Translations under genes and position numbers: made by a program | From: a virus | Strand: one strand, 5' to 3' | IMG/VR virus record: IMGVR_UViG_3300050821_010452 | Location: 1-41,104 of that record | DNA length: 41,104 bases | In this document: one piece after another, positions 1-41,104 of the stretch | Numbering within the stretch: position 1 is the stretch's first letter | Layout of the letters: the number at the start of each line of letters is the position of its first letter | The notes under the pieces: model-generated | Seen by the model: the letters and a program-made list of their open reading frames with translations, nothing else | Databases searched by the model: none | Told to the model about the DNA's origin: nothing

Positions 1-97
1 CTCCACCACGGCCAAAAAAACCAGCGAATCCCTTATGACCGAATTGCTATTTCCTCCGTTCAACAAAAGCTCGCAGCCTCTCACGGTTGAAGAAGTC
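1..97. repeat. Terminal direct repeat, left copy
   Basis: These 97 bases are identical to 41008-41104. The copy cuts through the first gene, so it is most simply the overlap left when a circular genome is assembled as a line. The genome unit is then about 41,007 bp and gene order continues from position 41007 to position 1. Confidence 0.95.
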
Positions 98-253
98 GCA
101 GCGATCATTCGCCAGCATCCGCGCAGCGTTCGTCGGCACGCCAGGATGGGAACCATTCCCGGAGCATTCCAGGTCTACGGTAAGGGCGGTGGCTGGCGAT
201 TCAAGCGCAAGGCATTCGAACTGTGGTGGAAAGCCCAAGGAGGTGACGAGTGA
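35..253 (+). CDS. Excisionase-like small HTH DNA-binding protein
   Basis: A 72-residue protein of the MerR-like/HTH_17 excisionase type. The helix-turn-helix lies at about residues 16-50 (LTVEEVAAIIRQ then RSVRRHARMG), followed by the typical wing GKGGGWRF. Such proteins bend DNA in excision or act as small repressors. It is a close paralogue of the protein at 38549-38779 next to the integrase: 43 of 66 aligned residues are identical. This copy instead heads the rightward early operon and overlaps the next gene by GTGA. It may link excision to lytic transcription, or act as a Cox-like regulator; this is inferred from position only. Its first 63 bases are repeated at the window end because the genome is circular. 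Confidence 0.85.
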   Translation: MTELLFPPFNKSSQPLTVEEVAAIIRQHPRSVRRHARMGTIPGAFQVYGKGGGWRFKRKAFELWWKAQGGDE

Positions 254-1035
254 ACAACCTTGTCCCATTCACGTTCGACGAGCGCGAGGTGCGGACGCTG
301 ATCATCAACGGCGAGCCGTGGTTTGTTGCGGCTGACCTATGCGCGATTCTTGGATTCGTCAATTCGCGCAAAGCCGTATCTGATCACGTCGATTCTGAGG
401 ATAAGGGTGTAACCAAACGTGACACCCTTGGCGGCGCCCAACGGTTCACGATCGTTAACGAGTCCGGCCTCTATGCTCTAATCTTTGGGAGCACACTGCA
501 GGAAAACAAGCGGTTCAAGCGCTGGGTGACCACCGAGGTTCTCCCTCAGATCCGCAAAACCGGCAAGTTCCAGGTCGACGTGCGCGGTTGGCTATCGACC
601 GGGCCCAAGCCGTGGACCAAGACTTTTCCGGATCGCTACTATTCGGAGATCTTTCGGTTGCACGGAAAAGCTCCTGATCGGCAAAAGGAGCGCGAACCGT
701 GGCTTGCGCAGCTCACGACGTTCCTGATCTACAACCGGATCGAGCAAGGAGTCCGCGAGACTCTGAACCGGATCAACCCGGTGCCAGCCGGCAAACGCTG
801 GCGATCGCGCAAACTCCATCAGCACATCGCGCCAGGCGAGGCCGAGCAACAGTTCCGGACGTTGTTGGGTGAATGCGTCGGCGCACTCTCAGTGGCGGAG
901 GACTGGGATCAATTCCTTTCAGTCTGGAACTCGATGCATCCTTTGGTGGAAGCACTGCCACCAGGCGTCGAGGCAGTCCTAAGCGATGGCCAGCTCTGGC
1001 TATTCAATTTTCTCAACCCGGAGACATCCAAATGA
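250..1035 (+). CDS. BRO-N / P63C domain antirepressor-like protein
   Basis: The start is GTG at 250, overlapping the previous stop. Residues about 5-105 form a BRO-N domain: a WFVAADLCAILGF segment, then NESGLYALIFGS and FKRWVTTEVLPQIRKTG. Residues about 110-205 match the P63C domain, with FPDRYYSEIFRLHGK, a YNRIEQGV segment and a basic RWRSRKLHQH stretch. BRO-N proteins of phages are DNA-binding regulators, often called antirepressors, and P63C is a frequent C-terminal partner of unknown biochemical role. The protein probably modulates early transcription or immunity. The place next to an excisionase-like gene at the head of the early operon fits that. The domain calls are firm; the regulatory role is inference. 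Confidence 0.85.
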   Translation: MNNLVPFTFDEREVRTLIINGEPWFVAADLCAILGFVNSRKAVSDHVDSEDKGVTKRDTLGGAQRFTIVNESGLYALIFGSTLQENKRFKRWVTTEVLPQIRKTGKFQVDVRGWLSTGPKPWTKTFPDRYYSEIFRLHGKAPDRQKEREPWLAQLTTFLIYNRIEQGVRETLNRINPVPAGKRWRSRKLHQHIAPGEAEQQFRTLLGECVGALSVAEDWDQFLSVWNSMHPLVEALPPGVEAVLSDGQLWLFNFLNPETSK

Positions 1036-1325
1036 CCCCCACGACACTCCCTGAAGCCCTGGCCGAGCTCGCCCTGGTCCGGGCCGAGCTGGAGCGCTGG
1101 CGCGCTTGCGTCAACACGAAGAGCCAGGAAAAGAAGCAGTTGGAGGCGGACCACGCTATCCATTTAAATATTCTTCAGCTTGATGACGACAGAAAGAACC
1201 AGCTCATCACCGAGGCAATCGGATTCATCACTGATCAGTGTGTTATAGCGGAGTGCATCGAAGGCTGGAATACCAGTAAGGAACGCAACTGGATTAACCG
1301 AGCGCTGGAGGCAACTACCGAATGA
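1032..1325 (+). CDS. Small coiled-coil protein, function unknown
   Basis: 97 residues. The ATG at 1032 was chosen because it overlaps the BRO gene stop as ATGA; an open frame extends further upstream but would run inside the BRO gene. The N-terminal half (residues 5-50) is rich in Leu, Glu and Ala with heptad-like spacing and probably forms a coiled coil. The C-terminal half is mixed, with a WNTSKERNWINRALE helix. No family recognised. It overlaps the next gene by ATGA as well. Confidence 0.65.
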   Translation: MTPTTLPEALAELALVRAELERWRACVNTKSQEKKQLEADHAIHLNILQLDDDRKNQLITEAIGFITDQCVIAECIEGWNTSKERNWINRALEATTE

Positions 1326-1708
1326 AACTCCTCCTCCTCTTCCTGGCGTTCACGCTCCCGACACACGCCGATCCGCTCTGGGCTGATAAGACGGCGCGGA
1401 CTAATCAGATCGAGCGCAAATATCACATGGAGTTTGATGCGATCTTGCGGATCCACGGCGTCGACTACTGGGTATTCATGTGCGCCGATAAGGAAGCGCT
1501 GTTCGACCATTTCCCGGTGGTCGTACTCCATGATTCAGACGATCACGATGTTGACGTAGCGATCATCGCCGCGCGCAACTGCGCATCGTTCTATGACGCG
1601 CAGTTTAAGCCGCTGCCTAAGCCGGCTGCCTCACCCAAGGCGAGCCCGAGCGCAACGCCAGCCAGCGCGTTCACGGTACCAGTCAAGCCGCCTGAGGAGA
1701 GGTTATGA
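1322..1708 (+). CDS. Small secreted protein with Pro/Ser-rich tail
   Basis: 128 residues starting with a clear signal peptide (MKLLLLFLAFTLPTHA, cleavage likely after THADP-like residues 14-17). The middle is acidic and polar, with two Cys (in FMCAD and RNCAS). The last 30 residues are rich in Pro, Ala and Ser (PKASPSATPAS). It starts in an ATGA overlap and ends in another. No known family. Exported small proteins in early phage operons can alter the cell envelope, but nothing specific is visible here. Confidence 0.65.
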   Translation: MKLLLLFLAFTLPTHADPLWADKTARTNQIERKYHMEFDAILRIHGVDYWVFMCADKEALFDHFPVVVLHDSDDHDVDVAIIAARNCASFYDAQFKPLPKPAASPKASPSATPASAFTVPVKPPEERL

Positions 1709-2337
1709 AAATAGAACTAAACGACCTACCCGATTTGTCATTTGGATCCCATGATTCATTCGAAGACGGGATTTGCATAATGGAAGCGGTTGCCTACGTG
1801 GCCGGTGAACCGTTCAGCGATCATCCAACCTGTGCATGCCCAGTGATGTCCAACTTTTTGCGAGCATGGAATGACGATCTAAATCAAGTGGATCGGCAGA
1901 TGCTTAAGCCGCTGATTTCCAAGCTTGTTAATAGCAAGTCCACTCCTAAAATAGAGACAAAGCGTAAAGAGCTCATCAGCGACTGGTATTTCAAAGTCCA
2001 CGCTCCGACCTGGCTTGAAATGGCGGGATTAACGGATCACGCAGCGGACGCTCGCGAAAACGGGATTAATGCAAACTGGGCCGCTGCCGGGGCCGCTGCC
2101 AGGGCCGCTGCCGGGGCCGCTGCCAGGGCCGCTGCCAGGGCCGCTGCCAGGGCCGCTGCCAGGGCCGCTGCCAGGGACGCTGCCAGGGCCGCTGCCTGGG
2201 CCGCTGCCAGGGCCGCTGCCAGGGCCGCTGCCGGGGCCGCTGCCTGGGCCGCTGCCGGGGAAAAACTGCGGCCGGCGGTCGAGAAATTGCAGAAAAGCGC
2301 GATGGAATTAATCGAGCGCTGTTTGGAGCTCAAGTGA
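1705..2337 (+). CDS. Conserved phage protein with long alanine tetrad repeat
   Basis: 210 residues. Residues 20-75 hold a motif I associate with a widespread phage family of unknown function: ICIMEAVAYVAGEPFSDHP, then CACPVMSNFLRAWND. From about residue 125 to 185 the protein is fifteen 4-residue units of the form X-Ala-Ala-Ala, with X mostly Arg, Gly or Trp. The last 24 residues form an amphipathic helix (EKLRPAVEKLQKSAMELIERC). The repeat would form a long alanine helix with Arg/Trp at i, i+4 positions along one side, possibly for nucleic acid or membrane contact. The start and stop are both 4-base overlaps, which supports the whole frame being translated. Confidence 0.7.
   Translation: MKIELNDLPDLSFGSHDSFEDGICIMEAVAYVAGEPFSDHPTCACPVMSNFLRAWNDDLNQVDRQMLKPLISKLVNSKSTPKIETKRKELISDWYFKVHAPTWLEMAGLTDHAADARENGINANWAAAGAAARAAAGAAARAAARAAARAAARAAARDAARAAAWAAARAAARAAAGAAAWAAAGEKLRPAVEKLQKSAMELIERCLELK
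2077..2259 (+). repeat. 12-bp tandem repeat inside the alanine-repeat gene
   Basis: Fifteen tandem copies of a 12-bp unit close to GGCCGCTGCCAG, with substitutions mainly at the base that sets the first codon (Arg, Gly or Trp) and one GAC. Because 12 is a multiple of 3, all frames stay open and the other forward frame would give a PLPG repeat. The array is a likely site of slippage and copy-number change between isolates. Confidence 0.9.
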
Positions 2338-2656
2338 CTATTGACCTATGGTTGAACGGCTATCTCCCTCCGAGCCTAAATCGCCAGTTAGGGCAGCACT
2401 TTTGGCAAAACGTCAAAATGAAGAAGGATGCCAAAAGGGCGCTAATGGGCGCATTATTGTCGAAATTACGAGATGCTCAACGAGTCTCCTCGACGCCGAC
2501 AACCTCGGAGGAAGCGTCAAATATCTCCTTGATGCAATCCGCTGCACAAAACTTATCCCTAACGATGATCCCGCCTCGATCGAGCTCAAAGTCAGCCAAA
2601 TCAAAGTTGCCAGGCGCAAAGAGGTCGGGACGCACATCCGGATCACCAGAGCCTGA
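2334..2656 (+). pseudogene. RusA-like Holliday junction resolvase, split by a -1 frameshift
   Basis: The N-terminus is in the frame of a GTG at 2334 that overlaps the previous stop (GTGA) and reads MTIDLWLNGYLPPSLNRQLG, typical of the start of RusA-like proteins. That frame runs on to 2669 with unrelated sequence. The conserved core is in the -1 frame, ending at 2656: EITRCSTSLLDADN, GGSVKYLLDAI and LIPNDDP, with the DxDN and DD acidic residues expected for the metal site. The switch lies at about 2430-2475. Joined, the product would be about 107 residues, near the family size. Either the gene is broken, the assembly has an indel, or there is a programmed shift. No classical slippery heptamer is in register. 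RusA resolves Holliday junctions in phage recombination. Confidence 0.7.
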
Positions 2657-2683
2657 TTTGTTTGATTAAATGCCTAACGCTTT

Positions 2684-2968
2684 ATGAAGAAGAATATATA
2701 TGATCCAGCGGTTGAAAAACCTATACTCAATACCTGCATCCAACAGACGCACGACATGTTATGCAAAGCATGGCCTGATTTTGCACAAGTGCGCGACGAA
2801 TGCGGCGGCAAAGCAAAGATCGGAATCCGCTTCACTATTGATTGCGAAGGGATTTCACCCATTGTCAACGTTAAGCTGGGATTCTCCAAAAAGTTTGAGA
2901 ATCAAACCGAATCGACGGTGGATTTAGGGCAAGAAGAATTCCCATTTATTCGCGAAGAGACAAAATGA
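2684..2968 (+). CDS. Hypothetical early phage protein
   Basis: 94 residues, ATG at 2684, with no strong Shine-Dalgarno visible. The C-terminal half is beta-rich (IGIRFTIDCEG, then VNVKLGFSKKF) and the tail is acidic (DLGQEEFPF). The same general pattern occurs in small proteins of phage recombination modules, but I cannot name a family. It lies between the resolvase remnant and a one-TM protein, and its stop overlaps the next start as ATGA. Confidence 0.6.
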   Translation: MKKNIYDPAVEKPILNTCIQQTHDMLCKAWPDFAQVRDECGGKAKIGIRFTIDCEGISPIVNVKLGFSKKFENQTESTVDLGQEEFPFIREETK

Positions 2969-3147
2969 TCACCGTCGACGAACTCACCATCTGGCTCTTG
3001 TTCATCTCGGCCACATTCTTTCTCATCTCGCTAGGCGTGCTTCTCTACGCGTGTGCGCTGCTATTGGATCTCCGGCACAAGATCAAGACGTTCGATTGGC
3101 GGGCGCCGACACACTCCAACGGATACAAGATCCGAGAACGACACTAA
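2965..3147 (+). CDS. Single-span membrane protein, 60 residues
   Basis: A short polar N-terminus (MITVDELTI) leads into one hydrophobic span at about residues 9-34 and a basic C-terminal tail (DLRHKIKTFDWRA, then IRERH). This predicts an inner-membrane protein with the tail in the cytoplasm. It starts by ATGA overlap. No family recognised. Confidence 0.55.
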   Translation: MITVDELTIWLLFISATFFLISLGVLLYACALLLDLRHKIKTFDWRAPTHSNGYKIRERH

Positions 3148-3151
3148 TTTT

Positions 3152-3490
3152 ATGAAACCACTATTACTAGCGTTCTTATGTGTAGCCAGCGCTTTGGCGC
3201 TCACGCCCACGCCGTCCCCGACGCCTCTGGTGCCCACGCCAACCCCGTCACCCACGCCTGATATCTCGGTCATGGTGGCACGGATCAAAGCGGCTAAAGC
3301 GGCTAATAAGCCGTTTACGATCTATTACCAGGACGGCCAGGTGAACGTAGCTAACGGCAGCTATATCGCGCTCAACCCGAGCGGCAAATTCACCAACATT
3401 GTCGTGTTCACCGGTGACGACACGACTAACATGATCCCGGTCTTGCTGATCACTAAGCTCGTGCTCGTGAGCAACTATCCGTTTGATTAG
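3152..3490 (+). CDS. Small secreted protein with TPTPSPTP repeats
   Basis: 112 residues. ATG at 3152 is chosen because it gives a clean signal peptide (MKPLLLAFLCVASALA); the frame is open upstream but encodes nothing plausible there. Right after the cleavage site come two copies of TPTPSPTP separated by LV. The rest is a small polar/beta domain (FTIYYQDGQVNVANGSYIALNPSG). The Thr-Pro/Ser-Pro linker resembles export linkers common in some soil Verrucomicrobia, which is a weak host hint. Function unknown. Confidence 0.6.
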   Translation: MKPLLLAFLCVASALALTPTPSPTPLVPTPTPSPTPDISVMVARIKAAKAANKPFTIYYQDGQVNVANGSYIALNPSGKFTNIVVFTGDDTTNMIPVLLITKLVLVSNYPFD

Positions 3491-3492
3491 AA

Positions 3493-3702
3493 ATGACCAG
3501 CCAACAGATCACGCTCTCGGACATGGTCCAGTGCGCCGAGCGCGAGTACAACAATCGCCTGGGCGCTTATCCAGCACTAGTGCGCCAGGGCAAGATGACC
3601 GAGCGCCGGGCAGAGGAGGAACTCGCGGTCAGGGAAGCCATCTACCGGTATCTGAAACATGACCTCGAGGTGGTGATGCGGAGAGTCCAGAAACCTTTAT
3701 GA
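3493..3702 (+). CDS. Small conserved phage protein, helical
   Basis: 69 residues, mainly alpha-helical and charged. The layout (CAEREYNNRLGAYPALVRQGKMTERRAEEELAVREAI) resembles a very common small protein in recombination modules of temperate phages, of unknown function. It directly precedes the annealing-protein candidate and overlaps it by ATGA, so the two are probably translated together. Confidence 0.65.
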   Translation: MTSQQITLSDMVQCAEREYNNRLGAYPALVRQGKMTERRAEEELAVREAIYRYLKHDLEVVMRRVQKPL

Positions 3703-4748
3703 ATAACGACGCAAAACAACTGGTAACCCTGGATGGCAGGGCCAAGCAATTAGACAAGATTGCGGTGGAATTCTCTACCGCCCTGGCGGTAACCGATAGC
3801 CCTTTTAGTTCCGCTATTATGCTGGCTCAAGGGATTGGAGCTCTGCGCGAACTCCTGGACGACGGCATCATGCGAGAAATTATGAAACTAGCGGACTCTC
3901 CGTTGGGGTTTTTAACTGACAGGGGGCCGTCGGCGCGGACACGGGATGGAGGTCCAGTAAAGCCTTATGAAATATCCGAGGTCCGCGATTCAATCATCGA
4001 AGCTGCTCTTCGAGGATTTCGATGTGCCGGGAACGAATTTAACATCATATCTGGAAGATTTTACGGTGCGAAAAACGGACTACACCGAAAGGTTATCACT
4101 TTCCCCGGGGTTACGGATTTCAGAGAAGAACTTGGTATCCCAAAGCTCGCCGGCGACCGTGGAGCAATCGTCACGGCCGGGGCAACATGGATCAAGGACG
4201 GAGTTGCGGACAAACTATCGCGCGAATTTGCAATCCGGGTAAATGCCGCAATGGGAGCCGACGCCATACTAGGTAAAGCCCAAAGGAAGCTTTACGCCGC
4301 GGTTTTGAACCGACTATCCGGCATTAGCACTCCGGAAGGGGAGGTGGTCGACGAAATCGTCACGACGGTTGAACATCGAACGCCGGAGATCAAGAAACCT
4401 GAGATGACGCCACCGCCGGCCGCTGCACCTGTTCCGCCAGAGAAAGCCAAAGAGCGGATCATGGAGATGAAAGAGGCTGCTCGCACCCCAGCGCCAGGGC
4501 CCGCACCGACTGCACAAGAGGAAGTCGGGCAAACCAAAGAGTCCAGCGTCGGCCAGTCTACCGCGGAAATTGTCAGGGACAAGCTCTCGCAGACGCTGTT
4601 TACGGTGAACGATTTCATGGCCGTCTTGCGGCTCAACAAGCTCGCAACCATGGAAAGCACGATCGACGAGGTGGATCCCAAAAACCTTGCGGTGGTCCTC
4701 GATGACTGGGATACGGCGCTCGAGCAGATGGAGGCGCGGGCCGTATGA
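3699..4748 (+). CDS. Phage recombination protein, candidate single-strand annealing protein
   Basis: 349 residues. The conserved core is at about residues 90-215: an EVRDSIIEAALRGFRCAGNEFNII segment, SGRFYGAKNGLHRKV, then GDRGAIVTAGATW and IRVNAAMGADAILGKAQRKL. I recall this protein as a frequent partner of PD-(D/E)XK exonucleases in temperate phages. By analogy with RecT/Redbeta it probably anneals single strands, but a direct RecT match cannot be shown by eye. Residues 225-290 form a Pro/Ala/Glu-rich linker. The last 60 residues look like a small helical domain. The next gene, a nuclease, starts in an ATGA overlap, as expected for an exonuclease/annealing pair. Confidence 0.6.
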   Translation: MNNDAKQLVTLDGRAKQLDKIAVEFSTALAVTDSPFSSAIMLAQGIGALRELLDDGIMREIMKLADSPLGFLTDRGPSARTRDGGPVKPYEISEVRDSIIEAALRGFRCAGNEFNIISGRFYGAKNGLHRKVITFPGVTDFREELGIPKLAGDRGAIVTAGATWIKDGVADKLSREFAIRVNAAMGADAILGKAQRKLYAAVLNRLSGISTPEGEVVDEIVTTVEHRTPEIKKPEMTPPPAAAPVPPEKAKERIMEMKEAARTPAPGPAPTAQEEVGQTKESSVGQSTAEIVRDKLSQTLFTVNDFMAVLRLNKLATMESTIDEVDPKNLAVVLDDWDTALEQMEARAV

Positions 4749-5881
4749 ACGCGGCGGAGGTCGACGAGCGGGCTGGGCTGCCATCGGCGAGTTTTTCGCT
4801 CAAATACAAATGCCTTGGCGCCTGGAACCTGATCCAGGCCTGCAAGAAAGCTGGGCTTTTCACCGACGATGGCGGCGCTGCCGCGGAGAGCGGAACCGAG
4901 ATCCACCGGGCGCTAGCTGGCGAGGACGTGGAGCTCAACGACAGCCAGGAGGACATGCGCCAGACATTGACGCGAATCGAGCTCAACACAGTCGAGGCGC
5001 TTTATCCGGGACTCATGCTCTACGCGCGGGAACGGCGCATCTGGTTGCGGCGCGGACTCAAACCCGTGTTCAGCGGTAAGTACGACTCGGCCTATGCAGA
5101 CACCAAGCTTGAATGCGCTGCGATATTTGATTCAAAGACCGGCCGGCTTGAGGTCGACGCCGCCGAGCGTAACTATCAGATGCGTGACCTGGCCGCGCTC
5201 TGGCACTACGAACGCCCAGCGACTCAGCAAGTGGACGTCGTCGTCATTCAACCGCTGATTACGCACGAGCCATCGATTGCGCGCCATCACTTTGACGAGC
5301 TCGGGCAAGCGCTGGCCGACTTGCGGCTGAACCTCGAGCAGATTGCCGATCCGGACGCTCCGCGCACGCCCGGGCATCACTGCCGGCACTGCGCGGCTCG
5401 GGCTCATTGCGACGAGGCAAAGTCCTATAGCATTCAAGCGCCGCGGGTCTTGCTGCAGGCGATCGAGCGCGGTGACATCGTTCTCCCTCTGGGCGAAAAA
5501 GGCCGCAGTGTGCTGGAGTCAATCGACGTCGGCTACACGATCCTGGATAAACTCTGGGACGCTTACGAGGCCGCGGTGATAGCCGACCCGGCCGCGATCC
5601 CGGGCTGGATCATGCAGGAGGGCGCCGAACGCCGGGAGATCGTCGACTACGTCAAAGCGCGAACGATCCTATTCGAGGCAGAGGTTCCGGAGGAAGACCT
5701 CGATGCCGCCAGCGTGCTCAGGCTCGGCGACGTTGAAAAGTCGTTTCTCAACCGCTGCGGCATGATTCAAGCCAAGGGGAAAAGGAAGTTTAACGACCTG
5801 CTTAGGGAGGTGATCAAGCTCAAGCACTCCAAAGCTAGTTTACGGCCGGTGGCGCAGAGAGGAAAGCGAGCGAAAAAATGA
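4745..5881 (+). CDS. PD-(D/E)XK nuclease with probable iron-sulfur cluster
   Basis: 378 residues. It resembles the Cas4/RecB-like (DUF2800-type) phage nucleases: an N-terminal ASFSLKYKCLGAW with Cys23, AAAESGTEIHRAL near residue 50, then GKYDSAYAD and the catalytic FDSKTG with Asp129 and Lys131, followed by a Gln-containing AERNYQMRDLAALW helix. Cys213, Cys216 and Cys222 (CRHC then C) with Cys23 match the four-cysteine iron-sulfur staple of this superfamily. It probably resects DNA ends for the annealing protein encoded just upstream. The C-terminal 130 residues are a helical extension ending in a basic tail. The start overlaps the upstream stop by ATGA. Confidence 0.8.
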   Translation: MNAAEVDERAGLPSASFSLKYKCLGAWNLIQACKKAGLFTDDGGAAAESGTEIHRALAGEDVELNDSQEDMRQTLTRIELNTVEALYPGLMLYARERRIWLRRGLKPVFSGKYDSAYADTKLECAAIFDSKTGRLEVDAAERNYQMRDLAALWHYERPATQQVDVVVIQPLITHEPSIARHHFDELGQALADLRLNLEQIADPDAPRTPGHHCRHCAARAHCDEAKSYSIQAPRVLLQAIERGDIVLPLGEKGRSVLESIDVGYTILDKLWDAYEAAVIADPAAIPGWIMQEGAERREIVDYVKARTILFEAEVPEEDLDAASVLRLGDVEKSFLNRCGMIQAKGKRKFNDLLREVIKLKHSKASLRPVAQRGKRAKK

Positions 5882-5954
5882 AATCTTTGGCAAGGTGTGG
5901 CGTGCTGCAGTGCGGTTCGGTAGGGCTCGATTCCGGCTCGTCGGTACGCGGAAA

Positions 5955-5983
5955 GCCGCCGGTCGGGAAAACTGGCCGGCGGC
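5955..5983 (+). promoter_or_regulatory. Strong hairpin in the 5882-6021 gap
   Basis: The 140-bp gap between the nuclease gene and the next gene contains an inverted repeat: GCCGCCGG pairs perfectly with CCGGCGGC and the stem can extend by two or three pairs around a GGAAAAC-type loop. No run of T follows, so it is not a clear intrinsic terminator. It could be an attenuator, a protein-binding site or an mRNA processing/stability element. It is one of few real gaps in the early operon. Confidence 0.5.
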
Positions 5984-6021
5984 ATCCATTGGGAAATGAT
6001 TTTCAGTGAAAGGAAAACCAA

Positions 6022-6888
6022 ATGAGCAAGCAAATAACTAAGACAAAAAGTAGTGAACCGCAAGTGATAGACGTTCTTAGAATCTCGATGGGACGCATAA
6101 CGTTTTGCGTACTCGGGACGACACCGATGATTATGAATCGGATGTCAGAAAAGGCTCGGCAAGAATTGCTGTTGCCAGGCCGCAAGAAAAACATGGCCGA
6201 GCGATCGGTTACTCTAAAGCATAATCCGCCGGAGGAATTCAGGCTTTCGGCATATCGTACACTCGAGCAAGGTTCGCCGACCAGGATTATTGTTCCGGGA
6301 GGCTCGTTTGCATCCGCCTTGGCTGATGCGGCACTTGATACTCCTGGCGCTACCAAGGCTCAAATGCAGCGGCTAACCAGAGTTCCGGACATCAATGTCC
6401 CGCTCTACGGACTGCCAGAGTTGTTTATGGCGGTGGTCCGAACAGCGGGAATCAACAAAACGCCGGACATCCGGACTCGGGCGATATTTAAGGAATGGGC
6501 AGCCTATGTCCATGTGACCTACGTTAAAGACCTGCTGACCGAGCGCAGTATTACCAACCTGTTTGCGGCGGCCGGATTCATTTGCGGGATCGGCGACTGG
6601 CGTGGGCAAAAGGGCGGCTCCTACGGTTCGTTTGAGCTGGTCAACGAAGACAATAAAGACTTCCAACGGATTATTCGGACAATGGGTAAAAGTGCCCAAG
6701 ATAAGGGATTAAAAGAGGAGCATCCGTATGATTATGAAACCGAGGAACTGCTCTCGTGGTTCCGCTCCGAAATGATCATTCGGGAAAAACAAGGAAGCAA
6801 AGAGATCGATGGCATCCCGGTCTTTAAAAATGGCCGCAAGCCGACAGTCAAAGTTGAAACCGAAAACGGAGAATTGGTCGCATGCTAA
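6022..6888 (+). CDS. Conserved phage protein of the recombination region, function unknown
   Basis: 288 residues. Landmarks: GTTPMIMNRMSEKARQELLLPG near residues 32-54, VPLYGLPELFMAVVRTA around 127-142, TPDIRTRAIFKEWA around 147-160, and GIGDWRGQKGGSYGSF around 194-208. I recognise this set of motifs from other temperate phages, where it sits beside nuclease and annealing genes, but no biochemical role is known to me. An upstream GAAAGGAAA stretch 7-15 bases before the ATG may serve as ribosome binding site. The following gene overlaps its last codons. Confidence 0.7.
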   Translation: MSKQITKTKSSEPQVIDVLRISMGRITFCVLGTTPMIMNRMSEKARQELLLPGRKKNMAERSVTLKHNPPEEFRLSAYRTLEQGSPTRIIVPGGSFASALADAALDTPGATKAQMQRLTRVPDINVPLYGLPELFMAVVRTAGINKTPDIRTRAIFKEWAAYVHVTYVKDLLTERSITNLFAAAGFICGIGDWRGQKGGSYGSFELVNEDNKDFQRIIRTMGKSAQDKGLKEEHPYDYETEELLSWFRSEMIIREKQGSKEIDGIPVFKNGRKPTVKVETENGELVAC

Positions 6889-7355
6889 CACTGGAACAAA
6901 AGAGATTGGCGATCGAAGAGATCGAGGCAAGGCACGGCACCGCGTCACCGAATATAGTGGTGAAAGAGGCCGTGAATCCAAAGCACGTTTTGCATCCTCT
7001 ATTTGATTGGAATGACAAATCAGCTGCGCACAAACACCGACTGGATACAGCTCGCAACTTGATCGCAAGCGTGAGGATCGTCGTCGAAATCGATGATCAT
7101 GTGACAAAGGCAATCGCCTACGTGCATGACCCGGCGGCCGGCCGCAACCAAGGATACGCGTCCATAGCAAGCCTTGCCAAACGGCGGGAGGACGCACAAC
7201 AGGCGGTATTAGTGGAGTTAGAGGGAATCATAGCTAGAATCGAACGGGCTCGGTCAGTCGCGACGGGTCTCAATCTCGAGGAATATTTCGAGGCGATGTT
7301 GCGTAACGCTACCACGGCCAAGATCCGAATTAGCAAGCGCAAGAAAGCGGCATGA
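6882..7355 (+). CDS. Conserved phage protein, helical, function unknown
   Basis: 157 residues. It holds a motif that recurs in phage recombination regions: HPLFDWNDKSAAHKHRLDTARNLI at about residues 37-60. The C-terminal half is mainly helical and ends with a strongly basic tail (ISKRKKAA), so nucleic-acid contact is possible. It overlaps the 6022 gene by 7 bases and is followed immediately by the G-rich non-coding block. No function assigned. Confidence 0.65.
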   Translation: MLTLEQKRLAIEEIEARHGTASPNIVVKEAVNPKHVLHPLFDWNDKSAAHKHRLDTARNLIASVRIVVEIDDHVTKAIAYVHDPAAGRNQGYASIASLAKRREDAQQAVLVELEGIIARIERARSVATGLNLEEYFEAMLRNATTAKIRISKRKKAA

Positions 7356-7866
7356 TTAGGGAGAAGCAAGGCCGGCATGGTGCGAGAAGGAAGGGAAGGC
7401 ACGGACGGGCGCGCAAGGTCGGTTAAGACGCGAACTGGCGCGAAAAAGCAAGGCAGGCGGGGAGCGGTAGTTAATTTGGCAAGCGCTGGACCGACTTGAT
7501 GAGTTAGGTAATGGCAGGCGCGACGAGACGCGGCCGGAACAGGCAAGATTTGGCTGGGACGTGGCAGGCGAGGAATGAGATAGGCGCGGAGCGACCTGGT
7601 GGGATGGCTCGAGGCTTGGAGAGCGCAGGCAGGCAGGCGAGGACAGGCTGGGGATCGATGTGTTTGGGAGAGGTGAGGTCTGGCGAGGCGCGAATGGGCA
7701 GGCGCGTCTCGGCCGAGGGACTGGAATCGGGATGTTCCGGTAAGGCGAGGCATGGAGAGAATTGGACAGGCAGGCGAGGGAATCGAGGCGCGAGACGTTC
7801 GAGCTTGGCGCGATGCGGCGAAGCCTGGTCTGGAGTGGTCCGAAAAGAAAAGGCAGGCCCGGTCTG
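7356..7866 (+). other. G-rich non-coding block with 5-nt phased GG dinucleotides
   Basis: About 510 bases of purine-rich top strand with no convincing gene. GG pairs recur at spacings of 5 or multiples of 5. For example, GG starts at 7729, 7739, 7744, 7749, 7754, 7764 and 7769 all share one register modulo 5, and those at 7787, 7807, 7817, 7827, 7832, 7837 and 7852 share another. Register changes are mostly single-base slips at GGCAGG. Typical words are GGCGA, GGCAG, TGGCG and GGCGC. A period of 5 is incompatible with codon structure. A (GGNNN)n transcript or strand could fold into two-tier G-quadruplexes; that is inference. The short gap 7867-7936 leads to the HNH gene. Confidence 0.75.
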
Positions 7867-7936
7867 ACTGATAGCGGAGGTCAATCCCTCTGGCGGATCC
7901 AAACAGTAAATGAAAATGAAAGGAGTTCACTAAAAT

Positions 7937-8233
7937 ATGCCGAACCGAATCATCCGTGACGGGATCCGTAGATCTCTATTCCAACAGCCATGCCGAATTT
8001 GTGGCCGACCGGACGACATAGAGATAGATCACATCGTTCCCATGGCTCGCGGCGGATCCAATGACGTCGATAACCTCCAGCCTCTTTGCAGGGTGTGTAA
8101 CGCGATTAAGGGCGCCAGAAGGGCCAATCAAGACGTTCTGGAGTGGATCTCCAAGCACAAGAAATTATTCGAACTGAAGCAGGCAGCCAGAACGAGCAGG
8201 CTACAGGCCATCCTCCAGGGCGGGTATTTCTAA
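7937..8233 (+). CDS. Small HNH endonuclease
   Basis: 98 residues with an intact HNH/zinc motif: Cys19-x2-Cys22, then IDHIVPMARGG with Asp31-His32, DNLQPLC with Asn46, and Cys51-x2-Cys54 followed by N and K. This is the McrA-like HNH fold, which nicks or cuts DNA using a metal ion. An AAAGGAG sequence 11 bases before the ATG is one of the better ribosome binding sites in this genome, fitting the fact that no upstream gene overlaps it. It lies between the G-rich block and the replication gene. It could serve recombination, packaging or a homing-type role. Confidence 0.85.
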   Translation: MPNRIIRDGIRRSLFQQPCRICGRPDDIEIDHIVPMARGGSNDVDNLQPLCRVCNAIKGARRANQDVLEWISKHKKLFELKQAARTSRLQAILQGGYF

Positions 8234-9082
8234 ATGTCCGCCAAGCTGCCATGGTTCCCGTTTTTTCCGAACGATTACCTGAGTGATTCCAACGTAATCG
8301 CGATGAACCGGGCGCAGCGGGGATCTTACGCCAATCTTTTGTGCATTGCCTGGAATATGCAGCCCAAAGGAACGCTGCCGGATGACGACGAACTGCTGGC
8401 AGCGTGGGCACAGTGCAGTGCCGAGGAGTGGCTGAACGACAAACCCTACGTCATGAGATCCTTTAAACTCGTCGACGGCGTATGGACACAAAAGAGGCTC
8501 TATCTGATCGGATCCGAGCAGGACGACTTCCACAATAACCGAGTAAAATCCGGTCGAAAAGGTGGCTCAGCTAAAGCTCAGCTAGAGCACAGCTATAGCT
8601 CAGCTAAAGCTCAGCTAAAGCTCGCCCATAGCTCCGCCTTAGAAAACCAAAACCAAAACCAAATAACAGAAGCTAGCTCACGCGCGCGCACACGCGAGCC
8701 GGCCGGTTCAGGCAATGGAAACAAGCCACATTCACCAAGCAAGCAAGCAAGCGAGCATTTGTTGGATCTTTCTGAAGCAAGCATTGAAGAGCTGCAAGCC
8801 GAGCACCCGAGGCTTGGGGTGCGCGCGCTGATCCCAGTGGCGGCGAAGAAGTGCGCAAAGCGCCACCCACAAGGTGGTCCGATGAAGCTCCCGTTTTTCA
8901 AAGCGTTCCTGGACCGGGAGGAAAAGAACCTGGATCCGCCGGGACTGATCGAAACAAGGAAAGAGAAAGCCGAGCAGATGGAGGAAGCGGTGAGAGATCG
9001 CAACTTAACTCCGGAGGAAGAGGACGCGATGCGCAAGCAGATGGCCAAAGAACTTCGAAAATTCCGCGCTGAAGAACTATAA
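8234..9082 (+). CDS. DUF1376 domain replication protein
   Basis: 282 residues. Residues about 5-90 match DUF1376 (PWFPFFPNDYLSDSNVIAMN, then RGSYANLLCIAW and LPDDDELLAAWAQCS), a winged-helix domain found at the N-terminus of phage replication initiators and helicase loaders. A linker at about residues 110-160 contains a SAKAQLE/SAKAQLK direct repeat and NQNQNQ, a low-complexity pattern usual in this family. The C-terminal 110 residues are helical and charged. It is the only replication protein recognised in the rightward operon and probably recruits host replication proteins. It begins right after the HNH stop (TAAATG). Confidence 0.75.
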   Translation: MSAKLPWFPFFPNDYLSDSNVIAMNRAQRGSYANLLCIAWNMQPKGTLPDDDELLAAWAQCSAEEWLNDKPYVMRSFKLVDGVWTQKRLYLIGSEQDDFHNNRVKSGRKGGSAKAQLEHSYSSAKAQLKLAHSSALENQNQNQITEASSRARTREPAGSGNGNKPHSPSKQASEHLLDLSEASIEELQAEHPRLGVRALIPVAAKKCAKRHPQGGPMKLPFFKAFLDREEKNLDPPGLIETRKEKAEQMEEAVRDRNLTPEEEDAMRKQMAKELRKFRAEEL

Positions 9083-9085
9083 AAA

Positions 9086-9099
9086 GTTCCACGCGGAAC
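9086..9099. promoter_or_regulatory. Palindrome GTTCCACGCGGAAC
   Basis: A 5-bp perfect inverted repeat with an ACGC centre, three bases after the replication gene stop and flanked by AAAAA and CAATTT. With its flank (AGTTCCACGCGGAACA) it differs at two positions from the parS-like sequence TGTTCCACGTGGAACA. It could equally be a weak terminator hairpin. The rest of 9083-9252 shows no gene. Confidence 0.4.
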
Positions 9100-9252
9100 A
9101 ATTTCCATAATTCACTAGCTTTCCCGACCGAACAGCCGTCAATTGTTTCCCAGCTACCTTCTTTTCAAAGGAAAGGCCGAGCAGCAGCACATTGTTGATT
9201 CACGAGTTCCCTCCAGTGACACCCACGCTTTGTCCTTGTGAGAGAGACCGCC

Positions 9253-9462
9253 ATGACTGCCAAAACTACATCAACTGCGACCGGTGAATACATCGTCAAG
9301 AAGTGGACGAAGATGTTGGCGCATAAAGACGCGTTGATTGCTGAGCTCACTGACGCGCTGGCAGCAAAAACCTCGTGCGTGGAGGATGCGGACAGCACGC
9401 TGGTCGAGCGCGGCCGGGCCGAGGTGAAATCGTGCTCGAGCTACCACGAATTCCACCGATGA
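9253..9462 (+). CDS. Small hypothetical protein
   Basis: 69 residues, ATG at 9253 with GAGAGAG 5-11 bases upstream; a GTG at 9238 is the alternative. The middle (KKWTKMLAHKDALIAELTDALAAKTS) predicts a coiled coil. The stop overlaps the next ATG (ATGA at 9459). No family recognised. It opens the lysis-centred cassette after a 170-base gap. Confidence 0.5.
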   Translation: MTAKTTSTATGEYIVKKWTKMLAHKDALIAELTDALAAKTSCVEDADSTLVERGRAEVKSCSSYHEFHR

Positions 9463-9610
9463 ACCTCATTTTACAAATTCCCGCCCTCGACGAGGAGAAA
9501 CTCTCCGATTGTGTAACAAGGCCAACAACACGGTTCTGTCTCGGAAATTCAAAGTGTCCTCCGACATGATCCAGAGAATCAAGACGCGGCGCAATTGGAC
9601 TCACGTATGA
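9459..9610 (+). pseudogene. Short HTH protein, apparently split by a -1 frameshift
   Basis: The ATG at 9459 overlaps the previous stop and gives MNLILQIPALDEEKLSD, then the frame ends at 9569 in an unconvincing sequence. The -1 frame ends at 9610 and encodes LSRKFKVSSDMIQRIKTRRNWTHV, which closely fits the C-terminus of small phage helix-turn-helix proteins (a 'KFxVSxxxIxxIKxxRxWxHV' pattern). That stop overlaps the next ATG as ATGA, in line with the coupling used throughout this operon. Both ends being coupled while the frame changes suggests one gene of about 50 codons with an indel near 9500-9520, in nature or in the assembly. Confidence 0.5.
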
Positions 9611-10047
9611 ACGAAAATCCGATCCAAAGCTTTCTAGATCTTTTACAACACATCAATTCCAACTTGGCGCAGTTGGTCTTGTTGCAACAAAAGCGCCTTG
9701 AAAACGACCTCAATCGCCCTATGCTTACTGCCTCCGCTCTAACTGATCTGTTTGCGCTTGTCACTGCGCTGATCAAAGCCAAGTCTGATGACGACGCCAA
9801 GATCGCCTCGCTGAACTCCCAGATCGCCGCAAAGACAGCTAACGACGCCTCGCTGAACGATCCAGCCCTCCAGGCACAACTAGCTGAGCTTTCAGCCGCT
9901 GCGGCAGCTGCAACTGTTGATCCCAATGTTGTAGTTCCCGTCACTCCTGTGGTTCCGGTCGTTCCGCCAGTCGACCCTGCCGCACCCGTCGCCACCGACC
10001 CCGCGGTGCCAGTCGTCGATCCAAACGCTCCGGCAGCAACCCCGTAG
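9607..10047 (+). CDS. Coiled-coil protein with Pro/Val-rich tail
   Basis: 146 residues. ATG at 9607 overlaps the previous stop; a TTG 12 bases upstream is less likely. Residues 5-60 predict a helical coiled coil (FLDLLQHINSNLAQLVLLQQ). A second helical, alanine-rich part follows at 65-105, and the last 40 residues are an extended tail of Pro, Val, Ala and Asp (VVPVTPVVPVVPP). The tail suggests a flexible or wall-spanning segment. No family known. It precedes the holin candidate. Confidence 0.6.
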   Translation: MNENPIQSFLDLLQHINSNLAQLVLLQQKRLENDLNRPMLTASALTDLFALVTALIKAKSDDDAKIASLNSQIAAKTANDASLNDPALQAQLAELSAAAAAATVDPNVVVPVTPVVPVVPPVDPAAPVATDPAVPVVDPNAPAATP

Positions 10048-10087
10048 TTTTTCACGCAGATGGTGCGCATAGCCATGGTGAACCTGA

Positions 10088-10111
10088 CAGTCCGGTCTAT
10101 TGATCGGACTG
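10088..10111. promoter_or_regulatory. Hairpin in the gap before the holin candidate
   Basis: CAGTCCG and CGGACTG form a perfect 7-bp stem around a 10-base loop in the 89-bp gap 10048-10136. A second short inverted repeat, CCAGC/GCTGG, follows immediately. There is no T run, so termination is uncertain; attenuation before the lysis genes is possible. Confidence 0.4.
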
Positions 10112-10136
10112 CCAGCGGCTGGAGGGCGGTAAGCTT

Positions 10137-10514
10137 GTGAATGCTCTGCTCACTTGGATCCAACAGAATCCGAGCGCAGTAAAAGCCTACATGCTGGCAG
10201 CTATTGCGCTAATCGCCAAAGGCATTCTGGCCGTAACGGGCAAAGTGGCCGAGCTCGGGGAGTGGTCGGGGTTCGTTGATCAGGCAGTGGACTTACTCGT
10301 CGGCGGCCTTTCCATTTACGGCGTGCTCTCAGGGACGATTCACGTTGCGCGCGGACCGGCTCTGACGCCGACCGACCAGGCCAGCGTGATCGTGGCAGCA
10401 CTGACGCCGGCTCCGGCCGCGGCGGCGGTCGAACAGGTCAAAGAAATTGTCGCAGGGGTAGCGGCTGCAAAAACACCCGTGGCGCAGTCTTTTCCAGAAA
10501 GCCACAAATTTTGA
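10137..10514 (+). CDS. Putative holin, two membrane segments
   Basis: 125 residues, GTG start with GGAGGG about 11 bases upstream. Two hydrophobic segments are seen at about residues 16-34 (AYMLAAIALIAKGILAV) and 50-70 (VDLLVGGLSIYGVLSG), with a short polar turn between. The C-terminal 50 residues are Ala/Pro/Val-rich and probably cytoplasmic. The topology and the position upstream of the endolysin fit a class II-type holin, which would time membrane permeabilisation. No sequence motif is specific to holins, so this is by context. Confidence 0.55.
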   Translation: MNALLTWIQQNPSAVKAYMLAAIALIAKGILAVTGKVAELGEWSGFVDQAVDLLVGGLSIYGVLSGTIHVARGPALTPTDQASVIVAALTPAPAAAAVEQVKEIVAGVAAAKTPVAQSFPESHKF

Positions 10515-10516
10515 GC

Positions 10517-10966
10517 ATGCTCCTCGAGTCACCGATCCCAGAGGGGTATTTGCATGCGGTCGACTCGCTCTCACAGCGCGGACTAAACTGGTTCCTGATC
10601 GCGTCCATCGGCGGGATGCTCATCCTGGTCATTTTCCTTGGCCGCCGGATCTTAAAAGACTCTGAAACCATCCGCAAAGAGTTCAGGGAACTCAACGCGA
10701 AATACGTGGAAATGCTCCAGGTCAATGCCAGTATCCAGGAGCGGAGCGCGCTCACGGTCCAGACGATGGCCAGCCAGGTCGCTACGGCGCTGGATAACTC
10801 CAACCGGGCGATCGCCAACAACACAGAAGCACTGAGCGAAAGCTCAACTAGCGTTAACCAGCTATCGAAACATTCGAATGATCAGGTCCGCGCGTTTTAT
10901 GACCTGGAGCAGACGTTACGCCGACTGCTGATCAAAAAAGGGGTAGTCGGGGATAAAGACGAATGA
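10517..10966 (+). CDS. One-TM coiled-coil membrane protein of the lysis cassette
   Basis: 149 residues from the ATG at 10517; a TTG at 10511 that overlaps the holin stop (TTGA) is an equally possible start. A single membrane span at about residues 24-41 (NWFLIASIGGMLILVIFLG) is followed by about 100 residues of coiled coil, with SNRAIANNTEALSESSTS in its middle. The layout (N-in, long helical C-terminal part) resembles an inner-membrane spanin or a methyl-accepting-like rod without a signalling tip. The next gene, a CheY-like receiver, overlaps its stop by ATGA, so the two may work together. Confidence 0.6.
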   Translation: MLLESPIPEGYLHAVDSLSQRGLNWFLIASIGGMLILVIFLGRRILKDSETIRKEFRELNAKYVEMLQVNASIQERSALTVQTMASQVATALDNSNRAIANNTEALSESSTSVNQLSKHSNDQVRAFYDLEQTLRRLLIKKGVVGDKDE

Positions 10967-11343
10967 AAACGATAATCTTACTGATCGATGACGAGGTTAA
11001 TGACCGGGCGTTGTTGCGCTACTACCTGGAGGACGCTGGGTACGAGGTAACCGAGGCATCCAACGGGAACGCGGCGTTGCTTCTGATCAAACGAGACGGC
11101 ATCGGGGCCGTCGTGGTTGATCTTCTGATGCCCGTCATGGACGGATTCAGGTTTTGCAAGGCGATGAGGGAGATCGACGCCGACGTGCCGATCATCGTTT
11201 ATACCGGCAGCTACATCGATTTTGGAAACAATCTAAAAGCGCTCAAAGCCGGCGCCACGCGCGTCATTTCCAAACCCAACTACTCAAACTTGCTCGAAAC
11301 ATTAAAAGAATTTCTTCCTGACGGAACTAAAGACGCAGCATGA
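10963..11343 (+). CDS. Stand-alone CheY-like response regulator receiver domain
   Basis: 126 residues forming one receiver (REC) domain and nothing else. All key residues are present: acidic pair Asp9-Asp10 (LIDDE), phospho-acceptor Asp53 (VVVDLLMP), Thr81 (VYTGS) and Lys104 (SKPN). Five beta/alpha units can be traced. A phosphorylation-competent receiver without output domain acts by binding partners, as CheY or Spo0F do. It is coupled by ATGA to a one-TM coiled-coil gene upstream and to a lipoprotein gene downstream, inside the lysis cassette. No kinase is encoded in the window, so a host kinase or small-molecule phosphate donor would be needed. Its role in lysis or host signalling is unknown. 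Confidence 0.9.
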   Translation: MKTIILLIDDEVNDRALLRYYLEDAGYEVTEASNGNAALLLIKRDGIGAVVVDLLMPVMDGFRFCKAMREIDADVPIIVYTGSYIDFGNNLKALKAGATRVISKPNYSNLLETLKEFLPDGTKDAA

Positions 11344-11621
11344 AAACCCTAGTTTTAATGGCATTATTACTCGCCGGTTGCCAGAGCGCGCCTCCGGGCT
11401 CCTACGGCGTCAATGCATTCGGTTTCGGCGTCACCTATTCGACTCCGGGCTGGAGCGCACCAGTGCCGGTGGTCAAGTCAGAGATCGTCACTGCGCCGAC
11501 TCTGATGGTGCCGGCTAATAGTCCGGCGGCCTCCAGCCAGATCGCAACATCACAAACCGGCTCGGCAGTCCCGATTGTAGTCGCTCCGGTCGCTGCACCA
11601 GTACTCGCAGTTCCAAAATGA
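11340..11621 (+). CDS. Small lipoprotein, outer-membrane spanin candidate
   Basis: 93 residues with a signal peptide and lipobox (LLLAGC, Cys14), so it should be lipidated. The mature part has no charged globular domain and is rich in Pro, Ala, Val and Ser. Length, lipobox and Pro-rich tail fit an o-spanin (Rz1-like) partner for an inner-membrane coiled-coil protein, which would fuse the membranes at lysis. It begins and ends in ATGA overlaps. It ends in VLAVPK, the same six residues as the next small gene. Confidence 0.6.
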   Translation: MKTLVLMALLLAGCQSAPPGSYGVNAFGFGVTYSTPGWSAPVPVVKSEIVTAPTLMVPANSPAASSQIATSQTGSAVPIVVAPVAAPVLAVPK

Positions 11622-11767
11622 CTATTCGATTTCACATCAGGGAAGAAGGGGCAAGCGCACCGGCTTGGATAGACGCGGAGGTGAATGAAGATGGGGAGTT
11701 TTTCGCTCCGGCGCTGGATCTGGGACAGTACATCACTTACTGCCAAGTGCTGGCCGTACCGAAATGA
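11618..11767 (+). CDS. 49-residue protein between lipoprotein and endolysin genes
   Basis: It begins at the ATG that overlaps the lipoprotein stop and ends at the TGA that overlaps the endolysin ATG, so both boundaries are coupled. The product (MTIRFHIREEGASAPAWIDA, an acidic middle, then YITYCQVLAVPK) looks like a single small beta domain. No family recognised. The shared C-terminal VLAVPK with the upstream gene may be chance or a relic of duplication. Confidence 0.6.
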   Translation: MTIRFHIREEGASAPAWIDAEVNEDGEFFAPALDLGQYITYCQVLAVPK

Positions 11768-12546
11768 AGACGACCTATTTACTGGAAGCCGCAGAGCTCA
11801 AGTCAGCCATTGAAATGTGGATGTTGGCGCGTGGGACACCTGTAAGCGACTCTGACAGCTTTTCTGTGGATGCCAGCGGTATCGTGACGATCGTAGTCGA
11901 AAACGCGCCAGAATCGAAAACCAGGCCTATTAGCGCACCGATTACGCCAGTGCATGTCTGGCCAACTCAGGTTGTTGGCATATCAGGCGCGCCGATTGTG
12001 TCGCCGGCTGCGACAGGTTCAACTGACGTGGCGTCGAATCCGCCAATTTCAGCCACGTCACCCAACTTTGAGAAAGCGTTCGCGTTCGTGATTAAATGGG
12101 AGGGCTCAGCGTATGAGGACGTTTCAGGTGATCCCGGTGGACCGACCAAATACGGCATCGATTCAAAAGATCATCCATCCGTTGATATCAGAGGACTGAC
12201 GCTCGAAAACGCCAAGCAGATTTATCTCACCGATTACTGGCAAGCCTCTAACTGCGACAATTTGCCATCACCCGTTGCTGAGACGCATTTCAATTTTGCG
12301 GTGAACGTGGGCCGTGAGCAATCAATCAAGTTCATGCAGCGCGCGCTTGGGATTGTGGACGATGGACAGTTTGGAGTCGCAACAGGCGCAGCACTCGCAG
12401 TCGCAGTACCAGGGACCGTCGCTCTTGGCATGGTCGACCAGGCGGACTTTTTCTATAGGGGTCTAGCAGCCGCTCATGGTATGGGCAAATTCCTCGCCGG
12501 TTGGCTCAACCGAAATAGCGATCTGCGGATTTTGATAAACTCATGA
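11764..12546 (+). CDS. Endolysin, GH108-type muramidase with peptidoglycan-binding C-terminus
   Basis: 260 residues. The glycosyl hydrolase 108 domain starts near residue 101 (FEKAFAFVIKWEG with catalytic Glu113), followed by DVSGDPGGPTKYGID and LTLENAKQIYLTDYW. The part from about residue 175 (HFNFAVNVG, then FMQRALGIVDDGQFG and a final FLAGWLNRNSDL) matches the PG_binding_3 domain that usually follows GH108. It cleaves the glycan strand of peptidoglycan at lysis. Unusual is the N-terminal extension of about 95 residues before the catalytic domain, ending in a Pro/Ser/Ala-rich linker; it has no obvious signal peptide, so release would depend on the holin. Confidence 0.9.
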   Translation: MKTTYLLEAAELKSAIEMWMLARGTPVSDSDSFSVDASGIVTIVVENAPESKTRPISAPITPVHVWPTQVVGISGAPIVSPAATGSTDVASNPPISATSPNFEKAFAFVIKWEGSAYEDVSGDPGGPTKYGIDSKDHPSVDIRGLTLENAKQIYLTDYWQASNCDNLPSPVAETHFNFAVNVGREQSIKFMQRALGIVDDGQFGVATGAALAVAVPGTVALGMVDQADFFYRGLAAAHGMGKFLAGWLNRNSDLRILINS

Positions 12547-12836
12547 ATACACTACTGCTCCTAGCTCAAATCTCAGCCGGCGGTGTGATCCATATCCTGG
12601 TCTATCTGCTGATCGCAGCATGCATTATCGGGCTGATTTACTACATCGCTGTTCTGGTATTCCCGACCGCCGCGAACATCATCCGCGTGATCTCGCCTGG
12701 TGGCGTTTCTGATCATAATTTTGCTCTTACTGTTGCCAATGCTTGGCATGGGATAATATGGCCGAAATTCACGAACGCCACGAGGTCAGCCTGGTCTGTC
12801 CGCACTGTGCATGCGAATCGCTGGAGTGGGATTTAG
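12543..12836 (+). CDS. Small membrane protein after the endolysin
   Basis: 97 residues starting in an ATGA overlap with the endolysin stop. One long or two short hydrophobic spans lie at about residues 15-45 (IHILVYLLIAACIIGLIYYI). The last 27 codons overlap the next gene in another frame and look unlike natural protein, so the true C-terminus may be earlier through an unseen frameshift. Function unknown; an accessory lysis role is possible. Confidence 0.5.
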   Translation: MNTLLLLAQISAGGVIHILVYLLIAACIIGLIYYIAVLVFPTAANIIRVISPGGVSDHNFALTVANAWHGIIWPKFTNATRSAWSVRTVHANRWSGI

Positions 12837-12940
12837 ACGAGCACAAAGTCTGGGTTAATTGTCGCGGTTGCGGTGCTGTCTTTTCGTATGAATCAATTGC
12901 GGATTGGAATCAGCTAAGTGATTCTGAGCGAGTGGAATAA
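12758..12940 (+). CDS. Small zinc-ribbon protein
   Basis: 60 residues from the ATG at 12758. Two knuckles, CPHC at about residues 14-17 and CRGC at about 35-38, with aromatic and acidic residues between them, form a typical zinc ribbon. Such small proteins in phages often bind nucleic acid or RNA polymerase, but no specific family is evident. It overlaps the end of the membrane gene out of frame by 79 bases. Confidence 0.6.
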   Translation: MAEIHERHEVSLVCPHCACESLEWDLDEHKVWVNCRGCGAVFSYESIADWNQLSDSERVE

Positions 12941-12943
12941 AAA

Positions 12944-13342
12944 ATGCACATGCGCGCAAACCAGGAGTTTAACGACCCTGCTGAATATTGTTCCGCAAGT
13001 TATGTCGAACATCCGATGGACGTTCTCGAACCTGAGCCGGATGTGCCCAACGTCTATCGCGAGGTTGCGCTCAAACATTTGAGTATTTCCTACATCACCG
13101 ACTCGTTCATGAGTCAGCAAAAGAACGGTGTTCGCGGCTGGATCGTCGTTTCGATCGTTTTGGGTTATCCGTCGACACAAGGTCGGACATTGACCTCGAT
13201 CGCAGCCGAGCTAGGCGTCACCAAGCAGGCACTCAGCCGCAGTTGTACTCATTTTTCCAGGATGCTGGGCATTGAACCCGTGCTCGGCATGAAAACGATC
13301 GCAGCTCGAATTCGTTACCAGACATGTCACTACCAAACGTAG
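12944..13342 (+). CDS. Helix-turn-helix protein, sigma-like C-terminal domain
   Basis: 132 residues. The C-terminal part holds a good HTH at about residues 80-108 (GRTLTSIAAELGVTKQALSRSC), of the type seen in sigma region 4 and in small phage regulators. The N-terminal 60 residues are acidic and Pro-rich (MDVLEPEPDVPNVYRE). As it lies just before the late packaging genes, it is a candidate late-gene regulator; this rests on position only. It overlaps the next gene by 19 bases. Confidence 0.6.
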   Translation: MHMRANQEFNDPAEYCSASYVEHPMDVLEPEPDVPNVYREVALKHLSISYITDSFMSQQKNGVRGWIVVSIVLGYPSTQGRTLTSIAAELGVTKQALSRSCTHFSRMLGIEPVLGMKTIAARIRYQTCHYQT

Positions 13343-13956
13343 AAACTGACGAGCAAACCAAGCTCGCGATAATCGACCAGAACCACAGGCTTGCGGCTTA
13401 TGAGATTAGGCAAGCTTACGACCAAGCGCTCGAACTGGCTGATCAAGCCAAAGGAGACGCTTTAGGCGCCATCAAAGCCGCACAACGTTGCGGCGCGATG
13501 CTCAACGCCAAGAAAGCTGAGATTGAAAAAACCAACAAAGGCACATGGCTTAATTGGCTTGAAACTTATCTGCCCGAAATCCAGCGCGCCACGCGAACTT
13601 TGCAACGCTGGATGCAGCTTTCACAGCGTGCGTCACACTGTGACGCATTGGAAAAAGCCAAGCCAAAATCATTGCGTCAGGCTTATATCGCAGTCGGCAT
13701 TTTCCCCGATCCAGTCGTCGGCCAGCGCAAACGGTTGAACGGTCAGGACAGACCACTTAAGCCTGCCGGCGGTTCAAGTCTGGTCGTGATCATCAACGAG
13801 TTCAGGGCCCAGAAACCGATTGAGGTATTGAGCCAGACCCAAGACTTTTCCTCTTGGGATGAGGTGGAACTCGAGACCGTGATTCGATTACTTGCACCAA
13901 TCACCGAGGCGCGCAGCCGGATGATCCACGCGCTCAGCACCAAACTCAGACAATGA
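13324..13956 (+). CDS. DUF3102-like protein
   Basis: 210 residues. Residues about 25-105 match the pattern of DUF3102: a helical AYDQALELADQAKGDALGAIKAA region, GAMLNAKKAEI, then GTWLNWLETYLPEIQRATRTLQRWMQLS. The domain is common in phages and plasmids and is thought to bind DNA, being often near ParB-like genes; its role is unknown. The C-terminal 80 residues carry no known domain. The stop overlaps the next ATG. Confidence 0.65.
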   Translation: MSLPNVETDEQTKLAIIDQNHRLAAYEIRQAYDQALELADQAKGDALGAIKAAQRCGAMLNAKKAEIEKTNKGTWLNWLETYLPEIQRATRTLQRWMQLSQRASHCDALEKAKPKSLRQAYIAVGIFPDPVVGQRKRLNGQDRPLKPAGGSSLVVIINEFRAQKPIEVLSQTQDFSSWDEVELETVIRLLAPITEARSRMIHALSTKLRQ

Positions 13957-14105
13957 CACTCGGCCAAATAGCATATGAAGCTTACTCCAAGGCCTGGCAT
14001 GAGCGATCAGGTTACTACGAACCGGCGTGGAACAACATCGGCGAGTCAGCACAAGCAGCATGGGAAGCGGCAGCCAATGCGGTGATGGCGTTTGCGGAAG
14101 GATGA
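13953..14105 (+). CDS. Small conserved phage protein, 50 residues
   Basis: It begins and ends in ATGA overlaps. The sequence MTLGQIAYEAYSKAWHERSG, then PAWNNIGESAQAAWEAAANAV, is a pattern I know from many phages: a short helical protein with paired Trp residues, usually near regulatory or lysis genes. No function has been assigned to it. Confidence 0.65.
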   Translation: MTLGQIAYEAYSKAWHERSGYYEPAWNNIGESAQAAWEAAANAVMAFAEG

Positions 14106-14182
14106 GCGATGCACCAATCATTCGATGGATTAAGCAAGCCAGATATCACGGAGAAAGTATTGGCGCATTGGAGATGTCTTAG
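14102..14182 (+). CDS. Possible 26-residue peptide
   Basis: An ATG overlapping the previous stop gives MSDAPIIRWIKQARYHGESI and six more residues to a TAG. It keeps the overlap pattern of its neighbours, but is very short and has no recognisable features. Confidence 0.3.
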   Translation: MSDAPIIRWIKQARYHGESIGALEMS

Positions 14183-14351
14183 GGCTAATCCCGCTGCGCA
14201 TCGACGAGTTTTCCAATGGAGTCTTCATCTTCCAAGAAAGAAACCATTTTCAGTCAGAGCGGCATAGAGTCGGTGGATGACGCCGAACGGGGGTCCAGTG
14301 AGATAGTGCTCCTACTTTGAACACGCTCTGGCTGTGCTGCTTTTATGTGCG

Positions 14352-14577
14352 ATCCATATCGAATTGGATCCACCACGGTTCACGCACTGTGCTGTGCGCC
14401 ACGGTGCGCGGACCATATCGAATCCAAAAGGTACTTCCGGCGGGGTGGGCCCTAGACAGGTTCCGGCACTAAGGCTTCTTTGTGACCCTCAGTAAAAATG
14501 TTATTCTCTACAAAATCCAGGGGCTAGGCGAATGATTCCTGTCCCATCCATATCGAATTCAATTCGGTACGGTTGGC
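14352..14577 (+). repeat. Repeats upstream of the terminase genes, packaging-site candidate
   Basis: The gap 14183-14586 has no plausible gene. It contains CCATATCGAAT three times in direct orientation (14354, 14413, 14548). The first and third copies extend to a 32-bp imperfect repeat, 14352-14383 against 14546-14577, with 24 identical bases including ACGGTT at the same place. CGATATGG, the inverted half, lies at the terminase small-subunit start (14582-14589). CCACGGT also occurs twice (about 14373 and 14399). Iterated sites just before a Nu1/GpA pair fit cos/pac binding sites for the small subunit. Confidence 0.55.
14480..14507 (+). promoter_or_regulatory. Candidate promoter for the late operon
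   Basis: TTGTGA at 14480-14485 and TATTCT at 14502-14507 are separated by 16 bases, about 80 bases before the terminase small-subunit gene and inside the repeat-bearing gap. This is a fair match to a sigma-70-type promoter. It could drive packaging and head genes, if transcription does not simply run through from the lysis cassette. Confidence 0.35.
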
Positions 14578-14586
14578 CTGCGCGAT

Positions 14587-14982
14587 ATGGCTAGGCCACC
14601 GCAACTTATACGATTGACAGTCTCGGCCGCGGCAGTGGAGTTCGGTCTGGATCGCAACACGCTCACTAAACGACTCAAGCGCGCCGACGTCGAACCGGGC
14701 ACTGACGGCCGATACTCAATCCAGCAGATTGTCTCGGCTCTATACGATGACGCGAGCTCCGAGCGAACCCGGCTCTACCGCGAGCAGGCTGATAAGCTGG
14801 CGCTGGAGAACGCCAAGTCGCGGATGGAAACGATCGACGTGGAGACGGTTTACAAAGCTTACGAGGGCGTGTTTATCGCGATACGTCAGACGATTTTAGC
14901 GTCGAACCTGAACGACATAGAGAAATCTGAGATCCTCGGGAACCTCCGGCATGACACGACAGAAGCCCGTCCCGCCGAATAA
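14587..14982 (+). CDS. terS: Terminase small subunit, lambda Nu1-like
   Basis: 131 residues. The N-terminus is a winged HTH (LTVSAAAVEFGLDRNTLTKRL at about 9-30, then a GRYSIQQIVSALY wing), as in Nu1 of lambda. A long helix with SERTRLYREQADKLALENAK follows, the usual oligomerisation segment. The small subunit binds the packaging site and loads the large subunit. The repeats immediately upstream are its probable targets. It overlaps the large-subunit gene by 32 bases. Confidence 0.8.
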   Translation: MARPPQLIRLTVSAAAVEFGLDRNTLTKRLKRADVEPGTDGRYSIQQIVSALYDDASSERTRLYREQADKLALENAKSRMETIDVETVYKAYEGVFIAIRQTILASNLNDIEKSEILGNLRHDTTEARPAE

Positions 14983-16882
14983 GATCCTGGCCAAGATCCG
15001 CGCCAAGCACGCGCTGATTCTGGAGTTGCCGTCACCAATGCTGCCAAGCGAATGGGCGGATCAATACCGGATCCTGTCCCGGGAAGCCAACAGCAAGGGC
15101 GGAAAGTTTACTAGCCTCCCATGGCAACGGGAGCCGATCGACGAGCTGATCAATCCCGAGGTGCAAGGTACGGTCATGCAATGGGCGAGCCAGGTCACCG
15201 GCAAGACCGAGACCGTGAACAACGCCACCGGCTACTTTATCCAGCATCGCCCGCGGCCGATCCTCAACATTCAATACTCGATCGAAATGGCGCAGACCTG
15301 GAGTAAAGACAGACTGGCGCCCATGCTCCGCGATACGCCGATCTTGCGCGGCCTCGTACGCGACAGCAAGAGCCGGCAGGACGGCGAGGCCTCCACGATG
15401 CTGCACAAAACCTATCCCGGCGGCCGGATCACGATTGTCGGGAGCAACTCGGCTGCCGGACTCGCGTCCCGCCCGATTGGGTTTGTCCAGGGAGACGAGA
15501 TTGACCGGTGGGAGGCCTCAGCCGGCGAGGAAGGCGATCCATGGTCGCTGGCGCTCGTCAGGACCGAAAGTTTTCCGGATGCGGTCTGGATGATGACCAG
15601 CACGCCGACCATTAAAGGAATCTCTCGCATCGAAAAAGAGATGGCGCACAGCGACAAACGGATGTGGTTTGTCCCGTGCGTTCATTGCAGACACTGGTTT
15701 GTTATGCAGTGGAAAGACGTCCGGTGGCCGGAGGGCGAACCACAGAACGCCTACCTGGAATGTCCCGGCTGCCACCAGAGCATCTCTGACGAGCAGCGTA
15801 TAGAAATGGTAGCCAAAGGAGAATGGAGGCCTACGGCGCCGTTCACTGGGATCCGCGGCTATCTGCTCAACGGAATTGTTGCTCTGTTTAAAGCCAAGCG
15901 CGGGTTCAAGAACCGGTTACACCAGGCGGCGGTCGGGTTTCTCAAAGCAAAAAAGAGCGGCGTCCAAACGCTCAAGGTCTGGACCAATACGTTCCTGGCT
16001 GAGACGTGGGAGGAAGAATACGACCGGACTCCGGAACCGGAGCTGTTGTACTCCAGGCGTGAATCCTATGCGACTGATGATGCGATAGTCCTCCCGGAGC
16101 GGTGCGTAGTCCTGGCGGTCGGCGCGGATGTGCAAGCTGATCGGATTGAGGCGGAGATCTCCGGCTGGGGTGCGGGCGAGGAAAGCTGGGGGATTGAGTA
16201 CCAGGTGTTCCGCGGGAACATCGCCCAATGGACAATCTGGAATGAATTCGACGCCTGGATCCAATCCAAGTTTCGGCATGTGTCCGGTCACGAGCTCGCA
16301 CCGGCCGTTGTTGCGATCGACTCCGCGCATAACGGGAAAATGGTTTATGCATTTGCCCAGCGCTGCGCGCCGCGGGCGGTGTTTGCTGTCAGAGGCGTCG
16401 GCACTGGAGGAATGCCGTGGGTGACTGGATCCAAGACCCGGTCACGATTGAAGCTGGCTAAGGTGAACACAGCCAAGGAAACAATCTACTCCAGGCTCAA
16501 ACTGATCGATCATGGGCCTGGCTACTGCCATTTCCCGGAGACGTACAGTTTGGAATGGTTCCAGCAACTAACTAGTGAGCGGATGATCACACGCTATCGC
16601 TCCGGAATTCCGGAACGGCATTTTGAGGCGCAAGGTCGCAATGAGGCGCTTGATTGTAGGGTCTACGCGATGGCCGGGATTGAACTCTTGCACCCGAACT
16701 ACCGTAAGATCACCCGCAGCCTGGCAGTCAAGGAGGCAGAGCAGACAGAGCCGGCGAGTGAGCCGCACCCACACAGCGTTCCAGCGCAGTCGGTAGCAGC
16801 ACAGCAGCAGCAAGGAACAGCGAAACAGGCAGTTGTCCGCAGAGTTGTGCGCCGAGCAAGCGGCTGGATGCGGGGCATGTAA
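14951..16882 (+). CDS. terL: Terminase large subunit, lambda GpA family
   Basis: 643 residues, a normal length for GpA. The ATPase part has SQVTGKTE at about 80-87 as the P-loop and FVQGDEID at about 178-185 as Walker B. A zinc knuckle (CVHCRHW and LECPGCHQ) lies at about 238-275. The nuclease domain begins near residue 395 with AVGADVQADRIEAEISGWG and contains VAIDSAHNGK further on; both Asp residues fit the metal site. It cuts concatemers and pumps DNA into proheads. GpA-type enzymes usually work on cos ends, so this phage may have cohesive ends. The C-terminus is Gln/Arg-rich. Confidence 0.95.
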   Translation: MTRQKPVPPNKILAKIRAKHALILELPSPMLPSEWADQYRILSREANSKGGKFTSLPWQREPIDELINPEVQGTVMQWASQVTGKTETVNNATGYFIQHRPRPILNIQYSIEMAQTWSKDRLAPMLRDTPILRGLVRDSKSRQDGEASTMLHKTYPGGRITIVGSNSAAGLASRPIGFVQGDEIDRWEASAGEEGDPWSLALVRTESFPDAVWMMTSTPTIKGISRIEKEMAHSDKRMWFVPCVHCRHWFVMQWKDVRWPEGEPQNAYLECPGCHQSISDEQRIEMVAKGEWRPTAPFTGIRGYLLNGIVALFKAKRGFKNRLHQAAVGFLKAKKSGVQTLKVWTNTFLAETWEEEYDRTPEPELLYSRRESYATDDAIVLPERCVVLAVGADVQADRIEAEISGWGAGEESWGIEYQVFRGNIAQWTIWNEFDAWIQSKFRHVSGHELAPAVVAIDSAHNGKMVYAFAQRCAPRAVFAVRGVGTGGMPWVTGSKTRSRLKLAKVNTAKETIYSRLKLIDHGPGYCHFPETYSLEWFQQLTSERMITRYRSGIPERHFEAQGRNEALDCRVYAMAGIELLHPNYRKITRSLAVKEAEQTEPASEPHPHSVPAQSVAAQQQQGTAKQAVVRRVVRRASGWMRGM

Positions 16883-16904
16883 CATTGACAGCAGCCGCAT
16901 TGGA

Positions 16905-17447
16905 ATGGTTCCACCCATTCTTAATTCCGGGGATACATGGCAATTCAGCGTGTCATGTCCCATTTATCCCGCAAGTGCCGGCTGGATAGCGTCGCTTGTG
17001 ATCGTTGGCCCATCTACTGTTCAGACTTTTTCGGGAACGACGAACGCAAATGGCAGCGATTTCGATTTCCTGATTCCTTTATCGGTTACTGCTTTAATAA
17101 CCCCCGGGCCTTACACTTTCCGGATACGTGTTGCGCGCTCTGGCTTACAATTCACAGCAGAAGAAAGCCGGATCACGGTCGGAAACTCATTCGCTGCGCC
17201 TTATGACGGCCAGAGCGTTGCCGAGAAATCGTTAGTTCTATGCCAGGCTGCGATCGATATGGTGTTGAGCACGGGACTGCAGTCAGCATCAATTCCCGGA
17301 AATTCTTTCTCGAACTTGAGTTTGTCTGAGCTGCTCAGCGCTAAGAAAGACTTACTTGGAACCATAAGAGGCGAAGCCAACGCGCTGCGCATCGCTCAAG
17401 GATTAGGGAGCGGCCGACAGGTTCATGTGAGGTTTACGAATGGCTGA
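16905..17447 (+). CDS. Head-region structural protein, Ig-like N-terminus
   Basis: 180 residues from the ATG at 16905; the frame is open further upstream but overlaps terminase. The N-terminal 95 residues predict a beta-sandwich (SGDTWQFSVSC, IYPASAGWIASLVIVG, PYTFRIRVARSG). The C-terminal part is helical and ends in SELLSAKKDLLGTI and GLGSGRQVHVRF, which recalls the gpW-like C-terminal motif of connector-region proteins encoded between terminase and portal in many prophages. It probably acts at the head-tail junction. The portal gene overlaps its end by 8 bases. Confidence 0.65.
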   Translation: MVPPILNSGDTWQFSVSCPIYPASAGWIASLVIVGPSTVQTFSGTTNANGSDFDFLIPLSVTALITPGPYTFRIRVARSGLQFTAEESRITVGNSFAAPYDGQSVAEKSLVLCQAAIDMVLSTGLQSASIPGNSFSNLSLSELLSAKKDLLGTIRGEANALRIAQGLGSGRQVHVRFTNG

Positions 17448-18969
17448 GTTGATTCTCCCGGCTGGGTACGTCAGAACTCCAGCTCCAGTCTCCCGCCGAA
17501 TGCCATCGGCGTTCAAACGTTCCTATGCCGCAGCCCAGTTAGGAAACCTGTTCAACGACTGGATAACGTCCAACACTGCGGGTGATCAGGAGGCGCGGAC
17601 GGGGCTGCGCGTCATTCGCAACCGAGCCCGAGCTCTGGAACGGGACGACGATTATACGCGCAAGTTTTTGCGAGATCTCGAGGGGAACGTCATCGGCCAC
17701 CAGGGATTCAAGCTGTCGATGAAAGTTAAATCGACGCGCGGGAAGCTTAACAAGACGCTCAATCAGGCGATTGAGGACGCATACGAGGAATGGCGTAAGC
17801 CCGGCAACTATGATGTAAGCGGTCGGTTAAGCGGAGTCGAGGGTGATAAGCTGATCTTGCGCTCGGTGGCGCGGGATGGCGATTGTATGGTGCGACTAGT
17901 GCGCGGGTTCGATAACCCGTTCCGATTCGCCCTCCAGTTGATTGAGGCTGACCAACTGGACGAGAACTACAATTGGAACCTCGCATCGAACAGATTCATT
18001 CGGATGGGCGTTGAGATGGATCAGTGGCGCAAGCCGACTGCTTATCACGTCTGGCGCCAGCACCCTGGCGATCTGTTTCCTGACCTGACCAGGATTATCA
18101 TTCCAGCCAGCGACATCATTCATCCATTTTTGACCGAGCGAATCGGCCAGAGCCGCGGTGTCTCCTGGATGTGTTCCTCGGCGGTGCGCTTGCGCCACTT
18201 GTCTAAGTACGAGGAATCAGAGGTCGTAGCGGCTCGTGTTGCAGCGGCCAAGATGGGTTTCTTTACGACGACCAGTGACCAGGAATACACCGGTGAGGGT
18301 AACGACACCGACGGAACCGTGGTGATGGAGGCTTCGCCCGGGAGCCTAGAACAACTCCCAACTGGAGTAGATTTCAAATCATGGGATCCGCAGCACCCGA
18401 GCGCTAACTACCCGGAATTTCGCAAAGGCATTCTGCGAGGTGTGGCGTGCGGGCTGGGCGTCGGCTACAACACGACGTTCGGCGACCTAGAGGGCGTTAG
18501 CTATTCTAGCTTGCGCGGCGGCGAGCTCGACGAGCGCGATATGTGGCTCGGGGTGCAAGAGTGGTTCTTGTCTCAAGTCAAAAGCCGTGAATTCCTGGAA
18601 TGGCTCAAGCTGGCGATCCTGGCCGGCAAGATCAAGAACGGAGTTACGGTAGGTGACGCTGAGGAACTAGCGAGCTGTGCGCAATGGCGCGGCCGACGCT
18701 GGGCCTGGGTTGATCCGCAAAAGGATATCACGAGCCGCATCATGAGTTCGAACGCTGGCTTTGAATCCAAGACTGCGATCATCGAAAGCCAGGGCGGCGA
18801 CATCAATGACGTCTACGAGGAGCTCGCCGAGGAGAAAGAGTTAGCAGCCGAACTGGGCTTGGAATTCATCACGGACCTCGGCAATCCAATGGAAGCCGGC
18901 AAGCAGCCGATGCAAGCCGATGATTCCAATATCGACGAGACGGTTAAACCAACGCCAACCGATGCCTAA
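17440..18969 (+). CDS. Portal protein, lambda gpB family
   Basis: 509 residues, usual for the lambda portal family. Landmarks are the N-terminal RSYAAAQLGNLFNDW, TGLRVIRNRARALERDDDYTR, the central VARDGDCMVRLVRG and LQLIEADQLDENYNW, VWRQHPGD, and IIHPFLTERIGQSRGVSWM. The C-terminus is acidic and Pro/Thr-rich. Twelve copies form the ring at one capsid vertex through which DNA is packaged and ejected. It is placed exactly between connector and protease/capsid genes as expected. Confidence 0.93.
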   Translation: MAELILPAGYVRTPAPVSRRMPSAFKRSYAAAQLGNLFNDWITSNTAGDQEARTGLRVIRNRARALERDDDYTRKFLRDLEGNVIGHQGFKLSMKVKSTRGKLNKTLNQAIEDAYEEWRKPGNYDVSGRLSGVEGDKLILRSVARDGDCMVRLVRGFDNPFRFALQLIEADQLDENYNWNLASNRFIRMGVEMDQWRKPTAYHVWRQHPGDLFPDLTRIIIPASDIIHPFLTERIGQSRGVSWMCSSAVRLRHLSKYEESEVVAARVAAAKMGFFTTTSDQEYTGEGNDTDGTVVMEASPGSLEQLPTGVDFKSWDPQHPSANYPEFRKGILRGVACGLGVGYNTTFGDLEGVSYSSLRGGELDERDMWLGVQEWFLSQVKSREFLEWLKLAILAGKIKNGVTVGDAEELASCAQWRGRRWAWVDPQKDITSRIMSSNAGFESKTAIIESQGGDINDVYEELAEEKELAAELGLEFITDLGNPMEAGKQPMQADDSNIDETVKPTPTDA

Positions 18970-18980
18970 TGTGAATTGAC

Positions 18981-20849
18981 ATGAGTGATCTAATCAAAAT
19001 GAAGCTTTCGATTCAGCACCGTTCGATCGGCATTCAGTCTGGGGATATTAATAAGGATGCGCGAACGGTTTCACTCTCATTCTCGAGCGAACAACCATAT
19101 GATCGTTGGTGGGGGACTGAGATCCTCGGGCACAATGCCGGGGAAGTGAATCTGAACCGACTGACTAACAAGGCCGCGCTCCTCGATAACCACGACGCGC
19201 GGCGGCAGATCGGCGTGATTGAATCGACGGAGATCAAGGGTGGTAAAGGTTATGCTACTGTCCGCTTCTCCAAAAATCCGGACGCAAACGAAGTTTTCCA
19301 GGACGTTTTGGATGGAATTAAAACCAATGTCTCGGTCGGGTACATGATCGACAAAATGGACATGATTGCCGAAGCCGACGGCAAAAAGACGTATCGGGTA
19401 ACCAGTTGGGAACCGATGGAAATCTCGATGGTGTCAATCCCTGCTGATACGTCAATTGGCGTCGGGAGAGAAGAGCAACTACACGAACGCGATGTGACGA
19501 TTGACGTAACAATAGTTGACAGAACCGAACATTCTAAACCGAGTACAATGGAAACGCAGACCGAGCCGAAGCCTGAAACCAAACCCGAACCAAAGATCGA
19601 GGTAAACCATGAAGCGATTCGTCAAAAGGTTCAGACGGACGAATTAGCTCGCATACGCGCCATTTCCGAAGCTGGGGTTCGATGGCCTCAATTGAAGGAT
19701 CAAGTTGAGGCGGCTCTCAAGTCCGGTATGCCCGTTGATGAGTTTAACAAGCTCGCAATGGATGAGCTCTACAAGACGGCAAATTCAGGGCTGCAAGCCG
19801 GATCCAGCGTGAGTCCTCTCCATGTTCCGAAAAAGGACGCCAAGCGATATTCGGTTTGTGAGGCAATTCGACTATCGGCGGAGGGCAAACTGTCAGGCAT
19901 TGGGCTTGAAATGTCACAGGAAGTCGCCACACGAATCGGGCGCAATCCAAACGGGTTTTTCATTCCTGCCTTTGCTTTTGTTGATCCGCTCGTGGCGGCT
20001 AAGCGCGATCTCGCCACACTCACGAACGCTGGCGGCGGCTACACGGTGGAGACTGAACTGCTCGGCACGGAGTTAGTCGATCTGTTGCGCAACAAGATGT
20101 TCGTCATGGCGGCCGGTGCCCGCTATCTCGGCGGCTTGCAGGGGAATGTGGCAATACCTCGCCAAAGCGGCGCGGGCACAGCTTACTGGATTGCGGAAAA
20201 TGCGGACGTAACCGAATCGGACCAGGCATTCGGCCAGTTTACATTGGCGCCGCACACGCTTTCTGGACAAACGGCTTTCAGCAAACAGTTGCTCACGCAA
20301 TCCTCGATCGATGCGGAAGGATTGGTTCGCAACGACTTAAATACGATTCTCGCTGAAGCCCAAGACCTCGCGGCTCTGGCTGGTTCTGGTGCTGCTGGTC
20401 AACCGACCGGGATCTTGACCACGACCGTAGGAGTCGCGACTGCGGTAACGTTTGGCGCAACGGCAACCTGGGCAAAAATCCTGGCGTTTGAATCCAATGT
20501 CGCGACCTTGAACGCCGACGTGAAAACCATGAAATGGATCACCTCTCCGGGTGTCCGTGGTGCATGGAAGGGCGTTCCCAAGGTCAGTGCTTACCCCGTC
20601 TTCCTTTGGGAGGACGACATGGTCAACGGCTACGGTGCGTTCGCAACAAATCAGATAGCCGGCAACAAGGTCATTTTCGGCAACTGGAGCGATCTCATCA
20701 TCGCCAACTGGGCAGGAATCGATGTTGTTACAGATCCATATACCAAGGCGTCAAGAGGCGAAATTGTGGTTACGATTCGACTGATGGCTGACATCGGGAT
20801 CCGGCGGCCGGCCTCGTTCTGCTACAGCACGGATTCAGGCGCCCAATAA
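18981..20849 (+). CDS. Prohead protease fused to HK97-fold major capsid protein
   Basis: 622 residues holding two domains usually encoded by separate genes. Residues about 8-165 are an HK97-type prohead serine protease (S78) with His71 (LLDNHD) and Ser118 (TNVSVGY). A charged, Pro/Glu-rich linker of about 170-290 acts in place of a scaffold. From about 325 the major capsid protein follows (GGYTVETELLGTELVDLLRN, IPRQSGAGTAYWIAEN, then LSGQTAFSKQLLTQSS), ending with DPYTKASRGEIVVTIRLMADI and RRPASFC. Processing would release mature capsid protein. The fused form is known in some phages. Confidence 0.92.
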   Translation: MSDLIKMKLSIQHRSIGIQSGDINKDARTVSLSFSSEQPYDRWWGTEILGHNAGEVNLNRLTNKAALLDNHDARRQIGVIESTEIKGGKGYATVRFSKNPDANEVFQDVLDGIKTNVSVGYMIDKMDMIAEADGKKTYRVTSWEPMEISMVSIPADTSIGVGREEQLHERDVTIDVTIVDRTEHSKPSTMETQTEPKPETKPEPKIEVNHEAIRQKVQTDELARIRAISEAGVRWPQLKDQVEAALKSGMPVDEFNKLAMDELYKTANSGLQAGSSVSPLHVPKKDAKRYSVCEAIRLSAEGKLSGIGLEMSQEVATRIGRNPNGFFIPAFAFVDPLVAAKRDLATLTNAGGGYTVETELLGTELVDLLRNKMFVMAAGARYLGGLQGNVAIPRQSGAGTAYWIAENADVTESDQAFGQFTLAPHTLSGQTAFSKQLLTQSSIDAEGLVRNDLNTILAEAQDLAALAGSGAAGQPTGILTTTVGVATAVTFGATATWAKILAFESNVATLNADVKTMKWITSPGVRGAWKGVPKVSAYPVFLWEDDMVNGYGAFATNQIAGNKVIFGNWSDLIIANWAGIDVVTDPYTKASRGEIVVTIRLMADIGIRRPASFCYSTDSGAQ

Positions 20850-20881
20850 GCTCTCTGAGCCTAAGCACGCTTTCATTCAAT

Positions 20882-21247
20882 ATGAACGATATCACGTCGA
20901 AAACGATCGCAGCGCTAATTGAGGCGCAATCGATTACCACGACCGCGAGCGGGACCGGAATCGCCACCGCTGGCGCGGTTGGATCGATCAACGTGATTGC
21001 TCGGGTCGGGACACCGACCGGGACCACGCCGACGCTGAGTCTGCAGGTTGAGACCAGCGCGGACAATTCGACTGGTTGGACGGCACTCGGTGCAGCCATG
21101 GCTTACACGACCACTGGTGGAACCAAATCACAGAACGTCGATCCGGCGTCGTCGCTAGGCTTTATCAGGGTGACGGCAACTGTTGGAGGCACGACTCCGG
21201 TCTATCCATTGCTCGTTCTGGCGATCCTGACGCCACAGTACAAGTAA
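20882..21247 (+). CDS. Probable head decoration or minor structural protein
   Basis: 121 residues, rich in Thr, Ala and Gly, all-beta by eye (TLSLQVETSADNSTGWTAL, then GFIRVTATVGGTTPVYPLLV). The pattern 'LQVETSADNSTGWT...' followed by 'RVTATVGG' is common in phage proteins encoded right after the capsid gene. It may decorate the capsid. No closer assignment can be made. Confidence 0.55.
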   Translation: MNDITSKTIAALIEAQSITTTASGTGIATAGAVGSINVIARVGTPTGTTPTLSLQVETSADNSTGWTALGAAMAYTTTGGTKSQNVDPASSLGFIRVTATVGGTTPVYPLLVLAILTPQYK

Positions 21248-21255
21248 GCGGGGCT

Positions 21256-21564
21256 ATGAACCCGGCGATCAAAGCGCGCTTTATCGCAGCGGTTGGTCAT
21301 GCGCAAACTCTTTTCGGTAACACCGCGACAATAGGAGGAGTTGACGTTCCGATTGTCACCGGAACCGTAGTCAGACTGGGCGAGGAATACGGTCCTGGAG
21401 GCATTAACGCTACTCAAGCCATTGCCTTTTCCTATGCGATCGATGGCACGCCGGCGCCCGTCATCGGGCAGCATATCGTGTTCAACGGATTGACCTTTCG
21501 GATTGAGACTATCCAGCAGAATCCAATCATCTGGGAAATCGAGGCTGTGCAGGTGATCAAATAG
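21256..21564 (+). CDS. Head-tail joining protein candidate
   Basis: 102 residues from the ATG at 21256. It carries FGNTATIGGVDVPIVTGTV in the N-terminal half and PVIGQHIVFNGLTFRIETIQ near the C-terminus, resembling the FII-like beta-barrel adaptors that join head and tail in lambda-like phages. The next gene starts directly after its stop. The role is inferred from shape and gene order. Confidence 0.5.
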   Translation: MNPAIKARFIAAVGHAQTLFGNTATIGGVDVPIVTGTVVRLGEEYGPGGINATQAIAFSYAIDGTPAPVIGQHIVFNGLTFRIETIQQNPIIWEIEAVQVIK

Positions 21565-22248
21565 ATGCCGACGAAAATCGAAACCCGGGCATGGAACGCA
21601 ACTTTCGAAAAGTACATGAAGTTGCGGAACTCTACTCGAGAACAGGTAATCCAGGGTAAGGCGGCTGATTTCGCGTTCAAGGTTTACAAGCACTTGCCTC
21701 CTGTTGAGCCTGCCAAGATTGAATTCGAACTGTTGATGTGGAAGACAATCCTGCGGCTGACGTGGTATCGACTTAGTAAAAAGTTCGGGTCCGATGTTCT
21801 CAAAGGCAAGGCGACCAGTAAGCGCCGGCGGGCGATTCATAAAACCGGGAAAACCAAAAAGGCGCTCACTCCGGGCAACAAACTGGTTCGCGACTATGCC
21901 AGAAAACTGATGGCATCGCGTAAAAAGTCAGCTGGCTATCATCGGGTGGCGTTCCTGTTGTTGGGCCAAAAACTGGTGCAATCTGCCGGGCCAACAATTG
22001 ACCTTTCCAGATTTCCGAAGGCAGCAGTCCCAAAAATCAACCCCCGATCGCGACTGACCAGAACGAACTTTTCCAAAACCCATAACGCGTTGCGCACGGT
22101 GGTGCGGACTAACGCGATTGCCCGTGGACTCGAGTGTCCGTCAACCAATGTCGCTGTTGACCGAGCTTTAGCCGACATCAAGAGCGATATGGAAGCCGAA
22201 ATCATAAAGCGACTGGCAAAAGCAAAGCGGGAGGCTGGGTTCAAATGA
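21565..22248 (+). CDS. Basic protein of the head-tail interface, function unknown
   Basis: 227 residues, strongly basic (clusters such as ATSKRRRAIHKTGKTKKA). The N-terminus resembles the minor tail/head-tail adaptor proteins that precede the tail terminator in siphophages. The size is larger than usual and no diagnostic motif is seen. The stop overlaps the next ATG. Confidence 0.5.
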   Translation: MPTKIETRAWNATFEKYMKLRNSTREQVIQGKAADFAFKVYKHLPPVEPAKIEFELLMWKTILRLTWYRLSKKFGSDVLKGKATSKRRRAIHKTGKTKKALTPGNKLVRDYARKLMASRKKSAGYHRVAFLLLGQKLVQSAGPTIDLSRFPKAAVPKINPRSRLTRTNFSKTHNALRTVVRTNAIARGLECPSTNVAVDRALADIKSDMEAEIIKRLAKAKREAGFK

Positions 22249-22661
22249 CTGAGGAAACTGAACTTTTCCTAGTCAGCCTCTTAGAGCCTCTACCTGGGCT
22301 CTCCGGAGTAGTGCCCGTCCGGCAAAGCAAAGCTGATAACCCTCTGGTTCGCCCGATCGTCCTGGTATCGGCCCAGTACCATGAAACGTTGATTCCAAGT
22401 GATCGCCCGGTTGCCCGGATCAATTACGAAGTCATTCTTGAAACCCAAGTAAACGAAACCGATATCGAAACCCACCAGGATTTGATCGGTGTATTAGCAT
22501 TGGGTTTGCCTACTTACGGATTGTTCACCGGCGGCCAGACAACTTTTGACCAAGTATTTTTCGGGCCCATAACGGGTGCTCAGGACACTAAAAACGAATT
22601 GATCAGGTCTTACACTTTTCAGAGCTACCTGGTGGGTAGGTTGACAGTTCCAACACCGTAA
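22245..22661 (+). CDS. Tail terminator/completion protein candidate
   Basis: 138 residues. Alternating strands and helices (VRPIVLVSAQYHETLI, then VARINYEVILETQV, then FQSYLVGRLTV) and its place directly before the tail tube candidate match the tail terminator of siphophages, which caps the tube and joins it to the head. No specific motif confirms this. Confidence 0.45.
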   Translation: MTEETELFLVSLLEPLPGLSGVVPVRQSKADNPLVRPIVLVSAQYHETLIPSDRPVARINYEVILETQVNETDIETHQDLIGVLALGLPTYGLFTGGQTTFDQVFFGPITGAQDTKNELIRSYTFQSYLVGRLTVPTP

Positions 22662-22668
22662 AGAACCT

Positions 22669-23034
22669 ATGTCAGCCACCGTTTATCCATCGACCCTAGG
22701 ATTTACCTGGGGCATCACGACTGCCGAAACCGGGCTCGCGGTTGCGTCTGTTCGCCAGAACGACATGACGACAATCTTTGAGCAAAAGGATAATAACGGC
22801 GAGACGATCGCCGTTGTCAGTCACGATAAAAAAGCGGAGATCACGGTTGAGGGTGAAATTACCGGCGCGTTCACCTGGGCGGCCGGGGTGCCGATTACGA
22901 TTGCCAATATTCTCTCGATCGGCGGGGTGAGCGCTGGCCTTGTGATGTGCAAAAACATTGAGATTACCCAGAGCCGGGATGCAATGAAAAAGTGCACGGT
23001 CAACGCCACCATGTATCCCCTGATTCCTGCTTAA
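22669..23034 (+). CDS. Tail tube protein candidate
   Basis: 121 residues, beta-rich (GETIAVVSHDKKAEITVEGEI, then IEITQSRDAMKKCTVNATMYPLI). The central 'DKKAEITVEGEITGAF' part is typical of small tube proteins of lambda-like and other long-tailed phages. It lies between the terminator candidate and the tail assembly chaperones. Moderately sure by context. Confidence 0.5.
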   Translation: MSATVYPSTLGFTWGITTAETGLAVASVRQNDMTTIFEQKDNNGETIAVVSHDKKAEITVEGEITGAFTWAAGVPITIANILSIGGVSAGLVMCKNIEITQSRDAMKKCTVNATMYPLIPA

Positions 23035-23038
23035 GCTT

Positions 23039-23416
23039 ATGTTTACCCATCGAATCACCAGCACCTACGCAACGGACGAGGGGAACGCCATTTCGGCTCT
23101 CGGTACCTATACCGGGACGGCTGAGGTAGGGTATGACGGCACGGTTGCGGCCACTACTGATCTCGTGGAGGTCGATATCGCGTGGATTAGGGCCAACGTG
23201 CATGCCCTGTTGCTGTACTCGAGTCAAGCGCTCACAATCAAAACGAACAACTCAGGCTCCCCGATTGATACCATCGTATTAACCGCCGGCCAGGCAGTTG
23301 TCTGGGGTTCAGATCATTTGGAAGCTAATCCCGTCGCGCACGACGTCACAAAGCTGTTTCTCTCAAACGACACGGCCAATATTGCCACGGTGAAAATCCG
23401 CGTGTTGGTCGCATAA
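23039..23416 (+). CDS. Conserved phage structural protein, all-beta
   Basis: 125 residues. Contains TAEVGYDGTVAATTDLVEVDIAW, LTIKTNNSGSPIDTIVLTAGQAVVW and DVTKLFLSNDTANIATVKIRVL, a layout I recognise from small beta-sandwich proteins encoded among tail genes of many phages. It may decorate the tail tube. The exact function is unknown. Confidence 0.55.
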   Translation: MFTHRITSTYATDEGNAISALGTYTGTAEVGYDGTVAATTDLVEVDIAWIRANVHALLLYSSQALTIKTNNSGSPIDTIVLTAGQAVVWGSDHLEANPVAHDVTKLFLSNDTANIATVKIRVLVA

Positions 23417-23459
23417 GCTCCGGGGCTCGCTTCCCCATCAATCTAATTTTAAATCCAAG

Positions 23460-23963
23460 ATGAACACGCCGGCCGGGCAGTTTGTGGTTACCAGCAACAC
23501 CAAGCTCGCTGCGACTCTCCAGGTGTTCGAGATCCCGCTCCCCAAGCATAACCCGGCAGTTGTGGCCGAGGTTTTTAAGCTCTCGGATCTGCAAAAAGGT
23601 AAACGCGATCCCAGACCGCCCAAGCGGGTATTCTGGAACTTTGAACCGCATGAATTAGCGGCAGTTGTGGCCAAGGCTTACAACTCAACCACTGCCGCAG
23701 ACGAGTTCGATGCGTTTGTAAAAGCCCTGGGGCCGGCATTGGCGCCCAAGCAGCATGATGAACTGCGCGCGCTCCATTCCGCCGCGATCGCTCAAGCGTG
23801 CAGGGAAGTGCAGACGATGAAAGAGCTCCTGGTCAAAGCCTGCCATGAATGCCCTGATCACGCTCTCTGGCAAGTGATCCTAAACAACGACGGCAGCGTC
23901 CACTCCATGTTCCCCAAAGCTGCCAGCTCTGAAACCAAGGCCAAATTTTTCGCTAAACCCTAA
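23460..23963 (+). CDS. Tail-region protein of unknown function
   Basis: 167 residues with a beta-type N-terminus and helical C-terminus. Two Cys in KACHECPDHA and the tail FPKAASSETKAKFFAKP are notable but not diagnostic. Its position just before the frameshifted chaperone pair suggests an assembly role. No family identified. Confidence 0.5.
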   Translation: MNTPAGQFVVTSNTKLAATLQVFEIPLPKHNPAVVAEVFKLSDLQKGKRDPRPPKRVFWNFEPHELAAVVAKAYNSTTAADEFDAFVKALGPALAPKQHDELRALHSAAIAQACREVQTMKELLVKACHECPDHALWQVILNNDGSVHSMFPKAASSETKAKFFAKP

Positions 23964-23975
23964 ATCCTCGCATCC

Positions 23976-24431
23976 ATGCCCGATACCCTAAATCCTGTTG
24001 ATGTTCTTGAATCTGTAGACACACTCGAGTTGCCAGATACCCCCGAGAAAGCGTTCGTCTCCGCAATCACCCCTAAGTTTTTCAACGGGAAAAAGCTCGA
24101 ACCGTTCAGCCTGATGCGGCAGGTGTTCGCTCTCTCTCTAGGAGTCAGTGATAACCCCGCGGATCGGTTGAATGATGCTATCATTATTGTCTGGCTATGC
24201 TCTTTGACCGAATGGCAGATCAGTATTGCCATGTCGAACAAAGCCAGGGCTCGCATCGATGCTTTTGCCTGGGCCAAGTCGGCGGGGGTCAGCCTCACTA
24301 ATTACGAATCGGTGATGGATGTTTACAAACTGTTGGCAGCAGAAATTACCGCGTCAACCGGCGCAACCGAGCAGGCGGACGGGAAAAACGGAACACCGGA
24401 AAAAAACGATGGCGGGCAGCTTCCCAATTAG
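23976..24431 (+). CDS. Tail assembly chaperone, gpG-like
   Basis: 151 residues in the zero frame. The body is helical, including AIIIVWLCSLTEWQISIA, and ends in a polar tail. It lies directly before the tape measure, as gpG does in lambda. A slippery heptamer at 24401-24407 near its end allows a fraction of ribosomes to make the longer gpGT form. Such chaperones coat the tape measure protein during tail assembly and are absent from virions. Confidence 0.75.
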   Translation: MPDTLNPVDVLESVDTLELPDTPEKAFVSAITPKFFNGKKLEPFSLMRQVFALSLGVSDNPADRLNDAIIIVWLCSLTEWQISIAMSNKARARIDAFAWAKSAGVSLTNYESVMDVYKLLAAEITASTGATEQADGKNGTPEKNDGGQLPN

Positions 24432-24604
24432 AAACAGCCACTGCCGCTGCCGCAGTCAGCAAGCTCGATTTACACTATATTTTTTGGCTGTTGCCAGTAG
24501 CTATTTGTTACCAGCTGCAGTTGCTCTTTTATCAACGACAGGGCGCCAAACTGATCCGAAAGTCCGAGACCGACTTTGAGGCTTTGACAACCTTTCTAAG
24601 CTAA
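23976..24604 (+). CDS. Tail assembly chaperone, gpGT-like -1 frameshift product
   Basis: After a -1 shift on A AAA AAC the frame stays open to TAA at 24602-24604, which overlaps the tape measure ATG (TAATG). The product would be about 209 residues. The added part begins KRWRAASQLETATAAAA and contains a hydrophobic YIFWLLPVAICYQLQLLFYQ stretch. This fits the G/GT arrangement: the T part binds the tape measure and the G part recruits tube subunits. The extension has no own start codon, which supports translation by frameshifting. Confidence 0.8.
24401..24407 (+). promoter_or_regulatory. Slippery heptamer A AAA AAC for -1 frameshifting
   Basis: In the gpG frame the codons are GAA AAA AAC, giving the classical heptamer A AAA AAC. 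Slipping back one base continues into the T frame. No stimulatory pseudoknot was established by eye. Confidence 0.85.
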
Positions 24605-26904
24605 TGGCGGGCGATACAGTCACGACGATCTTTGGCGGGGATGACTCGACCTTCCAAGCGGCCGCCCGCAAAGTCAAAGACTCGGTTATGGGGCTGGCTG
24701 GGCTTGCTCCGGGAATGCAGTTTTTTAAGGAAGCAGCACGGGGCGCGGAATCGCTGCACGCTGCCACTGATGGGGCAAAGGCGGGAATCGAAGGGCTCAA
24801 GGCTGCATTCGCCCCACTGATCGCGATGGGCGCGGCCCTAGTGGGGGTTTCATCCGTTTTTGCCGCTATCAAACATTCGATCGAATTAGCGGCCAAAGTC
24901 GAAACTGCGGAATTTCATCTGGGAGCTGTCGACGGGGGTGCGGATAAGGCAGCGGCATCGATTAAAAAGCTGCATGATATCGGGGATGAAACCGCGCAAG
25001 GATTTTCGAAACTGGCAGACGGTTCAATCAAGCTGCAGGAGGCGGGGCAATCCGCGGATGAAGCTGCGGAATCGATGGGGCGATTATCGAAAATCGCGCT
25101 CAATTCCGGCAACGACATTGACGAGCTGGGGGCGATCTATGCCCGCGTCCTGACAAAATCCGATGTCAGCTCTAAGGATCTGGTCAAACTCGCAATGACC
25201 GGAATTCCTGGGATGAGTGAAATCGCCCAGAAATTCAAGGAAGCCGAACGCAACACTGCAGCCTGGGATGTACAGATCAGTCAGACGATTCAGAACCTGG
25301 ATCGGATGTATGAACAGACCGAGAAACAAACCAGTTCGGTAAATTCGTTCGGGAGCAAAATCGGGTTGATGCAGGCCAGTTTCACTGCCTGGGCGCAGTC
25401 AGGCGGATCAGCAATTGGCGGATTGGTGCAAGCGATCGGCGGAGTAGGCGAAAGCGGCATTGGGCGAATGTCTGGCACATTCGGCAAAGAGTTTACAGAA
25501 GGGCTGAAACAAATTGAAACGGAAACGGGACTCTCGGGGCGAGCCTTGCAAGCCTTCATGGCTGCAGGGAAGGTGGGTTATGAGGATCTGATCAGTGCTG
25601 CTGGCAGGTTTAGGGAGGAACAACACAAGGCGGCTGATAGAGACCTTGAGGCGCAGAAACTGGCAAACCAGAATGCGCTTTTAGTTAAGCAACGCGGTTT
25701 GTTAGACGAGGTGAGGAATGCCATCGAGACGGCAACCAAACCAGGGGGAATATTCGGCAATATTGATGCCTTTCTCCAGACGTTCAACGGCAAATGGGAA
25801 AAGATGCAGCATTCCATCAGCGGGATGTTCAAGAATTTCGGCACCCCGTTGATCGATGCCCTGAAACCCGGGCTTGATAGTCTCACCGATTTTTTCCACG
25901 GGCCCGGGAAAGCTGCTGCTGTTGAATGGGGCGGGAAATTGGGTGGTGTTATTAAGGATGCGATGACGGGGTTGGAGCATGGCGATTGGGGGCCATTGCA
26001 ACAGGATGGCGAGGCAGCATTTGCTGCAATCCTGAAACTTGCTAGCGATGGAATGGCGAACCTGGGGATTGTTTTGGCAGCATCCATTGCTGGCCCTGGG
26101 ATAGACAAGGTGATTGTGGGGCTGTCAAAAATGTTAGTCGCCTGTGCAGAGGCATTCGGGGAAGCAATGATGCAGGCGGCAGCCAGTCCGCTGCGTCAAG
26201 TTGAGAGGTTCGATATAGCAGTGATGCCCGGGGTTCGAAATATCGTTGCGGCCCGCAACAAAGCGGATTTCGACAAATTTACACCTGAACAAAAAAAGGA
26301 ATTCGCTGATCAAGGCGGGGGCGCAAAACCAACTGCGCTTGAAGAAGTAACAGCCGGGAATATTGCAACAGATTCAGATGTCATCGCGAAAATCAAAGGG
26401 TTCAGCGGAGTAATGGCGCACATCAAAGAGGGAAGTGAGGCTTTGTCTACTGCGTTTTCCGGTGCGGTTGATATCATCAAAAGAACTGTTGACACTGTAA
26501 CGGCGAATAGTGATCGATCTAATGCAGACCCGGAGCTTGTTGGCTTCCATGGGCCACTAGCAACCGTGGCAAAGAGTGGGACTGTTTCAAATACAGATAC
26601 GGCAGGTGATGCTCCGGATTCCCCTATCGCGTCATCGAGTCCAGAGCTAGGCCCAGGCGGAATGTACTTCGTTTTAAAACCCTTGCGAAAGGCTCAAGCC
26701 GCTGCTGACAGTGTTCCTGTATCCCCTGTGTCATCGTCCGCAATAGAGTCGCAGGGGGGTGTCAACAGTGCGCCCGCTGTTCCTTCACAACAGGGGAACG
26801 GCACAAAAAGTGGCGGCGGCGGCGACGGGGGTCTTTCGGCTGTTCTTGGTAAAATAGATCAACTGATTTCTGGGTTGGCGGATTTAAAGGCGGTGTTCGC
26901 ATGA
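24604..26904 (+). CDS. Tape measure protein
   Basis: 766 residues, mainly helical, with long Ala/Gly/Lys/Glu stretches. Hydrophobic segments occur at about 69-90 (FAPLIAMGAALVGVSSVFAA) and in the C-terminal half (GIVLAASIAGPGIDKVIVGL). The start TAATG overlaps the T frame stop. By the usual 0.15 nm per residue the tail would be about 115 nm. The last 130 residues are low-complexity Ser/Pro/Gly and end with a short helix. This gene is the firmest marker of a long-tailed virion. Confidence 0.9.
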   Translation: MAGDTVTTIFGGDDSTFQAAARKVKDSVMGLAGLAPGMQFFKEAARGAESLHAATDGAKAGIEGLKAAFAPLIAMGAALVGVSSVFAAIKHSIELAAKVETAEFHLGAVDGGADKAAASIKKLHDIGDETAQGFSKLADGSIKLQEAGQSADEAAESMGRLSKIALNSGNDIDELGAIYARVLTKSDVSSKDLVKLAMTGIPGMSEIAQKFKEAERNTAAWDVQISQTIQNLDRMYEQTEKQTSSVNSFGSKIGLMQASFTAWAQSGGSAIGGLVQAIGGVGESGIGRMSGTFGKEFTEGLKQIETETGLSGRALQAFMAAGKVGYEDLISAAGRFREEQHKAADRDLEAQKLANQNALLVKQRGLLDEVRNAIETATKPGGIFGNIDAFLQTFNGKWEKMQHSISGMFKNFGTPLIDALKPGLDSLTDFFHGPGKAAAVEWGGKLGGVIKDAMTGLEHGDWGPLQQDGEAAFAAILKLASDGMANLGIVLAASIAGPGIDKVIVGLSKMLVACAEAFGEAMMQAAASPLRQVERFDIAVMPGVRNIVAARNKADFDKFTPEQKKEFADQGGGAKPTALEEVTAGNIATDSDVIAKIKGFSGVMAHIKEGSEALSTAFSGAVDIIKRTVDTVTANSDRSNADPELVGFHGPLATVAKSGTVSNTDTAGDAPDSPIASSSPELGPGGMYFVLKPLRKAQAAADSVPVSPVSSSAIESQGGVNSAPAVPSQQGNGTKSGGGGDGGLSAVLGKIDQLISGLADLKAVFA

Positions 26905-27611
26905 TCTTTTCGACTGTCACACAGTTTGTGGAGCAAGTCGGGCGACGCCGTATTCATTCGGGAAATAATTCTCTTGATACCATGCAGTGTACCTTTGTTG
27001 GGCCTGCGAATTTAGTTCCGGACGCGATCCCTTTTCCTGGTTCGCCCCATCCCGAGTTCCCTACCATGATTTGCTCGGGATACGAAGTGATTAGCATGCA
27101 AGCGCTTCTAGCCGAGGTGCGGGTGAATTATGTAGGCCAATTCCAAGCCGAACAATCCCTGGTTTCAACCTCAACGCATGAAGGATCTATTTCGTGGACG
27201 ACTTACGTCTCTGACGTAGACAAAATCCTTACCCCGCAATATTACGGCACGCAATACTATGGATTAAACGGTAGTCAGAGCAGGACCGTTCTGGTTCCGG
27301 CTGTAATATCAAAGGGGTATCTCAGCGTTTCTTATCTGTGCCGATATATTGTGCAGTCTGTTACCGTCAAATCGTTTTCCAGAAGTCCGAGCAGCGGACT
27401 CGCCTTCGGCGGCGGCGGTTCTGTTCTATCACAAACAGTTTATGTGACAGGGGCCAGTCTTAGTGACAATCATGTGGGATTAGTGACGGCATCCTTAGCA
27501 TTTGATTATCTAGGGGATACCCAGAGCAACGATTTAGGCAATGGTTGGTTTGAAATATCGGTTACTAGCACCCCACGTCCCTATATCGCTTCAAGTGCGT
27601 TCACCACATGA
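26901..27611 (+). CDS. Tail protein after the tape measure, distal-tail candidate
   Basis: 236 residues, beta-rich, starting in an ATGA overlap with the tape measure. Landmarks are VTQFVEQVGRRRIHSGNNSL, CTFVGPANLVPDA and FGGGGSVLSQTVYVTGASLS. Position and composition suggest a distal tail or hub protein, but no known Dit or hub motif is visible. Confidence 0.55.
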   Translation: MIFSTVTQFVEQVGRRRIHSGNNSLDTMQCTFVGPANLVPDAIPFPGSPHPEFPTMICSGYEVISMQALLAEVRVNYVGQFQAEQSLVSTSTHEGSISWTTYVSDVDKILTPQYYGTQYYGLNGSQSRTVLVPAVISKGYLSVSYLCRYIVQSVTVKSFSRSPSSGLAFGGGGSVLSQTVYVTGASLSDNHVGLVTASLAFDYLGDTQSNDLGNGWFEISVTSTPRPYIASSAFTT

Positions 27612-27811
27612 GCAGGATCCAATCAATAACCAGTGGATGGAAAAGCTTGGGAATCGCTTTAAACACCATTATTGCAGGGATCAACGCGCGAAGCCTCGTG
27701 CAAGGAACAAATATTTTAATTCAAGAATCCCCGACTGGAATCAAGATCAACCTCAACATGAATGCTATTCAATCGCTGATCAATGTGGCGATCGCTAATG
27801 CCCAATTGTGA
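27608..27811 (+). CDS. Small tail-tip protein, paralogue of the next gene
   Basis: 67 residues. It aligns over 56 residues with the N-terminus of the following protein, with 23 identities including GW, NARS, QGT and IQ. Start and stop are 4-base overlaps. It may be a tail-tip or fibre-attachment module duplicated in tandem. No outside family known. Confidence 0.6.
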   Translation: MSRIQSITSGWKSLGIALNTIIAGINARSLVQGTNILIQESPTGIKINLNMNAIQSLINVAIANAQL

Positions 27812-28476
27812 TGCAGGCTCTAGTTCCAGTCAGTATCGGTTGGAGGCGGTTGAGAAATACCCTGGACAAGTTAGTTAGTGCGGTTAATGCCCGTAGTCCA
27901 ATTCAAGGGACAGGAATTCTTTTACGAGAATTTGGCAGCGGAGTCCTGATCGAAGCGGACACGAAAACAATTCAGGACATGATTGACGTTTCGATTGCGG
28001 CCGCGGTTGCGGCGAGTGCGGCTGCGGGAGGCGGCGGAGGCGCAACGGGGGTTCCGGGGATAGGTGGCGGAGGCAGTAGTGGAGGCGGAACGGGCGGAAC
28101 GGGCGGGACGGGCGGCGGGACTGGCGGTGGCCCGGATCAAGGTGGCTCGGGAGGTGGGAGCGGCTGGAGTTACAATACGCCAATCGCAATCGGAGCGGGC
28201 ATCTCCATTTATCCGAACCAGAATGATCTTTCAAATAATATCACCGACATAGTCATTACCCGGATCAATGCAGCCACTCTTACTGCGGATGGGGTCGGAA
28301 TTACGGCGAGCGGAGTAGTGACAGGGATTTTTCCGGATCGCGGTCTGGCAAATTATTATTATACGATCACTTATCATTATAATGATGGGAGTGTGGTTAC
28401 TGGACCAGTCTCGCCCTCGTTTGCTACCAGCAGCGGCAACATTGTTCTAGGTGGTCAGGCTTTTGCTGTTCCTTAA
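27811..28476 (+). CDS. Tail-tip protein with Gly-rich hinge
   Basis: 221 residues from the ATG at 27811; a GTG at 27808 overlapping the previous stop is an alternative. Residues 5-65 are the paralogue of the preceding small protein. A hinge at about 70-115 is almost only Gly, Thr and Ser. A beta-rich C-terminal domain follows (AITADG-type loops, YYYTITYHYNDGSVVTGPV). A hinge of this type often joins an attachment module to a receptor-facing domain. Confidence 0.6.
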   Translation: MQALVPVSIGWRRLRNTLDKLVSAVNARSPIQGTGILLREFGSGVLIEADTKTIQDMIDVSIAAAVAASAAAGGGGGATGVPGIGGGGSSGGGTGGTGGTGGGTGGGPDQGGSGGGSGWSYNTPIAIGAGISIYPNQNDLSNNITDIVITRINAATLTADGVGITASGVVTGIFPDRGLANYYYTITYHYNDGSVVTGPVSPSFATSSGNIVLGGQAFAVP

Positions 28477-28482
28477 AATTTT

Positions 28483-31350
28483 ATGATTCTCTACATTGAC
28501 GTCGATCTCCACATTGCGGTTCAAGCTGGAACGCGATCACCTACGAATCCGATCGGGTTCAAAAATCAGGATACACCGTCGCTCAACATCTATTTCGTTT
28601 CTCAAGGGGTAAATCAGGACTTGGGGGCAGGTGCAGCAATCAAATTCGGATTGAACCTTCCGCCACCCGCAGCGGTTTCGTTGCTGGTGCTCGATACGGT
28701 GTTCAATCGATCAACAGACATTAACGGGAACATTTTCTATCAGGGGTTCCCGATCTTTAATACAACCCAGCTTTCCGTTGCTCTAGGCACCCTTGGATCG
28801 TTGTCGTGTGTGGCTGAGATTCGTTACCAGTTGCCATCAGGGGAGATCGTTCACACCCTCGATATTCCGTTCACGATTTATCGCACCATTCTGGGGGAGA
28901 TTTCAGTTGATGCGACTACGGCAAATTTCACAGTTCCGGCGATCGGTTCGAACGTCAATGTCCTGATCGGCAACACCAATTGGTTGGCGTCGTTAGTCGG
29001 CCAGAACGTTTCCATTGCTGGAGCCGGGATTTACAAGGTCGTCTCGATTACGAATCCGACCACGTTCGTCGCGCAGAATACCGGGACTACCGGGAACGCC
29101 GTTGCGACGACTGTAATCAGTTCGGGAGCGATCGTCGGCACTACGCCACCGAGCGTTCCAACAACCTATCCAGACATCTCGACCCTCGAGCTCAAAGTCA
29201 ACAAAGGAGCAGCGAGCGGCTACGCCAGCCTTGATTCGGGCGGGAAGCTTTTGACTACCGTGCTCCCGGTCGTTCCTCTGGCCGATATTCCGACTGGAGT
29301 CGAGTTGACGGCCAATAAAGATGTCCCAAACGGATACGCAGCGCTGGATGCGAGCGAACTGCTTCTAGCAGACAACATTCCAGTTGACGGGACCACCGTC
29401 ATTATCGCCGGCGGCAAGATCGTTGCCATCGGCCAAGCGTTGGGCGTCTTGGGCGTTACCGCTGATCCGTTTACGGTTCCCGCGGTCGGTTCAAACGTCA
29501 CGATCACAGTGCCCACCGGGCCGTATGTCATCGGTGCGTACTACCAGATCGCTACGGCTGGGACATATCAATACGTTTCGACCACCGATTCTCAACACGG
29601 CATTTTCACGAATGTCGGCGGCCTGCTCAACGCCGTCCCTACAACCGCGATTCTCTACAACCAGAACGTTTCCTGGTGCGGAGCTCCCGGGCCGACGGGC
29701 CCGGTGCCGTTCTCGGTGGCTAGTATCGCAGCGTGGAATAGCGGCACGACCTATAGCGGCACCGCACCGGCTAGCATTGTCACTTACGCCGGCGGTACAT
29801 GGGTTGCTGTGGCGCCAGTCTTGGCCGAGGCGCCCGGAGCAGTTGGCGGGCATTGGGTTCAAATAGCGGCTGCCGGGGCGACTGGCGCAGCGGGCACCAA
29901 TGGGACCAGCTTTACTTGGCGGGGAGCTTACGCGGGCGGGACAACCTACGCAGTCAATGACGTTGTTTCGTATCTTGGAAGTTCGTATATCTGCATTCTG
30001 GTCAGCACTGGCAACCTGCCTACCAATGCCACCTATTGGAGTTTAGTCGCGCAAACCGGGGCGAGCACGGGCGACATGCTTAAAGCGACCTACGACACCG
30101 CGGCCCGCGGATGGGTTGACCGGGCAGTCTTGGCCGACACGGTAACGCTGGCGCCTTATCAGACCAAGACCACGTCTTCTTTTACGGTTCCCGCTTTGGG
30201 GGGTGCGGTCACTATTGCGATCACTTCCGCTAGTTGGCCGGTTTTAGGGCAAACGGTTCTGATAACCGACGGCACGCTTTTCATGTTCGCCGAGGTCACG
30301 ACTGTGACCTCCGGCGTTTCCATTGCTGTCACCAACAGAGGATTCAAAGGGAACAACGTCTCGGGCACGATGGCGAGTGGCGCATTGGTTGCGTTGGACG
30401 CTCCTGGTATCTGTACCGCAACGCAGCCAGGATTCGTTCCGGCACCCCCAAACGACGCAACCAAGGTGCTGCTCGGGACGGGCGTTTTCGGAGCAGTGCC
30501 GACAATCGCGCAAGCCTTGGATACGCTTGGTGCAACCACTGATATCACGACGCTTAATGCGAGCACGTCGGCGCATGGACTCTTGCGAAAACTCGACAAC
30601 ACCGCCGCGCATTACCTGGATGGTACTGGTGCTTGGTCAACGCCACCAGCGGGCGGTTCGTTTGATCCGACAACTGGTGTGGATGATACTGAAGATTTCT
30701 GGGGCGCTGCGCCGTGGAAATGGGGTTGGAAAACCTATGCTACAGGGGTTGGGGTTACCCCGGTCAATGTGGCTTGCGTTTCCGGGGATAAGACAAATGG
30801 GGTTGTCCAGCTAGCCGCTAGCACCGGGAATGCAAGTTCTGGAGCCGTCGCGTTGGCTTTAGGGAATTTGACTGGTCGAGACTTTTTCACGGGGCAACAG
30901 CCGATCACTATTACATGGCGAATGCGGCTCGCCACTACGCTTCCAACGACCAGTAAATACAGTAAATGGTTTGTCGGCTTGTTTAATAATATCAGTGATG
31001 TTGCGGGCGCACGAACAGGAATTAATAACGGGCTCTTTTTCATGTTCGATCCCAGCTTGAGTAGCGACATCAAATGGTATGCGGCTGCTATGCAGGCCAA
31101 TTCGTTCGCTGGTAGTATGGCGACGGGAGTGACTGCCGATCTTTCCTGGCACACCTTCATTCTCACCGTCGGTTCTTCGCACGTCTATTCTTACACCATC
31201 GACGGGGTGGCTTTAACGGCACCGCCTACCAGCAATATCGATACCACGGCACTCGCCCTGGGTGTTCAAGGGGTTAATTTCGATACGGGTTCGGGCGAAA
31301 TTGATCTCCAAATTGATTTCATCCGGGTGCAACAGACCTTGGCGCGGTAA
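28483..31350 (+). CDS. Tail fibre / receptor-binding protein
   Basis: 955 residues, the largest protein here. It is beta-rich with repeated modules: two FTVPAIGSNV/FTVPAVGSNV and one FTVPALGGAV segments, two 'GYASLD/GYAALD' fibre-like segments, and chitin-binding-like modules around residues 410-530 (WNSGTTYSG with VTYAGGTWVAV; WRGAYAGGTTYAVNDVVSY with YICI) bridged by a short collagen-like GATGAAGTNG. The C-terminal 200 residues resemble a lectin-type sandwich (WRMRLATTLPTTSKYSKWFVG, SWHTFILTVGS). The carbohydrate-type modules suggest binding to surface polysaccharide. Confidence 0.8.
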   Translation: MILYIDVDLHIAVQAGTRSPTNPIGFKNQDTPSLNIYFVSQGVNQDLGAGAAIKFGLNLPPPAAVSLLVLDTVFNRSTDINGNIFYQGFPIFNTTQLSVALGTLGSLSCVAEIRYQLPSGEIVHTLDIPFTIYRTILGEISVDATTANFTVPAIGSNVNVLIGNTNWLASLVGQNVSIAGAGIYKVVSITNPTTFVAQNTGTTGNAVATTVISSGAIVGTTPPSVPTTYPDISTLELKVNKGAASGYASLDSGGKLLTTVLPVVPLADIPTGVELTANKDVPNGYAALDASELLLADNIPVDGTTVIIAGGKIVAIGQALGVLGVTADPFTVPAVGSNVTITVPTGPYVIGAYYQIATAGTYQYVSTTDSQHGIFTNVGGLLNAVPTTAILYNQNVSWCGAPGPTGPVPFSVASIAAWNSGTTYSGTAPASIVTYAGGTWVAVAPVLAEAPGAVGGHWVQIAAAGATGAAGTNGTSFTWRGAYAGGTTYAVNDVVSYLGSSYICILVSTGNLPTNATYWSLVAQTGASTGDMLKATYDTAARGWVDRAVLADTVTLAPYQTKTTSSFTVPALGGAVTIAITSASWPVLGQTVLITDGTLFMFAEVTTVTSGVSIAVTNRGFKGNNVSGTMASGALVALDAPGICTATQPGFVPAPPNDATKVLLGTGVFGAVPTIAQALDTLGATTDITTLNASTSAHGLLRKLDNTAAHYLDGTGAWSTPPAGGSFDPTTGVDDTEDFWGAAPWKWGWKTYATGVGVTPVNVACVSGDKTNGVVQLAASTGNASSGAVALALGNLTGRDFFTGQQPITITWRMRLATTLPTTSKYSKWFVGLFNNISDVAGARTGINNGLFFMFDPSLSSDIKWYAAAMQANSFAGSMATGVTADLSWHTFILTVGSSHVYSYTIDGVALTAPPTSNIDTTALALGVQGVNFDTGSGEIDLQIDFIRVQQTLAR

Positions 31351-31352
31351 AA

Positions 31353-31424
31353 ATGAAACACTTCCTCCTGATCACCGGGATCCTGTTCGCCGTGCTCCTG
31401 TACTGGCTGGCGCACCAGACTTGA
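31353..31424 (+). CDS. Possible 23-residue membrane peptide
   Basis: ATG two bases after the fibre stop; the product MKHFLLITGILFAVLLYWLA plus three residues is a single hydrophobic span. The 60 bases that follow, up to the operator region, hold no gene. Short one-span peptides at the end of late operons occur, but evidence here is limited to hydrophobicity and position. Confidence 0.4.
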   Translation: MKHFLLITGILFAVLLYWLAHQT

Positions 31425-31470
31425 ATTTTGCGCTAGGGCATTCGGCTCGGAACGATTGTCACCAGTGAAC

Positions 31471-31506
31471 CTCAACGTTGGGCTTGACAACCTCAACGTT
31501 GAGGTT
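31471..31506. promoter_or_regulatory. Twin CTCAACGTTG operators, 21 bp apart
   Basis: CTCAACGTTG occurs at 31471-31480 and 31492-31501. The second copy is the centre of a perfect 18-bp palindrome, AACCTCAACGTTGAGGTT (31489-31506). Centres 21 bp apart put both on one face of the helix. The palindrome lies between the -35 and -10 of the promoter below, a classical repressor position. A third copy is at 31778-31787. Confidence 0.7.
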
Positions 31507-31511
31507 ATAGT
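31484..31511 (+). promoter_or_regulatory. Promoter of the small lipoprotein gene
   Basis: A consensus -35 TTGACA (31484-31489) and near-consensus -10 TATAGT (31506-31511) are 16 bases apart. The ATG at 31519 is only 8 bases after the -10, so the message would be leaderless or nearly so. The operator palindrome fills the spacer. Confidence 0.65.
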
Positions 31512-31518
31512 TGGTGGT

Positions 31519-31656
31519 ATGAAGTTCGTCATAATCGCAGTCCTCGCCCTGGGTGGAATCGCTGGCGGGACGCTTGTCAGTTGCGCGCAGCAGCATGCGT
31601 CGAAGCTTTCGAGCGCGACTGCCAATTCGATTCTGGACGAGGCGCTAGGCAAATGA
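31519..31656 (+). CDS. Small lipoprotein, moron-like
   Basis: 45 residues: MKFVIIAVLALGGIAGG, then a lipobox-like LVSC, then a short polar mature part (AQQHASKLSSAT). It should be exported and lipidated. It has its own operator-controlled promoter downstream of the fibre gene, the usual arrangement of a moron expressed in the lysogen, for example for superinfection exclusion. The ATG at 31519 is preferred because a longer frame would run through the promoter. It is coupled to the next gene by ATGA. Confidence 0.55.
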   Translation: MKFVIIAVLALGGIAGGTLVSCAQQHASKLSSATANSILDEALGK

Positions 31657-31775
31657 AACGACTGGCGCAGCTTGGATGGCACATCCGAAACTACAGTGAA
31701 ACGACCGACACGATCGTTTTCCTCGTGGTTTTAGGGGTGCTCAGTTGCTGTTTTGCAGCAGCATTCTTCGTTTAA
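31653..31775 (+). CDS. 40-residue single-span membrane protein
   Basis: MKRLAQLGWHIRNYSETTDT followed by one hydrophobic span (IVFLVVLGVLSCCFAAAFFV) that ends the protein. The start overlaps the lipoprotein stop, so both are one short operon. A membrane peptide next to a lipoprotein, both under one repressible promoter, suggests an envelope function in the lysogen. Confidence 0.5.
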   Translation: MKRLAQLGWHIRNYSETTDTIVFLVVLGVLSCCFAAAFFV

Positions 31776-31777
31776 AG

Positions 31778-31796
31778 CTCAACGTTGTGGTATACT
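31778..31796 (+). promoter_or_regulatory. Third CTCAACGTTG operator with -10 TATACT
   Basis: CTCAACGTTG at 31778-31787 is followed after three bases by TATACT (31791-31796), mirroring the operator/-10 spacing of the upstream promoter (operator, four bases, TATAGT). The -35 is poor (TTCGTT at 31767). It probably drives the gene at 31856 under the same regulator. Confidence 0.5.
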
Positions 31797-31855
31797 CAGA
31801 GCAGCAATGTGAATTTATTGTCGAGTTGTGTGCTCCAGCACTGGAAACCGTAAAA

Positions 31856-32059
31856 ATGAAGTGCCCTCACTGCACCGCCAAAATTCCGGATCAGGTGATC
31901 AAAGACTACGTGCGCTCGCTTTCAGGGGCCCGGAGCGCGGCCGCGAGCCTGATGGGCAAAGCCACCGGGAAGAGTAAAGCGCGGGATCCGGAAAAGATGC
32001 GGGCGGCCTCGCTTAAACGATGGGAAGGGCGGCGAAAGAGCGATCAAGCGGCCGGTTAG
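31856..32059 (+). CDS. Small basic protein with CPHC motif
   Basis: 67 residues from the ATG at 31856. It begins MKCPHCTAKIPDQVI, half a zinc knuckle, and continues as a basic helical protein (GARSAAASLMGKATGKSKAR, then AASLKRWEGRRK). Comparable short phage proteins carry the same start and an Arg/Lys/Gly-rich tail; their role is unknown, with DNA binding likely. It is the last rightward gene and has a candidate operator-promoter 60 bases upstream. Confidence 0.6.
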   Translation: MKCPHCTAKIPDQVIKDYVRSLSGARSAAASLMGKATGKSKARDPEKMRAASLKRWEGRRKSDQAAG

Positions 32060-32211
32060 AGATTATCTGCGTTGTAGGAAGTTATTCAGGGAAACGTCTA
32101 CAACTTTGCAGAGCGTTGGATCGCCAAACATTTCGGGCACGTGACAAATTTATCGACCAATGTCCAACTCTCGCGCTTGAGATTCAGTTTGCGCGGTATC
32201 TCAGCGCACAT

Positions 32212-32227
32212 CGGAGAAACATCTCCG
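32212..32227. terminator. Hairpin between converging operons
   Basis: CGGAGA-AACA-TCTCCG is a perfect 6-bp stem-loop, followed on the top strand by TTGTT. It lies in the 171-bp gap 32060-32230 between the last rightward and the last leftward gene, where terminators for both are expected. A second longer-looped stem, GTTGTAG (32071-32077) with CTACAAC (32098-32104), is also in the gap. Neither has a strong T run. Confidence 0.4.
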
Positions 32228-32230
32228 TTG

Positions 32231-32422
32231 TTACTCAGGAGTTTGGCCCTGTGAATTACTTTCATTTGTTCGCCCAGCACGCATGGCGTCAACGTAGCCA
32301 AGGCGGAAAGCCAGGTTGAACGCTTCCTCTATATCGGCCAAGCAGAATTCGCGTTGCTCGGCGTTCGGGAAACGGTCCTCGATCCAGTGCCGAAAGAAAT
32401 GATCGCGATAATTTGTATTCAT
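32231..32422 (-). CDS. Small hypothetical protein, end of leftward operon
   Basis: 63 residues (MNTNYRDHFFRHWIEDRFP, then FCLADIEEAFNLAFRLGYVDAM), helical with many aromatic and charged residues. It is the last gene of the leftward operon. No family recognised. Confidence 0.55.
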   Translation of the reverse strand: MNTNYRDHFFRHWIEDRFPNAEQREFCLADIEEAFNLAFRLGYVDAMRAGRTNESNSQGQTPE

Positions 32423-32431
32423 TTCAGTCCC

Positions 32432-32533
32432 TCACAACCTCGCGCCACTCCACGCGAACAGCGCGAGGATCGTGCCGATAAGGACAGCAAACCCAATAAG
32501 GATCTGCAAGACAAACAGGGCGAGCTCGCGCAT
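32432..32533 (-). CDS. 33-residue single-span membrane peptide
   Basis: MRELALFVLQILIGFAVLIG with a further TILALFAWSG segment and a basic end: one transmembrane helix with a short N-terminus. It lies between two firm genes of the leftward operon with only short gaps. Size limits confidence. Confidence 0.45.
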   Translation of the reverse strand: MRELALFVLQILIGFAVLIGTILALFAWSGARL

Positions 32534-32537
32534 CGGT

Positions 32538-32738
32538 TCATTCCTTGAGCTCGCAGTCCTCCGGGTTGACTGACTGGCCTGTGTACTCCCAGTACCGCTC
32601 CCATTGCCCGTCGCACGTAAAAACGACAAAGATAAACGAGTTGTTCCAGCTTTTGAGTCGGCCGACCTCGGCCTTGTTGTGAGAGCTGTACACGACCCAG
32701 CGGCCGATATCAGTGAGCTTGAGATCGCGGATGTTCAT
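32538..32738 (-). CDS. Small conserved phage protein, beta-rich
   Basis: 66 residues. MNIRDLKLTDIGRWVVYSS, KAEVGRLKSWNNSFIFVVF, then WERYWEYTGQSVNPEDCE follow a pattern I recognise from many phage accessory operons: a small SH3-like barrel of unknown function. It overlaps the stop of its upstream neighbour by four bases. Confidence 0.65.
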   Translation of the reverse strand: MNIRDLKLTDIGRWVVYSSHNKAEVGRLKSWNNSFIFVVFTCDGQWERYWEYTGQSVNPEDCELKE

Positions 32739-32974
32739 TCCGATCGAGCCATGGGATTCTGATTTCTGAGTAACGCAGCATCGAAAAACTCTTTCGCGTG
32801 CGGATCGTCGACAGCTTCTAGCGTCAAGGCCAGCGCAAACGCTAGCGCATTTAGCGCTTCATATACGCGATCCCTGTGTATCGGGCCACGACGGTAATTC
32901 TCTCTGATGGGCAGTAGAATATCGGTGGCCAGTTTTTCGACTCGTTCTACGTCTTTCAAGGGTTCAGCGCTCAT
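32735..32974 (-). CDS. Small helical hypothetical protein
   Basis: 79 residues, almost all helical (VERVEKLATDILLPIRENYR, RVYEALNALAFALALTLEAV). The pattern with a His/Arg-rich middle and acidic ends is found in small accessory phage proteins of unknown role. The end is coupled by overlap to the next gene. Confidence 0.6.
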   Translation of the reverse strand: MSAEPLKDVERVEKLATDILLPIRENYRRGPIHRDRVYEALNALAFALALTLEAVDDPHAKEFFDAALLRNQNPMARSE

Positions 32975-32996
32975 TCTGAAACCTGATGTGGTCGTT

Positions 32997-33128
32997 CTAC
33001 GGTCGGGTGCCCGAGCAAGAGCAGTACCGTATTCTCTGCCCAGAGATTGTCACCAGATTTTTCGCGCGGACGTAGATGCCGGTTTCCGGCAGTTCGGTTC
33101 GTGTTGGATCGATGTAGAGCTCTTTCAT
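32997..33128 (-). CDS. Short protein, 43 residues
   Basis: Its ATG overlaps the stop of the upstream 52-residue gene as ATGA. MKELYIDPTRTELPETGIYV, then RAKNLVTISGQRIRYCSCSG, looks like a compact beta protein. It ends at a TAG 22 bases before the next start. A competing open frame over the same DNA, 32971-33204, gives an Arg-rich product without coupling and is disfavoured. Confidence 0.45.
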   Translation of the reverse strand: MKELYIDPTRTELPETGIYVRAKNLVTISGQRIRYCSCSGTRP

Positions 33129-33283
33129 TCTCCCTCCTCCTCACTCGCGTCATAGGCCTCCAGCGCGTATCGCACCCGAATCTCGAGCAGCGCCAGGGGG
33201 TCACTTACCTGGCCCTCCGGCATCTCCCAGATCGTCTTGATAAACTCGCGCAGTGGTTGCAGGTCAATCTCGTGCGTGGTCAT
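33125..33283 (-). CDS. Short protein, 52 residues
   Basis: MTTHEIDLQPLREFIKTIWE, then EGQVSDPLALLEIRVRYAL and an acidic tail. It starts inside the last codons of the acyltransferase gene (20-base overlap) and ends in ATGA with the next gene. Helical and acidic; no family recognised, though a closely spaced gene of this kind is usual in such operons. Confidence 0.5.
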   Translation of the reverse strand: MTTHEIDLQPLREFIKTIWEMPEGQVSDPLALLEIRVRYALEAYDASEEEGE

Positions 33284-33911
33284 TTTTCAATTCTCCAGTT
33301 CGAACTTTCTCGGCAGACGTCAAAAACCGCTTTTTTATCTCGGCCGGGTTCCCGGCAATCAGCAACCCGTCACTGGCATCTGAAAAATCCCGCGTCACGA
33401 CCGCTCCGGCGCCGACCACGCAATCATTGGGGATGTGGCAGTAAACAAGCGTCGCTCGGGCGCCGATGTAGCAGCGCTTACCGACTGAGAGTTCGCGGGC
33501 CTCGACGGTGCGCGAATCATAAAAATGGGTCCAGAAGTGCGTTTCCCGGCCGCCGATCAGGGAATAGTCCCCGATCCGGATTCCGCCCGAGCAATCGAAA
33601 TAATGGCGGGAGGTCACCTTGGCATGGTTGCCGATCCAGAATGCGTCGGGCCATCCAGAGTGCCGACTTGCGCTGAAATGGTTCAGGTTCCCAATCTCGG
33701 TCGCATTATTAATTTGGAGCTCTTTTAAACGCCCGAAAATGTTCAGGTGCCCGATCCGGCAGTCAGCGCCGATCGTCACGCGCTTGGCCAAGATGATCGA
33801 GCACCCGATCGTGGTTCCTGAACCGATACTCCAGCCAAGTGCCGAGGTGAACAGAGCGCGTTTGATCCCGGCTGGCAGCAGCATGGCGAGGAGCTGGATC
33901 AAGAGGCTCAT
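33264..33911 (-). CDS. Hexapeptide-repeat (left-handed beta-helix) acyltransferase
   Basis: 215 residues from the ATG at 33911, which overlaps the upstream stop as ATGA. Repeated [IV]G hexads run through the protein (GSGTTIGCSIILAKRVTIGADCRIGHLNIFG, too long to give in full) and resume at IGDYSLIG, LSVGKRCYIGARATLV and IPNDCVVGAGAVVTRDF, ending with the typical GNPAEIKKRF. A short hydrophobic N-terminus (MSLLIQLLAMLL) may attach it to the membrane. Members of this class transfer acetyl or other acyl groups to sugars, such as O-antigen or capsule. In a temperate phage it may change the host surface and block further adsorption. Confidence 0.8.
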   Translation of the reverse strand: MSLLIQLLAMLLPAGIKRALFTSALGWSIGSGTTIGCSIILAKRVTIGADCRIGHLNIFGRLKELQINNATEIGNLNHFSASRHSGWPDAFWIGNHAKVTSRHYFDCSGGIRIGDYSLIGGRETHFWTHFYDSRTVEARELSVGKRCYIGARATLVYCHIPNDCVVGAGAVVTRDFSDASDGLLIAGNPAEIKKRFLTSAEKVRTGELKNDHARD

Positions 33912-34303
33912 TCGCGGAATCCAACCATGATCGATGGTGGCCTCGGTATCTCGACGTCCTTTGGGCGCCACAAGTGCAAGCAGCCCGGATGCTGGTTGAT
34001 CCATTCACTCCGCGGAACGTGGTATTCGATGACGCACTCCTCGTCATCCCAGAACGCCGACTTGATAAAGCACATGTCCTCCCATGTCGGGCAGACCTCT
34101 TGACTGCGGCGCGTTGTCCGGTCACTGACCGAGACGTGCTCCCAACCTTCCTGGTCGCTCGCGATGCACGCCAGACGTCTCCCGGCGCGGACGAGCATGA
34201 AACATCCGTTCATACCGTCCTCGTCGCTAGAGTTGAATCCCTGGAATCCGGAACGAACGCGGGCATCTTTGAGTCGTTTGAGCTTGTAGGGATCGCTGGT
34301 CAC
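33908..34303 (-). CDS. Conserved phage protein (DUF7694-like)
   Basis: 131 residues from the GTG at 34303, which overlaps the previous stop as GTGA. Landmarks: GMNGCFMLVRAGRRLACIAS, GWEHVSVSD, CPTWEDMCFIKSAFWDDEECV, then HVPRSEWINQHPGCLHLWRP and a final IPRPPSIMVG. I recognise this arrangement from a widespread phage family of unknown function. The Trp, His and Cys content is striking and suggests a nucleotide- or metal-dependent fold. Confidence 0.7.
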   Translation of the reverse strand: MTSDPYKLKRLKDARVRSGFQGFNSSDEDGMNGCFMLVRAGRRLACIASDQEGWEHVSVSDRTTRRSQEVCPTWEDMCFIKSAFWDDEECVIEYHVPRSEWINQHPGCLHLWRPKDVEIPRPPSIMVGFRE

Positions 34304-34482
34304 CTTGCTTCCTCCAGCGCTTTGATCGTCGCCTTGGTCAACTCGAGCTCGGCTGCCAGTTTCTGTTTGCGGACGGCGGACGGCTCGTCCCGCACGCGTG
34401 CATAGGAGAAAATGTCCCGGTTGATCTGGCACAAGACCAGGAGCAGCTCGATCTGATCGGTGGTGAGTGGGACAGAGGGCAT
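34300..34482 (-). CDS. Small helical protein, 60 residues
   Basis: MPSVPLTTDQIELLLVLCQI, then a basic helix (RVRDEPSAVRKQKLAAELEL). It probably forms a two-helix hairpin. The stop overlaps the GTG start of the next gene. Unknown function. Confidence 0.55.
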   Translation of the reverse strand: MPSVPLTTDQIELLLVLCQINRDIFSYARVRDEPSAVRKQKLAAELELTKATIKALEEAR

Positions 34483-34487
34483 GGTGG

Positions 34488-34967
34488 CTATTTTTTCGCG
34501 CCGGGCTTAGGGAGGAGTTCAGCCATCCAGCTGCTGACTTGGTTGTATTCGATGGGAAGTTCTTTCAATTTGAACACTCGCTCCAAGTAATCGCGCTTAG
34601 TTTCCCATCGCCGCCACAGCGTCGTTTCTCCGTCTGTAGCAAATGCCACAACGATTTCTATCCGGTCAGGATGACGTCTGGATTCTATGCGAGGATCACC
34701 CATTTTCCATCCAGGGGGCATCCGAGCGGCCCATGCCTCAACAACCAGTGAGTAAGCAGTAGCTTTTTTCGCGCGCAGCATGTGGCGGATCTGCTTGCCA
34801 ATTATTTCCTTTTCTTTGTCGTTCGACCATGGAGTACCAACGATATTAAGATTATTCTCGCCATCGAAAAACGCCCAGCAGGGGATCATGTCCTGCTGTG
34901 CTTCGACCAGCACGTTGTGAGCGTGTTCGCCGGCCCATTTCAGGAGATTAGATAAGACCTCGCTCAT
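34488..34967 (-). CDS. Hypothetical phage protein, mixed alpha/beta
   Basis: 159 residues. Landmarks: VLVEAQQDMIPCWAFFDGEN, IIGKQIRHMLRAKKATAYSLVVEAW, then HPDRIEIVVAFATDGETTLW. The pattern recurs in phage accessory operons, but I know of no function. It is separated from both neighbours by less than 10 bases. Confidence 0.6.
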   Translation of the reverse strand: MSEVLSNLLKWAGEHAHNVLVEAQQDMIPCWAFFDGENNLNIVGTPWSNDKEKEIIGKQIRHMLRAKKATAYSLVVEAWAARMPPGWKMGDPRIESRRHPDRIEIVVAFATDGETTLWRRWETKRDYLERVFKLKELPIEYNQVSSWMAELLPKPGAKK

Positions 34968-34976
34968 TTTAGTCAG

Positions 34977-35282
34977 TCATTTCTCCATGTCCTTTTGCCA
35001 AGCGATCGCTAGCATCCATTGCTGAGTCAGCGGATCTTTCTGGAAAATCATCTGGCCGATGTCGTCCAGTTCGGTGAACATCTTGACCAGTTTCTTTTTC
35101 GCAGTCTGCCAATTGTCGTTCGGGAACAGATACCGGCCGATCGCCACATGGACATCCAACCCGAGTTCGTAGTTCTTGCTGACCTCCTCAATCAGGATCC
35201 CCAACTGAAACAGGAGAGCCGCGCGCTCGTTCGGCGTCAGTTCCTTGTGGCCTGGGATTTCCTCTAAGGGCGGGATATCCAT
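34977..35282 (-). CDS. Hypothetical helical protein, 101 residues
   Basis: Mainly helical: GHKELTPNERAALLFQLGIL, a VHVAIGRYLFPNDNW turn, and a final LTQQWMLAIAWQKDMEK. No family recognised. It lies between two small accessory genes in the leftward operon. Confidence 0.55.
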   Translation of the reverse strand: MDIPPLEEIPGHKELTPNERAALLFQLGILIEEVSKNYELGLDVHVAIGRYLFPNDNWQTAKKKLVKMFTELDDIGQMIFQKDPLTQQWMLAIAWQKDMEK

Positions 35283-35288
35283 TATCAG

Positions 35289-35528
35289 TTACCTCTGCTG
35301 GCGTCGCGCTACTCTCCACACCACTGCGGCCAGGAGTACAGGCACAGCGCTCAGGATGATCAGGGCGGGATCAGCGACAGAGTTTTTCCCGCCGGGCGGA
35401 TCGACGACGTTCTTTTTTGGCGCCGTCATCTTGAGCGCAAACGCTCGGCCTTTCGGCGGATCGGTTGGCAACGTAAATGCGTCCCCGCCCTCTAGCGGAT
35501 TAACCGCATCATTTATTCCTTGTTCCAT
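35289..35528 (-). CDS. Small protein with C-terminal membrane anchor
   Basis: 79 residues from the ATG at 35528, which overlaps the previous gene by 16 bases. A polar, Pro/Gly-rich N-terminal part leads to one hydrophobic span near the end (ALIILSAVPVLLAAVVW) and a basic tail (RVARRQQR). It should be a tail-anchored membrane protein. Function unknown. Confidence 0.5.
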   Translation of the reverse strand: MEQGINDAVNPLEGGDAFTLPTDPPKGRAFALKMTAPKKNVVDPPGGKNSVADPALIILSAVPVLLAAVVWRVARRQQR

Positions 35529-35779
35529 TCGGTAATCAGCCTCCATTTTTGGTCGCGCTCGTCTTTCACAAACCCGATCAGCCGGATATCGTCGATCGCG
35601 TCCTCGGCCGCGGCGATCCAGTTCCGGCTCCTGCCCTCCCTGAGCCACTCCTCATAGAGCAACGTAAAAAGCTCGTTGCCGATCTCCGGCTCGGCCAAGT
35701 GCGTCTCCATGATCACAACGGAAAGCTGGATAGCAGTGGCGGCGCGCTGGAGGGATTCGTCTGCGGGTTTGTGGGTCAT
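35513..35779 (-). CDS. Hypothetical helical protein, 88 residues
   Basis: MTHKPADESLQRAATAIQLS, then GNELFTLLYEEWLREGRS and WIAAAEDAIDDIRLIGFV. Helical and acidic; no family recognised. It overlaps the next gene by 16 bases and lies 7 bases after the previous one. Confidence 0.55.
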   Translation of the reverse strand: MTHKPADESLQRAATAIQLSVVIMETHLAEPEIGNELFTLLYEEWLREGRSRNWIAAAEDAIDDIRLIGFVKDERDQKWRLITEWNKE

Positions 35780-35786
35780 TTGAGGG

Positions 35787-35981
35787 CTACTCCTCGAAAT
35801 GCTTGATCTTGCCGACGCGCTCGAGCAGCTCGAACTCCTTACTGGTGTAGAGGTAAACGCTAAACTCCTCCATCCCGGGGAAAGCTATTAAGAGCTCGGG
35901 CTCCTCGTTGCGCATCACCATACCCAATCCGATCGACGGATCTTTTACGATGTCGCCGGGTTTAAGTGTTTTCTTTTTCAT
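35787..35981 (-). CDS. Small SH3-like protein downstream of the helicase-methyltransferase
   Basis: 64 residues. MKKKTLKPGDIVKDPSIGLG with later ELLIAFPGMEEFSVYLY suggests a small beta barrel (the 'LKPGDIVxxP' opening is typical). Its ATG overlaps the helicase-methyltransferase stop as ATGA, so the two are probably made together. No function known. Confidence 0.6.
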   Translation of the reverse strand: MKKKTLKPGDIVKDPSIGLGMVMRNEEPELLIAFPGMEEFSVYLYTSKEFELLERVGKIKHFEE

Positions 35982-38173
35982 TCCAGTTTCATGTCCTGAC
36001 TGAGTTCGTTGACCGCGGCGCGCAGATTGGCGCACGCCTGGTCGAAATAGCTCTTCTTGAGTTCGATCCCAAGGAACCGGCGCCCGGCCTTGATCGACTC
36101 GAAGCCCTCGCTCCCAATCCCGGCAAACGGCGAGAGAACGAGGTCGTCCGGGTTGGTCCAGAGCTCGAGCGCCCGGCGGATCACCTGCAACTGTAACGGC
36201 GCGATGTGTCGCTCGTCGGCCTGCTCGCGGGCGCTCTCCCGCTGGAGCGTATCGCCAGGGTTGATATCCATCCAGACGGGTGAGGCGTAGCGTTGCCACT
36301 GGTCGACCGGGAAGCTTTCGTTGGTATGGGTGACGCGGTACGGATTAATCCCTGGCTTGCGCAAGACCACAAGGTAGTCAGGAATGCCCTGGCGACTCAT
36401 GCAGGAGTCTTTCTTAAGCTGCTTATGCAGGAGACCTAGAGCCTTGGTGCGCTGCATGGCGGTCACGGGATCCTTCCAGATCGTGACCTCGCTGTGGTAT
36501 ATGAAGCCGTGCTTTTCGAAGGCGCGGATGATGTCACCGCGGAAATCACGGATCCCGATGTAGCCGTCCCGCTCTTTACTGGTCGGTAGATTCATGACGT
36601 GAACCGCGACCAGGCGCCCTGGGATGAGCACCCGGAAAAGCTGAGACACGAGAAAACTGAAATGCTGAAAGAATTCCGCGTCGTTGCGGACGTTTCCCAT
36701 GTCGCGCTCGCTCTGGCTGTAGGTGTAAAGGGAGGCGAAGGGCGGGCTGAAAACGCTAAAGTGGACCGAGTCGTCGGGAATCGTTTTGCACGCGTCTACG
36801 CAATCGCCTAAGAGCATCGTCCAGCCGGGTCCGGTCTCTTGGTCGGCTTGGTAACGGAAGCCCTCTGGCTTGGTCGATTTGATTTTTTTAATCATAGATT
36901 CAACCATCTGCTCGTGCTGATCGGCCTTGCGCTTGATGTTGCGCATCACCGCGTCCTCGAGCGTTGAGGAGATTAAATGGATCGTCACCAGCTCCCGTTG
37001 GCCGAACCGGTGGATCCGGCGGACGGCTTGGTAGAGTTGTTCGAAGCTGTCCGAGAGCGAAACGAACACGGCGTTATGACAGCGCTGCCAGTTCATTCCC
37101 CAGCCGGCGATCGAGGCCTTGGTGATCAGCACTCGGATTTTGCCATCAGCAAAGTCGAGCATGGATCGCGTTTTGTGCTCGTCAGGATCTGAGCCCGTCA
37201 CCTCCACGGCATCCGGGATTAGGGCTGCGAGCTCAGCCGATTCCGCGTTGGTGTTGCACCACAGGACAAAGAGATCATCTGGCTGACGAGTGACCAGTTC
37301 AACCGCCTTGGCGAGCCGGTCGACGTGCGATCGTTTGCGGGCACCGCGGCGCTCAGATAAGGAACTGGCCGGCAACATAAATAGCGTATCGCCAGAGTCT
37401 GTCGTGATATCGGATTCCACGACGTGCTCGAGGTATTGGATAGGCGGGAGATTAAAGCCATCCATCTCGTAGCCAAGATCTTTGGGATGACGGATCGCCA
37501 CTGCCCACGAGGAGACCCACGCCCAGAAATCGTGGACAGCGTGTTTCTTTAGGCGCCAGGTCTGAGTCTCGCCTCCGTCGTGGGTAAAGAACGTGGCCAG
37601 CATCTCGCTCCGCGTCATGACGTCCAGGAATTCGGCGTGGTTCCCGAGCTCCATAAAATCGTTGGGTGATGGGGTGGCCGTGCAGCAGAGCTTAAACGGC
37701 GTCTGTGCGAACGATTCGATCAGAGCGGTGCGATAGCTGCCGTCGTGATGTTTGAGGATGGAGGACTCGTCCAGGACCACGCCACCAAATACGCCGGCAT
37801 CAAAGAGATGCAGCTTCTGGTAGTTGGTGATGTAGACGCTCGAGTTGGTGATATCCTCCTTTGACTTGGCGATCCGTGCCTCCAGGTCGATCAACTGCGC
37901 TTCTCGTACCGTCTGCTCGGCGACAGCTAAGGGAGCAAAGACGATCACTGGCCGGCCGGTGTGTGCCGCGACATGTCGGGCCCATTCGAGTTGCTGGATC
38001 GTTTTCCCGAGCCCGCATTCCTCAAAGAGCGCCATCTTGCCGAACTCGAGCGCGCGCAAGACGGCGTCCCGCTGAAACGGGAAAAGCTGCTTGTGGATCT
38101 CTGGCAGTTTCCCAAGCCCGTGCGCCGAGGCAAGGATCCGTTTGGTGGCGAGGAATTGGGTGTAGGAGGTCAT
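35978..38173 (-). CDS. SF2 helicase fused to beta-class DNA methyltransferase
   Basis: 731 residues in two parts. Helicase: Walker A EECGLGKT at about 51-58, DEAH-type VLDESS at about 134-138, motif III CTATPSP at about 164-170, and motif VI QAVRRIHRFGQ at about 382-392, the SNF2-like pattern. Methyltransferase: motif IV SPPF at 476-479 after GDCVDACKTIPDDSV, then the AdoMet-binding FAGIG at 683-687 with FLGIELKKSYFDQA. Order IV before I is the beta class, and SPP(Y/F) is common in N4-cytosine enzymes, though N6-adenine is possible. No nuclease domain is seen. It probably modifies phage DNA against host restriction, using the motor to find or reach sites. Confidence 0.88.
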   Translation of the reverse strand: MTSYTQFLATKRILASAHGLGKLPEIHKQLFPFQRDAVLRALEFGKMALFEECGLGKTIQQLEWARHVAAHTGRPVIVFAPLAVAEQTVREAQLIDLEARIAKSKEDITNSSVYITNYQKLHLFDAGVFGGVVLDESSILKHHDGSYRTALIESFAQTPFKLCCTATPSPNDFMELGNHAEFLDVMTRSEMLATFFTHDGGETQTWRLKKHAVHDFWAWVSSWAVAIRHPKDLGYEMDGFNLPPIQYLEHVVESDITTDSGDTLFMLPASSLSERRGARKRSHVDRLAKAVELVTRQPDDLFVLWCNTNAESAELAALIPDAVEVTGSDPDEHKTRSMLDFADGKIRVLITKASIAGWGMNWQRCHNAVFVSLSDSFEQLYQAVRRIHRFGQRELVTIHLISSTLEDAVMRNIKRKADQHEQMVESMIKKIKSTKPEGFRYQADQETGPGWTMLLGDCVDACKTIPDDSVHFSVFSPPFASLYTYSQSERDMGNVRNDAEFFQHFSFLVSQLFRVLIPGRLVAVHVMNLPTSKERDGYIGIRDFRGDIIRAFEKHGFIYHSEVTIWKDPVTAMQRTKALGLLHKQLKKDSCMSRQGIPDYLVVLRKPGINPYRVTHTNESFPVDQWQRYASPVWMDINPGDTLQRESAREQADERHIAPLQLQVIRRALELWTNPDDLVLSPFAGIGSEGFESIKAGRRFLGIELKKSYFDQACANLRAAVNELSQDMKLE

Positions 38174-38174
38174 G

Positions 38175-38204
38175 CGTTAAACGACGTTGAACAACGTTAA
38201 ACGT
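38175..38204. repeat. Three 10-bp phased iterons upstream of the leftward operon
   Basis: CGTTAAACGA, CGTTGAACAA and CGTTAAACGT follow one another exactly every 10 bases, beginning 2 bases from the helicase-methyltransferase start. One helical turn per unit fits a protein binding cooperatively along one face. The set recurs in inverted orientation at 40287-40326. A repressor here would shut the leftward operon. Confidence 0.7.
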
Positions 38205-38340
38205 TCTATTAAGCGGTGCGCAATGCGAAAAGTGTTGAAAATACGAACTTTTTTACGGAAAGCAGTGCTACAATGGTGTTACGATGGCTAGGATACTCGC
38301 TTAAAGTGCTGTGATATCAATACTTTAGCGATATTCAACC

Positions 38341-38388
38341 AGCGCCCTTTTAAGGCGTTGGTTGTGGGTTCGAGCCCCACCCAACCCA
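38341..38388 (+). other. attP core: 3' half of a tRNA-Lys(TTT) gene
   Basis: These 48 bases are the 3' part of a tRNA gene and fold as expected: anticodon stem GCGCC/GGCGT with loop CTTTTAA (anticodon TTT at 38349-38351), variable loop TGGTT, T-arm GTGGG-TTCGAGC-CCCAC, acceptor strand CCAACCC and discriminator A. No 5' acceptor strand or D-arm lies upstream, so it is not a full tRNA. Integration into the host gene would restore it. Crossover is probably in the anticodon region. The integrase gene begins about 390 bases downstream. Confidence 0.85.
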
Positions 38389-38481
38389 GACACCATTTCC
38401 TCCTCGTAGATGTTTGCAATATCCTGCGGATATGCGACTTGTGAAAGAGTTTTTCGTTCACCGTATTCGTAATTTAAGTTG

Positions 38482-38530
38482 GTTACAAAGGCTATAGCGG
38501 ACACGCGGACTTAAGCATTCTGTTACAAAG
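38482..38530. repeat. GTTACAAAG direct repeats next to attP
   Basis: GTTACAAAG occurs at 38482-38490 and 38522-38530, 40 bases apart, each preceded by TTAAG within a few bases. The second also begins an inverted repeat, GTTAC-N9-GTAAC (38522-38540), just before the xis-like gene. These are candidates for integrase arm sites or for binding of the excisionase-like protein. No other gene is visible in 38205-38548. Confidence 0.45.
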
Positions 38531-38548
38531 TCGTAGTAACTCTGATAC

Positions 38549-38779
38549 ATGAAAGATACACCGATAGATCCGGAGCTGCTTTTCCCTCCGTTCAACAAAA
38601 CTTCTGCACCCCTGACGATTGAAGAAGTGGCTGCTGTTCTCCGTAAAGACCAACGCACGATTCGTAGGTACGCCAGGATGGGGGTTATTCCAGGGGCCCG
38701 GCAAGACGTAGGCAAAGGCGGCAGATGGCGATTCAATCGCAAACAATTTCAATTGTGGCTCGAGAAGGGCAATCGATGA
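38549..38779 (+). CDS. Excisionase-like HTH protein next to integrase
   Basis: 76 residues. The HTH_17/excisionase fold has LTIEEVAAVLRKDQRTIRRY at about residues 21-40, then ARMGVIPGAR and the wing GKGGRWRF. Its gene overlaps the integrase start as ATGA and lies beside attP, so it is the likely directionality factor. It may also repress by binding nearby repeats. The paralogue at 35-253 shares the opening ELLFPPFNK and most of the HTH. Confidence 0.8.
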   Translation: MKDTPIDPELLFPPFNKTSAPLTIEEVAAVLRKDQRTIRRYARMGVIPGARQDVGKGGRWRFNRKQFQLWLEKGNR

Positions 38780-39984
38780 AAGCGAAACGCTACTACGCAC
38801 GAAAAGACACCTGGCGCATCATCGTCCCTAGTCGGCTTACTGAATCAGGAAAAGACGAGGCGAGGTATTTCAAAAGCAAGGAAGATGCTGAGAAGGCAAT
38901 AAACAGCATCTTTGTTCGCGGCCGCGTCGCAAAGGCGCAAGCTCTGAGCAATGAGGATCTTGCAACGGTTCAGGTGGCACGAGATCTCCTTGGCGGTTCA
39001 ATGAGTAATCTGCTTGAGGCCGTTCGTCACTATCGACAAACCGTCCTTAACGTTTCGAAGAAAGCCCACCTCTTTGAATTGGTTCAAATCTTTGAAGAGC
39101 GGCAAATTCATGAAGGCAGAGCACCGCGGACGCTCGACGATGACCGACAGCGGCTTCAAAAGCTCTGTTCAAAACTCGGCAATATCGACGCCTGCCAGAT
39201 GACCGAATCAATGCTGCGCCAATATCTTGAACAATACCCACCAGGAGGGAATCGCCGGTCGCATTACAAAACCGTGCACAAGTTTATCGCGTGGGCGCAT
39301 TTGACTGGGTATCTCGCGTTCGATCTGATGGCGAAGATTCGACCAATGGATAAATGGGGGGTCAACAACGACATTATCGACATTGGAGACTTTCGCCGAC
39401 TGCTCTTCGTGAGCTCGGGGTTGGAACCGATCACGCCAGAGGAAAAGCAGACAAAGAAGTATCTAGGGCTTTTGCCCTATTTCGTGCTCGGTGGACTGGC
39501 CGGAATGCGGCGCAGCGAGATGCTTCGCGACCGGGCTAGTCAGCAGATCATTGAGTGGACGGATATTCTTTGGACAAAGAACCTAATCAAGGTCCGCCAA
39601 GAGGTCGCCAAACATACGCGAGCCGCTGATCGGCGGCGCAATATCCCGCTGGAGCCGGCCGCCAAGGAATGGCTGCAACTGGTTGCCGAGAAATCGGGAC
39701 CGGTCGTCAACTTGTACCAGTCGACCCATACGAAGCTAATTGCTGAGCTATTCGGGAAGTTGGAGATCGAGCTTCCCGAGAACGGATTGCGCAATTCATA
39801 CGCTACCTATGCCCAGTCGTTCCGCTCAAGCGGGGATGTGGCGAGGGCATGCGGAGACCTCGAGTCGACGATCAAGCGATTCTACACCGACCGTTCGATC
39901 GAGCCGGACGAAGGCCGACCATGGTTTGAGATCTGGCCGGGGATAGACAAGAAGATTGTCCGGATGAACGCTGCGACCGCTTAG
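38776..39984 (+). CDS. int: Tyrosine site-specific integrase
   Basis: 402 residues from the ATG at 38776 (ATGA overlap with xis-like gene, GAGAAGG 8 bases upstream). An N-terminal arm-binding region is followed by a core-binding domain at about 90-190 (LFELVQIFEERQIHEGR, LRQYLEQYP) and a catalytic domain from about 205. Catalytic residues: Arg245 (AGMRRSE), Lys279, Arg339 (NGLRNSYATY) and nucleophile Tyr370 (KRFYTD). The usual His of HxLR is Asn336 and the usual second His/Trp is Asp361 (CGDLEST). It should insert the genome into tRNA-Lys. Confidence 0.9.
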   Translation: MKAKRYYARKDTWRIIVPSRLTESGKDEARYFKSKEDAEKAINSIFVRGRVAKAQALSNEDLATVQVARDLLGGSMSNLLEAVRHYRQTVLNVSKKAHLFELVQIFEERQIHEGRAPRTLDDDRQRLQKLCSKLGNIDACQMTESMLRQYLEQYPPGGNRRSHYKTVHKFIAWAHLTGYLAFDLMAKIRPMDKWGVNNDIIDIGDFRRLLFVSSGLEPITPEEKQTKKYLGLLPYFVLGGLAGMRRSEMLRDRASQQIIEWTDILWTKNLIKVRQEVAKHTRAADRRRNIPLEPAAKEWLQLVAEKSGPVVNLYQSTHTKLIAELFGKLEIELPENGLRNSYATYAQSFRSSGDVARACGDLESTIKRFYTDRSIEPDEGRPWFEIWPGIDKKIVRMNAATA

Positions 39985-39985
39985 T

Positions 39986-40249
39986 CTACTTCTTTGGTCG
40001 CCTGCGCCTGAGCTTCGCCTTTGGTTGCTCTGGCGGATTGGCTATCGTGTAAAACTTCGGTGGCCAGACCGGCGGAGTACCAAGTTTCATCAGCTTATTG
40101 AACTGGTCGATCCACTTGCGGAGAATTTTTGAAGAATCCAGTTCAAGATCGAGAATTTCACCATATGCCAAAGACTCTTTTTCAAAGGTGGTTTTCTTGG
40201 CTTTCTCTATTTTGGCCCCGATGAAATCGTCTTTTAATTCTCTGGCCAT
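39986..40249 (-). CDS. Small basic protein converging on integrase
   Basis: 87 residues from the ATG at 40249; a TTG at 40294 would add 15 residues. MARELKDDFIGAKIEKAKKT, then LELDSSKILRKWIDQFNKL, and a strongly basic end (AKLRRRRPKK). It is transcribed leftward from a region with four phased iterons, so it is a candidate for the lysogenic-side regulator. No HTH is obvious and no family is recognised. Its stop lies one base from the integrase stop. Confidence 0.5.
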   Translation of the reverse strand: MARELKDDFIGAKIEKAKKTTFEKESLAYGEILDLELDSSKILRKWIDQFNKLMKLGTPPVWPPKFYTIANPPEQPKAKLRRRRPKK

Positions 40250-40286
40250 CACGGTCCACAGGATTGCATAAAACCTCGGTGGGCCA

Positions 40287-40326
40287 TAGTTCAACTCGGT
40301 TAAACTTTATTCAACGTCGTGTAACA
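40287..40326 (-). repeat. Four 10-bp phased iterons upstream of the small leftward gene
   Basis: On the bottom strand, TGTTACACGA, CGTTGAATAA, AGTTTAACCG and AGTTGAACTA follow each other every 10 bases. The first three match the three units at 38175-38204 at 23 of 30 positions, in the opposite orientation on the genome. The array ends 38 bases before the ATG at 40249 and covers its likely promoter area. Confidence 0.6.
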
Positions 40327-40514
40327 TCTCTCCTCGCAGCACATTGCAAAATATGCTCCTTATGTCCGTTTTGTCCTTGCGCAATTGTTCCAAAAATATC
40401 ACAATCCCTAGCCCCAATAGAAACCAGTAATCAATCCAATGACTATGCGTATTCTGGCACATTTCTACGGACTACAGCACACCACTCGGCCGCCGCCGAG
40501 CCCGGAAAACAAGG

Positions 40515-40563
40515 AACCGTTCAGAGCTGCGAACTCCGAACGGTTCAACGGTCTCTAGAGACC
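40515..40563. promoter_or_regulatory. Inverted repeats of the control region
   Basis: AACCGTTC (40515-40522) and GAACGGTT (40538-40545) form a perfect 8-bp inverted repeat around 15 bases. Five bases later comes the perfect 14-bp palindrome GGTCTCTAGAGACC (40550-40563). The gap 40327-40686 separates a leftward from a rightward gene and holds no credible coding sequence, so these are candidate operators. Confidence 0.5.
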
Positions 40564-40627
40564 ACTTTCCTGTAACAGCGTCGTTAATAACCAAACGTTT
40601 GCGTGTTTGGCAAGACTTTTGTTCGAG

Positions 40628-40645
40628 CCTGAGCTTTTTCTCAGG
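40628..40645. promoter_or_regulatory. Hairpin upstream of the small HTH gene
   Basis: CCTGAG and CTCAGG pair around a CTTTTT loop, 41 bases before the ATG at 40687. T-rich stretches (TGTTTTTCGTCTTTTC) follow at some distance. It may be a leader attenuator or operator; not a standard terminator. Confidence 0.3.
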
Positions 40646-40686
40646 GTTGGGTCTGATACTGTTTTTCGTCTTTTCTTTCAAGAGCA

Positions 40687-40911
40687 ATGGGCTGGCGCAA
40701 GCTGCTCTACAAACTCGCCGATGAGCAAGACAAGGCTCGGGCGCGAGAACTGATCGGGCCTGAACGGCTGGCCGTTTTGCTGGCGCAGGCTGCGCTCGAG
40801 GGCACCGGCGAGCGGCTTGATGCTGAGGAGATTGGGAAACTCTTAGGCCTTTCAAAGAGCGGCGCGGTCAAGCGCCTCCGAAAAAACCGGCAGCCTCCTC
40901 CCCGTCAATAA
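40687..40911 (+). CDS. Small protein with C-terminal helix-turn-helix
   Basis: 74 residues. The N-terminal half is helical and charged (GWRKLLYKLADEQDKARARE). Residues about 44-66 (LDAEEIGKLLGLSKSGAVKRLRK) form a good HTH, followed by a basic, Pro-rich end. It is the first rightward gene after the control region and precedes the excisionase paralogue across the origin. It is a candidate Cro-like or early regulator. AAGAG 5 bases upstream is a weak ribosome binding site. Confidence 0.55.
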   Translation: MGWRKLLYKLADEQDKARARELIGPERLAVLLAQAALEGTGERLDAEEIGKLLGLSKSGAVKRLRKNRQPPPRQ

Positions 40912-40919
40912 TTTTTTTA

Positions 40920-40960
40920 GGGCTTGTTCGGGCTTGTTTGGGTCATTCCGTGGCTCGTTT
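40920..40960 (+). repeat. Phased GGGCTTGTT repeats before the early operon
   Basis: GGGCTTGTT occurs at 40920-40928 and 40930-40938, exactly 10 bases apart; a related TGGCTCGTTT is at 40951-40960. A short hairpin TTGCGG-TCACG-CCGCAA follows. The stretch 40912-41034 contains no gene and lies before the first early gene (35 in circular numbering), so these may be operator units. Confidence 0.45.
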
Positions 40961-41007
40961 GGGCTTTTTGCGGTCACGCCGCAAGTGGACAAAAAACCGT
41001 GTGTATT

Positions 41008-41104
41008 CTCCACCACGGCCAAAAAAACCAGCGAATCCCTTATGACCGAATTGCTATTTCCTCCGTTCAACAAAAGCTCGCAGCCTCTCACGGTTGAAGA
41101 AGTC
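41008..41104. repeat. Terminal direct repeat, right copy
   Basis: Identical to 1-97. It includes the first 63 bases of a second, cut-off copy of the excisionase-like gene (from the ATG at 41042), which is not a separate gene but the same one read again round the circle. Confidence 0.95.

What the first reader, a model, noticed from the sequence alone, without database searches (positions are those of the whole stretch)
7356..7866. Non-coding G-rich block with a drifting 5-nt GG register
About 510 bases of the top strand show GG pairs locked to a 5-base spacing over long runs (seven in one register at 7729-7769, seven in another at 7787-7852; similar runs at 7507-7572, 7583-7628 and 7672-7697), with occasional one-base slips. 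This cannot be codon-driven and is not a simple tandem repeat, because words vary (GGCGA, GGCAG, GGCTG, GGAAT). It lies within the recombination/replication module, on the transcribed strand. Possible roles: G-quadruplex-forming RNA or DNA, a recombination hotspot or replication element, or a binding array for one of the nearby proteins. I have an impression of similar blocks in unrelated phages near homologues of the 6022/6882 genes, but cannot verify it.
Basis: partly seen in the sequence, partly recalled or inferred. Interest (0 to 1): 0.78.

Follow-up and report, generated by a model that had tools for sequence, protein, structure and literature searches.

The report
Phage guide-RNA array of VIPR type
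The odd G-rich block is an array of guide RNAs for VIPR, a phage-encoded, CRISPR-like DNA-recognition system first described in a 2026 preprint; in each five-letter unit a fixed part is held by the carrier protein and two variable letters spell the DNA target, probably genes of competing phages.

Summary
A period-5 model with slips gains 77 nats on 7356-7866, against 8.9 +/- 3.7 for dinucleotide shuffles; periods 3 and 4 gain almost nothing. The fitted unit is G-(G/A)-(C/T/A)-N-N. It is not a protein gene or a G-quadruplex track: it matches the vrRNA (guide RNA) array of a VIPR system (Viral Interference Programmable Repeat, preprint PMC13142463).

The gene at 6022-6888 is a Vipr-like RAMP: its family profile hits the solved SUSP1 Vipr protein (E 4.6e-11) and its predicted fold matches Csm3/Cas7. 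The gene at 6882-7355 is a candidate accessory gene.

In 61 of 61 relatives with enough flank, a same-strand array lies beside this gene, never on the other strand; 246 kb of control DNA had none. SUSP1, as positive control, gives its four published vrRNAs. A second vrRNA candidate with a hairpin tail lies upstream (5889-5983).

Beyond the paper's main text: this clade relaxes the second G, and arrays carry 4-nt 'GGCA' units about one guide apart. NN letters behave like codon positions 1-2, supporting the published 1-nt skip. No target of the window's guides was convincingly found.

The parts
5889..5949 (+). candidate upstream vrRNA: about 11-12 five-nt units, 9 in one unbroken register (GGCAA GGTGT GGCGT GCTGC AGTGC GGTTC GGTAG GGCTC GATTC ...)
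   Evidence: sequence; the only other place in the window with a positive period-5 score; parse. SUSP1 likewise has one vrRNA upstream of vipr (PMC13142463).
5955..5983 (+). strong 12-bp hairpin directly 3' of the upstream vrRNA candidate; possible vrRNA 3' tail
   Evidence: fold of 5945-6000: -30 kcal/mol, z -4.7 against dinucleotide shuffles; no U-run, no terminator called
6022..6888 (+). vipr-like gene (288 aa, RAMP fold, phrog_4652; C-terminal ~80 aa extension of low model confidence)
   Evidence: family profile against PDB 36pp_D 'SUSP1 Vipr protein' E 4.6e-11; hhalign 97.7%; AF2 model pLDDT 82.7, Foldseek top hits Csm3/Cas7/gRAMP E about 2e-5, prob 1.0
6882..7355 (+). candidate vap (VIPR accessory) gene, 157 aa, phrog_15946; overlaps the vipr-like gene by 7 nt
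   Evidence: present in 73 of 80 loci found by the vipr search, and the vipr-like gene is present in 79 of 80 loci found by its own profile; confident model (pLDDT 95.8) without a significant PDB fold match; no detectable relation to the SUSP1 neighbour protein
7356..7866 (+). vrRNA array: about 100 units, 5-nt G(G/A)YNN repeats with interspersed 4-nt units
7452..7455 (+). GGCA 4-nt unit (putative guide boundary mark); others start at 7513, 7563, 7628, 7632, 7697, 7769, 7852
   Evidence: Viterbi parse; the same mark in related arrays
7782..7851 (+). longest unbroken guide segment, 14 units; NN = GA GC AC CG TT GC GC GA CT CT GT CC AA AA
   Evidence: best codon phase is positions 1-2, sense

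Best explanation
The block is the guide-RNA (vrRNA) array of a phage-encoded VIPR system. It is transcribed with the vipr-like gene (6022) and the accessory gene (6882). Copies of the small RAMP protein coat the RNA, one per 5-nt unit, holding the conserved G(G/A)Y part, while the two variable bases of each unit are presented for pairing. Strung together with a one-base skip, those dinucleotides recognise double-stranded DNA, the skip falling on codon wobble bases, and silence genes of competing phages or other mobile elements. Shown here: the periodic code, the protein family and fold, the near-universal linkage and strand, the array hypervariability, and a codon-phase signature in the clade. 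Inferred from the SUSP1 experiments in PMC13142463: transcription, RNP formation, DNA binding and silencing; one protein per unit is also inferred. The GGCA 4-nt units probably punctuate successive guides (inference).
For: Period-5 signal. Vipr homology and RAMP fold. Same-strand array beside the gene in 61/61 relatives with sufficient flanks, 0/61 on the other strand, 0 in 246 kb of control segments. Arrays on the gene's strand in 290 of 292 cases. Reverse test: of 120 contigs found by (GGCNN)7GG alone, 86 carry the vipr-like or vap-like gene. 18 of 21 bacterial or archaeal genome loci also have an array. Positive control: SUSP1's four vrRNAs are found, one upstream and three downstream, as published. 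Variable letters are near random between segments of one array. They fit codon positions 1-2 (+242 nats over decoupled letters, +718 over swapped letters; orientation coherent within a guide, 0/1000 permutations).
Against: The window's scaffold is looser than the published GGY: only 50 of 86 five-nt units start with GG and 34 with GGY. Unbroken runs are mostly 7-9 units. No constant structured 3' tail was found in the downstream array. No exact target was found for its longest guide in viral or genome contigs. Expression was not testable.
Confidence: 0.93

Rival explanations
1. The array is a decayed VIPR relic: the missing second Gs are mutations and the system no longer works.
For: Only 58% of 5-nt units keep GG and several slips break the register.
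Against: The same relaxed profile occurs in the closest relative L087 (A .21/G .65, 65% identical protein) and in L007, L009, L012, L014-L017, L021 and L023, whose arrays are long; L088/L089 have A at the second position in 83% of units and L108 has GGANN at 78%. Units without GG keep a G at position 1 or 2 almost always. Both genes are intact. This looks like a clade-specific scaffold, not decay.
Confidence: 0.08
2. An RNA or DNA decoy or assembly scaffold for the RAMP protein, with no base-paired target (a TRAP-like 5-nt binding array).
For: Only the scaffold letters are conserved, and no target was found for the window's guides.
Against: The variable letters carry a codon-position signature with a consistent orientation per segment across 904 guides, which a passive scaffold would not; SUSP1 VIPR is experimentally a guide system (PMC13142463).
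Confidence: 0.06
3. G-quadruplex element, switch-like recombination hotspot or replication origin.
For: Strong G skew (0.46 at 7500-7799).
Against: Only 12 G-runs of three or more in 511 nt; the signal is a fixed 5-nt phase with two free letters, tied to a RAMP gene and its strand in phages with different gene neighbourhoods.
Confidence: 0.01
4. A protein-coding region (open frames 7511-7867 + and 7118-7930 -).
For: Both frames are open; one related array is annotated as a CDS (UmaThurman gp40).
Against: No period-3 component at all (gain 0 nats); no Pfam or PHROG match above chance level; in G-rich DNA poor in TTA, CTA and TCA the minus frame is open by composition.
Confidence: 0.01

Closest known systems
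VIPR systems (Viral Interference Programmable Repeat; Vipr protein + vrRNA; Escherichia phage SUSP1, type II; PMC13142463, PDB 36pp)
   Same: phage-encoded RAMP protein with an adjacent accessory gene; 5-nt units with a fixed G-rich part and two free letters; arrays in intergenic gaps upstream and downstream, same strand; codon-wobble signature consistent with a 1-nt skip
   Different: detectable protein similarity to SUSP1 Vipr is confined to the C-terminal ~55 residues; the accessory protein is not detectably related to SUSP1's; the downstream array is continuous with GGCA 4-nt units instead of separate ~100-nt RNAs; the second G is relaxed to G/A
Class 1 CRISPR effector RAMPs (Csm3, Cmr4, type VII Cas7)
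   Same: predicted fold of the 6022 protein; guide RNA coated by repeated RAMP subunits with periodic unpaired bases
   Different: no CRISPR array and no other cas genes seen in the neighbourhood examined; unit 5 nt instead of 6; guide letters non-contiguous
TRAP (trp RNA-binding attenuation protein) NAG-repeat RNA (own knowledge)
   Same: RNA repeats at about 5-nt spacing bound by a multimeric protein
   Different: unrelated fold; a single regulatory leader, no variable guide letters

Membership tests
VIPR | Vipr protein: ancestral RAMP with RRM core and G-loop | tested here: met
   PDB 36pp_D E 4.6e-11, hhalign 97.7% over the G-loop region, Foldseek RAMP hits; G-loop residues G189, G191, R194, G202 invariant or nearly so in 98 sequences
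VIPR | vrRNA of alternating GGY/NN units, 9-16 repeats | tested here: met
   period 5, unit G(G/A)YNN in the window, GGYNN in 236 related arrays; relaxed in the window, where unbroken runs are mostly 7-9 units (longest 14). The paper allows 'a related consensus'.
VIPR | hypervariable NN, conserved scaffold | tested here: met
   NN identity between segments of one array about 0.25-0.30 except next to the 4-nt mark
VIPR | vrRNAs in intergenic regions around vipr and vap, phage-encoded | tested here: met
   the window is a virus record
VIPR | adjacent vap gene | tested here: inconclusive
   the 6882 gene is consistently adjacent but not related to the SUSP1 neighbour protein; the vap1-6 sequences are in a supplement that could not be read
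VIPR | invariable structured 3' tail of each vrRNA | tested here: inconclusive
   hairpin after the upstream unit; none identified in the downstream array
VIPR | 1-nt skip target recognition at codon wobble | tested here: inconclusive
   clade-level codon-phase tests support it; the small-database full-guide test shows no enrichment; no target for the window's guides
VIPR | vrRNA expressed and co-purifying with Vipr; DNA silencing | not testable with these tools
   needs RNA-seq, pull-down and a reporter assay
CRISPR-Cas (class 1) | direct repeats alternating with unique spacers, plus cas genes | tested here: not met
   no repeat-spacer array in the block; no cas family match among the neighbouring genes scanned

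The most novel reading that the evidence does not exclude
In this large clade of VIPR systems the guides are stored head to tail in one continuous array and punctuated by a one-base-short unit (GGCA, or GGCG/GGCT/GACG constant within an array), giving a guide boundary or processing signal with no repeat or handle; and the scaffold letters have drifted to G(G/A)YNN, GAYNN or GGANN in step with their own Vipr proteins.
Probability: 0.4. Interest if true: 0.68.

Novelty: new member of a known kind. Interest (0 to 1): 0.6.

Why it matters
VIPR is proposed as a precursor of class 1 CRISPR and uses a guide code unlike any other known. This window adds a member from a lineage far from the experimentally studied SUSP1 type, with a looser scaffold. 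The survey links two protein families of unknown function (phrog_4652, phrog_15946) to the system and shows arrays beside them in phages and prophages of many hosts (mycobacteria, Gordonia, cyanobacteria, Proteobacteria, Myxococcales, Selenomonadaceae, one archaeal bin). The GGCA punctuation and the codon-phase statistic give target-free ways to read guides and can be tested directly.

Tried and rejected
Rfam: no match. Protein-coding, tandem-repeat and tRNA readings: rejected. Target searches under the 1-nt skip rule: 10- and 11-unit forms of the window's longest guide gave 0 hits in viral and genome contigs. The upstream 9-unit guide gave one exact hit, in a csf2-like gene of a phage-borne type IV CRISPR locus (L287); about one hit is expected by chance (my estimate, about 1e11 positions / 4^18) and its skip does not fall on the wobble base, so it is not counted. 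No self-match in the window. Guides of prophage relatives: 0 hits in five of the loci's own genomes and in 398 and 298 family genomes; a mycobacteriophage guide: 0 hits. Full guides against the 2.3 Mb of fetched loci: no enrichment for skip 1, the database being small. One L078 guide matches 10 of 10 units, wobble-aligned, in a small membrane-protein gene of phage L071 and of two other contigs: suggestive only, since it was picked as the best of many. Searches failed for tool reasons (query form or handle), and 41-42 because some alignment rows were not eligible for folding.

Full report
What was checked. The 511-base block is G-rich (44% G). GG pairs show autocorrelation peaks at lags 5, 10 and 15 that dinucleotide-preserving shuffles reach in 0, 0 and 1 of 2000 cases. 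A periodic model that allows one-base slips is much sharper: period 5 gains 77 nats, shuffles gain 8.9 +/- 3.7, period 3 gains nothing. The fitted unit is G (.92), G/A (.67/.21), C/A/T (.46/.25/.22), then two nearly free letters. Units lacking GG almost always keep a G at position 1 or 2 (parse). On both strands of the whole window the model scores positive only over this block and its edges, and at 5851-5970, immediately upstream of the 6022 gene.

Neighbourhood. The block follows two overlapping genes: 6022-6888 (phrog_4652, no known function) and 6882-7355 (phrog_15946, no known function). An exonuclease gene lies upstream, and HNH and primosomal-type genes downstream. Relatives of the 6022 protein in Mycobacterium, Gordonia and cyanobacterial phages sit in different gene neighbourhoods. 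Yet each of the five related loci first fetched (L001, L003-L006) carries a (GGYNN)n array near the gene, with scores of 21-49 against at most 4 in shuffled 41-kb sequence.

Survey. Profiles of the two proteins were used on viral contigs, and a pure DNA pattern, (GGCNN)7GG, was used in the opposite direction. Of 80 loci found by the first protein, 72 have an array at the strict setting; of 80 found by the second, 69; of 120 found by the pattern alone, 86 carry one or both genes. The other 34 include arrays at contig ends and weak, short matches; I did not resolve them further. Allowing the relaxed unit, and counting only loci with at least 1.5 kb on both sides, 61 of 61 have an array on the gene's strand and none on the other strand. 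Control segments more than 3.5 kb away (246 kb) have none. Of arrays within 3 kb, 290 of 292 are on the gene's strand; where both genes are present, 128 lie downstream of the second gene, 41 between the genes and 33 upstream. In bacterial and archaeal genomes 21 loci were found, 18 with an array.

Identity. The family profile of the 6022 protein hits one solved structure well: 36pp chain D, 'SUSP1 Vipr protein', E 4.6e-11. The next hits are unrelated and weak. An AlphaFold2 model from 98 family members (pLDDT 82.7) matches Csm3, type VII Cas7, Cmr4 and gRAMP proteins with probability about 1. The paper, PMC13142463, describes VIPR: a phage-encoded RAMP, an accessory gene, and vrRNAs of 9-16 GGY/NN units whose NN letters pair with DNA under a one-base skip that usually falls on the codon wobble base. 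It reports experiments on SUSP1. I fetched the SUSP1 locus as a positive control: the same scanner finds one array upstream of the vipr gene and three downstream, as published.

What this clade adds. (1) Scaffold drift: the window's relaxed second G is shared by its nearest relative (L087, 65% identity) and several others; in some relatives the second base is mostly A (L088, L089) or the third is (L108). The paper mentions related consensus forms, so this may already be covered in its supplement. (2) Punctuation: in 236 related arrays, 1352 units are one base short, 886 of them exactly GGCA, and the gaps between them peak at 39-74 nt, that is 7-14 five-nt units. Some arrays use GGCG, GGCT or GACG instead. 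The letters on either side are not conserved beyond the next unit, so there is no handle, only the short unit. The window has eight. (3) Codon phase: over 904 guide segments from 125 loci the NN letters fit codon positions 1-2, sense or antisense, with +242 nats over decoupled letters and +718 over swapped letters. The mixture weights themselves largely follow base composition and should not be over-read. Orientation is consistent within a segment (permutation z 4.4; split-half r 0.18, 0/1000) and not detectably across the short unit (r 0.01 or 0.09, not significant; within r 0.14, 2/2000). This supports the one-base skip independently of target matches and fits the short units being guide boundaries, without proving it.

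What was not shown. Transcription, processing and binding were not testable. The window's own targets were not found: exact scans gave none for the longest guide. For the upstream guide there was one hit at about the chance level, in a csf2-like gene of a phage-borne type IV CRISPR locus, which I do not count. The second gene's role rests on position; its fold has no significant match and it is not related to the SUSP1 neighbour protein.

Verdict. The explanation is a system made public in 2026, so the finding is a new member of a known kind, with clade-specific features worth following.

Noticed in passing
L003 6628-6951 (Gordonia phage UmaThurman gp40): An annotated 'hypothetical protein' gene lies almost wholly inside the vrRNA array (6620-6930) and is probably a misannotation.
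   Followed up: partly
L004 5839 (Mycobacterium phage Saal gp51): The annotated start of the vipr-like gene overlaps the end of the array; the true start is probably further downstream.
   Followed up: no
L287 2165-2190, minus strand: Exact 9-unit match of the window's upstream guide inside a csf2-like gene, next to csf1/csf3-like and cysH-like genes on a viral contig; about one chance hit expected.
   Followed up: partly
L071 5990-6020, minus strand (also L310, L311, L312): A guide of phage L078 matches 10 of 10 units, wobble-aligned, in a small conserved membrane-protein gene; a possible target.
   Followed up: partly
L307: A vipr-like gene with a strong period-5 array on a contig binned as a Parvarchaeota archaeon.
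   Followed up: no
window 2078-2260: 15 copies of a 12-bp tandem repeat (GGGCCGCTGCCA).
   Followed up: no
window 8565-8634: 11-bp tandem repeat GCTCAGCTAAA inside the DUF1376/primosomal-type gene.
   Followed up: no
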